Virus record (IMG/VR): IMGVR_UViG_3300047509_000176
Span: 1 to 42,959 of that record
Source of the DNA: a virus
Length of the DNA: 42,959 bases
Reading direction: 5' to 3' (one strand)
The translations under genes and the position numbers were made by a program. Shown here piece by piece: positions 1 through 42,959 of the stretch (the stretch's first letter is position 1; every line of letters begins with the position of its first letter). Below the pieces are notes generated by a model that did no database searches, was not told the origin of the DNA, and was given only the letters and a program-made list of their open reading frames with translations.

Positions 1-189
1 CAGCCATGCCAGCGCTAGCTGACTGGGTTTGCAGTTCTTTTCTTTAGCGATGGATTCCACGCGGGCGACCAGATCGAGGTTCTTCTGGAAATTCTCGCCC
101 TGAAACCGCGGCGAAAAACGGCGGTAGTCGTCAGGCGCGAAGTCCTCGAAACGGTTGATCTGGCCAGTCAGAAAACCTCGCCCGAGCGG
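1..189 (-). pseudogene. Aldo/keto reductase, C-terminal fragment cut off by the prophage
   Basis: Read on the minus strand from 189, the codons give PLGRGFLTGQINRFEDFAPD, then a segment containing RRFSPRFQGENFQKN and NLDLV, and run off the window at base 1. This is the canonical middle-to-C-terminal segment of NADP-dependent aldo/keto reductases, where PLGRGFLTG follows the strand AYSP. Its own start is lost. The matching 5' part is at 42589..42959. The fragment also overlaps the last codons of the phage integrase, which reads a different frame through the same DNA. It continues beyond the window on the left. Confidence 0.93.
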
Positions 190-1691
190 TTTTCGACATA
201 GCCACAGAGCGCCGGAGCGGTCACAGCGACCCCCTGGACCTGGTAATTTGCCACGCGGATTTCAGGAACCGTGACCGCCAGGATGCGGCGTTTGCTTTCC
301 CGGTTCATGAACTGCCAATCGAACAGCGGCGCGAACGCGGTCATGAGCGACCGCAGCGAGACCTTCTGAGGAGGAGCCTCGCGGACCAGCGAATCCTTCG
401 TGCCCTTCAGCCGCGTGTCGATTTCAGAGAGACGCTGGTCGCGCTCGGCGCGCGTGAGGACCGCTTCGAAGAAAGCGTCCAGGACGCGGGTTCGCTTCGC
501 GCGGAGGTTCGTGAGGTCCGCCTGCAGCCGCGTGATGCGCGCGCGAGAGCCGTCCGTTTCGGATTTGGCGTCGAGAGCGCGGAGCAGGCCGGCCATGAAC
601 TCCCGGTTGGTGAGCCGGTCGGAGAAAATACCGTCGAGCTTCCCCTCGAGGCGGTCTCGATTCATGTACTTCGTGAGACACCTCTCGCCGACACGCGAAT
701 CGAACCGCTGCCGGCACACGTAGTAAAACCCGCTGCCGTCCCGCCCGTACAGGTTCGACCCGCACTCACTGCACTGCAGGAACCCGTTGTAAGTGAAGTT
801 GTGCTTCACGCCGGAGCGGTGGCGCCAGTGGTGGGAGTCCTTGAGCGCGACGATTTCCTGAACGCGCTGAAACTCCGTGTCGGTCACGAGCGGAGTCGAG
901 ATGACCTTCACGCGAATGACCTCGTCGGGATCGCGGAGGATCTTCGGCCGGTCGCCCTGGCGGCCGCCGGCGGAGTAGCGCTTTGCGCTCGGAGCCATGT
1001 TCCGTTTTTTGTTGTAGACGCGCCAGCCGGTGTAGATCGCATTGGTGAACAGCGTCCGCATTCCCTGCGCGGTGAACCCGAGTGGCTTCGCGAGCTCGGT
1101 GTAGCTGGTCTCGCCGGATAGCAGCCGACGAAACGCGTCGCGGACCATTTCGGCTTCGGGCATGAAGAAAAACCCTTGCTCCTTGGAGTAGCCCACGCCG
1201 AACGGGAGATTAACGCTGCAGCCGGTGTGCTTCCCCGCGCGGCGCATTTCTTCCTTGGCGCTCCAAACGCGCTCCCGAATTTCCGAGAGTTCGTTGCCCG
1301 AGATGATCGCGCGGAGGCCTGCAACAAGTTTTCCAGTTTTGCTGTTGAAGTCCAGAGGCCCATCAGGGAGATACAGCAAAGTGCCGGTGTCCTGAAAAAC
1401 CTGGAAGAGCACGTAGTCGCCGAAGTTGTCAGGACGCATGACGCGAGAGAACTCGCGCACCACCACGCCTTTGATTTCGGGAGACTCGATGAGCCGGAGC
1501 AGTTCCTGCATCTCCGGCGCGCGGAGCACGGCAGTGCCTGAGACGTCCGACATTTCAACGGTCTTGATGATGGTGAGACCGTAGGCCGCAGCGGTCTTGC
1601 GGTTCGCGGCCTTCTGCGCCGGGATGCTCGCGCGGTCGTCGCCGGCTTGCTCGGATGTCGAGACGCGGATGAGCTCAATGACTTTTTTCAA
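168..1691 (-). CDS. int: Large serine recombinase (phage integrase), 507 aa
   Basis: This enzyme should integrate and, with a directionality factor, excise the prophage. It has an N-terminal resolvase catalytic domain (about 4-150, nucleophile Ser11 in IRVSTSEQ, arginines in EFSRVMR). A recombinase DNA-binding domain follows (about 155-285). Next come a zinc ribbon with Cys307, Cys310, Cys326 and Cys338 and a coiled-coil segment (about 385-435). I chose the TTG at 1691 because AGGAGG lies 6 bases upstream and the catalytic domain begins there; the open frame extends 28 residues further without a credible start. The last four residues (GEVF) and the stop are encoded by host DNA left of the attL core. 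In circular phage DNA the frame would instead run 20 codons further. Its start overlaps the end of the small upstream gene. Confidence 0.95.
   Translation of the reverse strand: MKKVIELIRVSTSEQAGDDRASIPAQKAANRKTAAAYGLTIIKTVEMSDVSGTAVLRAPEMQELLRLIESPEIKGVVVREFSRVMRPDNFGDYVLFQVFQDTGTLLYLPDGPLDFNSKTGKLVAGLRAIISGNELSEIRERVWSAKEEMRRAGKHTGCSVNLPFGVGYSKEQGFFFMPEAEMVRDAFRRLLSGETSYTELAKPLGFTAQGMRTLFTNAIYTGWRVYNKKRNMAPSAKRYSAGGRQGDRPKILRDPDEVIRVKVISTPLVTDTEFQRVQEIVALKDSHHWRHRSGVKHNFTYNGFLQCSECGSNLYGRDGSGFYYVCRQRFDSRVGERCLTKYMNRDRLEGKLDGIFSDRLTNREFMAGLLRALDAKSETDGSRARITRLQADLTNLRAKRTRVLDAFFEAVLTRAERDQRLSEIDTRLKGTKDSLVREAPPQKVSLRSLMTAFAPLFDWQFMNRESKRRILAVTVPEIRVANYQVQGVAVTAPALCGYVENRSGEVF
182..189. other. 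attL: attL core (8 bp, CCGAGCGG)
   Basis: This is the longest exact match shared by the two phage/host junctions; flanking bases differ on both sides (c181 against g42622, t190 against g42631). To its left the sequence is aldo/keto reductase coding DNA, and to its right it is phage integrase coding DNA. A short core is usual for large serine integrases, which exchange strands around a 2-bp centre. Here the core lies inside the integrase reading frame, at codons 501-504. Confidence 0.88.
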
Positions 1692-1875
1692 GCGGCGCCT
1701 CCTCTTCGAGTTTCTCTTCGACTCCGACAATTTCCCCGACGTAGAGCAGGACCCCGTCGAGGTCGTGCGCCTCATACGCGGTCCGCAGGTTGGTGAGGAT
1801 TCGCTGCCGTTCTTTTCCGACTTCCACTAAAGCATCGATGAGACCGGACTGGGTAGTGGTGTGAGTGGATGACAT
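1675..1875 (-). CDS. Small helical protein co-expressed with the integrase, 66 aa
   Basis: I do not recognise the family. The protein starts MSSTHTTTQSGLIDALVEVG and ends in an acidic stretch (VEEKLEEEAPLEKSH); it is predicted mostly helical. Its end overlaps the integrase start by 17 bases, and it is the first gene behind a good promoter, so it is co-transcribed with int. A small protein in this position could be a directionality or accessory factor, but no sequence motif shows that. An upstream in-frame ATG at 1959 is possible but would read through the leader hairpins. Confidence 0.7.
   Translation of the reverse strand: MSSTHTTTQSGLIDALVEVGKERQRILTNLRTAYEAHDLDGVLLYVGEIVGVEEKLEEEAPLEKSH
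1698..1703 (-). promoter_or_regulatory. Ribosome binding site fixing the TTG start of the integrase
   Basis: A perfect AGGAGG on the minus strand is followed by a 6-base spacer and TTG. It lies inside the end of the upstream small gene, which stops at 1675, so the two genes should be translationally coupled. Confidence 0.8.
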
Positions 1876-1903
1876 GGCCCGTCTGTTTCCTTCCTTCACG
1901 AAG

Positions 1904-1959
1904 AGAACCGCTGCAATACCAGGGAGAGCAGCGGGTTCTCCCTCGTGAGTTTTTCTCAC
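1904..1959 (-). promoter_or_regulatory. Structured 5' leader of the integrase operon
   Basis: Two inverted repeats lie between the promoter and the first start codon. The larger pairs AGAACCGCTGC (1904..1914) with GCAGCGGGTTCT (1928..1939), with one bulge and a 13-base loop. The smaller pairs GTGAG (1945..1949) with CTCAC (1955..1959) around five T. Neither is followed by a U-tract on the minus strand, so they look like leader folds rather than terminators. Confidence 0.5.
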
Positions 1960-1980
1960 TTTCTTTACGAAAGGGTCAAG

Positions 1981-2009
1981 ACCATAGTATTACTCATTGT
2001 GGTTGTCAA
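1981..2009 (-). promoter_or_regulatory. Sigma-70 type promoter for the integrase operon
   Basis: On the minus strand there is a perfect TTGACA (2009..2004), a 17-base spacer and TATGGT (1986..1981). It lies in an AT-rich island that contrasts with the GC-rich genes, and reads toward the 66-aa gene and int. The predicted transcript start is near 1974, leaving a leader of about 100 bases. Confidence 0.65.
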
Positions 2010-2091
2010 GAGTAACAGTAAGTTCTGCACCAATATCCACAGAGGTTATATTTATTAAACTTATTATAGTTACTCCAGTGGTAACGTTACC
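2010..2091. promoter_or_regulatory. Cluster of GTAAC/GTTAC half-sites with a 12-bp palindrome
   Basis: GTAAC occurs at 2012..2016 and 2081..2085, and GTTAC at 2069..2073 and 2086..2090. The last two form the perfect palindrome GGTAACGTTACC (2080..2091). A second TATAAT on the minus strand (2068..2063) lies between them, without a good -35. The arrangement directly upstream of the integrase promoter suggests operator sites for an unidentified regulator. Confidence 0.45.
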
Positions 2092-2092
2092 T

Positions 2093-2713
2093 TCACTTGC
2101 AATGGCCTGACCCGCAAACTGCGACCGCGCCGGCCACGACGCCGATGGCGAGCCACTTCGCGGCTTTCTTGATTCGCTGCAGCACGCTCCCGCCCTTCGC
2201 CGCCGTCACCGCGGTGTCGCGCTCCTTCGTGAGGCCGCCGATTTTTATGGCGTCGTCGGCTTTGTCCTGTTGGAGCACGAGGACCTTGGCCTGGCATTCC
2301 TTGCAGGACGCGGCGAAGTCGAACAGCGGCTTTAAATCCGCCGCCGGGATCGTGGCGGTCTGTCCCGGTTGGACCCCCGCGAGGTTTGGGTTGCCCTGCG
2401 CCAGAGCCGCCGGGAGATTGAGTGTAATCGGTTGGGGCAGGGGAAGTACCTGAGGCATCGCCTGAATCACCTGTGTCGGCGTCTGTGTGCGTTTTTTGAG
2501 GTCCTCGAGCTGCGAGAGCGAATCCCGGAGAGCCGCGGCGCGAGCGTCCTCCCGCTTACCGGCCTCGGCGATGACGGAGTTCTGCGCGTCGAGCGTTGCC
2601 TTCAGCCGAATGGCATCCTCGCGCGCCGCAATCCACGAGCCGCCGAAGATGCCGATGGCCAGGAGCGCGACCAGCGCGCCGGCGATTTCAATCTTGTGTC
2701 TTAGGGTCAGCAT
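2093..2713 (-). CDS. Membrane-anchored coiled-coil protein of the lysis region, 206 aa
   Basis: The start at 2713 follows AGGAGGACCTG. An N-terminal membrane segment (about 9-29, GALVALLAIGIFGGSWIAA) is followed by a charged coiled coil, then a proline-rich stretch, a second helical region with a CKEC motif, and a hydrophobic end with two cysteines. An N-terminal anchor plus coiled coil resembles an inner-membrane spanin (Rz type), and its place last in the lysis cassette fits, but no outer-membrane partner is nested in it and the second hydrophobic end is unusual. A membrane accessory protein is the safer description. Confidence 0.7.
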   Translation of the reverse strand: MLTLRHKIEIAGALVALLAIGIFGGSWIAAREDAIRLKATLDAQNSVIAEAGKREDARAAALRDSLSQLEDLKKRTQTPTQVIQAMPQVLPLPQPITLNLPAALAQGNPNLAGVQPGQTATIPAADLKPLFDFAASCKECQAKVLVLQQDKADDAIKIGGLTKERDTAVTAAKGGSVLQRIKKAAKWLAIGVVAGAVAVCGSGHCK

Positions 2714-2936
2714 CAGGTCCTCCTGGCTGCGGAGGCGTCGGCGCGAGCACGTTCTCCTGAATCGAATGCCCGAGCACGAGACCGCCGAGCGTGGCCATGA
2801 ACCCAACGTAGACGGGTGTCAGTTTGCCGAGGATCGCCATCGTGTGTCCCGCGATGAAGAAAGCGATAAAGAACGCAGTCGACCGTCCGTGAGTGAGCTG
2901 GAGGATCTTGTGCGAGAGATTTCGGAGCCACTCCAT
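2688..2936 (-). CDS. Small membrane protein, holin candidate, 82 aa
   Basis: Two hydrophobic helices are visible (STAFFIAFFIAGHTMAI and a second about residues 42-60), followed by a proline-rich hydrophilic tail. Size, charge distribution and position directly after the endolysin and another membrane protein fit a class II holin or holin partner. The gene begins one base after the previous stop and overlaps the next gene by 26 bases. Confidence 0.7.
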   Translation of the reverse strand: MEWLRNLSHKILQLTHGRSTAFFIAFFIAGHTMAILGKLTPVYVGFMATLGGLVLGHSIQENVLAPTPPQPGGPDADPKTQD

Positions 2937-2937
2937 G

Positions 2938-3189
2938 TCAGACCTTGTGCAGAAAGTAGAACAGCAGGCCGACGATCACGGCGCCGACGAGAGTCGCGGC
3001 GCGGTCGAGCCCTTTGTTCGAGAAGTCGGGAAGGATCGCCGACGGGAGAATCATGGCCACGAGAAAAACTGCGAACAAAACTCCGAAGAGCTTCGGGACT
3101 GCGAGCAGGATCGCGGCGACAGTCACGCCGATGAGGAAATGCAGGATGTGGTAGTGCGCTAGAGATTTTTCGGCTGTGTTGATATTCAT
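2938..3189 (-). CDS. Small membrane protein, holin candidate, 83 aa
   Basis: Most of the protein is hydrophobic, with probably three membrane segments (about 15-30, 33-50 and 65-80) and a short basic tail. Its start shares ATGA with the endolysin stop, and GGAGG lies just upstream within the endolysin gene. A three-helix protein of this size next to an endolysin is the best class I holin candidate in the window, but the sequence alone cannot decide which membrane protein forms the lesion. Confidence 0.7.
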   Translation of the reverse strand: MNINTAEKSLAHYHILHFLIGVTVAAILLAVPKLFGVLFAVFLVAMILPSAILPDFSNKGLDRAATLVGAVIVGLLFYFLHKV

Positions 3190-3773
3190 GGTGGAACCTC
3201 CTGTGGAATGCCCGCCGCTGGCGGGGGATTTCTGAGCGCGGCCACGAGCCGCGTGACGGTGTCGATAAAGCGCGGCCAGCCAGTGAGGCCGCCGTTCACT
3301 TTGCGCCGGACCATTTCCCAGTTCTGCTGGTCCGCGGCCGCGGGGACGCCGCGCTCGTGAAAGAACAGCGCCAGGATGTCGGCGGCGACGGCCGGGTCGA
3401 GCGCCAGGTCGGGACTGGTCTCGAGGTCCCGCCCGATTTCAGAACCGAAGTGCGCGTAGTCCCATCGGCCGGTGATCTGCACGAACCCGCGGCCGCGGAA
3501 CCTCACGCCGTCGCCCGGGTTGGTGTTGCCAAGGTCCTTCCGGTTCTCGTACAGATTCGTGAGGTAGGTTGGCCCGCCCTGCTCCTTGATCGGACCGAAC
3601 TTCCCGGTCTCGACCGAGACCGTCGAGATCGCCGCGACCGCGCACAGTGATGAGTAGATGCCGCGCCGGTCGAGCGCCGCCTCGATGAGCGGCCAGTTAG
3701 CACTGACGTTCACGAACGGTCCGTACGGACCGAGGATCGCTGCGATGATTTCTGGCGACAGCGGGAAGTTCAT
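3186..3773 (-). CDS. Endolysin, glycoside hydrolase family 19 type, 195 aa
   Basis: The protein should cleave peptidoglycan glycan strands at the end of infection. It carries the GH19 core: catalytic Glu55 in SVETGKF, the signature VRFRGRGFVQITGRWDY (90-106), and RRKVNGG (156-162). The length is typical of single-domain phage GH19 lysozymes. No signal peptide is visible, so release probably depends on a holin. It overlaps both neighbours by ATGA, inside a five-gene lysis cassette. Confidence 0.92.
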   Translation of the reverse strand: MNFPLSPEIIAAILGPYGPFVNVSANWPLIEAALDRRGIYSSLCAVAAISTVSVETGKFGPIKEQGGPTYLTNLYENRKDLGNTNPGDGVRFRGRGFVQITGRWDYAHFGSEIGRDLETSPDLALDPAVAADILALFFHERGVPAAADQQNWEMVRRKVNGGLTGWPRFIDTVTRLVAALRNPPPAAGIPQEVPP

Positions 3774-4054
3774 TTGTGCACGAGGCCTTTCACAAGTTCG
3801 AAAAGCACCGCCGAACCCACAGCGAGGACCGCGGTCATAACCCAGTTCTTCATTTTCAACGTCGACCCCGAGCTCTCGAGGATGCGGATCTTGTCGTGGG
3901 CAGCCTTGATGTCCTGCCCCGCCTTCACCATCTGCCCCTGAATGAACACCGCGTCAGATTCCGCTTTCCTGCGTTGCTCTTTCTGCACGTCATCCAGGGT
4001 TCGTAGAACGTACAGACGCTCGTCGCGCCACTCGCCTGACGTTTCGATACTCAT
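3770..4054 (-). CDS. Coiled coil plus membrane tail protein (XhlA-like), 94 aa
   Basis: Residues 1-66 are charged and coiled-coil-like; residues 70-90 form one membrane helix (VMTAVLAVGSAVLFELVKG), ending in HK. This architecture matches XhlA-type haemolysin/holin-associated proteins that work with endolysins. The ATG at 4054 overlaps the upstream stop by ATGA, and the stop overlaps the endolysin start the same way. A far longer open frame continues upstream to 5404, but it is a shadow of the fibre gene. Confidence 0.75.
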   Translation of the reverse strand: MSIETSGEWRDERLYVLRTLDDVQKEQRRKAESDAVFIQGQMVKAGQDIKAAHDKIRILESSGSTLKMKNWVMTAVLAVGSAVLFELVKGLVHK

Positions 4055-4341
4055 GCCCGGTCCACTTTCGCAATCGCCGCATCGCACTCGAAGAGTTCGC
4101 TCGCGAGTTCTTTCATGCGCGTGGTGAGAGCCGTCGCCGCGGTCTTCCTGGCTTCGTCGATTCTTGCGAGCAGCAATTCCCGGCGGAGATACGGCGCGAG
4201 CGCCTCGCGGAGGTCGGCATAGTCGGGTTCCTTCGCCCCCACGCCGGTGCGCTCGAACTTCATCCCCATCTTGATCGCGAGCGAGCGAACCACTGCGGCG
4301 ATGCGGGCTTCTGGAGTTTCGTCGTGAAGTCGTCCGTTCAT
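4051..4341 (-). CDS. Hypothetical helical protein, 96 aa
   Basis: No family recognised. It is charged, mostly helical, with no membrane segment or cysteine cluster except one Cys near the C-terminus. It is coupled by ATGA to the XhlA-like gene, so it is likely expressed with the lysis cassette, possibly as a tail or lysis accessory. Confidence 0.65.
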   Translation of the reverse strand: MNGRLHDETPEARIAAVVRSLAIKMGMKFERTGVGAKEPDYADLREALAPYLRRELLLARIDEARKTAATALTTRMKELASELFECDAAIAKVDRA

Positions 4342-4362
4342 GTGACCGTTTCCTTTTTTCTT

Positions 4363-5514
4363 TTACGAAACGAAGATCACGTCCCAGAAGCCAGGCGAGA
4401 GTGTGTTGTAGGCCGACGTGGTGAGCGGATTGTTGGCACGCTGGTCGCCGCCGCCTTGATACTGCCCGAAGATTTCGGGATTTATCGGATTGAAAAAGAG
4501 ATGAATCGCCGCGTTGTACCCGGCGCCGTCGTTGTCGTGGAACAGCCCTATCCAGTAGTCGTGGTCGCGGTCGAGTTGAATCGCGATGGCGTCGCTCGTG
4601 ACGAACGCCGGCGCGGTGACTGTCGGCGTTGAACCGAACGCGGCGACGTGGGTCGCCGAGCCGCCGAACAGAATCGGAGTCGAGTCGATAGGAACGAGGT
4701 CCCCTGGCAGAGTGCGAATGACGCTCGCGCCGGCGATGCTGATTCCCGTCCCGCCGCACGCTGCGTAGACGATTTTCCATGTCGCCGCCAAAATTCGCAG
4801 AGACCCGCCGGGTAGCTGTGCCCAGTTCGTGTACCCGTTGAACCCGAAGTTTGTGCCCGTGCCTCGATTGCCTTTGATGATTGGAGTGCCCACGACCGGG
4901 TACGTTCCGCCGCCGCCGCCGCCGCCGCTGGCAGCGTTTTTCCATTTGCTCGTGCCGGAGTCGTAGGTCAGCACCTGGCCGTTGGTCGGCGAAGACAGCG
5001 CGACGTCGGTGTCGCCGGCGAGAGTTCCGCCGCCACTCGGCGTGGTGTTTTTCCATTTGCTCGAGGCGAAGTCGTAGCTGAGGATCTGGCCGTTGGACGG
5101 CGAAGTGAGCGCGACATCGGTGTCGCCGGCGAGAGTTCCGCCGCCGCCGCCGGCGAGCGCGGTCCACGCGCTGCCGTCGTAGACGTACACGGTCGCGTCG
5201 GCGAGATTCGGAGCCATCCATCCGAACTTCGGCGCGTAGAACTCCCAGAGTCCGCCAGGGGTTGCAGGATTGTCGGTCGTCCACACCGCGATGCTCTTCG
5301 CATGGCCCGACCAGGCGCCGGTCGGAGACGCCGCGACGATGTAGCGGTCGCCATTCGCCGGCGAGCCAGGCGGCGCCGTGAGCGCTTTCGAGATCACCGC
5401 ACACTGCAAGAGGACGTCGACCATGCGGAGGAAAGATCGGAAGTCCACGTCGTACGTGTCGCCCGTCAGCGCGCTGATCATCTTTCCCAGATTCGGTCCG
5501 TTAGATACGCTCAT
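4363..5514 (-). CDS. Tail fibre-like protein with DUF2793 and two internal repeats, 383 aa
   Basis: The N-terminal part (about 45-115) matches the DUF2793 domain of phage and gene-transfer-agent tail proteins (GDRYIVAASPTGAWSG through VYVYDGSAW). Two near-identical repeats follow (about 126-156 and 163-193), each with LAGDTDVAL, NGQ and SKWKN, separated by glycine linkers as in fibre shafts. The C-terminal 180 residues are beta-rich and probably form the distal or receptor-facing part. It is the last gene of the tail module, next to the lysis genes, the usual place for host-range proteins. Confidence 0.82.
   Translation of the reverse strand: MSVSNGPNLGKMISALTGDTYDVDFRSFLRMVDVLLQCAVISKALTAPPGSPANGDRYIVAASPTGAWSGHAKSIAVWTTDNPATPGGLWEFYAPKFGWMAPNLADATVYVYDGSAWTALAGGGGGTLAGDTDVALTSPSNGQILSYDFASSKWKNTTPSGGGTLAGDTDVALSSPTNGQVLTYDSGTSKWKNAASGGGGGGGTYPVVGTPIIKGNRGTGTNFGFNGYTNWAQLPGGSLRILAATWKIVYAACGGTGISIAGASVIRTLPGDLVPIDSTPILFGGSATHVAAFGSTPTVTAPAFVTSDAIAIQLDRDHDYWIGLFHDNDGAGYNAAIHLFFNPINPEIFGQYQGGGDQRANNPLTTSAYNTLSPGFWDVIFVS
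4938..5152. repeat. Near-identical DNA repeats in the fibre gene
   Basis: Two copies (about 4938..5035 and 5048..5152) encode the two shaft repeats. They share long almost exact stretches, for example around 4990..5033 and 5107..5150, which differ by one base over more than 30. The similarity at DNA level, not only protein level, suggests a recent duplication or gene conversion. Confidence 0.7.
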
Positions 5515-5516
5515 CG

Positions 5517-6950
5517 CTACCCTCCAAAATCCCCGCCGAATTCCAAACCGAACCCCTCAGTGCTCGAGCTCGGGGGCTCCTGCAGGTACGCCGCGTAGAC
5601 TTTCAGTTGCACACCGCCGGTGCTTCCTGGGACCTGACAGATCGCGGCGATTTTCGCTGCGAGCGTCGGCGCCGACACACCTGATGCAATCGGCATCCAC
5701 ACGGTGCGCCTCGCCACAATTCCAGCGCCGGCGGCCGCCGAGTCGAGTACCGTCTCCGTTCCTCCGATGAACGCGCTCACTTTCCACGCGGGGAGTGTCT
5801 GCGACGGAGCCACGAGATTGTTCTGCGTCACTTCGAAGTCGATCACGAGCGCGCCAGTGCCGCCGGTCGTCCCGTTCATCATCTCGGCTTTCACAGCGAC
5901 GATGTCACCCGGAGAGCCGGCACACGTGAGCGTCGCGAACGTCGAGTCGTCGCCGTCGATGATGTTTCCCGGATTCAGGCACGTCCCGGTGAAAATGTCG
6001 TAGACGCCGGTCACCACACTGCTGTCCGCCCAGAATCCCGGCGGCCATCCGGTCGCCGGCTGCGTCGCGATGGCCTTCAGAGTCGTGGTCGTGTTGATCG
6101 CAATCGGCGCGGTGTACAGCGTCGAGGCGGAGGTCGGCGTCGAACCGTCGGTCGTGAAATGGATGTCGAACCCCTGGTCCTGGGTGAGCGTCACCGTCTG
6201 ATGCGCGGGATACTCGCCGCCTCCCACGCCGGCCGGAGGATGTGCGACAGCAGGGATCGACGCGAATGTCACGATGATCGCGTTCACGATGGAAGATGCA
6301 AAAAACCAGGCCGGATTCTCCTGGACCCGCGCGCCGAAGAAATTCACAACCAGGTCGAACGTCGCCTGCGAGCCGAGCACGCCGAGAGTACCGAGCGGTG
6401 TCGTGTTTGCTTCGTACTCGCGAGCGGTCATCCCGGACACGCCAGGGTTGATGTTCCCCGTGCGCGTCGCGAACGCGAGCAGCGCGTACTGCGTGACGTT
6501 GCGCGTGGTGTTGCTCGTCTGAATGAGCGTGCCGAACGGAAAGGAAAACTGCGAGTCCCATCCGATGCCCCAGTTAATCCCGGCGACGTCGGGGACAAAA
6601 ATCTCGCCGGCGTTCGGCGCGACTTCGTGGATCGAAAGGAACATCAGACCAGGCGCCGTCGCCGTCGCGACCACTGCGCCGTTCGGTCCCACCTTGGAGT
6701 AGGGAATAAAAAACGCCTGCGTGAACATGTCCCCGCCGAGGCCGGCCTGCGAGAACGACGATGGACTCCACGCGCCGTGAGCCGTGTCCCTCACGTCGAG
6801 ATCGGGATACGGCGTCGAGTTACTGTTCGGGTCAATCCACGTCACCACAGCGAGCAGTCCGTGACCGCCGGCGATGGTTGACGTGAAGGCCTTCGTCACC
6901 ACGTTCCCGGAGGGAGAGTGATTGCTCGCAGATTGAACGAACGAGACCAT
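5517..6950 (-). CDS. Tail protein with chitobiase C-terminal-like domain, 477 aa
   Basis: The N-terminal half is beta-rich and resembles virion surface proteins. A module near residues 235-315 (HFTTDGSTPTSASTLYTAPI, then TTTTLKAIAT) matches the chitobiase/beta-hexosaminidase C-terminal (CHB_HEX_C) fold, an Ig-like carbohydrate-associated domain often seen in exposed proteins. The C-terminal third is another beta domain. The start overlaps the J-like gene stop as TGATG. It is probably an adhesin or fibre-associated protein. Confidence 0.75.
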   Translation of the reverse strand: MVSFVQSASNHSPSGNVVTKAFTSTIAGGHGLLAVVTWIDPNSNSTPYPDLDVRDTAHGAWSPSSFSQAGLGGDMFTQAFFIPYSKVGPNGAVVATATAPGLMFLSIHEVAPNAGEIFVPDVAGINWGIGWDSQFSFPFGTLIQTSNTTRNVTQYALLAFATRTGNINPGVSGMTAREYEANTTPLGTLGVLGSQATFDLVVNFFGARVQENPAWFFASSIVNAIIVTFASIPAVAHPPAGVGGGEYPAHQTVTLTQDQGFDIHFTTDGSTPTSASTLYTAPIAINTTTTLKAIATQPATGWPPGFWADSSVVTGVYDIFTGTCLNPGNIIDGDDSTFATLTCAGSPGDIVAVKAEMMNGTTGGTGALVIDFEVTQNNLVAPSQTLPAWKVSAFIGGTETVLDSAAAGAGIVARRTVWMPIASGVSAPTLAAKIAAICQVPGSTGGVQLKVYAAYLQEPPSSSTEGFGLEFGGDFGG

Positions 6951-9796
6951 CAGAGGAGCAGGCCTCCGACTGCGGTCGCGCTGAATTCATAGCGACCTGG
7001 CGACGGGAGCGTCGTGGCCGGCCCGAACATCTTCGTCGTGACAACCTGCGCGAAATAACTCGAGAGCACCCCGACGTTCGACCGGACCTCGAGAGTCGTG
7101 AGCTTCGTGAAGTCGGGATCGTCGAGGCCGCGCTGCACCGCGGTGTAGGTGAACGTTTCGAGTGAGGCGACGTTTACCGGAGCTCCGAACGCAACCCCCG
7201 CGATTTTCTTCTGCACGGTGAAGAATTGCCCGGCCTCGCCGGCGACGTCGGCCGCGTCTTGCTGGACCGCGAGCGCCTGCGTAAGCCGGTTCCTCGAGCT
7301 CCATGTGATCGTGAGATCGCCAAGCACGGTCGCCGGCCGAACTCCGTACCCGTGCCCGTTCACGCTGATATTTCCCGGCGGGTACGGACGCAAGTGCCTC
7401 GAGGCCGTCGAGAGCGTCACGTCGGATGCCGCGGAGACGGCGAGCTGGTCGATGGACGTGTTTGGAGTGAAGCGCGCCGTCACCGTGAGGTCCGCGGGAT
7501 ACGGCGTCGCCTGCGTCAGGTTCGCGCCGTGGGAGAAGAAAAACACCTTAGCGCCCATCGCGTGGTCCGCGGGGACGGTGTCGAGCAGACCGCGCGCGAC
7601 GCCGGCGATGCTGTAGGTGCCGTCGAGATTCAGCGTCGGCGTAGTCCACGCCATGATCTCGGAGTCGATCATGCAGAGACTCTTGCCAGCCAGGAGGTCG
7701 GCCGGCGCCGCGGCCGCGAGCGAATCGAGGTCGATACCTCCGGCGGCCGACAGAACGAACCCGGTGGGATCGAACGCCGGGAGACTGGCCGGATACGCGG
7801 CGTTCAGCAGGCCGATGGGACAGAAGTCTGACTGAATCCCTGAGTCGGTGAAGCCGGCGCCGGAGTTGGTCCAGATCTCGAAAGATTTCTCATTGACCGC
7901 CGGGTCGCGCGCTGCCATCGCGAGCGCGTAGATGCCGAGCGGGAGTGAGCTGCTCTGCTGCAGCAAGTAGGGAAGTTCCACGAGCTGCTCGGAGGAGCAC
8001 GGCGTCGCGGCGCCGGCGGGGTTCACCCATCCTGACGCTGGCGGAGCGACGAACGCCACGCTGTTGATTCCGAAGATGTCCTCGACCGCGTCAATGCTGA
8101 TCTTCCCGTCGGTGAGTTCCCCGTAGTTAATGCGCGTGATGCGAAACACCTGGTTCTCGATGCCGAGCGGAACCCACGTGAATCGAAAGACCCCGCCAGG
8201 CCGGAACTGCGAGGCCGTGCGGTTCGCCACCAGCTTGATCTTGGCCAGGGGATACGTGAGCGTCTTCAGGACACGCATCGCCACGAGCGCCGCCGCGGCC
8301 TCGGAGCTCAGTCCCTTAAAGTCGATCACTTGTGGACGAACCTCGCCGGTGACGGCGATGTTCGCCGGATCGTAGGCGCGGATCGTGCGGTCCTCGAAGT
8401 TCGCCTCGCGCGACGAATAGCGAACGTTGAGGAGATTGCTCGTCTCCTCCCACGAGCCGCGCGAAAAGTCTGCGGTCGCGAGGACGTTGTCGACGTTCAA
8501 GAGCGGCAGAGTCGACGGGTCGTAGCCGCCGCGCGCGAGGACGATGGTCCATAGCCCCGTCGCCGGGTCGGAGTAGAGCAGACCATCGCAGTGGCGGAGA
8601 ACTTCGCCGATGAGCTGGTCCGCGCTCGCTTGCGTGTCGAACTGCATCGATATGCCGAGACCCTCGGCGGCCAGCGTGACGGCCGCGGCTGCGAAACTCG
8701 CTGCGTCCATCCGTGCCGTCGGGATGCCCAGACCGTAGTCGACGTTGGTGAGGGATTCGTAGATGAACAGCGCCGGGTTTGCGTCGCCGGCGATGTTGGC
8801 GATGCTCGGCCCCTGCGCGAGCGGATCGGGACAGCGCCGCACCACGAACGCGAGCGGCTTCAGATAGTTCGAGGTCCCCACATACAGTTGCTTGAAGACC
8901 GCGTAGCACTTTCCGCGGTATGCCGAGGCGGTGTGCGAGTGCTGCGTCACGATGACGAAACGGTCCCCGATGGCGAACTGCGTCGAGCCGGTCGCGATGA
9001 GGAGATTGATCCGCGAGCAGGAAAATGCCTGGTCCGCCCAACAAGCAAACGAAGCGTCGCTGTTCTCCGTGGTGTTGCTTTGCGCGCCGGACCTCGAGCC
9101 CACGACGGAAAATCGCATCTTTTGGAACGTGCCGTGGAGCGCGTTCCCGTCGATTCCCACTGCGGTGACCGTGAACGTTTCGTCGAGGGAGTGGCTGCCG
9201 GCGGCGAGCGAAGTGATCGTGCCGTTCCCGACGCCGTGAAAGTCGCTGCCGATGCCGGACTGGTCCGTGACGATTCGGTTCTGCTTCGCGCTGAGGTAGT
9301 CGTCCGGCTGCTGCGTCTCGAGGCCGCGGTAAAAATTGATGATCCCGGAAATGCCGCCGCCGCCGCCCGGAGCGGTTCCGCCAAACAGATTCGGACCCTT
9401 CGCGGTGACCTCGATGTAGTTCTCGCTGCCGTCGCCGTTCAGGATGACCGCGGTGGTCATCGGGATGTTCTTCCCGTCCGCCTGAATCCCGACCAGCGCG
9501 ACGTTCTCATCGCCGTGGCCGAGCATGAACTGGCAGCCGAGGAAGTACTTGTAGCCGGTGATTTGCGTTCGCCCTAGCTCGAGAATCCCTCCGCCAGTCT
9601 TGATCGCGCTGCTCTTGAGGTCGCCCCACCACACGGTGTTCCCGCCCTTGATCATGACGGTGCCGGCGAACACGGGGATCGCGCGGCCTTCGGACGCCGT
9701 CGGGACGGAAAAGTCCCCGAGCGCCGATGGCTGCGGACCCACGGGATGCGGGGAGAGCAAAACGCCGACTACGGTTGTGGCAACGAACAAAAGCAA
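6950..9796 (-). CDS. J-like tail tip / host-specificity protein, about 948 aa
   Basis: This is the central tail-tip protein family related to lambda J and gene-transfer-agent gp15 ('putative phage tail protein'). Visible features are a hydrophobic N-terminus, then the conserved PTASEGRAIPVFAGTV segment, a large hub region, and fibronectin-like repeats toward the C-terminus (for example RSRNRLTQAL-type segments). The start is uncertain. TTG at 9796 gives 948 residues, but the hydrophobic stretch continues in frame up to an ATT at 9814 close behind GGGGTGG, so six more residues are possible. An N-terminal membrane-like segment is common in this family. Confidence 0.85.
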   Translation of the reverse strand: MLLFVATTVVGVLLSPHPVGPQPSALGDFSVPTASEGRAIPVFAGTVMIKGGNTVWWGDLKSSAIKTGGGILELGRTQITGYKYFLGCQFMLGHGDENVALVGIQADGKNIPMTTAVILNGDGSENYIEVTAKGPNLFGGTAPGGGGGISGIINFYRGLETQQPDDYLSAKQNRIVTDQSGIGSDFHGVGNGTITSLAAGSHSLDETFTVTAVGIDGNALHGTFQKMRFSVVGSRSGAQSNTTENSDASFACWADQAFSCSRINLLIATGSTQFAIGDRFVIVTQHSHTASAYRGKCYAVFKQLYVGTSNYLKPLAFVVRRCPDPLAQGPSIANIAGDANPALFIYESLTNVDYGLGIPTARMDAASFAAAAVTLAAEGLGISMQFDTQASADQLIGEVLRHCDGLLYSDPATGLWTIVLARGGYDPSTLPLLNVDNVLATADFSRGSWEETSNLLNVRYSSREANFEDRTIRAYDPANIAVTGEVRPQVIDFKGLSSEAAAALVAMRVLKTLTYPLAKIKLVANRTASQFRPGGVFRFTWVPLGIENQVFRITRINYGELTDGKISIDAVEDIFGINSVAFVAPPASGWVNPAGAATPCSSEQLVELPYLLQQSSSLPLGIYALAMAARDPAVNEKSFEIWTNSGAGFTDSGIQSDFCPIGLLNAAYPASLPAFDPTGFVLSAAGGIDLDSLAAAAPADLLAGKSLCMIDSEIMAWTTPTLNLDGTYSIAGVARGLLDTVPADHAMGAKVFFFSHGANLTQATPYPADLTVTARFTPNTSIDQLAVSAASDVTLSTASRHLRPYPPGNISVNGHGYGVRPATVLGDLTITWSSRNRLTQALAVQQDAADVAGEAGQFFTVQKKIAGVAFGAPVNVASLETFTYTAVQRGLDDPDFTKLTTLEVRSNVGVLSSYFAQVVTTKMFGPATTLPSPGRYEFSATAVGGLLL

Positions 9797-9825
9797 AAGT
9801 AGCCAGAAGAAAATTCCACCCCTTT

Positions 9826-10314
9826 CTACCTGCGCGCGTGCCTGCGCTGGTTTTTATTTTGTTCAGAGCGCGTCGCCCAGCGGCAATTTCTCGGCGTGTA
9901 GTTGCCGTCGTTGTCGCGCCGGTCGAGCGTCAATCCTTTTGGCCGCGGCCCCATGTCGCGGAAGAAAGCGACGAAAGACTTCCGCCAGCGCTGGCAGACG
10001 CGAATCCCGCGTCCTCCGTAGTGCTTCCAATCGTCGCTCCGGGAATTCGCGCAGCGCGCCAACATGTGATCCCATGACGCGTACTCTGGTGTTCTGCGGA
10101 GTCCGTGCGTTGTTTTGATGCTAGTGGTGACTTCCCTTCGAAGACACCCACAGCTTCTGGTCTGCCCGCTTCTAAGGTCATGGCTCGTGACTTTCGTTCT
10201 GTTCCCGCATGAGCATTTACAGCGCCAGATTGGTCTTCCGTACGGTGTAGTTCCACCTCGTCGTAACGCGACGAGCCTTCCGAATCTTCGTCCACTCAAA
10301 TCAAGAGCGCGCAC
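9826..10314 (-). CDS. HNH/homing-type endonuclease-like protein inserted in the tail module, 162 aa
   Basis: The N-terminus ([15 protein letters not shown]) is followed by a Cys-rich knuckle (C32, C34, C36, C55, C57). A helical [27 protein letters not shown] module follows, then [19 protein letters not shown] (130-148). This combination is typical of freestanding HNH-like/AP2-associated phage homing endonucleases. The GTG start follows GGAGG by 5 bases. It lies between the BR0599 gene and the J-like gene, a position often occupied by an NlpC/P60 tail peptidase in related gene orders. It may therefore be a mobile insertion, or a helper of packaging or DNA processing. Confidence 0.8.
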
Positions 10315-10327
10315 TTAATCCTCCGAT

Positions 10328-11125
10328 TCACCCGATGCTCGCGGAACCATCAAAGGGATTAACTGTTGGGATAAGGTCAAAACCAAGAAACGAAATCGTT
10401 CTTCCGTAGTGCGAGCATGCCGAAAAGCTCAAAGCACAGCCAGCAGTTCCACTCACGGAAGCCCCCGCGGCCAAGTCGTTGATCGGCGATATTAGCGTTA
10501 CTTGCGCGCCGGCATGCGCGACGATCATGCGGAACTGATCGCCGACTTGTAGATAGCCCGCCTGCAGGGTGTCCGGCAGCGAAGCGAACGCGGGGATCGT
10601 CAGTACCGTCCCGGTCGAATCGATCGCAGTGATCGTGCCCACGTAGGTGTGCGCCGGGAGATTCGCGCCGCATCCCGCGTCGCCGAAAATGTGCGAGCAC
10701 GGCGCCTGGTAGAGCTGCTGCGGGATCTTCCGCTGTAGCAGGTACTGCGCGGAGTTGCAGGTGAGCTCGCACTGGTCCGTGAAACGCGACGAAGCGATGA
10801 CTCCGGTGAAGAGCACCACGGTCTCGGTGTCGGAGTAGTGGGAGCCGAAGACCGTGACGGCAATCGGCGAAGACGGCAAGTAGGGAAGGCACAGTCTCGC
10901 CAGAGGATGGTCTTTTGGAATAAAAATTTTGATCTGGCCGGAAACGACTTCGTTCGATTGCTCGACGCCTGTGCGCGAGATCGTCGTCGACGCGTACACT
11001 TCGCCCAAGTAGGTCACTGGATTGTCTGCGCTCGTGAGCGCAAACGAGATGCCCGTGCCCTGGAAGAGATAGAGCTCGTACGGGTCCGCGCCGAACCCGG
11101 ATTGCTCGACAGTGTCAAAACTCAC
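10328..11125 (-). CDS. Distal tail protein, BR0599 family, 265 aa
   Basis: The C-terminal half carries the Cys pattern of the phage BR0599 / gene-transfer-agent gp13 family (APCSHIFGDAGCGANL, later GCALSFSACSHYGRTISFLGFDLIP). In the gene-transfer-agent homologue these cysteines are reported to bind a metal centre. It forms part of the baseplate hub next to the J-like protein. The GTG at 11125 shares GTGA with the stop of the upstream gene and sits behind GGGAGATCCC. A longer open frame continuing to 11575 is not coding. Confidence 0.88.
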   Translation of the reverse strand: MSFDTVEQSGFGADPYELYLFQGTGISFALTSADNPVTYLGEVYASTTISRTGVEQSNEVVSGQIKIFIPKDHPLARLCLPYLPSSPIAVTVFGSHYSDTETVVLFTGVIASSRFTDQCELTCNSAQYLLQRKIPQQLYQAPCSHIFGDAGCGANLPAHTYVGTITAIDSTGTVLTIPAFASLPDTLQAGYLQVGDQFRMIVAHAGAQVTLISPINDLAAGASVSGTAGCALSFSACSHYGRTISFLGFDLIPTVNPFDGSASIG

Positions 11126-12837
11126 GGGATCTCCCTCGGAACTTCCTGCAGCGAGAGCAGAGACTCGGCGTGCTCCGTGCTGTCCCACTTGATGGACACG
11201 CGGTCTTCCTCGAGCCGCGCGAGCGTGAGAAACGAGACCATCGTGGTCGCCGCCGGGAAGTTCTTCCCGGGTTGCGCCTCGAGGGTGAGGTTCTCCGTGC
11301 CGTCGCCGTTGTCGATTGCGCCGGTGACCTTGGCGTACACATTTCCGGTGCGGTCGACGGGGATGAAAGCGATGAACCGCCGCGCCGCCGTCGGAAAGAA
11401 AAATCGCGAATAAAACTCCGACTTGATCCTGATGCCCGAGTCCGTCGAGAGCACGTCCTGGTAGAGCACGAGGTCCTGGTCCCACGTCGGAATCCAGAAC
11501 GGATTGAGCTGCCCGAACCGCCGGAGCATGAACGCGCGGAACGCGGTCACGTTCGGATGCGTGTCGAGCCACCACGGAAACTCCTGGCCCACGAGCGCTG
11601 TACCACCTTTGTCGATGACTTCAATCGGCCCGACTTTCGGATCGACGGTCACCATCGACCGCTTATAGCTGCGCTTGAGCGGCGACTTCTCCCAGTTCGG
11701 CGGGATCTCCAGGACGTCGAAACCTTTGAACTGCGTCGGCGACGTCGCCGGCGCCGGCGCCGGCTGGCCGGCCTCGCCGATGAAGTTCAGGTCCACCTGG
11801 TCGATTTCGCTGCTATGCCTCGAGACGTCGACCGCGGCCGGGAGCCGGCAGAGGAAAACCGGAATCACGCGCGTCTGAGGCCCGCCCTTCCAATCGAGCA
11901 CCGTCGGAGAAGAGACCGTCACCGAATCGGGATTCACGGTCACGATGGACAGCGCCTCGAACGTGAACTCGTCGACCCAGATCGTTACCAGTCCGCCGGC
12001 CGCGAACTGGCGGTCCGCCGTCGACACGGGAATCACAAACGTGCCGGCCGAGATATCGGAGAGCAGCGGCTGCGCGTCCGGCCACCACGGGACGCCGAAT
12101 GGCTGGTTCTGCCAGCCCCAGATGAGCGACTCCATCCCGGCCGCGTCGCGCGCGTTGAGCGTGAGCGCACGGTAGCGCATCGCGCGACGTGGCAGCCGGC
12201 GAAGCGCGCGACGCTGCTCGCTGTCGGAATAGGAGCGGAGCACATCCGTGAAGTACTCGAGCGTCTCCTCCATTCCCTCGCCCCACTCCGGCGCGACAGA
12301 GAAGAGCACGATACGAGAGCCGGTGATCTCGAGGTCCGTGCCGGCTACGCTGCTAAGAAAAGCGAAGACCAGCGACTGGCTGATCTGCGCCGGTCCCGCG
12401 CTCGGGACAGTCGCCTGGTAGATGAAAGAATCGAGCGCCGCGAAAATCAGCGGCTCGCCGTGGATATCTGCGAGCGTGAGACCGCCGGCGCCGGAGATGG
12501 TGATGGACTCGAGCGTCTGGTCAGCATCTCTGAAAGCGTTCCAGACCTCGACAGCGAACTGCGTCGCAGAGAGAACGAACCCGAGCGCCTTCACGCGCGG
12601 AACGATGATGACCTTCTCGAAGAGTTGTCCGCCGAAGGCCTCGACGCGCTGGCCGGCTAGATTGTGGTGCGCGATGGCGACTGCTGGCTGCGGGACGCCG
12701 GCATTGCCTATCAGCGGAGAAGACGCGCGACTGATGGATAGCGCGCTGGTGAACAGCGCCGACGTGATATCCGATGAACGATTCGCCGGGTCGAGCCGGA
12801 CGTCGAAAGAGAAGAGCTGTCCTGCAAAGTTCGCCAT
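11122..12837 (-). CDS. Distal tail structural protein, 571 aa
   Basis: A large beta-rich virion protein without transmembrane parts. By position between the tape-measure side genes and BR0599, it corresponds to the distal tail (DUF2460/gp12-like) component that joins tube to hub, although it is longer than that family. It has an Asn/Thr-rich segment and a tryptophan-rich stretch (GVPWWPDAQP). The start follows AGGGGACTG, and the end overlaps the BR0599 gene by GTGA. Confidence 0.75.
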   Translation of the reverse strand: MANFAGQLFSFDVRLDPANRSSDITSALFTSALSISRASSPLIGNAGVPQPAVAIAHHNLAGQRVEAFGGQLFEKVIIVPRVKALGFVLSATQFAVEVWNAFRDADQTLESITISGAGGLTLADIHGEPLIFAALDSFIYQATVPSAGPAQISQSLVFAFLSSVAGTDLEITGSRIVLFSVAPEWGEGMEETLEYFTDVLRSYSDSEQRRALRRLPRRAMRYRALTLNARDAAGMESLIWGWQNQPFGVPWWPDAQPLLSDISAGTFVIPVSTADRQFAAGGLVTIWVDEFTFEALSIVTVNPDSVTVSSPTVLDWKGGPQTRVIPVFLCRLPAAVDVSRHSSEIDQVDLNFIGEAGQPAPAPATSPTQFKGFDVLEIPPNWEKSPLKRSYKRSMVTVDPKVGPIEVIDKGGTALVGQEFPWWLDTHPNVTAFRAFMLRRFGQLNPFWIPTWDQDLVLYQDVLSTDSGIRIKSEFYSRFFFPTAARRFIAFIPVDRTGNVYAKVTGAIDNGDGTENLTLEAQPGKNFPAATTMVSFLTLARLEEDRVSIKWDSTEHAESLLSLQEVPREIP

Positions 12838-12844
12838 CAGTCCC

Positions 12845-13846
12845 CTATTGCTTCACGACTGCGAAGTTCGGAAAGAGCTTGTAGGTCGTCCCTCCGAGCA
12901 CGTACTCGTCGGCATTCGAGTAACCATTGCCGACGGCGTTGGTCGAGAAAATGTTCGGCGCGGTTCCAAGCATCGAGTAGCCGGTAGTGGTGCCATCGCG
13001 CAGCACCCACAGATAGACCGGGAGCAGGTTCGCTCTTCCGTCTTGCGCGCTCGTTTGCTCGTACTGAAATTTAAAAAGAGCAGCGGAATCGGCGTAGACC
13101 GGATAGTTCACCTTCATGGGGGAGCTCGCGCCGCGAACCGAACTGTCGCCCTGTTTCCCGGTGAATCCCTGGTCGGGTCCGCCCGCAGAGTTAAAGATGC
13201 CTACCCACTTCCCCGTCCATGAATCGACATCAGCGCGAACGAAACCAGGACCGCCGCCCTCGGCGTCGGAGTTCACGAACGGACAGTCGGAAGAGCTTGT
13301 GAATCCTGGACTGTTCGGTGTCGACACCACGAGTCCGGTGTAAAAACCAGACACAGAGCCGAAGAAATACGGTCCGCCAGTGAAGGTCCCTGCTTTCTGG
13401 ATCGAGAGACCCCATCCGATGTGGACGAAGAGACCGGAAGTCTTCTCGACCACGATGACGATGTTGTCGGCGGTCGAGTCCGCAAAAAAATAGTAGTTCG
13501 AGAACGGACCGGCAGAGAGTGGCATGCCCACGCCGATGGGGAACGTGGAACTCCCGATGGGTGCGCCGGCGGTCTGATTGTTGAATGGTTGGCCGGAGTC
13601 GAACGCCGTCCCGAGATACATGTGCAGGCCGTACGGCCTGGTGGTAATGCCGGTGTGCCACGGGACCGCGGTCTCGTTTTCCACCGCGCGCATGTGTACG
13701 AAGTTTCCATTGTGGTGAAGCGAAGCAGTCCAGCCGGCTCCTTCCACGGCGCTCCGGTCCGTCGTCCAGCCGAGACTCGCAAGCCAGGTCACAATCTTCT
13801 GGAGGAGATCGGTGGACGTCGCTGCGGTTCCCGTTTGATAGCTCAT
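12845..13846 (-). CDS. Virion structural protein, 333 aa, paralogue-like to its neighbour
   Basis: The N-terminus (TGTAATSTDLLQKIVTWLASLGW) parallels that of the next gene upstream, and both end in a GxxY-x-(V/F) strand segment. The middle is aromatic and beta-rich, like exposed tail decorations. No enzymatic motif is seen. The start at 13846 follows GAGAGGAACC. It probably forms part of the distal tail. Confidence 0.72.
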   Translation of the reverse strand: MSYQTGTAATSTDLLQKIVTWLASLGWTTDRSAVEGAGWTASLHHNGNFVHMRAVENETAVPWHTGITTRPYGLHMYLGTAFDSGQPFNNQTAGAPIGSSTFPIGVGMPLSAGPFSNYYFFADSTADNIVIVVEKTSGLFVHIGWGLSIQKAGTFTGGPYFFGSVSGFYTGLVVSTPNSPGFTSSSDCPFVNSDAEGGGPGFVRADVDSWTGKWVGIFNSAGGPDQGFTGKQGDSSVRGASSPMKVNYPVYADSAALFKFQYEQTSAQDGRANLLPVYLWVLRDGTTTGYSMLGTAPNIFSTNAVGNGYSNADEYVLGGTTYKLFPNFAVVKQ

Positions 13847-13855
13847 GGTTCCTCT

Positions 13856-15031
13856 CTAGGCCAGCCGCACCGCAAAAAAATCTGCCTTCGTGTTGCGAAA
13901 AACGTTCTGCACCACGAGGTAAGGAATCCCCTTGATGGTGACGGTGTTCTCGGAACCCTGCGAAAATCCGCTGGTCGCGTGGACCCCGTCGAGTTCGCCG
14001 TACACGTTCGGCGTGGTATCGAACAGAACGATGGGGAGCAGCGGATATCCGCCGTCGAGATTCGGCCGCCAATCGTAGGCGGTCAAATGGTCGACGTACG
14101 CGAACGGCCACACCTGCCCGAAGAGGTTCTCAGCGCTGCTGATGTCAAAGCCGCGCCACGCTCCCGATGTGAGCCTGAGCTGCAGCGTACTGACATAGTC
14201 GAAAGCGAGCTGGCTCGCGCTTGGGATCGCGAAGTTCCGCATCTCGGCACCCGTGTAACTCCAGCGCCAGGACGGGTCGGTCGTCGCCGGCTCGTTCTGG
14301 AATGCGAGATTTCCTCCGACGATGAGCGGGTAAGCGAACGAACCCGGAGCCATGTAGCTCGCCAGGAATCCGAGGTAGGCCGCGACGTAAACCGTCGAAA
14401 CCTTCGCGATGAGAATCACGCGTCGGCCGCTGGCGATGATCCAGTAAGGGATCGAAGAGTTCCACAGCGTGAGGACTGGCGACGCGTGAGCTTGGCCGAC
14501 ACCGCCGACGTAGCCTGGCTGCGCGTTGAAAGCCGCTGCGGGGTTGTACGCGCTGAATCCGCCGAGCCGCCAGTTGTAGTAGTCGGTGGGGACGTCGAAG
14601 AAAGTTTTTGCTCCGACGATGATCTCGTTGAGGCCGCCGTTTCCCGGAGCTTCCCAGATCATCTCCGAGCCGGCCACGCGCCGGAGTGAAGTCCAGGGAG
14701 GACACACCGCGAACGTGAACACGTCCCCGCCGACGAACGCCGTCCCGCCGGCGGTGATCGTCAGGTTCGCCTTCGTGGAAGCGAACGCCACTCCCACAGT
14801 GCCGGTACCGAGCGAGCCGGAGACGGAGCCCGCCACACCGAAGTGCGTCGCGTCGGTGAACGTGACGGTGATCACTTCCGCGACGCCGGCGGAGCCGCCG
14901 AGCGCGGCGATGGTTCCGTTCCCAGTGCCGGTGAAAGACGGCGTGAGCGCCATGCCCTGCGCCGTCAGAAACGTGTCGAGCGTGTTCAGCAGGTCGGCGT
15001 AGTCGGTCGCGGTTCCTATTTTGACGCTCAT
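13856..15031 (-). CDS. Virion structural protein, 391 aa
   Basis: Begins MSVKIGTATDYADLLNTLDT, resembling the N-terminus of the downstream 333-aa protein. A Gly/Thr-rich beta insert (about 35-105) separates this from the conserved body. The end (PYLVVQNVFRNTKADFFAVRL) is a pattern I associate with phage tail proteins. AAGGAG precedes the start. It lies immediately after the tape measure gene, which fits a tail-tip role. Confidence 0.74.
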   Translation of the reverse strand: MSVKIGTATDYADLLNTLDTFLTAQGMALTPSFTGTGNGTIAALGGSAGVAEVITVTFTDATHFGVAGSVSGSLGTGTVGVAFASTKANLTITAGGTAFVGGDVFTFAVCPPWTSLRRVAGSEMIWEAPGNGGLNEIIVGAKTFFDVPTDYYNWRLGGFSAYNPAAAFNAQPGYVGGVGQAHASPVLTLWNSSIPYWIIASGRRVILIAKVSTVYVAAYLGFLASYMAPGSFAYPLIVGGNLAFQNEPATTDPSWRWSYTGAEMRNFAIPSASQLAFDYVSTLQLRLTSGAWRGFDISSAENLFGQVWPFAYVDHLTAYDWRPNLDGGYPLLPIVLFDTTPNVYGELDGVHATSGFSQGSENTVTIKGIPYLVVQNVFRNTKADFFAVRLA

Positions 15032-17740
15032 CTATCCGCTCCTTGAGAGTGCTTTCCCCGCGGCCTTCGGATTGTTGGTGAGGTGCTGGAGGATGATGTT
15101 TCCCGCGGCCTTGCTCGAGAGATGCTTCAGAATCAGGCCTTCGTCGAGACCGATTCCGAGATTGATGTTCGAGTCGCCGAACCCGCCGCCGCCGCCCTGC
15201 ACAAGGCCGCCCTCTGCGAACTTCGGAAGAGCCAGGTGCTCGAACGAGGGGATCTTCAGGCCGCGGTTGATGGCCTCGAGATTGTGAACGCCGAACGAGG
15301 AGACCGCGTCGGCCTTGACGATGTACTCGCCGGGTGAAACGCGCGCGGGAATCGAGTCGGACTTCGGACCGCCAGGACCCGTGATGAGGCCGCCCTCGGC
15401 CGCGCCGACGCTCGCGCCCACGGAGCCGCCGCCGGAGAACCCGCCTGCAGCCTTCAACAGTTTTGTGACCAGGAGCTGGATGTACATCTGCGCGATGATC
15501 TTCGCGATGGAAGAAACCACGCTCGAGGCCAGGTTCCTGAACGCCAGGCCGACGTTCTGCGTTCCCTGGAAGAGCATGTCGAAGGCTCCCGACAGTCCAG
15601 TCGTGAGCGTGTCCTGAATCCCGGCCCTGAATGTTTTCATTTGCTGGCCGACGGTGTTCGTCTGGGTTGTGAAGCCGGCGACTTTCTTCTGAAAGTCCGC
15701 GGCCTGCGCGATTTCGTCGTCCGTCTTCGCGTTAGCGGTCATCTGGTCGGCAAGCTGCTGCAGCGCGGGAAGCTGCTGCCGGTAGAGGTCGAGGATTTGC
15801 TGGTCGGCTTGCGCCTGGAAGAGTTTGCCGTTTAAGACCTTGTCCTCGATGGCGGCCTTCTTATCGTCGAGGACCTTGATCGCGTCGGCTCCAGACTTCT
15901 GCTCGTCTTGGAACGTGGCCTGTGCCGCGACGAACTGTGCGAATGCAGCGACCTTCGCTTTTATTTGCTCGGGAGAATCGACTCCCTGTTTCAGGAGCGA
16001 TAGCTCGTATTGTTTGACCTCTACGGCGAGCTCCGCCTTGACGCCCTCCAGCCGCTTGCCCTGCGAGTCGGCCTGTTTCTTTTCAAATGCGGCGATTTTT
16101 GCGTTGTTCTCGTCCGTCAGTTTGAACTGCTCGTCGTTCAGAGCCTGCACTTTCGTCCCGGAGTCGTAGCGCGCTACGGTGATTTTCGCTTCCAGTTCCT
16201 CGACCTTGGTCAGCGCCTGGATCTCTGCCGCTCTCTGCTTGTCCTTCTCCTTCGGTTCGGCGCCTTTCTGTGCGAGCGCGGCTTTGCTGGCCTCTTTCCT
16301 GGCGCTGTTTATGCCTTGCTGGAGGATGACAATCTCTTCCTTGCTTTCGGAGATGACCGCCGCGCGGCGCGTTTCAAAATAGTCGTGGATCGAGAGCAGC
16401 CCCGCGTCAAAGGATTCCTTGTCGACCTGCGCGATTTGCTTCGCTTTAGCACGATGGATTTCCAGTTCGTCCTGCAGATGCTTTTCGAGTTGCGCGAGCT
16501 TGGCGCGTGCTGCAGCGTCGCTCGGAGCGTGGTCTTCTATCGGCGGCGCGTCGGTAGTCTTATCCGGGCGGAGTCTGTCCGCTCTCTCTTTTGCGCGTTT
16601 CGCCGCCTCCTCGTCCGACGGGAAGAGAGCGTCGTAAATTTTCTGCTGCTGCTTTTTGGCGTCGTCGTCGATTGCTGCGAGCCGAGCGACGAACTCTTTC
16701 GTGGCGTTGTCGGTAGCGGTCGCGAGCTGCGCGGTCGCGGCGCCGGCTGCCCCCGCGGTCCCGCCTGTGATGTATCCGCCGATGGCGGCGAATGTGGTCT
16801 TCGCGAACTCCTTCGTGTGGTTGAACGCGAAATCGAATACTTCCTCGACTTCGGCCGCGGCGTGGCCTGCGGTAGCGCCGACGGAGAGCAGGCCGAACGC
16901 GATGTACTTGATCGCCGTCCCCGCGGTCTTTCCCAAGTCTTTGAACGCGCCGCCGCCGCCGTCATCGCCGAGCGCGTCCAGCAGCGCCTCGCCGACGTCC
17001 GTGATCGCCGGAAGCATCCCGGCTTCGAACTGCGTCGCCATCCCTTTACCGGCATCGCTCAGTTCCTGCAGCGCGGCCTTCGCCACGCGGAAAGAGTCGG
17101 TGGTGTCCTGGTCCAGGAGCAGCCCGAGCCTCTTGACCGAGGCCGTGATTTTGTCGAACCCCTCGCCGGCTATCGCGTTCGCGACGGGGATGATGTCGGT
17201 GCCGGCTCTTTGCCCGAAGATCGCCGCGGTGATCGCGGTCTTTTGGAATCCCTTCTCCATCTGCCCGAGCCGCGTGGTCACGAGCGCGAGCATCGCGTCC
17301 GGCTTCAGGCCGATGAAATCTTTCTGAGTGATTCCGAGCGCTTTAAAACTGACCGCCGCTTTGCCGGTTCCCTGCTGGAACTCGGTGATCGTTCGCGCGG
17401 CCTTGAGGAGAGCCTTGTCGACACCCTCGGTGGACACGGCGACTTCCTCGGCGACGTGGTGGAACACGCTGAGCGTCTGCGTCGACAGCCCGGTCTTGTC
17501 CGCCATCTTCCCGATATCGACGGCGGAGTCGAAGGCCTCCTTTCCGATTCGCCCGAGCTCGAGCGCGCCGGCCGCCAGGACGATGCCCTCGAAGGCCTTC
17601 TTGAGAGACAGACCGGAACCGGCCGTCTCGTCCTGCTGCTTCTTCAGGTTTTTAAGCTGGCTGGTGAGCTCCTTGATCGCAGCGGACACGCCGGTGTCTT
17701 CGGCGGTAAGTTTGACTTTGATTTCAGGAGCATCGGCCAT
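15032..17740 (-). CDS. Tape measure protein, 902 aa
   Basis: This protein sets tail length and leaves through the tail during DNA entry. It shows long coiled-coil stretches (about 10-60 and 400-680), hydrophobic helices (about 275-300 and 735-765) and a Gly-rich segment with GGLITGPGGPKSDSIPARVSPGEYIV near 790-830, a recurrent C-terminal module of tape measure proteins. The start, just after the chaperone stop, follows GGAG. By the usual ratio of about 1.5 angstrom per residue, the tail would be of the order of 130 nm. Confidence 0.93.
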   Translation of the reverse strand: MADAPEIKVKLTAEDTGVSAAIKELTSQLKNLKKQQDETAGSGLSLKKAFEGIVLAAGALELGRIGKEAFDSAVDIGKMADKTGLSTQTLSVFHHVAEEVAVSTEGVDKALLKAARTITEFQQGTGKAAVSFKALGITQKDFIGLKPDAMLALVTTRLGQMEKGFQKTAITAAIFGQRAGTDIIPVANAIAGEGFDKITASVKRLGLLLDQDTTDSFRVAKAALQELSDAGKGMATQFEAGMLPAITDVGEALLDALGDDGGGGAFKDLGKTAGTAIKYIAFGLLSVGATAGHAAAEVEEVFDFAFNHTKEFAKTTFAAIGGYITGGTAGAAGAATAQLATATDNATKEFVARLAAIDDDAKKQQQKIYDALFPSDEEAAKRAKERADRLRPDKTTDAPPIEDHAPSDAAARAKLAQLEKHLQDELEIHRAKAKQIAQVDKESFDAGLLSIHDYFETRRAAVISESKEEIVILQQGINSARKEASKAALAQKGAEPKEKDKQRAAEIQALTKVEELEAKITVARYDSGTKVQALNDEQFKLTDENNAKIAAFEKKQADSQGKRLEGVKAELAVEVKQYELSLLKQGVDSPEQIKAKVAAFAQFVAAQATFQDEQKSGADAIKVLDDKKAAIEDKVLNGKLFQAQADQQILDLYRQQLPALQQLADQMTANAKTDDEIAQAADFQKKVAGFTTQTNTVGQQMKTFRAGIQDTLTTGLSGAFDMLFQGTQNVGLAFRNLASSVVSSIAKIIAQMYIQLLVTKLLKAAGGFSGGGSVGASVGAAEGGLITGPGGPKSDSIPARVSPGEYIVKADAVSSFGVHNLEAINRGLKIPSFEHLALPKFAEGGLVQGGGGGFGDSNINLGIGLDEGLILKHLSSKAAGNIILQHLTNNPKAAGKALSRSG

Positions 17741-17743
17741 CGG

Positions 17744-18414
17744 CTAACTCCGTAGAATCCGCGGGAGCTTCGGCGGATCTGTCTTTCTTCGCTGGTGCGG
17801 AGCCAGAGCGCTCCACACGAGCAATTCCATTTCGTAGTTCCGTCGCGCGCCGGCTCTCAAATACTCGAGGTACGCGAGCAAGAGGTCCCGCAGCGGCCAC
17901 TCGAAAACTTCGCGAACTCGGCCAGCGTCGTGGCGAGCGACTTCGCGAATCATCCCCGAGAAGTCTCCGAGGTCGACGGAGCTGCGTTCTTTGTAGGGGG
18001 GACCTTTTCGCTCCGGCTCGAAGATCTCGGGGAAGTCGTCGACGATGGTTGCCCTGACGAAAAAAAACCGACGACGAACCCCACAATCTCCTTACGCATC
18101 ACGGTCTTCTCGTCGATGTCCGTGATCGCCGCGAACCGCGCTGCGTTCACGTCGGCGTCCTTGCGGTTCCACACCTTGCCTTCTTCGGTGAGACAGCCGG
18201 CCAGGATGTGGTGCGTTTGGCCGGAGAGCAGGATTCGAGTGAGGAGTTCCTCTGCGCGCTTTTCTGGCGAGCGTCTAACGCCGTCAAGCTCGCTGAGGAT
18301 CTCGACCGCGCCGGCGGCCCGGACATGCGCGAGGATGTAGTCGTCTTGGCTTGCGGTGAGAGCTTGCGTGATGCTGCGGAACTTCCTGCCGTCGAGCGTG
18401 ATGCTTTCGAGCAT
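17744..18414 (-). CDS. Tail assembly chaperone GT fusion made by -1 frameshift, 223 aa
   Basis: The first 118 codons are those of the G-like protein. A -1 shift on the run T TTT TTT (18067..18061) then opens 105 more codons to 17744, giving FVRATIVDDFPEIFEPERKG, later MIREVARHDAGRVREVFEW and YLEYLRAGARRNYEMELLVW. This second frame has a clear protein-like composition, whereas the 0 frame after the slip is a serine-rich run (SSGQPSSTTSPRSSSRS). The arrangement before the tape measure gene is the classic G/GT system, in which the fusion binds tape measure and recruits tube subunits. Confidence 0.85.
17950..18414 (-). CDS. Tail assembly chaperone, G-like short form, 154 aa
   Basis: This is the unshifted product. 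The N-terminal 115 residues are helical with SQDDYILAHVRAAG and a conserved-looking EKRAEELLTRILLSGQ segment; the last 36 residues after the slip site are low-complexity. In related phages this form is made in excess over the fusion and coats the tape measure. GGAGGTCTGA precedes the ATG at 18414. The stop overlaps an ATG at 17953 in the -1 frame, which could alternatively start the T part separately. Confidence 0.82.
   Translation of the reverse strand: MLESITLDGRKFRSITQALTASQDDYILAHVRAAGAVEILSELDGVRRSPEKRAEELLTRILLSGQTHHILAGCLTEEGKVWNRKDADVNAARFAAITDIDEKTVMRKEIVGFVVGFFSSGQPSSTTSPRSSSRSEKVPPTKNAAPSTSETSRG
18061..18067 (-). promoter_or_regulatory. Slippery heptamer T TTT TTT for -1 frameshifting
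   Basis: Eight consecutive T on the minus strand (18067..18060) follow GG. In the 0 frame the codons read GGT TTT TTT TCG, so T TTT TTT is a canonical tandem-slip heptamer. After a -1 slip, reading continues TTC GTC AGG and stays open for 318 bases. Confidence 0.82.
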
Positions 18415-18453
18415 TCAGACCTCCGGGACGGGATCGCCGCCCGCTGACTTCGA

Positions 18454-18489
18454 GGCGGGAAGCCGGCCACGGTGGTGTGGCTCCCCGCC
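18454..18489 (-). terminator. Stem-loop between tail tube and chaperone genes
   Basis: GGCGGGAAGCC (18454..18464) pairs with GGCTCCCCGCC (18479..18489), 10 of 11 positions, around a 14-base loop. It lies in the 119-base gap after the tail tube gene. No U-tract follows on the minus strand, so it may act as an attenuator or RNA-stabilising end that keeps the tube protein more abundant than the chaperone. Confidence 0.45.
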
Positions 18490-18533
18490 GCCCCTAGAAG
18501 GACACCACGCCGGTTAAGGCGCGCCCTTTCCCT

Positions 18534-19328
18534 CTAGAAGAACGTGTACTGATAAAACGGATCGCCCGGATGGTTCGCCGAGTCGTCCAGAATATTTCCG
18601 TCGAGCGTCCAGTTTCCGTAGTCCTCCGTGATGAGACCGAACTGACCGTTCGGGTTTAGGTTCACGCGCCAGATGTCGCAGCCGATTTTCTGGCCGTCGA
18701 CTGGGTCGGGAACGAAAAGGATGTGCCCTTGAACGAACGGCACCGTGGCGCCGGCGACTTGATCGAACGAACCCACGAGCGTGTGGTAGGTGATCGTCAC
18801 CGAATGGGTCGAGATGCTCGAGCCGGCCGGGATGTAGTAGAGATTTTGGACCAGGTCCACGACAACGTAGTCCACGCCGGCCACGAGCGCGACGGCGTTC
18901 GACGTCAGCACTGGCGGAGTCGCCGGATCGGCATTCATCTGCGCCGCGCGAAAATACCGGCCGATGGCGTTCGGAGCTTGCGCCGCCGTGATGAGTGTTT
19001 CGGCAGTGACCGTCTGCACGGTTTGAGCGAGCGTCGTTTTGCCGGCGCTCATCTGCGCGATGGCGACGTGCGAGGCGGAAAAGTCCGTGCCCGTGATGGC
19101 GATTTTCGGCTGGCGCTTTTTCACCGCCGTGGCAATCAGCGTCACGTTTCTGTTGAGCGACTGGTAGAGCTCGGCGATGTCGTCCTTGAGGTCGAGCTCG
19201 AACTTTGTGCAATTCCCGAGATGCTGAAGACCCGTGGGCAGTCCTGTTGCCGGATCGAAACGGTCGAGCAGGATAGACCCCTTGCCGAGCATCGGGATGT
19301 GCGGAACTGGATACGTTAACGGCTGCAT
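18534..19328 (-). CDS. Major tail (tube) protein, 264 aa
   Basis: The product should polymerise into the tail tube. Size, position upstream of the chaperone pair, and sequence style (KFELDLKDDIAELYQSLNRN, then ITGTDFSASHVAIAQMSAG) fit phage tail tube proteins of the lambda V class. The region between about 105 and 180 is rich in beta-type segments. The start follows AGGGAGGGAAT. The stem-loop just downstream would separate its expression from the chaperones. Confidence 0.8.
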   Translation of the reverse strand: MQPLTYPVPHIPMLGKGSILLDRFDPATGLPTGLQHLGNCTKFELDLKDDIAELYQSLNRNVTLIATAVKKRQPKIAITGTDFSASHVAIAQMSAGKTTLAQTVQTVTAETLITAAQAPNAIGRYFRAAQMNADPATPPVLTSNAVALVAGVDYVVVDLVQNLYYIPAGSSISTHSVTITYHTLVGSFDQVAGATVPFVQGHILFVPDPVDGQKIGCDIWRVNLNPNGQFGLITEDYGNWTLDGNILDDSANHPGDPFYQYTFF

Positions 19329-19337
19329 ATTCCCTCC

Positions 19338-19796
19338 CTAAGACTTCGAAGTCGGATCGAGCCTGCTCGTCCGGTACCTGATGGTGATGCTCCACTTCGC
19401 CGCGGCGACCGGAGTCGTTCCCTCTTTCGAGGCCCACACCGTCCTGCCTTCTTCAACGCCGTTCGCGAGACCGCCGAACTGCTCGTCTGCTTTCACCACG
19501 GCCGCGGCCCACACGAGCACGGGATCGAGCGCTGCATCTGGCGAGACGCCACTCGAGCCGGCGGCCCGACATTCCAGGCCCACAGATAACTGCCGCTCGG
19601 TGAGCGGAGCCTTGTAGACCTGGCCGGCGAGCGGCTTCGGGACCTCGTCGTCCGCGTAGACCATGATCGCCGGCAGCGAATCGACCTCGATGGGTCGCGT
19701 TCGTTCCCGGTGAACCGTGAGTCCCGCGGGACTTCCGCCGGCGGAGAGCGCCGTCACAAGAGCGGTCAAGATTTGCTCGCGAATCGAAGTCGCCAC
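19338..19796 (-). CDS. Tail terminator (gpU-like) protein, 152 aa
   Basis: The N-terminal helix IREQILTALVTAL, followed by a beta strand and PAIMVYADDEV, is the usual layout of gpU-like tail terminator/completion proteins that cap the finished tail. It lies between the FII-like and tube genes, as in lambda. The GTG at 19796 follows AGGGG by 7 bases; an ATG four bases further upstream is in another frame. Confidence 0.72.
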   Translation of the reverse strand: MATSIREQILTALVTALSAGGSPAGLTVHRERTRPIEVDSLPAIMVYADDEVPKPLAGQVYKAPLTERQLSVGLECRAAGSSGVSPDAALDPVLVWAAAVVKADEQFGGLANGVEEGRTVWASKEGTTPVAAAKWSITIRYRTSRLDPTSKS

Positions 19797-19806
19797 TCAT
19801 CGCCCC

Positions 19807-20121
19807 TTAAACGCCGAGCAGCAATTTGGTGAGTGCGCCGTCGCCCTCCCGGAGCCGCTCGCGGACCGTGAAGTTCTTCCCGCCGGCGGACACGGCGTCT
19901 CCAATCTTCACGCTCGGAAAGGCCGACGTTTGAACCGTGAGAGTCGTCGCCAGGACCACTACCTCCCCACGGCTCGCGTCCTGCACGAGAATCTGGTCCG
20001 CCTCGTCCAGGATGCCCTTGTTGCCGCTCACTGCTCCCACGATGACCGGGATGCCGAAGTCCACCAGGAGCGCGGGAATGTCGGCATCGCCGAACGCAGG
20101 AGCAGTGGACGGCGTAGGCAT
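19807..20121 (-). CDS. Head-tail connector, FII-like, 104 aa
   Basis: A small beta-rich protein with VKIGDAVSAGGKNFTVRERLREGDGALTKLLL, resembling the strand-and-loop pattern of lambda gpFII-type joining proteins ('KVGDTV..G...F.V'). Position after the capsid gene and before the tail terminator supports this. The ATG directly follows the upstream TAA (TAAATG). Confidence 0.68.
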   Translation of the reverse strand: MPTPSTAPAFGDADIPALLVDFGIPVIVGAVSGNKGILDEADQILVQDASRGEVVVLATTLTVQTSAFPSVKIGDAVSAGGKNFTVRERLREGDGALTKLLLGV

Positions 20122-20595
20122 TTAGGACTTGGTGACCGTCGGCGCTTTCTGGCCGGTCGGCCTGACGTGCGTTTCGGGGCCGTGGATCATCTCCCCGGTG
20201 TCGGGATCGCGATGCTGCGTCGGAGCCATGCGATTCCCCTGCGTTCCGACGCGCCTCGGGTCCTTCGGTTGGCCAGGCTGCGGAGCAGCATCGCCATGAT
20301 GGACCGCCGAGCCTTCGCCCACGAGACGGTGGGCAAGCGGTCGTGGCACTTCGTGGACCGACCCCGCATCCGCGGGTGCGCCATCCAGCACGATGGACCG
20401 CGTGAGCTTGATCGGCACCGTTTCGGTGTCCCGCATCCGTTCGTGTTTTTCTTTCTCGTCGGAAAGAAAACCCGGTGCTTCCCGTCGGGGATCGAGCTCG
20501 TCAGCGCCAATCCGGCTAGTTTCGCCGGCACGGCTCGCGCGCTCGTCGGACTTTCGATCAGCAGCAGCCTCTTCTTTTTCTTTGTTCGTACTCAT
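20122..20595 (-). CDS. Hypothetical charged protein of the head module, 157 aa
   Basis: A highly charged, low-hydrophobicity and probably disordered protein, rich in Lys, Glu, Arg, Asp and Pro. A central VPIKLTRSIVLDGAPADAGSVHEVPRPLAHRLVGEG segment resembles short 'head-tail adaptor' or decoration sequences in lambda-like phages (FI position). GGAGG precedes the start. Function unknown; a DNA-packaging accessory (FI-like) is an inference from location only. Confidence 0.6.
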   Translation of the reverse strand: MSTNKEKEEAAADRKSDERASRAGETSRIGADELDPRREAPGFLSDEKEKHERMRDTETVPIKLTRSIVLDGAPADAGSVHEVPRPLAHRLVGEGSAVHHGDAAPQPGQPKDPRRVGTQGNRMAPTQHRDPDTGEMIHGPETHVRPTGQKAPTVTKS

Positions 20596-20656
20596 GAGAC
20601 CTCCGTCTCTTTTGCGGACCGCCGCGCCTGCGCGCGGGAAGAAGGTGGGCGAAAAA

Positions 20657-22702
20657 CTACGCGACGATGACGTCGGTTGCGATGACGAACGCCGGCGGGT
20701 AGAGAATCGAAACGTCGGCCATCATGAAAGTGGTGAGCTCGATCATGCCCTGCTTCTTCAGGCGATACGGGTCGACGATCAGTTCAAAGCCGCTGCCCCA
20801 CATGCTGATGATCATCTGCTCGAAGATGCCGCGAATTAGGGTGTGCAGCGTCGCGCCGCTCGTCCCCTTCGTGGTGTTCTTCTTCAGTTGGTTGGAGGAC
20901 GCCGCCGGATAGCCGTCGACGGTATTGTCATTCGCCCAGATCGGCAGACCGATGGTGTTTCCCAGTTGCGCGGTGCGCTTCAGTTTGGACTTCACGCCAG
21001 GCGTGGTGAGCCACGCGCCGGCGCCGAGCTGGTCGGTGTTGGCGTCCTCGAGCTTCTCGTTCATGAGAACGATGTCGTCCCACGTAGGCAAGCCGCCGTT
21101 CGCGGAGTCCGCAATCATGACGTAGGCCTGCACGCCGGTCGTGCCGGCGATGCCCGTCGGCTGGTTGGTTCCGCCGCCGATGAGCGCGACGCTATCGATG
21201 GCCAGCGCCTGGTCGCGCGCGAGGTCTTCACGCACGAGCGAGTCGACGTCCACGACAGCCTGTGCCAGCAATTGCCGCGAATAGCTGGTCGAGGACTGAT
21301 AGGTGTGCGGAGACGCCAGGATGGAGCCGAGCGTCAGCGCGGAGTCCGCCACGTCGGTTCCGGGATTTTCACCCACCCACGAGCCGGTCGCTTTCCCGGT
21401 CTGCTTTGGGTAGGAGACGTTCTCGCGGAGACCCGTGATGGTTCGCGCGCCGAGCTGCTTCACACGCATGGCGTTGTAGAGGAACTTGATGAATTCCCCT
21501 GCCTCCGTGAACTTCAATTCCGCGCCGGCCGTCGCGGTCGCCGAGTCCAGGCCCGCGCGGGATTTCACGCGGTCTCCGAATAGCTCCTGCAGTTGCGGCG
21601 TCCAGACGTGGCGAAGACTCCACGGCACAAACAAACCGCCGTGCCGTTCGCCTTTCCAGTTTTTCTCGATGTCCTCCGAGATTTCCGTCTCGAAAGACTT
21701 CACTTTGCGCGTGCCCGTCTCGATGTTGGTGATCGAGGCCATGATCCCACGCGCGAGGTTGTACTTCTTCTGCTCCTCGTCGGTGAGCTCCACACGGTCC
21801 TGCTTTTCGCCAGCCGGCTGCGGGAGTGGCTGCGCGCCGCGCTTGGTGACTTCATCGAGACAGAAGCGTGAGAAAGCGTCGACGGACTCGCCGTCAGCAA
21901 TCGCCTTCGCCACGCGCTCGGAATCGATTTTGTGGACCTTGCCGAGCCGAATAATTTCAGCGCCGGCGGCCCGTGCTTCTGCAACAGTTGGTTCCACGGT
22001 AACCTCCTTAGGATTCGGCTCGGGAGCCGGATTTGCACTTCGAACTAAAAATGGGTACAGCCTGTCACCTGCCTTGCGTTCGTGACCCACGGTCGGATCT
22101 GCGGGAACTCCGACCGAACTCGCCTCCATCGGCGTCCACCGCGTCGCGCGGTAGGTGTCGCCTTCCTCCTTCGAGGACTTCTCGAGGGTGTACTCGTTGA
22201 TCGAGTAGCCGACGGAGATGAACCGCCGAATGCGGTCCTGGATATCCCTCTTGATCGCCTGCGCCGTCGCGCTCCTAGAGAACCGGAGCTGACCGCGAAG
22301 CGTTTTGTCTTCGCCGACTTTCGCCTTCTCGACAATGCCAATAACAGACTTGGCGTCGTGCGAGTCGAGAAACGAAAGCCCTTTCTTCGCACGGGACAGA
22401 TCGACGGCGCCAGGAGAGTGGTCGAGAATTTCCTTGCCGAACCATCGCTCCACGGGAAACTCCGAGGAGATCGAAATCTCGAAGCGGTCGGAGTCCGCGC
22501 CTTCGTCTTCGTCCTCGTCCGCCGGGTCCGGTTTCTCGCCGGCGTCGGCTCTTGCCTTGCGGCGAAGTTCGCGAGCAGCGCGCTCCGCGTCGGTGAGGAC
22601 CCGCTTCGCGATGGGAGTCATTTCTAAAACTTCGAACTCCCTGGTCAGCATCGGAAGCTTGTCTCCGAGCTTTTCTTTTTCGCGTTTCTCTGTCGGGTTC
22701 AT
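20657..22702 (-). CDS. Fused prohead protease and HK97-type major capsid protein, 681 aa
   Basis: Residues about 70-210 are a caudoviral prohead protease: His115 in SFLDSHDAKSV, Ser163 in RRFISVGYSI, and the conserved WTPMEASSVGVPAD (189-202). Residues about 300-400 are charged and could serve as the scaffold (delta) domain. Residues about 400-681 are an HK97-fold capsid protein (ALIGGGTNQPTGIAG, then GAGAWLTTPGVKSKLK, then WGSGFELIVDPY). Fusion makes protease, scaffold and shell in fixed ratio, and self-cleavage should release the shell subunit. It begins with ATGA overlap to the portal gene, behind AGGGGGAG. Confidence 0.92.
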   Translation of the reverse strand: MNPTEKREKEKLGDKLPMLTREFEVLEMTPIAKRVLTDAERAARELRRKARADAGEKPDPADEDEDEGADSDRFEISISSEFPVERWFGKEILDHSPGAVDLSRAKKGLSFLDSHDAKSVIGIVEKAKVGEDKTLRGQLRFSRSATAQAIKRDIQDRIRRFISVGYSINEYTLEKSSKEEGDTYRATRWTPMEASSVGVPADPTVGHERKAGDRLYPFLVRSANPAPEPNPKEVTVEPTVAEARAAGAEIIRLGKVHKIDSERVAKAIADGESVDAFSRFCLDEVTKRGAQPLPQPAGEKQDRVELTDEEQKKYNLARGIMASITNIETGTRKVKSFETEISEDIEKNWKGERHGGLFVPWSLRHVWTPQLQELFGDRVKSRAGLDSATATAGAELKFTEAGEFIKFLYNAMRVKQLGARTITGLRENVSYPKQTGKATGSWVGENPGTDVADSALTLGSILASPHTYQSSTSYSRQLLAQAVVDVDSLVREDLARDQALAIDSVALIGGGTNQPTGIAGTTGVQAYVMIADSANGGLPTWDDIVLMNEKLEDANTDQLGAGAWLTTPGVKSKLKRTAQLGNTIGLPIWANDNTVDGYPAASSNQLKKNTTKGTSGATLHTLIRGIFEQMIISMWGSGFELIVDPYRLKKQGMIELTTFMMADVSILYPPAFVIATDVIVA

Positions 22703-24255
22703 TTGCTCCCCCTAAGTGGAATGAGGCGGCCGCCGGCCGCTGATTTTTTCCCTGCGCCCTCGGCGTCGTCGCCGGCGCCCGCTGCATCCGGGTTGTCTTC
22801 CTCGACGATCTGGTCCTTCGGACCCTTGTCGACGATAGGAGCCTTCGCGGTGATCGTGAGCTGCAGGTCGTACTCCTTCGCGAGATCGTCTTCTTCCTTG
22901 AGCTGCTCGAAGACTTCCTCGACGTCGCCGCCTTGCTCGGAGATCGCCGCATCGCGCGACGTGAGACCCGCACCGATGCCGAGAATTGTCGCCTGCACGT
23001 CTTTGAGCGGATCGACCCAGACCCATCCGCGTGGCTCCCATTTGCCGGCGCAGAAGCGCGCGGGATCGCGGGAGTCGAGCGAGAGAGCACCGGAGAGCAG
23101 CGCCATCGACATCCACGGCTCGAAGATTGGCTGCAGCATCTGCTCCTTCAGGAGCGACTGCAGCATCTTCCACTGGTCGCGTTCGATGAGCAGGCCCGAA
23201 CGCATGGACGAATAGTTCACACCCTCGAGGTCGGACGCGAGCGCGTTGTAGGAGACCCCCATCGAAGACGCGACGAAACGGAGCATGGCCTTCACAAACG
23301 CAGGGAAGGCGGACGCAGGATGGTCGGGACTCCACGCCGTAAACTTCAGACCTGGCGGGATCTGCTCGATGACCCCTGGCTGTGCCTCGATGCGGTATTT
23401 CGCGTCGTCATTGGGCTCGACGAACGCCGCGGCATCGGTGGACTCTAAAAAGCCCATCTTCGCGGCGCCCGTGCGCGCGGCGATGAGTTCGGCCTCGACG
23501 TAACCGCCGAGCATTCGCAGCTCGAACATGCACGGATGAAACCAGGTGATCCCGCGGGTTTGATTCACGCGCTCGGGATCGTAGAGATGGAGGATCTGGT
23601 CTGCCGGAATGCGCGTACGGAGGAAAGAGCCGCCGAGGTCGGATGGGTGCCTCTCGTTAACGTGGTAGGCGACGGGACGTCCCCACACGTCGACTTCGAC
23701 GCCCATGCGGATTTCGTTTTGGCCCTTCTCGGCGTAGCGGTTGAAGGTAGGGTCGACCTGGTCGGCGTCGATCACCTGAATCGCAAAGCGGTACTTGTTC
23801 GGGAACCCGAGGACTTTCCGAACGAACACCTCTCCGTCGGTCGCGATGTTCTTGAGCACCAGAGTCTGCACGCCGCGGAAAGAAAGCTTGCCGTCGACAG
23901 TGCAATTCCCAAACGTCCCCCAGTCCTTCCACGCGTCCTCGATTTTTTGGTTGAACGCGGTGTTGAGGGATTTGTCGTTGTTCCGCACCTGTGGCTTGTA
24001 GCCGATGCCCTTTTCGCCGAGCACATTTGCCGTGAGGATCTTCAGGTAGGACTTCGCGACGGGATTGTTTCGCGACAGTTCGCGCGCGCGCGCGCGGAGC
24101 AGCCGAATGTTCCCTTTGATTTCCTGGTCGGCGGAGAGGATCGAGGCGACCCAGTCCATCGTAAGGCGGCCACCCGTGGCGCCGTGGAACACGGTGAGCG
24201 AGCGCTTCCCGGAAAACAGATTGGAGATTTTGCGTAACCAGGCGGGGGTCTTCAT
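22699..24255 (-). CDS. Portal protein, lambda family, 518 aa
   Basis: This protein should form the dodecameric portal at one capsid vertex. Recognisable lambda-portal segments include LRARARELSRNNPVAKSYLK near residue 55, IDADQVDP near 165-180 and SMGVSYNALASDLEGVNYSSMRSGLLIERD near 345-375. The C-terminal tail is acidic and Ala/Gly-rich. It is preceded by the gpW-like gene with ATGA overlap and followed by the fused capsid gene with another. Confidence 0.93.
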   Translation of the reverse strand: MKTPAWLRKISNLFSGKRSLTVFHGATGGRLTMDWVASILSADQEIKGNIRLLRARARELSRNNPVAKSYLKILTANVLGEKGIGYKPQVRNNDKSLNTAFNQKIEDAWKDWGTFGNCTVDGKLSFRGVQTLVLKNIATDGEVFVRKVLGFPNKYRFAIQVIDADQVDPTFNRYAEKGQNEIRMGVEVDVWGRPVAYHVNERHPSDLGGSFLRTRIPADQILHLYDPERVNQTRGITWFHPCMFELRMLGGYVEAELIAARTGAAKMGFLESTDAAAFVEPNDDAKYRIEAQPGVIEQIPPGLKFTAWSPDHPASAFPAFVKAMLRFVASSMGVSYNALASDLEGVNYSSMRSGLLIERDQWKMLQSLLKEQMLQPIFEPWMSMALLSGALSLDSRDPARFCAGKWEPRGWVWVDPLKDVQATILGIGAGLTSRDAAISEQGGDVEEVFEQLKEEDDLAKEYDLQLTITAKAPIVDKGPKDQIVEEDNPDAAGAGDDAEGAGKKSAAGGRLIPLRGSK

Positions 24256-24878
24256 CCTCCGGAACCACTAGTGTCAACAAACGTTGGCGGGAAGTTCGGC
24301 GAATCGTCCTCGAGCGAAAATTCCACGCGATACGGGATGCCGAGCTGGCCTGGATGGTTCTGACGCCAAATCGCCGCTTTCAGTTCGCCACGCATGGTGC
24401 GGAGCTCCGCGAAAGTGTGCCGGGTAACCGAGCGGCCGGCGATCTGATACGACTGAACGTCTGCTGTGACGCGGCCGGCAAGCACCGCCTCGATCACTGC
24501 GAGGGTTTTCTCTTCCCACGTATTGAAGACACCGGCCGCGGCGCTCGCCACGTTCGGCTCGATGTTGATCACGAGCTCGTCGCCCGTGATGTCGTACGTT
24601 TCACCCGTGAGGGTCGAGTCGACGGACCCATCGTTCACAAGCCGTTCGGCGTAGCGGTAAGGCCCGGGGTTCAAAGAGGCGGTGTCGGAGGGAACGAACT
24701 GAATCTGGAAGATGTTGTCGAGGACCGTGGCGGCTTTGCTGAACTTCTGGGTGAGGCCATTCAGGTAGATCGTGTAGCCCCATCCGTCCGACGGCGAGAA
24801 GTCGTCGAGCGACCGTGTGAACCTGACAGTCGTGCCCGCGGGGAAATGGTCCGGCACGGTGTCGGGGATGATCGGCAC
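24252..24878 (-). CDS. Head-tail connector with gpW-like C-terminal part, 208 aa
   Basis: The N-terminal two thirds form a beta-type domain. The C-terminal part (about 145-180: VQSYQIAGRSVTRHTFAELR and following) matches the pattern of gpW-like connectors that close the portal after packaging. Its place between terminase and portal is that of W in lambda. The predicted GTG start at 24878 lacks a good ribosome binding site, so the true start may differ. Confidence 0.7.
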   Translation of the reverse strand: MPIIPDTVPDHFPAGTTVRFTRSLDDFSPSDGWGYTIYLNGLTQKFSKAATVLDNIFQIQFVPSDTASLNPGPYRYAERLVNDGSVDSTLTGETYDITGDELVINIEPNVASAAAGVFNTWEEKTLAVIEAVLAGRVTADVQSYQIAGRSVTRHTFAELRTMRGELKAAIWRQNHPGQLGIPYRVEFSLEDDSPNFPPTFVDTSGSGG

Positions 24879-24949
24879 TGAGGGAAACGCTAGCCGCTCG
24901 CCGTGCGCGGACCTACACAGAGCCTTACTCAGTTTCTAGTTAGGTAATA

Positions 24950-24978
24950 GGGGGACTGCCCCCGAGCGCCCACTCGGG
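24950..24978. promoter_or_regulatory. Two mutually exclusive stem-loops upstream of the head genes
   Basis: GGGGG (24950..24954) can pair with CCCCC (24959..24963), and CCCGAG (24961..24966) with CTCGGG (24973..24978); they share three bases and cannot form together. They lie in the roughly 200-base non-coding gap 24879..25079, between the cargo gene and the gpW-like gene. I see no other gene or clear promoter in that gap. Termination/antitermination control of head genes is possible. Confidence 0.4.
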
Positions 24979-25079
24979 AGCAGTGATTGAACAAAAAATG
25001 TGGACGGGGGTCCAGCGGGGAAGTCGTGCGGTTTTAATTCTAGCTTTGGAGGCCGGAGCGCTTCCAGTGAGAATTTCAC

Positions 25080-25734
25080 TCAGTGTGCTGGAGGCTTAGC
25101 TCGCGCCGCCGCTTTTTCCGCCTTCAAACGACGCGCGGCATCTGCTACTGATTCTGGAAGCGTGTCCAAGGCATCTTGTGGCGCTTGGACTATCGGCGCC
25201 GCCGGATGCACAAGTCACCTGCGCCGGCACGGTGTCGCTAGCCTTTCGTACGGAAACGGTTTCGACCTCCGTATCTTGGATGCCGGCGAGATCGCCGTCC
25301 GTGAATTCGTGCATTTTCAGTTTCCCGTTTTCCAGCACTTCCTTCCAGTGCTTCGCGAGACACTCCGCGACGGACTGCATGTGGCGTCCGCCTTTTTGGC
25401 AGGTGTAGCTGTAGATCAGATTCTTCGACTTCCGCTCGGTGACGCTCATGGACACGCGTTCGTAAGCGCCATCCATGTACACTCCGACCATCAGAGCAGT
25501 CATGACACCTTTCGTCTTCGAACCTTCATTCGTAGCCCACGTGAATCTCGCAACATAGCCGGCCTGTTTACGGTCTTCCGTCAATGTGACCGGGACGCTC
25601 TTTCGGATGACGCCAGCCGAGAAGTCGTTTGCAAATTCATCCTTCGATTCGACGAACACGGTGGGACGACTGGTCTGAGCTAAAGCACCCGACGCCGTCA
25701 TCACCGACAGAAGCAACAGAGCAAGTGCTTTCAT
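25080..25734 (-). pseudogene. Secreted cargo protein with a likely +1 frameshift near its C-terminus
   Basis: The 5' frame encodes a signal peptide (MKALALLLLSVMTASGALA, cleavage near AQT) and a domain with PTVFVESKDEF and LAKHWKEVLENGKLKM. It stays open to a TAA at 25096 (212 aa), but the last 40 residues are Ser/Arg/Cys-rich and do not look coding. From about 25217, the +1 frame reads VHPAAPIVQAPQDALDTLPE, then SVADAARRLKAEKAAARAKP, to a TGA at 25080, an ordinary C-terminus. The genuine gene thus seems shifted by one base near 25215-25225 through mutation, sequencing error or recoding. The product would be periplasmic or secreted. It resembles bacterial host proteins more than virion proteins, so it is probably lysogenic cargo. 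Confidence 0.65.
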
Positions 25735-25952
25735 CGTTTATCTCCTAGTACAGAGTTTAACTCAGTATCGGACGTCTTGATCGTAATACGGACTTCGGTG
25801 ATGCGCTTTCCAGCAATGCCCGGACGCGCGCGGATCTGTTTGAGGCCGCGGCTGGCGGCCACGTCGAAACTTCCGGCGTGGACCGTGACGGTTTGCCACG
25901 CAAGGTGAGCCTTCACTTCGGGAAAGAACGCCGTGACGGAGAAGGACTTCAT
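25731..25952 (-). CDS. Hypothetical protein, 73 aa
   Basis: Unrecognised. Pattern MKSFSVTAFFPEVKAHLAWQ..VTVHAGSFDVAASRGLKQIRARPGIAGKRITEVRITI suggests a compact alternating beta/helix domain. The gene is joined by ATGA to both neighbours in a continuous cassette, so it is co-translated with the secreted cargo protein. Confidence 0.68.
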   Translation of the reverse strand: MKSFSVTAFFPEVKAHLAWQTVTVHAGSFDVAASRGLKQIRARPGIAGKRITEVRITIKTSDTELNSVLGDKR

Positions 25953-26173
25953 CGGCCGAGCCTCTTGAATTGTTCGAACAGTTCGCGACCGAATAGCTCA
26001 TCCGCGATTAGGCCGAGAGAGTGATCGAACCGTGGACGGGCGAGCGCCAGTTCCGCGAGCGCGAGCAGGAAACCCTCGCGGTTTTCCTTATTGGTTCTCT
26101 CGAGCCAGTCGGCCATCCAGTCGGCCATCTCCCGCAATTCGGCGTCGGTGAGTTTCGGAGTCGGTTCGGTCAT
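25949..26173 (-). CDS. Hypothetical helical protein, 74 aa
   Basis: No family recognised. Acidic, with a tryptophan-containing helix (ELREMADWMADWLERTNKENREG) and a Leu/Ala-rich middle. It overlaps both neighbours by ATGA. The longer open frame to 26326 has Arg-rich shadow composition, so I took the ATG at 26173. Confidence 0.65.
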   Translation of the reverse strand: MTEPTPKLTDAELREMADWMADWLERTNKENREGFLLALAELALARPRFDHSLGLIADELFGRELFEQFKRLGR

Positions 26174-26436
26174 GACTTCGCTCCGAACAATTTCCGAGCG
26201 CCTTCGAGCTTGGCGACGACGCCGGCGACGGTGAGAGCGCTCTCGAAAAGAGCGAGACAGGTCGTGGTGACCGGATCGCGGAACAGGACGACCGGACCTT
26301 CGTCCGATTCCTGGACCCCGACCCACTGCGCCTCTGCGAGTTCGACGATGCGTTCAGACTTGGACATTGCGATTGTTCCTCCGTTGAAAGCTGCTGACAT
26401 TTCTTCTGCGAGAGAGTGGAGCGTCGCTGCGGTCAT
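26170..26436 (-). CDS. Hypothetical protein, 88 aa
   Basis: Unrecognised small protein. Begins MTAATLHSLAEEMSAAFNGG; the body has VELAEAQWVGVQESDEGPVVLFRDPVTTTCLALFESAL, suggesting a small sheet with a flanking helix. The start shares ATGA with the upstream gene. It is part of the cargo cassette between terminase and connector. Confidence 0.65.
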   Translation of the reverse strand: MTAATLHSLAEEMSAAFNGGTIAMSKSERIVELAEAQWVGVQESDEGPVVLFRDPVTTTCLALFESALTVAGVVAKLEGARKLFGAKS

Positions 26437-26609
26437 GGTTTCACCGACGGCGCGACGCGTTTGAATTCCTCGGCGACCAGTCGTGCGAGCACTGCCTTCA
26501 TGGTCGACTTGGTGAGCGCCGCGATGATTTTGAGCTGCTCCCGGACTTCCTGCGTGGTGAGGATCATCGCGGGAGCCGTGTTTCCACTCTTGGCTGCGCG
26601 CGGGGTCAC
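26433..26609 (-). CDS. Small putative ribbon-helix-helix protein, 58 aa
   Basis: GTG at 26609 behind GGAGGAAATC. The core MILTTQEVREQLKIIAALTKSTMKAVLARLVAEEFKR has a strand, a charged helix, and a second helix ending in EEFKR, the layout of ribbon-helix-helix (ParD/CopG-like) DNA-binding proteins. If so, it would be a second such gene in this cassette, besides the plus-strand one. Regulatory role is inferred from fold only. Confidence 0.55.
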   Translation of the reverse strand: MTPRAAKSGNTAPAMILTTQEVREQLKIIAALTKSTMKAVLARLVAEEFKRVAPSVKP

Positions 26610-27160
26610 GATTTCCTCCAGCGCAGGATGCGGACCTTGCCGGAGTACCAAGAGTCACTCGTGTCGGAGACCGTGCCGACGCCGCGCTCCGGGACGCTGT
26701 CCATGATTTCCCCGTTGCCGACGTACACCGCGACGTGCACTCCACGGAAGTCAAGAACATCGCCGGCGCGGAGAGATTGCCGGTTCACCTTGGCGAGACT
26801 TTCGACTTGCTGAACCACTTCGAGATCGTCGGCGCACCCGTTCCACATTTTGAGAGCCGAGCACTGCGCGTGACGCTTCGCGATGCAGATGAACTGCGAG
26901 CAGGACACCGTGGAGTACTTGGTTCCGCGCAGCGATTCGAGACGGGTGACGTAATCGGATTTGGATATCGACGCCGCCGGAAGCGCCAGGAGCGTGAGAG
27001 TGGCGAAGGCCAGGCCCGCGGCGCGGACTGCTTTCCTTCTCTTGAACAGGCCCACGAACTTGCTCCACAGGGAGCGGTCGAACAGGATGACAGGGACGCA
27101 CTCGGGAACCTTCGCCCGGTCTTCCCACTCCCTGAATGTCTTTGCCGCTTTGGTCTTCAT
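26606..27160 (-). CDS. Membrane-anchored NlpC/P60-like cysteine peptidase, 184 aa
   Basis: A basic N-terminal segment is followed by a membrane helix (about 46-66, AGLAFATLTLLALPAAS). The rest is an NlpC/P60-type domain with candidate nucleophile Cys87 in TVSCSQFICIAKRH, LRAGDVLDFRG (130-140) and His142 in GVHVAVYVGNGEIMDS. It should cut peptide stems in peptidoglycan. It is encoded with cargo genes, not the tail genes where such a peptidase often sits, and its anchor suggests action from the lysogen's membrane. A TATAAT lies just upstream. Catalysis is predicted, not shown. Confidence 0.72.
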   Translation of the reverse strand: MKTKAAKTFREWEDRAKVPECVPVILFDRSLWSKFVGLFKRRKAVRAAGLAFATLTLLALPAASISKSDYVTRLESLRGTKYSTVSCSQFICIAKRHAQCSALKMWNGCADDLEVVQQVESLAKVNRQSLRAGDVLDFRGVHVAVYVGNGEIMDSVPERGVGTVSDTSDSWYSGKVRILRWRKS

Positions 27161-27185
27161 GCTTGCCCCTCTCTAACCTAAAGAC

Positions 27186-27217
27186 ATTATATAGGTGTAT
27201 TGTATTGTATAGCTATA
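27186..27217. promoter_or_regulatory. Divergent regulatory region: TATAAT, three TGTAT repeats and a palindrome
   Basis: On the minus strand, TATAAT (27191..27186) precedes the peptidase gene, without a good -35. Next to it are three exact tandem TGTAT copies (27196..27210) running into the palindrome TATAGCTATA (27208..27217). Ribbon-helix-helix repressors often bind short tandem or palindromic repeats. On the plus strand, TTGACA (27245..27250) with TAAAAA 18 bases later points at the adjacent ribbon-helix-helix gene. Confidence 0.5.
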
Positions 27218-27281
27218 GTACGTTGGTACGGGGTAGGAGGCATGTTGACAGCTAGTACCCTAAAGAGGTAAAAATGGAAAT

Positions 27282-27449
27282 ATGCAGAAGAAATCACGCA
27301 AAGACGGGAAGGTTGCTATATTTGCTCTTATAGAGCCTCAGCAGAAAGCAGCTCTGGAGGAGCTCGGACGGGCAAACGAACGTTCCATCGGGTTTCTGGT
27401 ACGCGAAGCCATCGCCCAATACCTCGCGAATCTAAAGAAAAAGGGTTAG
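27282..27449 (+). CDS. Ribbon-helix-helix (CopG-type) regulator, 55 aa, only plus-strand gene
   Basis: The protein has a basic N-terminus (MQKKSRKDGK), a strand VAIFALIEPQ, helix QKAALEELGRANERSI and helix GFLVREAIAQYLANLKKK. This is a clear CopG/Arc-like fold (first strand, then LxELxxANxRSxGxLVREAIxxYL). It is transcribed against the whole phage and ends at base 27449, immediately before the terminase stop at 27450. No strong ribosome binding site fits (AGAGG is 13 bases upstream), and a predicted start near 27281 would make the mRNA leaderless. It is a candidate lysogenic regulator of the divergent cargo operon. Confidence 0.75.
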   Translation: MQKKSRKDGKVAIFALIEPQQKAALEELGRANERSIGFLVREAIAQYLANLKKKG

Positions 27450-29378
27450 CTAGCGCCATCCTTGGACCCAGGACGACCCACCGCCGGCACGCCCTGGCCC
27501 CCCGCTTGACCCGCCGGACCCGCCCTCCTGCCCGCCGCTTGGCTCAGTTGGAGGTAGACGCAGCGCCGCGGCCATCTCCCCGAGCTTGCGAATCACAGCC
27601 TGACCCAGGACATACAGTGCCGCCAGCGCGTAGACCTCGAGGTCGAGCGCCTCATTGCGCGCGCGAGTCTTCACATATTCCCGGATCGTGCCGCGTCCGC
27701 GGCGATAGCGACGGATCGCTTTCTCGGAAGTGAGCTGCGCGAGGTACTCGTCGTCGATGAAGTCTGGCAGGTGAAGGTAGCCGGCGCCAGGCGCGGGAAT
27801 TTTCATCCGGGCAAATATTCGGTCCTTCGCCGTGTCGGTGCCAATCATCCACAGACGCACGCGATACTGATTGTTGACGCTGAACTTCCCGAGGATTTCC
27901 TTCCCGGATTCGCTCGAGCCTTTCAGCGCGAATACTTTCCGGTTCTGCCGCGCGCGGACGAACCGATAGACGGAGTCGGTGTGTTGGCCGCCTGAGTCGA
28001 TCATGGTGCAGGAGAGTTTCACCTTCTGGCCGGACTCGTGTTCCCACGTACCGAGGAGAAACGAGTCGAGCTCGTTCCACACTTCCTCCTGGCCGGGATC
28101 GCCGAAGAGTTGCTGGTAGGCGATGAGCCACGACTCCTCCTTGTCGCCCCATCCCTTCACCACGCATTCGAGGCGGTCGCTCTGGACGTCGACGCTCGCG
28201 GTGAGCAGGCCCACGCCGTCCGGTACCTCCGCCTTATACGGCTCCCTCCGAGATCTCAAGGAGATGGCCTCGACGGCATCGCCGTCCTCTTCCCACGTTT
28301 CGCCAAGTCGCAGATTGATGAACGCGCGAAGCTTCTCGACGTTCTTTTCCTCGTTCGCTTCGTGCCACTCCTGCGCGAGATCCATCCAGTTGTCGCGCCA
28401 GGGTGAATAGAGAGCGTTGATGTGAAAGCCTACGATTGGACGGTCCGGCTTTTCGGCAATCCACCTGCCGGCGTTCAGCATCTGCTGTTTGTAACGTTCG
28501 GGAATCCGCTTTTTGCAGGAGGCGCAGACGAACGCGACGCTGTCGGGAACCACCTGGTGGTCGGCGGTCGTTTCGTAGGTGAGGCAATATTCCTTCGTGA
28601 CGGGGTTCCTCCACCAGAGCACCTGCTCCACAGAGCAGAACGGACAAGGCACAAAGAACCTGCGCATGTCGCTGCGAAGGAACGCGCGCTCTATCGGCGA
28701 TGTCCCTTTGGCTTTCGCCGGCGTCGAGCCCTTCACGATTTTGTAATCGGGAAACTGGTCCGTGCGCCGGGTGCCGATGGCGATGGGATCTCCCTCGCCC
28801 TCGACGTCCAGCGGATAGCCGTCCACTTCGTCGAAGAGCACCACGGGCACAGGATCGGAGCGGAGGCCTGCGCCGGAGTTCGCTCCGGTCAGTTTCAGGA
28901 ATCCGCCAGGGAATTCCTTCAGCGAGAGGGTGTTTCCAGCGCGGCGCGACGTGGGGGGCCGGATCTTCTTTCGGAGCACGGCGCAGTTTTCGATCATCGG
29001 CGTAATGGCCTTCTTGCCTTTGTCCTTCGCGTTGTCGATGGTCGGCTGCACGAGCATGATCGGCTTGGGGTCCGCGTCGATGTAGTAGCCGATGATGTTG
29101 AGCAGGATGGCGTCGGTGAATCCCACCTGCGTGCTCTTCTGGATCACCACCTCGTGGACGAGCGGGTTCAGGATCACGTCCATCATGGCGACCTGGAAGA
29201 CCTCCGGCCGGAACTGGCCCGGCCGGCTCGTGGTGCCCTTCGGGAGACTGCGGTTTCGAATCGCCCACTCTGAGATGGTGATGTCCGGCGGAGGGTTGAA
29301 GTGCTCGCGCACGCGAGCGAGCATCGCCTGGAAATTCACCTTCGCGGATTCATGAGTCTGACTCTCGACGGTCGTCAC
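27450..29378 (-). CDS. Terminase large subunit, gpA family, 642 aa
   Basis: This is the packaging motor ATPase and nuclease. It shows a Walker A-like KSTQVGFTD (81-89), Walker B VVLFDEVD (179-186), a Cys4 zinc site (C245, C248, C285, C288), and a nuclease domain beginning with SVDVQSDRLE (395-404, Asp397). The C-terminus is Gly/Ser-rich. It belongs to the lambda gpA class, associated with cos-type cutting. The GTG start shares GTGA with the small subunit stop and has AAGGAGG upstream. The stop abuts the convergent plus-strand regulator. Confidence 0.93.
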   Translation of the reverse strand: MTTVESQTHESAKVNFQAMLARVREHFNPPPDITISEWAIRNRSLPKGTTSRPGQFRPEVFQVAMMDVILNPLVHEVVIQKSTQVGFTDAILLNIIGYYIDADPKPIMLVQPTIDNAKDKGKKAITPMIENCAVLRKKIRPPTSRRAGNTLSLKEFPGGFLKLTGANSGAGLRSDPVPVVLFDEVDGYPLDVEGEGDPIAIGTRRTDQFPDYKIVKGSTPAKAKGTSPIERAFLRSDMRRFFVPCPFCSVEQVLWWRNPVTKEYCLTYETTADHQVVPDSVAFVCASCKKRIPERYKQQMLNAGRWIAEKPDRPIVGFHINALYSPWRDNWMDLAQEWHEANEEKNVEKLRAFINLRLGETWEEDGDAVEAISLRSRREPYKAEVPDGVGLLTASVDVQSDRLECVVKGWGDKEESWLIAYQQLFGDPGQEEVWNELDSFLLGTWEHESGQKVKLSCTMIDSGGQHTDSVYRFVRARQNRKVFALKGSSESGKEILGKFSVNNQYRVRLWMIGTDTAKDRIFARMKIPAPGAGYLHLPDFIDDEYLAQLTSEKAIRRYRRGRGTIREYVKTRARNEALDLEVYALAALYVLGQAVIRKLGEMAAALRLPPTEPSGGQEGGSGGSSGGPGRAGGGSSWVQGWR

Positions 29379-29875
29379 GAGCCGACCTCCTTCTTCGCGA
29401 GATGCGTGAGCGCCTCCTTGTGCGCTTTCTCGATCACCGCTTGAATCATCAGCCGTGACGTTTCGCCGACGAGCTCGGGTGCGACTCGAGCGCCCACAGC
29501 GAGGACTCTGGCCTTCGTGACGAGGATGAGATCGGACATCTCGTGCTCGACGTCTTCTATCGCGACGAGCTGACCGCGCTCGCGCGCGAGTTCGATTTCA
29601 CGGAGGTCCGCGTCCGCGGAAAGAAGACGCAGCCGCTCCTGTCGTTCGTTGGCGAGCACGCCGCCGCCCTCATCGACGATGGCTTTCTTCTCAACGAGCG
29701 CCTGCAGGTAGCGGATGTACCAGCCGACGCAGATGTCCTGGTCGTACTTGCCGCGAAGTTTTTTCGGAAGTCCACTCTGAACGAGTTGCTGGACCCGGCT
29801 CGCGGTGAGGTTCAGGATTTGCGCGAGCTGCTTGATGCCGACGACCCGCGGCTTCTCTAGTTTCTCTTTTGGCAT
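29375..29875 (-). CDS. Terminase small subunit, 166 aa
   Basis: The N-terminal helix-turn-helix (VGIKQLAQILNLTASRVQQLVQSGLPK) resembles the gpNu1 DNA-recognition domain. The remainder is helical with LRLLSADADLREIELARERGQLV, the usual Nu1-type dimer/oligomer region. It should recognise the packaging site and recruit the large subunit. I took the ATG at 29875; the frame is open further upstream but without support. It overlaps the upstream gene by 19 bases. Confidence 0.88.
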   Translation of the reverse strand: MPKEKLEKPRVVGIKQLAQILNLTASRVQQLVQSGLPKKLRGKYDQDICVGWYIRYLQALVEKKAIVDEGGGVLANERQERLRLLSADADLREIELARERGQLVAIEDVEHEMSDLILVTKARVLAVGARVAPELVGETSRLMIQAVIEKAHKEALTHLAKKEVGS

Positions 29876-30147
29876 GCGAATGGCGAATCGACTTGCAGCT
29901 CCCCGTTCTTGATCCAAGAGTGGTAGTGACCGATGGCGCGGAAACTCGGCGTGAGCGAAAGAGTCTCGAGCGTGTCGCCGGTGCGGTCCCACATGTGGCC
30001 CTGCGTTTTCGGGGAGTCTCCTCCGCCGATGGGATTTTTAAAGAACGCCATGCGCGCTTCGCCGCAGTTCGGGCACCTGATCGCGAGCCCCACTTGCCTC
30101 TTTTCGAAGTTCCAGAAATCCGCGAATTCTTTGAGAGGGTAGTTCAT
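29857..30147 (-). CDS. Phage protein with CxxC and NGE signature (DUF6527-like), 96 aa
   Basis: A CPNCGEA zinc-knuckle-like motif is followed by W.RTGDTLETLSLTPSFRA and GHYHSWIKNGELQ. The pattern 'W-GD-T-PS ... H-(x)-NGE' recurs in a widespread phage protein group, often named DUF6527-like. Function is unknown. It lies just before the terminase genes. The match is to my memory of the pattern, not a search. Confidence 0.6.
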   Translation of the reverse strand: MNYPLKEFADFWNFEKRQVGLAIRCPNCGEARMAFFKNPIGGGDSPKTQGHMWDRTGDTLETLSLTPSFRAIGHYHSWIKNGELQVDSPFACQKRN

Positions 30148-30151
30148 GCTG

Positions 30152-30391
30152 TCAGTTCCTTCCCGCTGCTCGCAGCCGGCGCCGCGCGTGCGCGAGCAGC
30201 CGCTCGTACTGCTCCGGCGTGATTCCTACTTCCTCGACGCGGGTCGGCTCGTGGTCAATCGCCCACTCAAAGAAAAGTAGCTGGCCGGCTTCGCAAAAAT
30301 CGTTGACGCGCTTGTCTGCGGCCGTGCAAATGGTGCAGGCCTCCACGTGCTTCCTGATTTCCTCGAGCTTCACGTCGTCGTGTTTATCCAT
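30152..30391 (-). CDS. Small protein with CxxC motif, 79 aa
   Basis: Unrecognised. VEACTICTAADKRVNDFCEAG looks like a small metal-binding helix pair similar to anti-sigma zinc motifs; the C-terminus is Arg/Ala-rich and basic. The gene starts next to a gap of about 280 bases, and is followed by the DUF6527-like gene. Confidence 0.6.
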   Translation of the reverse strand: MDKHDDVKLEEIRKHVEACTICTAADKRVNDFCEAGQLLFFEWAIDHEPTRVEEVGITPEQYERLLAHARRRLRAAGRN

Positions 30392-30674
30392 TCGGCACCA
30401 AAATTCAGCAGTTACCTTGAAGTATCGAAAAACAAATCAAGTCCGTACTTTTTCTCCGGTCGCTGGTCATATCTCGGCGTCGCCTTCACCCGCGGACGCC
30501 ACCCCCATGGGGGAGGACCCTGCGCGATTCCGAGACCGGCGGCCCAATTGCCCCACACAGAGCCACGCCAGGCAGGCGAGCAACGCGAGCACGCACACAC
30601 ACACGAGCACACAGGGCGAATGGTGGGATCTACTCCCACATATATTTTTCTCAAGATCAGATGACCGTGCCCTT
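30392..30674. other. Gene-poor gap with palindromes, candidate packaging (cos) region
   Basis: This is the longest stretch without a confident gene. It holds a perfect 12-bp palindrome CCCCCATGGGGG (30502..30513). It also has a stem GTGGGA (30623..30628) / TCCCAC (30634..30639) followed on the plus strand by ATATATTTTT, and a CA-rich microsatellite (about 30594..30612). In lambda-like phages the cos site lies just upstream of the terminase small subunit, and this gap is about 0.5 kb upstream of it. Two weak minus-strand frames exist (see the rejected list). Confidence 0.35.
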
Positions 30675-31010
30675 TCATGACAGCCTGACCTCGCCGTTTG
30701 TAACAAAGAAGTGCGCCTTGCACGGCGCACCTTGGAGCAGCACAGAAGATGAACCCGCTACGAGAGAGAGATCGTCATAGCCATGACCCTGCAGGTTCCA
30801 GCGGCCAGGAGTTGGGTACACGGTTTGCGGCACTTTCGGAGTCCAGCAGATGATCGAGTGCGTTCCCACTGGCCCGTTGTTCTTGGCAAAGCAGACGGGA
30901 CAGAGGAAAGAGACTCCATCGGCACCGTCAATCGACTCCACCATTGCGAAGGTGTCCGGCTGTTGTTGGTCAAACTTTAAGAACTGCGGCTCGAGTTCGG
31001 TCAGTCTCAT
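30675..31010 (-). CDS. Phage protein of the same NGE-type group (DUF6527-like), 111 aa
   Basis: Begins MRLTELEPQFLKFD, then FLCPVCFAKN with CxxC, then a GRWNLQGHGYDDLSLVAGSS segment, ending AHFFVTNGEVRLS. The end matches the 'H-(x)-NGE' pattern of the other DUF6527-like protein at 29857..30147, so these look like diverged paralogues. ATGA overlaps the upstream gene. Function unknown. Confidence 0.65.
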   Translation of the reverse strand: MRLTELEPQFLKFDQQQPDTFAMVESIDGADGVSFLCPVCFAKNNGPVGTHSIICWTPKVPQTVYPTPGRWNLQGHGYDDLSLVAGSSSVLLQGAPCKAHFFVTNGEVRLS

Positions 31011-31675
31011 CCGCCGCGCCTCGCCTTCTTCAGGATTTCCTTCTCGAACTCCTCCGCAAAGATGAGATGGAAGCGCTGACCGATTAACTGTTGAGCGACC
31101 TTAGAGAACTTGAAACGAGCGCGCAGGTGAGCAGAGCCAGCGAACTTGTAGATGAGATTGATGTCGTTCGGTCCAGGCCCGACGCGCTGGAACACGCCGA
31201 TGTCGGGAAGCACGAACGTGCGCTGCTTGCCCTTCAGTTGAATCTTCCCGGTCTGTGTGACGTGGCGAACTATCTGCAGTTGTTTGTAGAGCAGGCGCCG
31301 CGGGATCTTCGAAGCGAACGTCGGCCGCGCTGCAGTTCCGGTGATCGGTTCGGCGATGTTCGGTCCAGACGTCGGCGTTTTTTCCCCGCCGGACTCGATG
31401 AGGAAACCCAGAAGCAGAGCCGAGCCTTTCACGTTTGGATTAATGCCGACAATGGCGCTCAGATTGTTGACCTTCGAGTACTGCAGAATCTGAATTCGGT
31501 TTTGAGCGAACTTCGTGCGCGTCTCCAAGTGCTCGGTGATTTCCGCTTTCTCTTTGTCCACGAGCTCCTTCGCCGTTCGCGTGATCGCATTGTTCGTCGC
31601 GTACGGAAGTTGGCGGAGCACGGTCGCGGTCAGTTTCACAACCTGGTCCATGTCGATATCGACTTTGATGTTCAT
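31007..31675 (-). CDS. Minor tail protein Z-like / tail completion protein, 222 aa
   Basis: Features include VVKLTATVLRQLPYATNNAITRTAKELVDK, LETRTKFAQNRIQI and a C-terminal KVAQQLIGQRFHLIFAEEFEKEILKKAR. This helix-rich ending and basic middle fit the prophage minor tail Z (lambda Z/HK97 gp10-like) family that works at the tail-head interface. Its position is odd, upstream of terminase and away from the other tail completion genes. Confidence 0.7.
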   Translation of the reverse strand: MNIKVDIDMDQVVKLTATVLRQLPYATNNAITRTAKELVDKEKAEITEHLETRTKFAQNRIQILQYSKVNNLSAIVGINPNVKGSALLLGFLIESGGEKTPTSGPNIAEPITGTAARPTFASKIPRRLLYKQLQIVRHVTQTGKIQLKGKQRTFVLPDIGVFQRVGPGPNDINLIYKFAGSAHLRARFKFSKVAQQLIGQRFHLIFAEEFEKEILKKARRGG

Positions 31676-31845
31676 CGCAGCGGGAATCCGTTGAACGTCA
31701 GAATCCAGACCAGAATGAAGAGACCCGCACAGTACAGGTATTTGAACGCCTCTGAGTTTTTGGCGTTAACGCATCTGAAGTAGCCGATCAAACCCGCGAC
31801 CAGCGCGACAGCCGGAACTATCCACATCTGCAATTGGTGATTCAT
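31672..31845 (-). CDS. Small two-helix membrane protein, 57 aa
   Basis: MWIVPAVALVAGLIGYFR and KYLYCAGLFILVWILTFNG are two membrane helices joined by a short basic loop. AGGAGGATTC precedes the ATG at 31845. It overlaps the preceding 32-aa membrane peptide and the following Z-like gene by ATGA. No function known; superinfection or envelope roles are possible. Confidence 0.7.
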   Translation of the reverse strand: MNHQLQMWIVPAVALVAGLIGYFRCVNAKNSEAFKYLYCAGLFILVWILTFNGFPLR

Positions 31846-31940
31846 GAATCCTCCTTTTTTCCGAGATACCTCCAGCCCTCGCGGACTGGCACAGCCAGGA
31901 CGATGATGACGAAAGAGAGCGCGACCCACAGCCTCAACAT
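31842..31940 (-). CDS. Single-helix membrane peptide, 32 aa
   Basis: Translation gives MLRLWVALSFVIIVLAVPVR followed by EGWRYLGKKEDS. AAGGAG precedes the ATG by 8 bases. The last codons contain the AGGAGG of the next gene and end in ATGA overlap. A short hydrophobic segment with a basic/acidic tail is typical of phage micro-membrane proteins. Evidence is spacing and overlap only. Confidence 0.6.
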   Translation of the reverse strand: MLRLWVALSFVIIVLAVPVREGWRYLGKKEDS

Positions 31941-32350
31941 TTGGTGCGCTCCTTCGACTTGCCACTAGCGCGGCCGCGGCCGCTGGAAGTCCTTCCGTTT
32001 TGGACAGTCAAAAAAGTGCGTGACGAGCGTGCCGTCCGCGCGGACCGTGAACGGCATTTTTCTTTTGCGCGGCGTCTCCCACCACTCGATAGGCGCGCCG
32101 CAGCCGGAGCAGTGCGAGTCGCTGAGTTTGCTGTAGCCGAACGATTCGAGATCTGCTCGTTTTTCCGGGATAGCCATTTGCGTTCCCTCCAATCGAGAGT
32201 GCTGTCGAAATCGGTGTAGACGCGAGCCACATCCTCGGCGGTCTTGATCTTGGTCATGCGGAACTTCTTCGCTTCTTCAATCCAGCGACGCTCCTGAGCT
32301 CGAGCGCTGAGTTGTCGGAACTGCCCATCGACGCGGATTCCTCTTCTCAT
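31934..32350 (-). CDS. Hypothetical protein running on through the next gene, up to 138 aa
   Basis: The first part (MRRGIRVDGQFRQLSARAQE and WIEEAKKFRMTKIKTAEDVARVYTDFDSTLDWRE) looks like a real small phage protein. After DWRE, the frame covers the whole zinc-ribbon gene in another frame, and its composition turns Ser/Arg/Thr-rich, as expected for a shadow. Probably the true protein once ended near 32165 and lost its stop, or a frame change joins it to the zinc ribbon. Only residues 1-62 are supported. Confidence 0.5.
   Translation of the reverse strand: MRRGIRVDGQFRQLSARAQERRWIEEAKKFRMTKIKTAEDVARVYTDFDSTLDWRERKWLSRKNEQISNRSATANSATRTAPAAARLSSGGRRRAKEKCRSRSARTARSSRTFLTVQNGRTSSGRGRASGKSKERTKC
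31965..32177 (-). CDS. Zinc-ribbon protein, 70 aa
   Basis: MAIPEKRADLESFGYSKLSD is followed by SHCSGCGAPIEWWETPRKRK, then VRADGTLVTHFFDCPKRKDF; three Cys plus a His/Cys pair make a plausible zinc ribbon of a common phage family. GGAGGG lies 7 bases before the ATG at 32177. Another frame (31934..32350) stays open over the same bases. Confidence 0.7.
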   Translation of the reverse strand: MAIPEKRADLESFGYSKLSDSHCSGCGAPIEWWETPRKRKMPFTVRADGTLVTHFFDCPKRKDFQRPRPR

Positions 32351-32367
32351 TGGCCTTTGCCTTTCCC

Positions 32368-33012
32368 CTAGCTGGCGCTTTTGAATTTCCTCTGCACCGC
32401 CTCGGCCTGGACCAGGAGCAGCCGACGGCGAGCGTCGAGTTCTTTCTTGCTTTTCCACAATCGCGGCAGAGCGTGAGCCGCTGCCACGGCGCCGATTGTT
32501 TCTTCTGTTAGGTTCTTAACTTCTTTACGGGGACAGATCTGGCCCCCCACGGGGGACACATCTGGCCCCATGTGAATCTGGGACACAGTCGAAACCCGCT
32601 GGTTTTCAACAGGGATTTCAACAGGTTTTGCTTTCTGGATCGGAGCGACGGCCGGCGCGAACAGCGAGAGCTGAACAGCGGGAGTAGGACGTTCGACCTG
32701 CCACTTTGCAGAGCCGATGAGCCGGACGCTCATGCCTCCGCCGAACGCCGTGACGCGGACCTCCACGAGGCCGGCGCGCTTCAGTTTGGACATGTAGCGT
32801 TTGAGAGTGCGGAGCGACGGCCGCTCGGCCGGGTTTCCCGGCCAGTGCGCCAGGAGCCACGCGTAACCGAACGGCCGCCCATAGTTCACCCGGCCGCTCG
32901 CATCGGTCTGCAAGTCCGTCAGAACGTCGTGAAGATGGGACGCGGTCTTGATCGTGTCCCACTTTCCGGCGCGCTCCGGTTGAACCGCGACGTATCTGGT
33001 GCTGCCGAGCAA
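32368..33012 (-). CDS. Winged-helix protein, possible replication initiator, 214 aa
   Basis: Residues about 60-105 (RPSLRTLKRYMSKLKRAGLV then EVRVTAFGGGMSVRLI) form a winged helix-turn-helix like those of phage replication (O-like) proteins and their relatives. The C-terminal part has a basic helical segment (KSKKELDARRRLLLVQAEAVQRKF). The TTG start at 33012 follows GGGGGAACT. A replication role is inferred from the domain and its closeness to a VRR-NUC nuclease. Confidence 0.62.
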   Translation of the reverse strand: MLGSTRYVAVQPERAGKWDTIKTASHLHDVLTDLQTDASGRVNYGRPFGYAWLLAHWPGNPAERPSLRTLKRYMSKLKRAGLVEVRVTAFGGGMSVRLIGSAKWQVERPTPAVQLSLFAPAVAPIQKAKPVEIPVENQRVSTVSQIHMGPDVSPVGGQICPRKEVKNLTEETIGAVAAAHALPRLWKSKKELDARRRLLLVQAEAVQRKFKSAS

Positions 33013-33064
33013 AGTTCCCCCACTGGAACAGTGAAAGTGTGAGCCAGCCAGGGGATTACAAAAT

Positions 33065-33565
33065 CTAGCGGAGTGACCTCCTGTTCACCCGCAATGCCTC
33101 CGAAACAAACTTGTCGACGTCTTCAGCGCTCCACGCCACGAGCACGCACGCGCCGCGGCGATGTTTCGCGAGCAGGAACTCGAGCTGCTGCGCGGAGGCC
33201 TGGCCGGCACGCCGGATGATTTTCCTTTTCGCGTCGAGCCAGGCCGGAGCCTTCACCTCGATGTACAGCGACCGGCCGGATGGAGCGAGCGTGGCCTCCA
33301 GGTCGGCGAAACCCGCGGGGATCGCGGCGCCGGTCTTCACGTTCTGAACGCCGGCGAGATTGATTCCTGCAGCCTTCGCCGCTCCCATCATCCGGCCGCG
33401 CTGCCGGCGGCCGCCGGCGTCGATGGGGACAGCGTCGACGTCGTAGAGCGCCAGGAGCTCGAGAATGTCCGTCTGAACCTGCGCCTCGCTGACGCCCTGC
33501 ATCAGGTAGTGATCGCTGTAGCGATAGCCCTCGAACTTCCACGGGAATGGGAACGCAGTCGTCAC
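33065..33565 (-). CDS. VRR-NUC domain nuclease, 166 aa
   Basis: A PD-(D/E)xK-type core is visible: VQTDILELLALYDVDAVPIDAG (30-51), AGFADLE (84-90, Asp88) and SLYIEVKAPAWL (99-110, Glu103, Lys105), with QLEFLLAKHRRGACVLVA after it. VRR-NUC proteins in phages are thought to act on branched DNA in replication or recombination. GTG at 33565 overlaps the previous stop by GTGA. Confidence 0.82.
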   Translation of the reverse strand: MTTAFPFPWKFEGYRYSDHYLMQGVSEAQVQTDILELLALYDVDAVPIDAGGRRQRGRMMGAAKAAGINLAGVQNVKTGAAIPAGFADLEATLAPSGRSLYIEVKAPAWLDAKRKIIRRAGQASAQQLEFLLAKHRRGACVLVAWSAEDVDKFVSEALRVNRRSLR

Positions 33566-33762
33566 GGTTTTTTGGGCTCCCCGGTTATGTCGCGCAGATC
33601 GTTGATGCTTTCCTTAATCTGCGCGAGAGAATTCTCCGCCATCCCCGAGCGCGCGTAGGCCACGGTGCGCCTGGCGTTGTCCAATTCCGCGCCTTTCAGA
33701 AACGGGTAGAGCTGCTCGACGCGGTGAATCTCGCGCATCAGTTCCACGATGACGTTCGGCAT
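33562..33762 (-). CDS. Hypothetical helical protein, 66 aa
   Basis: Unrecognised. Helical: VELMREIHRVEQLYPFLKGAELDNARRTVAYARSG and LAQIKESINDLRDI. Likely an early accessory protein. It is coupled to the nuclease by GTGA and follows a non-coding stretch with inverted repeats. Confidence 0.65.
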   Translation of the reverse strand: MPNVIVELMREIHRVEQLYPFLKGAELDNARRTVAYARSGMAENSLAQIKESINDLRDITGEPKKP

Positions 33763-33777
33763 TCCATCCCCCTCGAG

Positions 33778-33881
33778 TTTGCACAGAGACCGCCGCAGTG
33801 CCCTCTACCCCTTGAACCACGGCGGCCACGCGCCAGCGCAACCAGCCCTGTGCAATCCCCGCCGACGTCAGCGTTCGGCGG
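33778..33881. promoter_or_regulatory. Nested inverted repeats in a 128-base gap
   Basis: TTGCACAG (33779..33786) pairs with CTGTGCAA (33848..33855). Inside, CCGCCG (33790..33795) pairs with CGGCGG (33820..33825). Next to these, CCGCCG (33859..33864) pairs with CGGCGG (33876..33881), just after the stop of the preceding minus-strand gene. The last could be a terminator without U-tract. The nested set suggests a folded RNA or processing site. Confidence 0.4.
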
Positions 33882-33890
33882 AAAACCGTT

Positions 33891-34256
33891 TCACTTACTG
33901 CTAAAGTTTCGCAGCGACTCCAGCGATTTCTTCATACGCGCGACGTCGCCCGAGGCGATGCTGACCTCGGCGTCCTTGAGGACCTCGCGCAAGATGTCCC
34001 GCGCGAGAGTTCCCGCCGACGGGTGCATCTCGTACTTCGGAAGATCGGCCGCCAGGCGCCGGCATTCCACGCGGATCTGCTCGGTCAAGGTCTTTAGTGC
34101 CGGCACAGTGCCCTCCAGCGCGCCGCTGTTTTTGCGTCCGCAGTTGGGACAGAAGCGCGGAGTCCACTCCGCCGGCCAGCGAAACTCCGCGCCGCATCGC
34201 GGACACGCGGCGTGGGAACCCTTGAGAACGATTCTGCTGGTCGACGAAGCATTCAT
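33891..34256 (-). CDS. Zinc-ribbon and helical protein, 121 aa
   Basis: CPRCGAEFRWPAEWTPRFCPNCGRKN (18-43) is a clear Cys4 zinc ribbon; the rest is two helices (VPALKTLTEQIRVECRRLAADL and ARDILREVLKDAEVSIASGD). AGGGGAG lies close before the ATG at 34256. Function unknown; one of several zinc ribbons in this early region. Confidence 0.75.
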   Translation of the reverse strand: MNASSTSRIVLKGSHAACPRCGAEFRWPAEWTPRFCPNCGRKNSGALEGTVPALKTLTEQIRVECRRLAADLPKYEMHPSAGTLARDILREVLKDAEVSIASGDVARMKKSLESLRNFSSK

Positions 34257-34261
34257 CTCCC

Positions 34262-34495
34262 CTACTGTCGCATGATTACCATCTCGTCCAGTTCGGCCAG
34301 CGGAACCGCGCCGACACACCGCGGGTTCGTGCAGAGCGTGTGGTCGAGGTCGAGCCAGGAGCACGGCATGAGCGGATTGCCCTGCCCGACGGAGAAGAGA
34401 CACGGCCGCAGTTCCGTACAGCCGCACACTCGGCACTTTTCGGTTTCCACGAGCAGCGTCGTCATCCCCCAGATATCCCAAGTGTCGCCGGTCAT
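34262..34495 (-). CDS. Small Cys-rich phage protein, 77 aa
   Basis: TEKCRVCGCTELRPCLFSVG followed by MPCSWLDLDHTLCTNPRC matches a common phage family with CxVCGCTe...aC...CSWV...LCs..C pattern, a compact zinc fold. Its role is not known. ATGA overlaps the upstream gene. Confidence 0.75.
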   Translation of the reverse strand: MTGDTWDIWGMTTLLVETEKCRVCGCTELRPCLFSVGQGNPLMPCSWLDLDHTLCTNPRCVGAVPLAELDEMVIMRQ

Positions 34496-34911
34496 GTGTT
34501 CGGACTAGCTTCCTTCGGCGGTCGTTTCGGCGGTCGTTTCGAAGCGCGCTCCCCCGCCGGCGTCGCGATGCCTGGACGCATGTCGCATTTGCCGAGGACC
34601 TGCGCGTGCCAGTTTGCGCACGCGGCCGCGGTCGTGATGACGTGGTGGAGGAGCTTGTCGCGGTCGCCGGCTTTATCTGAGTGAAGCGCCTTGCCAGCCA
34701 GGTACCCGAGCAGCCAAAACCAATCGGCCGCGGTTTTCCCTTCGTCCTGCGCCGCGCCCCATCGCTCGCGCTGGTGGACCGCCTCGATTTGCACGGCCTT
34801 CACGAAGTCGAGGATTTCCGGCGTGTTGATGAGAGCCGTGAGCCGCGCGGCCTCGGCGCGGATCGCAGCGCAGTCTTCCCGCTCGCACGGGTTCGCGTAG
34901 TGGACGCTCAT
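34492..34911 (-). CDS. Conserved-looking helical phage protein, 139 aa
   Basis: The central part (VKAVQIEAVHQRERWGAAQD, EGKTAADWFWLLGYLAGKAL, KLLHHVITTAAACANWHAQV) repeats a pattern found in many phage proteins, with conserved HQ..RWG, GYLAGKA and ITTAAA..NWH. It may be an all-helical MazG-like or related protein, but metal-binding ExxE motifs are not obvious. A basic proline-rich tail follows. Confidence 0.65.
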   Translation of the reverse strand: MSVHYANPCEREDCAAIRAEAARLTALINTPEILDFVKAVQIEAVHQRERWGAAQDEGKTAADWFWLLGYLAGKALHSDKAGDRDKLLHHVITTAAACANWHAQVLGKCDMRPGIATPAGERASKRPPKRPPKEASPNT

Positions 34912-35273
34912 CCTAACCTCCAGTGGATGACCTGGCCCTCGAACGGAAGAGGCCGCGCACGCCAGTGCTTCACGAACGCCGCGAAGTCTTCGAACCCGTC
35001 ACGCTTGGCGAATTCTTCTTTCTCGCTCGAGTCCAGACTCAGCCCCTCGATTTCGACATCGAGGTCCATCTGCGCTTTCGCCTGAGCGATGCGGATCGCT
35101 TCGACGTACGAGCACGAGGTCCGGCGGAGGAGCCGCGCTTTTTTCGTTCGGAGGTACTCGTAGTGGTGAAGAGTTTCACCAACTCGAGGCGGCTTCGGCC
35201 GCCGGCGGATCGTCTGCAGGAGTTCGCCGGATTCGACTCCGCGCGCGAATTGCTGGTCGTAGTTGAGGAGCAT
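34908..35273 (-). CDS. ASCH-like phage protein, 121 aa
   Basis: MLLNYDQQFARGVESGELLQ then TIRRRPKPPRVGETLHHYEY fits the ASCH-type pattern 'F.....SG.K..TIR......GD.....', with LRTKKARLLRRTSC, FAKRDGF and FEGQVIHW at the end. ASCH domains bind RNA or modified bases. The exact substrate is unknown. The start at 35273 overlaps the upstream stop as TGATG. Confidence 0.72.
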   Translation of the reverse strand: MLLNYDQQFARGVESGELLQTIRRRPKPPRVGETLHHYEYLRTKKARLLRRTSCSYVEAIRIAQAKAQMDLDVEIEGLSLDSSEKEEFAKRDGFEDFAAFVKHWRARPLPFEGQVIHWRLG

Positions 35274-35815
35274 CAGCGTTTCACCACTGGCGTGGCCTTG
35301 GCCTTCTCGACGCACTCGAGGATTTGCTCCGACAGCGTCTTGTCGGCGCCGTCCGGCGAGTACTCGAACGCCACTCCGGGATAGTCGAGAGAGACCCATC
35401 CGGCGCCGCGCTCGACGTGGACGTGGATCTGAAACCCCGCCGGGAGAGAGGCCGCGGCGAGCTGCACCGCGCCGTTCAGCGAGAGGATCGACCCCGCCGG
35501 CCGTGAGAACGGCTTACGGATTCCCGCCGCCGATGAGCGAGCGCCGCATTCCCCACAGCCGGCGGCCTCGAACTCACCGCGAACGAGCTCGGCGCCGCAC
35601 GAGGGACACGGGACGGTCTCGACCTGGCGGAGGTGTGCCGGAAACTCCTGAGAGTTTCCTTCAGACTTTTCCGGTTCCGGTGACGGGTTTTCTGCAGCCA
35701 TCGCCTGCACTTCCCGCGCCGGCTCTTTCGGGAACGGGTCGGCCGGGAAGTCTCCAATCATTCCGCAATGCGTGCAGCGCCACGGCCCGCCAAGCTTGCC
35801 CTCATTTTCTGGCAT
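35273..35815 (-). CDS. Protein with two zinc motifs, 180 aa
   Basis: CTHCG near residue 14, then CPSCGAELVRGEFEAAGCGECG near 70-92, are likely zinc ribbons. The C-terminal half (SILSLNGAVQLAAASLPAGF, VHVERGAGWVSLDYPGVAFE) is a mixed fold with a hydrophobic strand pattern. No family recognised. It overlaps the upstream gene by 14 bases. Confidence 0.68.
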   Translation of the reverse strand: MPENEGKLGGPWRCTHCGMIGDFPADPFPKEPAREVQAMAAENPSPEPEKSEGNSQEFPAHLRQVETVPCPSCGAELVRGEFEAAGCGECGARSSAAGIRKPFSRPAGSILSLNGAVQLAAASLPAGFQIHVHVERGAGWVSLDYPGVAFEYSPDGADKTLSEQILECVEKAKATPVVKR

Positions 35816-36470
35816 CGTCGCCTCCGTCGTTGAGAGCCTTCCACGCGGCGAACGGCTCGAGCGCGGCTCGCAACCTGCCGTCGTCCTTTCGCCGGATTGC
35901 AGCGCGCGCGGCGAGCACCAGGCTCTCCACGAATTTGCTCTGGAACGGGTTCGGATTCGGCTGCGGCTCCGGCGCCACTTCCCGCGCCGAGACTTCGACC
36001 GGCGGGAGCGAGATCGGATTAGGAAGATTGAGCGCGTCGACCATCTGGAATCCGTCGCGCTCGTCGACCTTGCGGAGCGAACACCAGTGAGCCTCCGTCG
36101 ATGGGAACGGCGTAGAGACGTGGAGCCGATAGATCATTTGCTCCCCATCCTTGCCGGCCACGAGCACGATGCCCAGATTCTTGTCGCGGAACACGAGTGG
36201 GTTCACCATCCACTCGGGGATCGCCGGCCACTCTGGTGCCGGTTTTCCTGCATTCGGGTCGATGGGTTTCTCGGGGAGGCCGCACTCTGAGCAGACCCAG
36301 ACACCCGCCTTCAACACGTAAAGTCCGCCACAGAACCTGCACCCCTTAGAAGCATCTTCGGTCGCGCCAGGAGCCGGCGTGGGAGCCTCGGAGGCGAGCC
36401 GATAGTTCCCGCCGCCGCCTTCGATTTCGCAGCCGGGACGTTCGCTCCCCGCTTGACGTTTTTCGCTCAT
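35802..36470 (-). CDS. Zinc-ribbon protein, 222 aa
   Basis: GCRFCGGLYVLKAGVWVCSECG (43-64) is a Cys4 zinc ribbon; the middle carries PEWPAIPEWMVNPLVFRDKN and a beta-rich VLVAGKDGEQMIYRLHV; the end is basic and helical. The ATG at 36470 sits in a 21-base repeated start region shared with 37232..37252. Function unknown. Confidence 0.7.
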   Translation of the reverse strand: MSEKRQAGSERPGCEIEGGGGNYRLASEAPTPAPGATEDASKGCRFCGGLYVLKAGVWVCSECGLPEKPIDPNAGKPAPEWPAIPEWMVNPLVFRDKNLGIVLVAGKDGEQMIYRLHVSTPFPSTEAHWCSLRKVDERDGFQMVDALNLPNPISLPPVEVSAREVAPEPQPNPNPFQSKFVESLVLAARAAIRRKDDGRLRAALEPFAAWKALNDGGDDARK

Positions 36471-36487
36471 TTCGGCCGCCTTTCCAC
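36467..36487. repeat. 21-bp repeated translation start region, copy 1 (copy 2 at 37232..37252)
   Basis: The minus strand contains AAAGGCGGCCGAAATG with a few matching bases on both sides, and is identical at 37232..37252. In both places it supplies the ribosome binding site and ATG of a Cys-rich protein. It looks like a duplicated or exchanged initiation module. Confidence 0.75.
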
Positions 36488-36709
36488 GCCGCAGTACCCG
36501 CAAGGCCCGGATTCCTTCGCAGGTTCCCGTCGCTGACGGTAGTGCTCATAAGTCTCGTCCATGAGTTGCGCGTCCGGTCCAGTGGGAGCCACTTCCCTCG
36601 GCTTGTGAGCCGCGAAGCCTTCGCGATTGCCGCAATGTTCGACGTGCCCTTCTTCCGGGATCGCGCCTCGAGACGGAGCCGACGCCGGCGGGTAATCATT
36701 TTTCCCCAT
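36467..36709 (-). CDS. Hypothetical protein with CxxC end, 80 aa
   Basis: Begins MGKNDYPPASAPSRG and ends CGYCGVERRPK. It is charged and likely partly disordered, with ETYEHYRQRREPAKE in the middle. GGAGACGACG precedes the ATG. The stop shares ATGA with the next gene. Confidence 0.6.
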   Translation of the reverse strand: MGKNDYPPASAPSRGAIPEEGHVEHCGNREGFAAHKPREVAPTGPDAQLMDETYEHYRQRREPAKESGPCGYCGVERRPK

Positions 36710-37235
36710 CGTCGTCTCCAGGACACAGCTTTCCGACCCATGCATTCTGCTGCCAGGCCGGCCACCAGGGGGGCGGCCGACGTTTGCCGACTGTGTTCTC
36801 TTTGGGTTGTAACTTCTTGATCCAAGCGGCTTCGTAGCCGAGCAGATCGCGCCGTGGCACCGGGAACCAAAAAGCGGAATCGAACTTGACGCCGTTGTTG
36901 TCGTGAGCCCCAATTCGCCCAAGCACGTTGACGCTCTGTCCGACGTAGATCACCTTACCGAAACGGCACAGGAAATAGACTCCCGACGGTAGCCAGTAGG
37001 GGATTCTGGCGAGATGGGGGATGTCACGAATTTCCAGCGGAGCTGTCCACTCGGATGGAGGCGGACAGCCGCAGCGCGGTTCGTGCAGATTCATCGCTTG
37101 CCCGCACTTTGGGCAGTCCCGCTTACGAGCCAGTTTCTTCGCGCGAGGAGCCGTCGTGGGAGGCGCGAAAGCCGGGCCGCCCGCCCATCGCGCGTACGGT
37201 GATTCGCAGCGGTACTGGTCGTTCTGGTTCGTCAT
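36696..37235 (-). CDS. GIY-YIG nuclease with N-terminal zinc ribbon, 179 aa
   Basis: Cys41, Cys44, Cys55 and Cys57 form a zinc motif. The catalytic part shows SGVYFLCRFGKVIYVGQSVN (84-103), Arg107, Glu135 in LLGYEAAWIKKLQPKEN and Asn147, so the GIY-YIG core is present with GVY and YVG variants. Possible roles are homing, phage exclusion or repair. The ATG at 37235 lies in the 21-bp repeated start region. Confidence 0.85.
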   Translation of the reverse strand: MTNQNDQYRCESPYARWAGGPAFAPPTTAPRAKKLARKRDCPKCGQAMNLHEPRCGCPPPSEWTAPLEIRDIPHLARIPYWLPSGVYFLCRFGKVIYVGQSVNVLGRIGAHDNNGVKFDSAFWFPVPRRDLLGYEAAWIKKLQPKENTVGKRRPPPWWPAWQQNAWVGKLCPGDDDGEK

Positions 37236-37252
37236 TTCGGCCGCCTTTCCAC
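37232..37252. repeat. 21-bp repeated translation start region, copy 2
   Basis: Identical to 36467..36487. Here it starts the GIY-YIG gene. Upstream (about 37300..37330) the minus strand shows AGCGGT three times, in a 129-base non-coding gap that ends at the PP-loop gene stop. Confidence 0.75.
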
Positions 37253-37364
37253 AGGACACGTAGTCCTGCGCTTTGAACTTCAGCCCGCTAACCCGCACTC
37301 ACCGCACCGCTTACACCGCTTAAAAACCGCTCTCACAGCCAGTGCCACTGCCGGTGCCAGGGTT

Positions 37365-38117
37365 TCATGTGAAACAAAACGCCGTATTGCACCCGGCATC
37401 CTCGCCAACGGAACCGTCCGCGAAGGCGACCTGGTCCAAAGGGACGCAGGACATGTGGAGGTAGAAGTACGGGTCGACCGCACGCATCTCCCGCTCGAGC
37501 TGGACCGCCGCCGCGAAGTCCGCCGGCCAATTTTGCTTCATGTCGAGCCACTCCTCGTCGCCGGCGTTCGGGCACATCCAGCACGCCGAGCGCGGAGGTC
37601 GCGGCCAGCCGAGAGCCTCGAGCAGAGCCAGACAGCCGCGGCGACGCAAGCGGAGCTCCCAAACGATTGGGTAGTAGTGCTGAATCCAGCCTCGGTGCGG
37701 CCGGCGGACGCGGCGCATCTCGTCGAGCGAAATCCCGAACCAGAGCCGGCACGTCTTCACGCCGACGGATCGGAGCCATCGCTCGATGACGTCACGCTTC
37801 CACGTTCCCGAGCAATAGTTCGAGAGCTTCCCTTTGACGTCGAGCGTGGTAAAGCCTGGGAGCAGCGGCGAACTCTCGATGTCGAACAGTTGGACCCGTG
37901 TGAACGCATCGCTGCGGACCCGCTCGATACACACGCCGGCGAATTTCAATCGTGGGTAGAGTTCGGCGTCGAAGTATTCCCACGTTGCGGACCGCTCGCG
38001 CCCGGTGTCGACGATGATGGCCAGATCTGGACGCGGAAGTTTGCCGGAACAGATCGCCGCGCCAATCGCAGCGCTCTGCGTCCCGCCGCCGCAACACCAC
38101 ACTTGAGCGTCGATCAC
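37365..38117 (-). CDS. PP-loop ATPase, PAPS-reductase-like, 250 aa
   Basis: The N-terminus VWCCGGGTQSAAIGAAI (6-22) holds the PP-loop. IIVDTGRERSATWEYF, SNYCSGTWKRDVIERWL, WFGISLDEMRR and CWMCPN follow, as in phage 3'-phosphoadenosine-phosphosulfate reductase-like proteins of the adenine-nucleotide alpha-hydrolase family. Such proteins activate a substrate with ATP, sometimes for sulfur transfer; the substrate here is unknown. GTG at 38117 follows AAGGTGCCGGC, and its start region is repeated at 38777..38793. Confidence 0.82.
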   Translation of the reverse strand: MIDAQVWCCGGGTQSAAIGAAICSGKLPRPDLAIIVDTGRERSATWEYFDAELYPRLKFAGVCIERVRSDAFTRVQLFDIESSPLLPGFTTLDVKGKLSNYCSGTWKRDVIERWLRSVGVKTCRLWFGISLDEMRRVRRPHRGWIQHYYPIVWELRLRRRGCLALLEALGWPRPPRSACWMCPNAGDEEWLDMKQNWPADFAAAVQLEREMRAVDPYFYLHMSCVPLDQVAFADGSVGEDAGCNTAFCFT

Positions 38118-38129
38118 GCCGGCACCTTC
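38113..38129. repeat. 17-bp repeated stop/start junction, copy 1 (copy 2 at 38777..38793)
   Basis: GAAGGTGCCGGCGTGAT on the minus strand is identical at 38113..38129 and 38777..38793. Both times it ends one protein in KVPA-stop and starts the next with GTG, through a GTGA overlap. The gene pairs on either side are otherwise unrelated. Confidence 0.75.
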
Positions 38130-38326
38130 CCTCGCTCCATCCGAACGTTCGCGATTCCGCCGGCGTAAAGGTGCGGACCCGTGTAGCCAGCCTCCGCCTC
38201 GAGCCGAAGAACCAGAGCGTCGACCTTTCGCAAACATCCGCGACAGGTCGCACGGTCGCCGCCGTTCAACACGGTGTTCACCCGGAGCTTCCTACAGAGA
38301 GCGCAGCGTCGCCGTGGTCGCTTCAC
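38114..38326 (-). CDS. Small zinc-binding protein, 70 aa
   Basis: CALCRKLRVNTVLNGGDRATCRGC (9-31) forms a Cys4 ribbon between basic arms, and the rest is helical. AAGGAGCCGAC precedes the GTG at 38326. It overlaps both neighbours by GTGA. Its last residues (RGKVPA) recur as AEKVPA at the end of the 76-aa protein at 38778..39008. Confidence 0.68.
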   Translation of the reverse strand: MKRPRRRCALCRKLRVNTVLNGGDRATCRGCLRKVDALVLRLEAEAGYTGPHLYAGGIANVRMERGKVPA

Positions 38327-38781
38327 GTCGGCTCCTTCGCAAAGAGCAGTTTGCCGCGCCGGATTTCGCGGACAAATTGCCATCCGGCCTTCAGGAAACA
38401 GAAGCCGGGAACAGGAACGCCGCGGCGTTTCAAGACGCAAATCTTCGCCGGGTCGATGTAGGTGTAGACCCGAGCCGGCCCCCACTTCTCGAAGGCCCAC
38501 GCCTCGGCCTCGAGGATGATCTCGCTCGCACGCCGGCGGGATTCGTTGCGGAACAGCGCGCAGTTGTAGCCGAGTTGCCCGTCCATCCGCTTGTCGGGAT
38601 CGGGAAACATCCAGACCCACAGCACGGAGCCTTCGGAGTTTCGGAGCACGAGCTTTCTGCCGGAGTAACTGAACTGCCGAGCTCCCACCGTGCGCCGCGA
38701 ATAGTGCCGGTCAGCGAGCGCCGACATTTCGATGTCCATATGCGACGTCCACATCAGACGGTCGTGGAACGGGAGCATCAC
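38323..38781 (-). CDS. Conserved-looking phage protein, possibly GNAT-like, 152 aa
   Basis: ALADRHYSRRTVGARQFSYS, WMFPDP, LFRNESRRRASEIILEAEAW, VYTYIDPAKICVLKRRGVPV and FCFLKAGWQF give the pattern N-S..L...A......G....ID......G..F...GW, like GNAT-type folds including Mom-like modification proteins. The match is tentative. GTG at 38781 overlaps the previous stop; ATG at 38778 is an alternative. Confidence 0.55.
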   Translation of the reverse strand: MMLPFHDRLMWTSHMDIEMSALADRHYSRRTVGARQFSYSGRKLVLRNSEGSVLWVWMFPDPDKRMDGQLGYNCALFRNESRRRASEIILEAEAWAFEKWGPARVYTYIDPAKICVLKRRGVPVPGFCFLKAGWQFVREIRRGKLLFAKEPT

Positions 38782-38793
38782 GCCGGCACCTTC
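38777..38793. repeat. 17-bp repeated stop/start junction, copy 2
   Basis: Identical to 38113..38129. Here it joins the 76-aa gene to the GNAT-like gene. Confidence 0.75.
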
Positions 38794-39008
38794 TCGGCCG
38801 CCCACTTGGCCCGGATCTCTGGCGGGTAGCTCTCGCACCGACCGCCCGGAAATACGTGGTAGAGATTCGAATCGAACGCGCACACCGCCCAGATCGGCCG
38901 GTACGCAATCACCGCGAACGTCCGCGCTTCCCCGAGTGACTGGAACCCCCACGGCGCTTTGCGCGTCGACGGCGGATTCATCTTCACGTTGGCGATGTTC
39001 CAGATCAT
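38778..39008 (-). CDS. Hypothetical protein, 76 aa
   Basis: Unrecognised. A beta-type pattern (ARTFAVIAYRPIWAVCAFDS) and PPEIRAKWAAEKVPA at the end. The ATG at 39008 shares ATGA with the sigma-like HTH gene. Upstream in-frame sequence is an antisense-like shadow. Confidence 0.62.
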   Translation of the reverse strand: MIWNIANVKMNPPSTRKAPWGFQSLGEARTFAVIAYRPIWAVCAFDSNLYHVFPGGRCESYPPEIRAKWAAEKVPA

Positions 39009-39217
39009 GCGAGAAAGTCCTTCGAGTCCGCGAGTTCGCGGAGCTGACGGATCTCCGCCTTCTTGCGTCGGAGCTTTCGGATCGCCCTGCAATAAACCAT
39101 CCACGCGCCGCCGCTTGTGATGCCGAGCGCGCGCCCAATTTCCGTGAACGTCATGCAGCCATCGTGGTCGTACGGCTCATCGTTCTTGAGCCGCAATTTC
39201 CCGTCGCCTTTCTTCAT
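39005..39217 (-). CDS. Sigma region 4-like helix-turn-helix protein, 70 aa
   Basis: CMTFTEIGRALGITSGGAWM followed by VYCRAIRKLRRKKAEIRQLR is a short sigma-70 region-4-like helix-turn-helix. GGAGGTGACGGC precedes the ATG at 39217. Without other sigma domains it is probably a small transcription modulator. Confidence 0.72.
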   Translation of the reverse strand: MKKGDGKLRLKNDEPYDHDGCMTFTEIGRALGITSGGAWMVYCRAIRKLRRKKAEIRQLRELADSKDFLA

Positions 39218-39480
39218 GCCGTCACCTCCGGCGGGAATGCCCGCTTGCCCTTCCGGTGCTGCACCGTCTGCGACTCGACGAACTCCGCGAGATCGCGGAG
39301 ACAGTCCTGCTCGAAGATCGTCTGCGACTCGGGATAGAACGCGTACCCTCTCCACGGACCGAACCAGTACACGACCCCGAGATGCGCCGGCGGGGTTCGC
39401 AGACTCCAGACGTGCCACAGATCGGTCTTCCGTCCCCGCCGGCGCGGCTCCTCGAGTTGGAAACTGACCCACTTCGCCAT
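39214..39480 (-). CDS. Hypothetical phage protein, 88 aa
   Basis: Tryptophan- and tyrosine-rich strands (LWHVWSLRTPPAHLGVVYWF, YAFYPESQTIFEQDCLRDLA) suggest a small beta domain with a helix. GGAGGAG precedes GTG/ATG at 39483/39480; ATG spacing is better. It follows the tyrosine recombinase directly. Confidence 0.65.
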   Translation of the reverse strand: MAKWVSFQLEEPRRRGRKTDLWHVWSLRTPPAHLGVVYWFGPWRGYAFYPESQTIFEQDCLRDLAEFVESQTVQHRKGKRAFPPEVTA

Positions 39481-39492
39481 CACTCCTCCGCG

Positions 39493-40668
39493 TCAGTGAC
39501 CTCGCCGGCCGGGATGTGAGACTCGACGCGTTCCGCGTCCGCCGGCTCTTTCCGCGCTGGCTTCTTCTTGCCCGCCTTCTTTTTCTTCGCCGGGTTCCCG
39601 GACTTGCCCTTCTTTTTTTTCTTCACTTCGTGTTTCCTCCTTTTTGTTGACCCTCTCCACCGCCGACTGCCGGCTGTCCGGCGCGAGGTGTGCGTACTTC
39701 ATGGTCATGGTGATGGACTTGTGCCCCAGAAGTTCCTGCACCGTCCGAATGTCGACACCGTTCATGACCAGGCGCGAAGCGAACGTGTGCCGGAGATCGT
39801 GCCAGCGGAAATTCTTGACGCCGGCTTTCTTCGCGGCGTCCTCGAGCCATCGCCGCGAGTCGCGCTTGAGGCCTTCACGAGCATCGGGAGAGACGTGCGT
39901 CTTTGTGCCGGTGATCGCCTGCAGTTTGCGGAGAGCAGCGCACGCTGCAGAATTCGCTTTGACTTGCCGCCTCCCGGTTTTTCCGTGGACCGTCAGGTCC
40001 GCCTGCTCCGTGCCGTCCGGCGTGGTTCCGAATACAACGTTCTGCCACTCCAGCCAGAACTGCTCGCCGCGGCGCATGCCGGTGTTGATCGCCAGGTCGA
40101 GCTCCATCTCGTGGGAGTCGGCCACGAGAGCGTCGCGGATCTGCTTCTCCTCGTCGCCATTCAGCCATCGGAGCCGCGACTCGTTCTCCTTGTAGCGTTT
40201 GACCTTGGACATCGGGTTGACACCGATGCGGCCGGCGAGGACGGCGAACTTGTAGATCGAAGAGATGAGCGCGTGAAAGCGGTTCACCGTCGAGCCGCTC
40301 ACTCTGCGCTTGAAGTGCGCGAGCGTTTCCTCGATGCGCGCCGGCGTCAGCCGGTCGGCCGGAAGATTGCCGATGAGTGGGAGGAGCTGCTGCAGTCGCT
40401 CGTTGTCGGTTTCGTAAGATGTGGGAGCGAGCCGGAGTTTCTTCCGTGCCATCGCGGCCTTCGCGAGTTCTCGAAACGTGAGCCTCGCGCCGGCACGAGG
40501 CGGGATGTAGCGTCCCTCTTTGACCTCGAGCCGGCGCCGGCCGAGAGCATCAAGTGCAGCGGAGCGCCGGCCGGCTTTCTCGCGGTGACGCTTGCCCTCG
40601 CCGTCACAGTAGGAAATCCACCACACTCCGCTGCTCGGGGGACGCTCGAAGATGCCACGGATCGGCAT
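39493..40668 (-). CDS. Tyrosine recombinase (phage integrase family), 391 aa
   Basis: An N-terminal Arm-like segment, a SAM-like core-binding domain (about 64-150) and a catalytic domain with a complete set: Arg199 in TGMRRGE, Lys230, His290 and Arg293 in WHDLRHTFASRL, His316 in LGHKSIT and Tyr325 in KYAHLAP. A Lys/Glu-rich tail (about 340-391) is unusual. ATG at 40668 begins MPIRGIFERPPSSGVWW, typical of such integrases. It is a second site-specific recombinase in this prophage, far from both attachment cores, so its target is not evident. Confidence 0.92.
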   Translation of the reverse strand: MPIRGIFERPPSSGVWWISYCDGEGKRHREKAGRRSAALDALGRRRLEVKEGRYIPPRAGARLTFRELAKAAMARKKLRLAPTSYETDNERLQQLLPLIGNLPADRLTPARIEETLAHFKRRVSGSTVNRFHALISSIYKFAVLAGRIGVNPMSKVKRYKENESRLRWLNGDEEKQIRDALVADSHEMELDLAINTGMRRGEQFWLEWQNVVFGTTPDGTEQADLTVHGKTGRRQVKANSAACAALRKLQAITGTKTHVSPDAREGLKRDSRRWLEDAAKKAGVKNFRWHDLRHTFASRLVMNGVDIRTVQELLGHKSITMTMKYAHLAPDSRQSAVERVNKKEETRSEEKKEGQVREPGEEKEGGQEEASAERAGGRGTRRVSHPGRRGH

Positions 40669-40673
40669 AAGGC

Positions 40674-41420
40674 CTAGCTGATGACGGGGACTTTCGTCTG
40701 CTGACCATCGAGCCACGCCTTGATCGCCGCGACGGCCGCGAGTTTCCATCGACCGCCGTCGCCTTCGAACAGTGCGAGCAGTGGCGAGCCACTCTCACCC
40801 TCGTACTTGGCTCGGAAAACAAACTGTGAAAGCACCTGGTCGATTTCAGCGAACGTGCGATATGGCGCGAGGTTGACCATCGGCTTCAGGACCGTCTCGG
40901 CCTTCAAGGAAATGCCCTGTTTGACCGCGACGCGCTGCGCGAATCCGTCGTCGACGTTTTCGCTGGTGTGTTCCGCGGTGATCTTTGACGCGATGCCGAG
41001 CACGTAATCCAGATCGTGAGCGAAGTCGCCGGCCGCGGTTTCAACCTTCACGCGTTGGAAGTGCTGCTGGAGCGCAATGACGAATGCCTCCGGCCTGTGC
41101 CACACGCCGAACTTGAACGTCTCAATCTGCGGGTATTTCGCCATCGCCCACACGCGGAGATGGCCGTATGCGTCGTGCGCGTTCTGAATGAGTTCCACTT
41201 CGGTCGGCGAAGCGACGCGGAGAAAAACGGCCTCCGGTTTGAGATCGTCAAATCCCTCGAAGATGAGGTCCACCAGACCCTGCAGCGTGGAGCACGTGAT
41301 CACGGTGGGAACCGGCGGGTAAATCAGGTGCAGATTCTTGTCGGTATACTCGAGGTCCCCGTGCTCCGAGATGTTCGGCGGCGCGAGGGAGAGAATTTTT
41401 TCGATAGCTTCTTTGATCAT
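40674..41420 (-). CDS. Early-region phage protein, 248 aa
   Basis: Segments LHLIYPPVPTVITCSTLQGL, VDLIFEGFDD, then FKFGVWHRPEAFVIALQQHF and MVNLAPYRTFAEIDQVLSQF, then LLALFEGDGGRWKLAAVAAI, are in a style I associate with proteins beside recombination and replication genes. I cannot name the family. AAAGGACGCGC precedes the ATG. It directly precedes the tyrosine recombinase. Confidence 0.65.
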   Translation of the reverse strand: MIKEAIEKILSLAPPNISEHGDLEYTDKNLHLIYPPVPTVITCSTLQGLVDLIFEGFDDLKPEAVFLRVASPTEVELIQNAHDAYGHLRVWAMAKYPQIETFKFGVWHRPEAFVIALQQHFQRVKVETAAGDFAHDLDYVLGIASKITAEHTSENVDDGFAQRVAVKQGISLKAETVLKPMVNLAPYRTFAEIDQVLSQFVFRAKYEGESGSPLLALFEGDGGRWKLAAVAAIKAWLDGQQTKVPVIS

Positions 41421-41456
41421 GCGCGTCCTTTCCGTTCTGAATTTGAACTCCCTGGC

Positions 41457-41795
41457 CTAACTCGGTTTCTCGCCGGCGGCCGCGGACTTCCCGTCGAACA
41501 GCCGGATCTGCTGCGGATCGTGCGCGATGGCCACGAGCGTCGTGCCGCGCCGGTGTAGGAAGACCGTGCCTTTCACCGCGGTCGTTGGCACCGTCTTCGA
41601 CTTGCAGGCGAACGTCACCTGCGCGCCGGAGCGGTCCTCGAACGGCTCGAGCGTGAACTCCAAAGTGATTTTGCGTTTCGACTCCGGGTCGGTGTTGACG
41701 TCGCCGATGTTCTCGAGGACCTCAGCGAACTCCCGCTGAAAGCGTTCCTCGACCGCGCCGCCGCAAAGATTGCTGAGAGTGACTGCCTCGTCCAT
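41457..41795 (-). CDS. Phage protein of the 'replication terminator' annotation group, 112 aa
   Basis: LSNLCGGAVEERFQREFAEV, LENIGDVNTDPESKRKITLE and TVPTTAVKGTVFLHRR follow the pattern of a widespread small phage protein often named replication terminator protein; that name is unproven. AGGAGGAAGTC precedes the ATG. It probably acts early, with the 248-aa gene after it. Confidence 0.65.
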   Translation of the reverse strand: MDEAVTLSNLCGGAVEERFQREFAEVLENIGDVNTDPESKRKITLEFTLEPFEDRSGAQVTFACKSKTVPTTAVKGTVFLHRRGTTLVAIAHDPQQIRLFDGKSAAAGEKPS

Positions 41796-41845
41796 GACTT
41801 CCTCCTCTGCTCGAACTGGTGGTGATGGTGGACCGCAGCGTGGTT

Positions 41846-42163
41846 TTAAGCGCGCGCGAGTTTGGGTTTCGGTTTCAGTTTCAAGGAGCGCGGTCGGTAG
41901 CGCTTGTGGCCGACTTCGCGAAAGTGCTGAAGGATGTCCTCGATGGTGAGCTCGAGCTTGCGCTCTTTGGCGAGCTCCAAAACCTTGATCATGTTGGACG
42001 GATGCGGAGACGCGGAACCGTCAATCCAGTGCCAGATTGCGGAGGAGCCAACAAACCCGAGCCGGCGCGCGAGCTCCTCTACGCCGTACTCGCGAAGGAA
42101 TCGGTCGAACTTCGATTTCTCGTACGTTTTCCCGTACGGACCGCAGCACGATTTTCTCGCCAT
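41846..42163 (-). CDS. Helix-turn-helix regulator (Cro/XRE-like), 105 aa
   Basis: FDRFLREYGVEELARRLGFV followed by GSSAIWHWIDGSASPHPSNM is a helix-turn-helix in the Cro/C1 style, then a helical part and a Lys/Pro-rich basic tail. AGGAGGTTCG precedes the ATG at 42163, and paired repeats lie just upstream. It is transcribed with the early genes, so a Cro-like or early activator role is possible; it does not look like a CI repressor. Confidence 0.68.
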   Translation of the reverse strand: MARKSCCGPYGKTYEKSKFDRFLREYGVEELARRLGFVGSSAIWHWIDGSASPHPSNMIKVLELAKERKLELTIEDILQHFREVGHKRYRPRSLKLKPKPKLARA

Positions 42164-42181
42164 CGAACCTCCTGAAGTTTC

Positions 42182-42227
42182 GGCAGACGGTTTTTCGGGG
42201 ACGGTCTGCCAGCGGCCCACTCGTGGG
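42182..42227. promoter_or_regulatory. Two inverted repeats before the HTH gene
   Basis: GGCAGAC (42182..42188) pairs with GTCTGCC (42204..42210), extendable by two bases past one mismatch. CCCAC (42216..42220) pairs with GTGGG (42223..42227). They lie between the stop of the 80-aa gene and the ribosome binding site of the HTH gene, suiting an operator or transcript stem-loop. Confidence 0.45.
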
Positions 42228-42234
42228 GGTTAAC

Positions 42235-42477
42235 TTAGGCGCCGGCTGCCGACGCTGCCGGTGTGTTGGCGACCACTGCGGCCGCGAGCGCATCGGCGTG
42301 AGCCTTCAGGTCCGCAGACAGCGCAACAAGTTTCGCCCTGTCGGCTGGCGAGAGACTCGTCGCCGCCGCGATAGCAGCATCGAACCGCGCTGCGGTCCCG
42401 TTCACCAGCAAGGTCGCGGAATCCTCAGCGTCCTCGTTGGCCTTGACCTGTGCGGCCAGATCGTCGATTTCCTTCAT
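42235..42477 (-). CDS. Small helical protein, first gene of the early operon, 80 aa
   Basis: MKEIDDLAAQVKANEDAEDS is followed by an Ala-rich coiled-coil body with LSPADRAKLVALSADLKAHA. No family recognised. AAGGAG precedes the ATG at 42477. Upstream (42478..42622) is non-coding phage DNA next to attR. Confidence 0.68.
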   Translation of the reverse strand: MKEIDDLAAQVKANEDAEDSATLLVNGTAARFDAAIAAATSLSPADRAKLVALSADLKAHADALAAAVVANTPAASAAGA

Positions 42478-42588
42478 GGTTTCTCCTTCCGAGCATGGAT
42501 TTAACTGCAACAAAGTCCGCCGCCCTTGTGGTCCCTGAACACACCAATCCACGCGTGTTTTCAGAGATTTAGGGGAAGCCAGAGACGG

Positions 42589-42959
42589 TCAGGAGGGGGT
42601 GTAGCTATATCGAAACCCGCTGCCGAGCGGGCTGTACGCTACGAAAGCGATGCCCAGTTCGCGCGTGGTGGGGAGAATTTCGTCCTCGGGGTCGCGTGTC
42701 CATAGGGAATACTCGGTTTCGAGCGCGGCAATAGGATGGGCGTTGTGGGCACGGCGAATCGTTTCCGCGGAGGCTTCGGACAAACCGATAAATCTGATTT
42801 TTCCTTCGTGGACAAGCTCGGCGAGCGCGCCAACGGTTTCTTCAATCGGCGTTTTGGGATCGACGCGATGCTGATAGTACAAATCGATGACCTCGACACC
42901 GAGACGCTTCAGGCTGGCGTCGCAGGAGGCACGGACGTAAGCACGAGTCCCGTTGACAC
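42589..42959 (-). pseudogene. Aldo/keto reductase, 5' part, truncated by prophage insertion
   Basis: From the window edge, the minus strand reads [80 protein letters not shown] and VAYSPLG. This is a clear NADP-dependent aldo/keto reductase with the active-site His in YYQHRVDP. After the core it reads 11 phage codons ([10 protein letters not shown] and stop at 42589). The start of the gene lies beyond the window. A truncated barrel lacking its C-terminal third is unlikely to be active. Confidence 0.93.
42623..42630. other. attR: attR core (8 bp, CCGAGCGG)
   Basis: Matches the core at 182..189. Reading minus, the host AKR codons AGC CCG CTC GG join phage DNA here, and at attL phage codons CGC TCG G join host codons. 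Reconstructed attB is AKR coding DNA (SPLGRGFLTG), and reconstructed attP is inside the integrase coding frame. Confidence 0.88.

Follow-up and report, generated by a model that had tools for sequence, protein, structure and literature searches.

A 55-residue ribbon-helix-helix protein as a candidate moron repressor in a prophage of a phage group linked to Acidobacteria

Introduction

What is the role of a very short gene that stands alone against the direction of an entire phage? We address this question for a ribbon-helix-helix (RHH) gene whose product has 55 amino acids, encoded in an IMG/VR virus record. The window, that is, the whole stretch of DNA analysed here, is this record of 42,959 bases. 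A sequence-only reading of the window had described the gene as CopG-like, placed it between a divergent cargo operon and the terminase gene, and proposed it as the best candidate for a regulator expressed in the lysogen. We consider the reality of the gene, its neighbors, its distribution among relatives, its candidate control sites, and the known systems that it resembles.

An integrated prophage with one opposing gene

The aldo/keto reductase of the host is split in two, with one half at each end of the window (Pfam PF00248), and a tyrosine integrase gene lies within (Table 1). Together, these features show that the sequence is an integrated prophage, so that the lysogen is no mere assumption. 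The host is a soil bacterium, and the phages of the RHH group are linked to Acidobacteria. The attachment site falls inside the reductase coding region; a short GCCGAGCGG-like core, GC-rich in composition, is common to both ends (~171-189 and 42612-42630).

Inside the phage, a codon-usage scan gives a positive coding score to a single plus-strand ORF, the RHH gene, in agreement with the earlier observation that it alone faces against the phage direction. A second plus-strand ORF with a positive score, 42736-42957, shadows the host aldo/keto reductase gene at the right edge of the window.

Table 1. Coordinates of the features discussed, as positions in the window
Feature	Position	Strand	Basis or remark
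Host aldo/keto reductase part	1-210	-	Pfam PF00248 positions 188-248
Further cargo genes	25096..25952	-	
Cargo gene, protein with apparent signal peptide	25096-25734	-	
Cargo gene, small, conserved	25731-25952	-	
Cargo gene	26433..26651	-	44-aa product at 26436-26567, MILTTQEVREQLKIIAALT...
First divergent cargo gene, membrane-anchored NlpC/P60-like protein	26606..27160	-	
Candidate RHH operator O1, TAACCTAAAGA	27174..27184	+	CTWWAGR enrichment; at predicted cargo transcription start
-10-like TATAAT of divergent cargo promoter	27186..27191	-	Alignment; inference
Palindromic box AGTAC-N4-GTAC	27217..27230	.	Conserved; head of cargo operon
-35 TTGACA of RHH gene	27245..27250	+	Conserved across loci
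Candidate RHH operator O2, TACCCTAAAGA	27256..27266	+	CTWWAGR enrichment; between -35 and -10 of RHH promoter
-10-like TAAAAA of RHH gene	27269..27274	+	Ends 7 nt before ATG
RHH (CopG/Arc-type) gene, 55 aa	27282..27449	+	Pfam RHH_1, AF2 model, purifying selection
Terminase large subunit gpA (terL)	27450..29378	-	Convergent with RHH, abutting
Tyrosine integrase	39493..40749	-	
Cro-like HTH regulator gene	41846..42220	-	Precedes early genes
Host aldo/keto reductase part	42589-42957	-	Pfam PF00248 positions 81-196, matched by 42592-42957

The RHH gene and its conservation

The ORF starts with ATG, has no alternative in-frame start upstream, and encodes MQKKSRKDGKVAIFALIEPQQKAALEELGRANERSIGFLVREAIAQYLANLKKKG. 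Its product scores above the curated cut-off of Pfam RHH_1 (E=4.3e-5; 23.8 bits, cut-off 20.5), which bears out its description as CopG-like. In an alignment-based AlphaFold2 model of the monomer (pLDDT 81.5), helices span residues 19-32 and 36-54, the two helices expected after an N-terminal ribbon; a monomer model cannot display the ribbon strand. The best Foldseek neighbours are the RHH domains of CopASO, ParD, PutA, and ORF56, with Arc and CopG ranking lower; with 39 aligned residues, weak E-values are to be expected, and the best is 0.06. A PDB search with a profile of nine RHH sequences leads to CopASO as well.

Lack of a conserved reading frame in related phages would have counted against the earlier reading. 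Counting the window itself, the frame is kept in nine loci, the others being seven IMG/VR contigs and a single MAG from Acidobacteria. The relatives share 51-82% identity over the alignment, codon-position differences across the nine loci (645/503/1185) fall mostly at third positions, and dN/dS between the window gene and its nearest relative is 0.09. Judged by this comparison, the ORF is a genuine gene under strong purifying selection at the protein level. No relative is present among 50,697 GenBank phage records. In the phylum of the MAG, the gene is found in 1 of 396 genomes, namely that MAG, which marks RHH as phage-linked and rules it out as a gene of Acidobacteria chromosomes at large. 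RHH shows that a gene below the usual ORF cut-offs can be selected and be a probable regulator.

The junction with the terminase gene

The stop codons of RHH (27447-27449) and terL (27450-27452) leave a gap of 0 in the window, exactly as first described, and they overlap or abut in 6/6 terL-linked phages (-4 to +3 nt) despite terL ends of varying length. Furthermore, no plus-strand terminator-like site was found in 26900-28400. Both observations would suit a scheme in which the RHH transcript acts as antisense RNA to hold terL down and the protein matters less. We regard this scheme as highly improbable: purifying selection acts on the protein, and three of the nine loci (L003/L010, L005/L011, and L008) keep the divergent cargo region with RHH away from terL. 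Antisense transcription into terL, raised in the sequence-only reading, is possible given the lack of a terminator in that interval; as a function it is weakened, and it is not a conserved feature, since RHH leaves terL in these three loci and retains its control region and passenger genes.

Distribution among related phages

On the terL tree, RHH is scattered: 6 of 31 rows have it, which requires at least three gains or losses. It is absent altogether from 12 related records of at least 35 kb. It is an accessory, optional gene, not the master switch of the phage. Its positions away from terL are diverse: near an integrase in L003/L010; in L005/L011, downstream of a tail-tape gene and a Cro-like gene and ahead of terS; and, in the mosaic phage L008, with a Cro-like gene and an integrase as neighbours. 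Across all nine loci, RHH is divergent from small passenger genes, with a similar control region between them, so the divergence first noted in the window holds throughout. The stable partner of RHH is, from these arrangements, the cargo control region and not terL.

The slot just after terL has other occupants. In L018 (locus about 11930-12690), it holds a counter-transcribed Gp49-type toxin/HTH antitoxin pair; the slot has thus taken lysogen-type modules more than once.

RHH promoter and candidate operators

The RHH promoter is called on conservation across loci and not on a sigma-70 consensus scan, which returned no strict promoter. All nine loci carry a TTGA[C/T] element, which in eight of them starts 34-38 nt upstream of the ATG. 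A -10-like TAnAAA follows, terminating 6-8 nt ahead of the ATG across loci; the leader of L004 is longer and contains AGGAGG. Placed there, the -10 element predicts that transcription begins at the AUG or immediately beside it, and hence a near-leaderless mRNA.

The motif CTWWAGR occurs 14 times in the nine RHH control regions against a shuffled mean of 2.1 (0/2000 shuffles with as many) and twice in 26 RHH-less slots. The nine regions are related, so that the count overstates independence; the RHH-less slots are, in addition, somewhat GC-richer. Three loci (L004, L008, and L011) have degenerate versions only, with no exact site. In the window, the two sites O1 and O2 form a direct repeat. These CTWWAGR repeats are the best operator candidates.

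The sequence-only reading had pointed instead to three TGTAT repeats and a 10-bp palindrome. Both are present: the TGTAT triplet (27196-27210) is unique in the window, with 0 expected, and the palindrome TATAGCTATA lies at 27208-27217, at a frequency no greater than chance (328/2000 intergenic shuffles hold a 10-bp palindrome). Neither is conserved in relatives, and we rejected them as an operator.

The GTAC box and the cargo promoter

The cargo promoter has a -10-like element and no recognisable -35, which suggests that it uses an activator. Next to it lies a palindromic GTAC-N4-GTAC box, found in 8/9 RHH loci, sometimes in imperfect form, with a half site in L004; its distance to the cargo side is nearly fixed and its distance to the RHH promoter is variable. 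This close tie to the cargo promoter in RHH loci raises the question of whether RHH acts mainly through the box, as repressor or activator. We consider that unlikely. The box follows terL equally in RHH-less phages (L013, L021, L022, L023, L025, L026, L028, and L030), and the near-full records among these lack RHH; the box was accordingly rejected as the RHH operator. A scan with a matrix built from 15 sites, with L023 and L025 left out of the building, finds a single strong box in each phage, whether or not RHH is present, and in every case it stands where the cargo operon begins. Present as it is without RHH, the box is best read across these phages as a cargo-promoter element.

The box also resembles RGTACNNNDGTWCB, which we take to be the LexA/SOS consensus. 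A LexA/SOS box was rejected: no such site precedes lexA in the Acidobacteria MAG, and GTAC-type sites show no genome-wide enrichment there (38 versus 58 for reversed-pattern controls).

Cargo genes and the absence of a toxin partner

The first divergent gene varies between phages. In L009 (7902-8049), the conserved N-terminus of the NlpC/P60-like protein is fused straight to its last residues, and the enzymatic NlpC part is missing. The 44-aa cargo protein (26436-26567, -) is conserved in phages with and without RHH. A weak likeness of this protein to RHH is unproven; as an RHH paralogue it was rejected, with no PDB profile match and a probability of 0.5% in profile comparison with RHH.

The nearest solved structures of the RHH protein, CopASO and ParD, are antitoxins, and the protein gives a weak match to a RelB-like antitoxin model. 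In addition, a toxin/HTH pair fills the same slot in L018. RHH could in principle be a DNA-binding antitoxin whose toxin lies in the cargo, and we give this idea little credence for several reasons. Searches of the cargo by Pfam, NCBIfam, and PADLOC recognised no toxin family; RHH has no co-transcribed partner and no plus-strand partner gene; the first divergent gene differs from phage to phage; and a protein of 55 aa is too short for a toxin-binding tail.

Lysogeny control and the Cro-like gene

Several features would fit RHH as the lysogeny maintenance repressor of the phage: it is counter-transcribed in a prophage with an integrase, its predicted near-leaderless promoter recalls those of lambdoid repressors, and in L008 a homologue of the Cro-like gene follows it on the same strand. 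RHH had been favored as the lysogen regulator on the ground that no CI repressor was recognisable. That argument overlooked the Cro-like HTH gene (Table 1), which has homologues in related phages with the region available, including L008, L011, L018, L039, L041, L042, and L043. Its profile matches Cro and the Gp39 repressor structure (2hin, E 1.6e-5), and six of seven members match P22_Cro. The gene is apparently core to the phage group, in the early operon, and makes a stronger candidate than the accessory RHH for the core control of lysogeny. RHH, by contrast, is missing from the 12 large related records, is patchy on the terL tree, and is not conserved across temperate relatives, and its candidate sites, within the control regions and slots searched, are at the cargo. 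A role as maintenance repressor is therefore very unlikely.

Comparison with known systems

Salmonella phage P22 has two RHH repressors, Mnt and Arc. Their genes belong to the 'ant moron', an insert in the late operon whose presence varies among related phages; the prophage is expected to express Mnt, and late readthrough is described for this locus as well (PMC2629481). The P22 immunity I region and the window share a short RHH repressor, putative in the window, in a late-operon moron of a temperate phage, and both units are variably present among related phages. The differences are as follows: immI controls an antirepressor (ant) and has the sar antisense RNA; the target of RHH would be variable passenger genes; the P22 moron has a position other than after terL; and RHH is not closely related in sequence to Arc-like PHROGs (E 0.15 or worse). 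No antirepressor family was recognised among the cargo genes tested, and for this reason we treat the likeness to P22 as a working principle and do not claim immI membership.

Other systems illuminate single features. In PY54, the mRNA starts of cI and cro map at or next to the AUG (PMC4488713). The RHH promoter is placed as in these leaderless temperate-phage repressor mRNAs (lambda cI; PY54 cI and cro), which encode HTH regulators with known starts; the RHH start is predicted. By profile and fold, the CopASO and ParD antitoxins (PDB 6iya, 6xrw) are closest to RHH, which differs from them in lacking a toxin partner and a C-terminal toxin-binding segment. Finally, Salmonella prophages have accessory loci that are expressed in the lysogen, and independent transcription of a gene against the lytic genes is typical of them (PMC7067206); RHH likewise runs opposite to the lytic genes.

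A proposed role for RHH

We propose that RHH is an autoregulated moron repressor of the divergent cargo, similar to P22 Mnt and Arc, and assign this reading a probability of roughly 0.55. RHH would be a small dimeric repressor, part of an accessory moron that a temperate acidobacterial phage carries as an insert behind terL, and made in the lysogen from its own near-leaderless promoter. It would bind CTWWAGR between the -35 and -10 elements of that promoter, limiting its own synthesis, and CTWWAGR at the start of the opposing promoter, repressing the cargo. In this manner, both promoters would be repressed and the cargo kept at a low or tuned level as long as the late operon stays silent; the RHH transcript may enter terL antisense as a by-product. 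A local cargo regulator remains the best reading of a gene with its own conserved promoter, a divergent cargo, and a lysogenising prophage. Two further observations weigh against this reading: many relatives keep the cargo without RHH, which is thus not needed for cargo expression, and the residues of the strand expected to read DNA are unusually hydrophobic (KVAIFALI).

A broader arrangement is conceivable, and we offer it as speculation. The RHH gene, its operators, the GTAC box, and the divergent cargo promoter may form a self-contained cassette exchanged among temperate acidobacterial phages at varied genome positions, in which RHH would gate a second regulator acting on the single-copy, group-specific GTAC box: a two-input switch for lysogenic conversion.

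The phages of Acidobacteria, bacteria abundant in soil, have received little study; for phages linked to this phylum, the analysis documents an arrangement resembling P22 immI. It also provides concrete candidate control sites and a single-copy cis element common to the whole phage group. Elsewhere in the window, 37365-38237 (-) encodes an auxiliary gene product resembling phosphoadenosine phosphosulfate reductase (PHROG 424).
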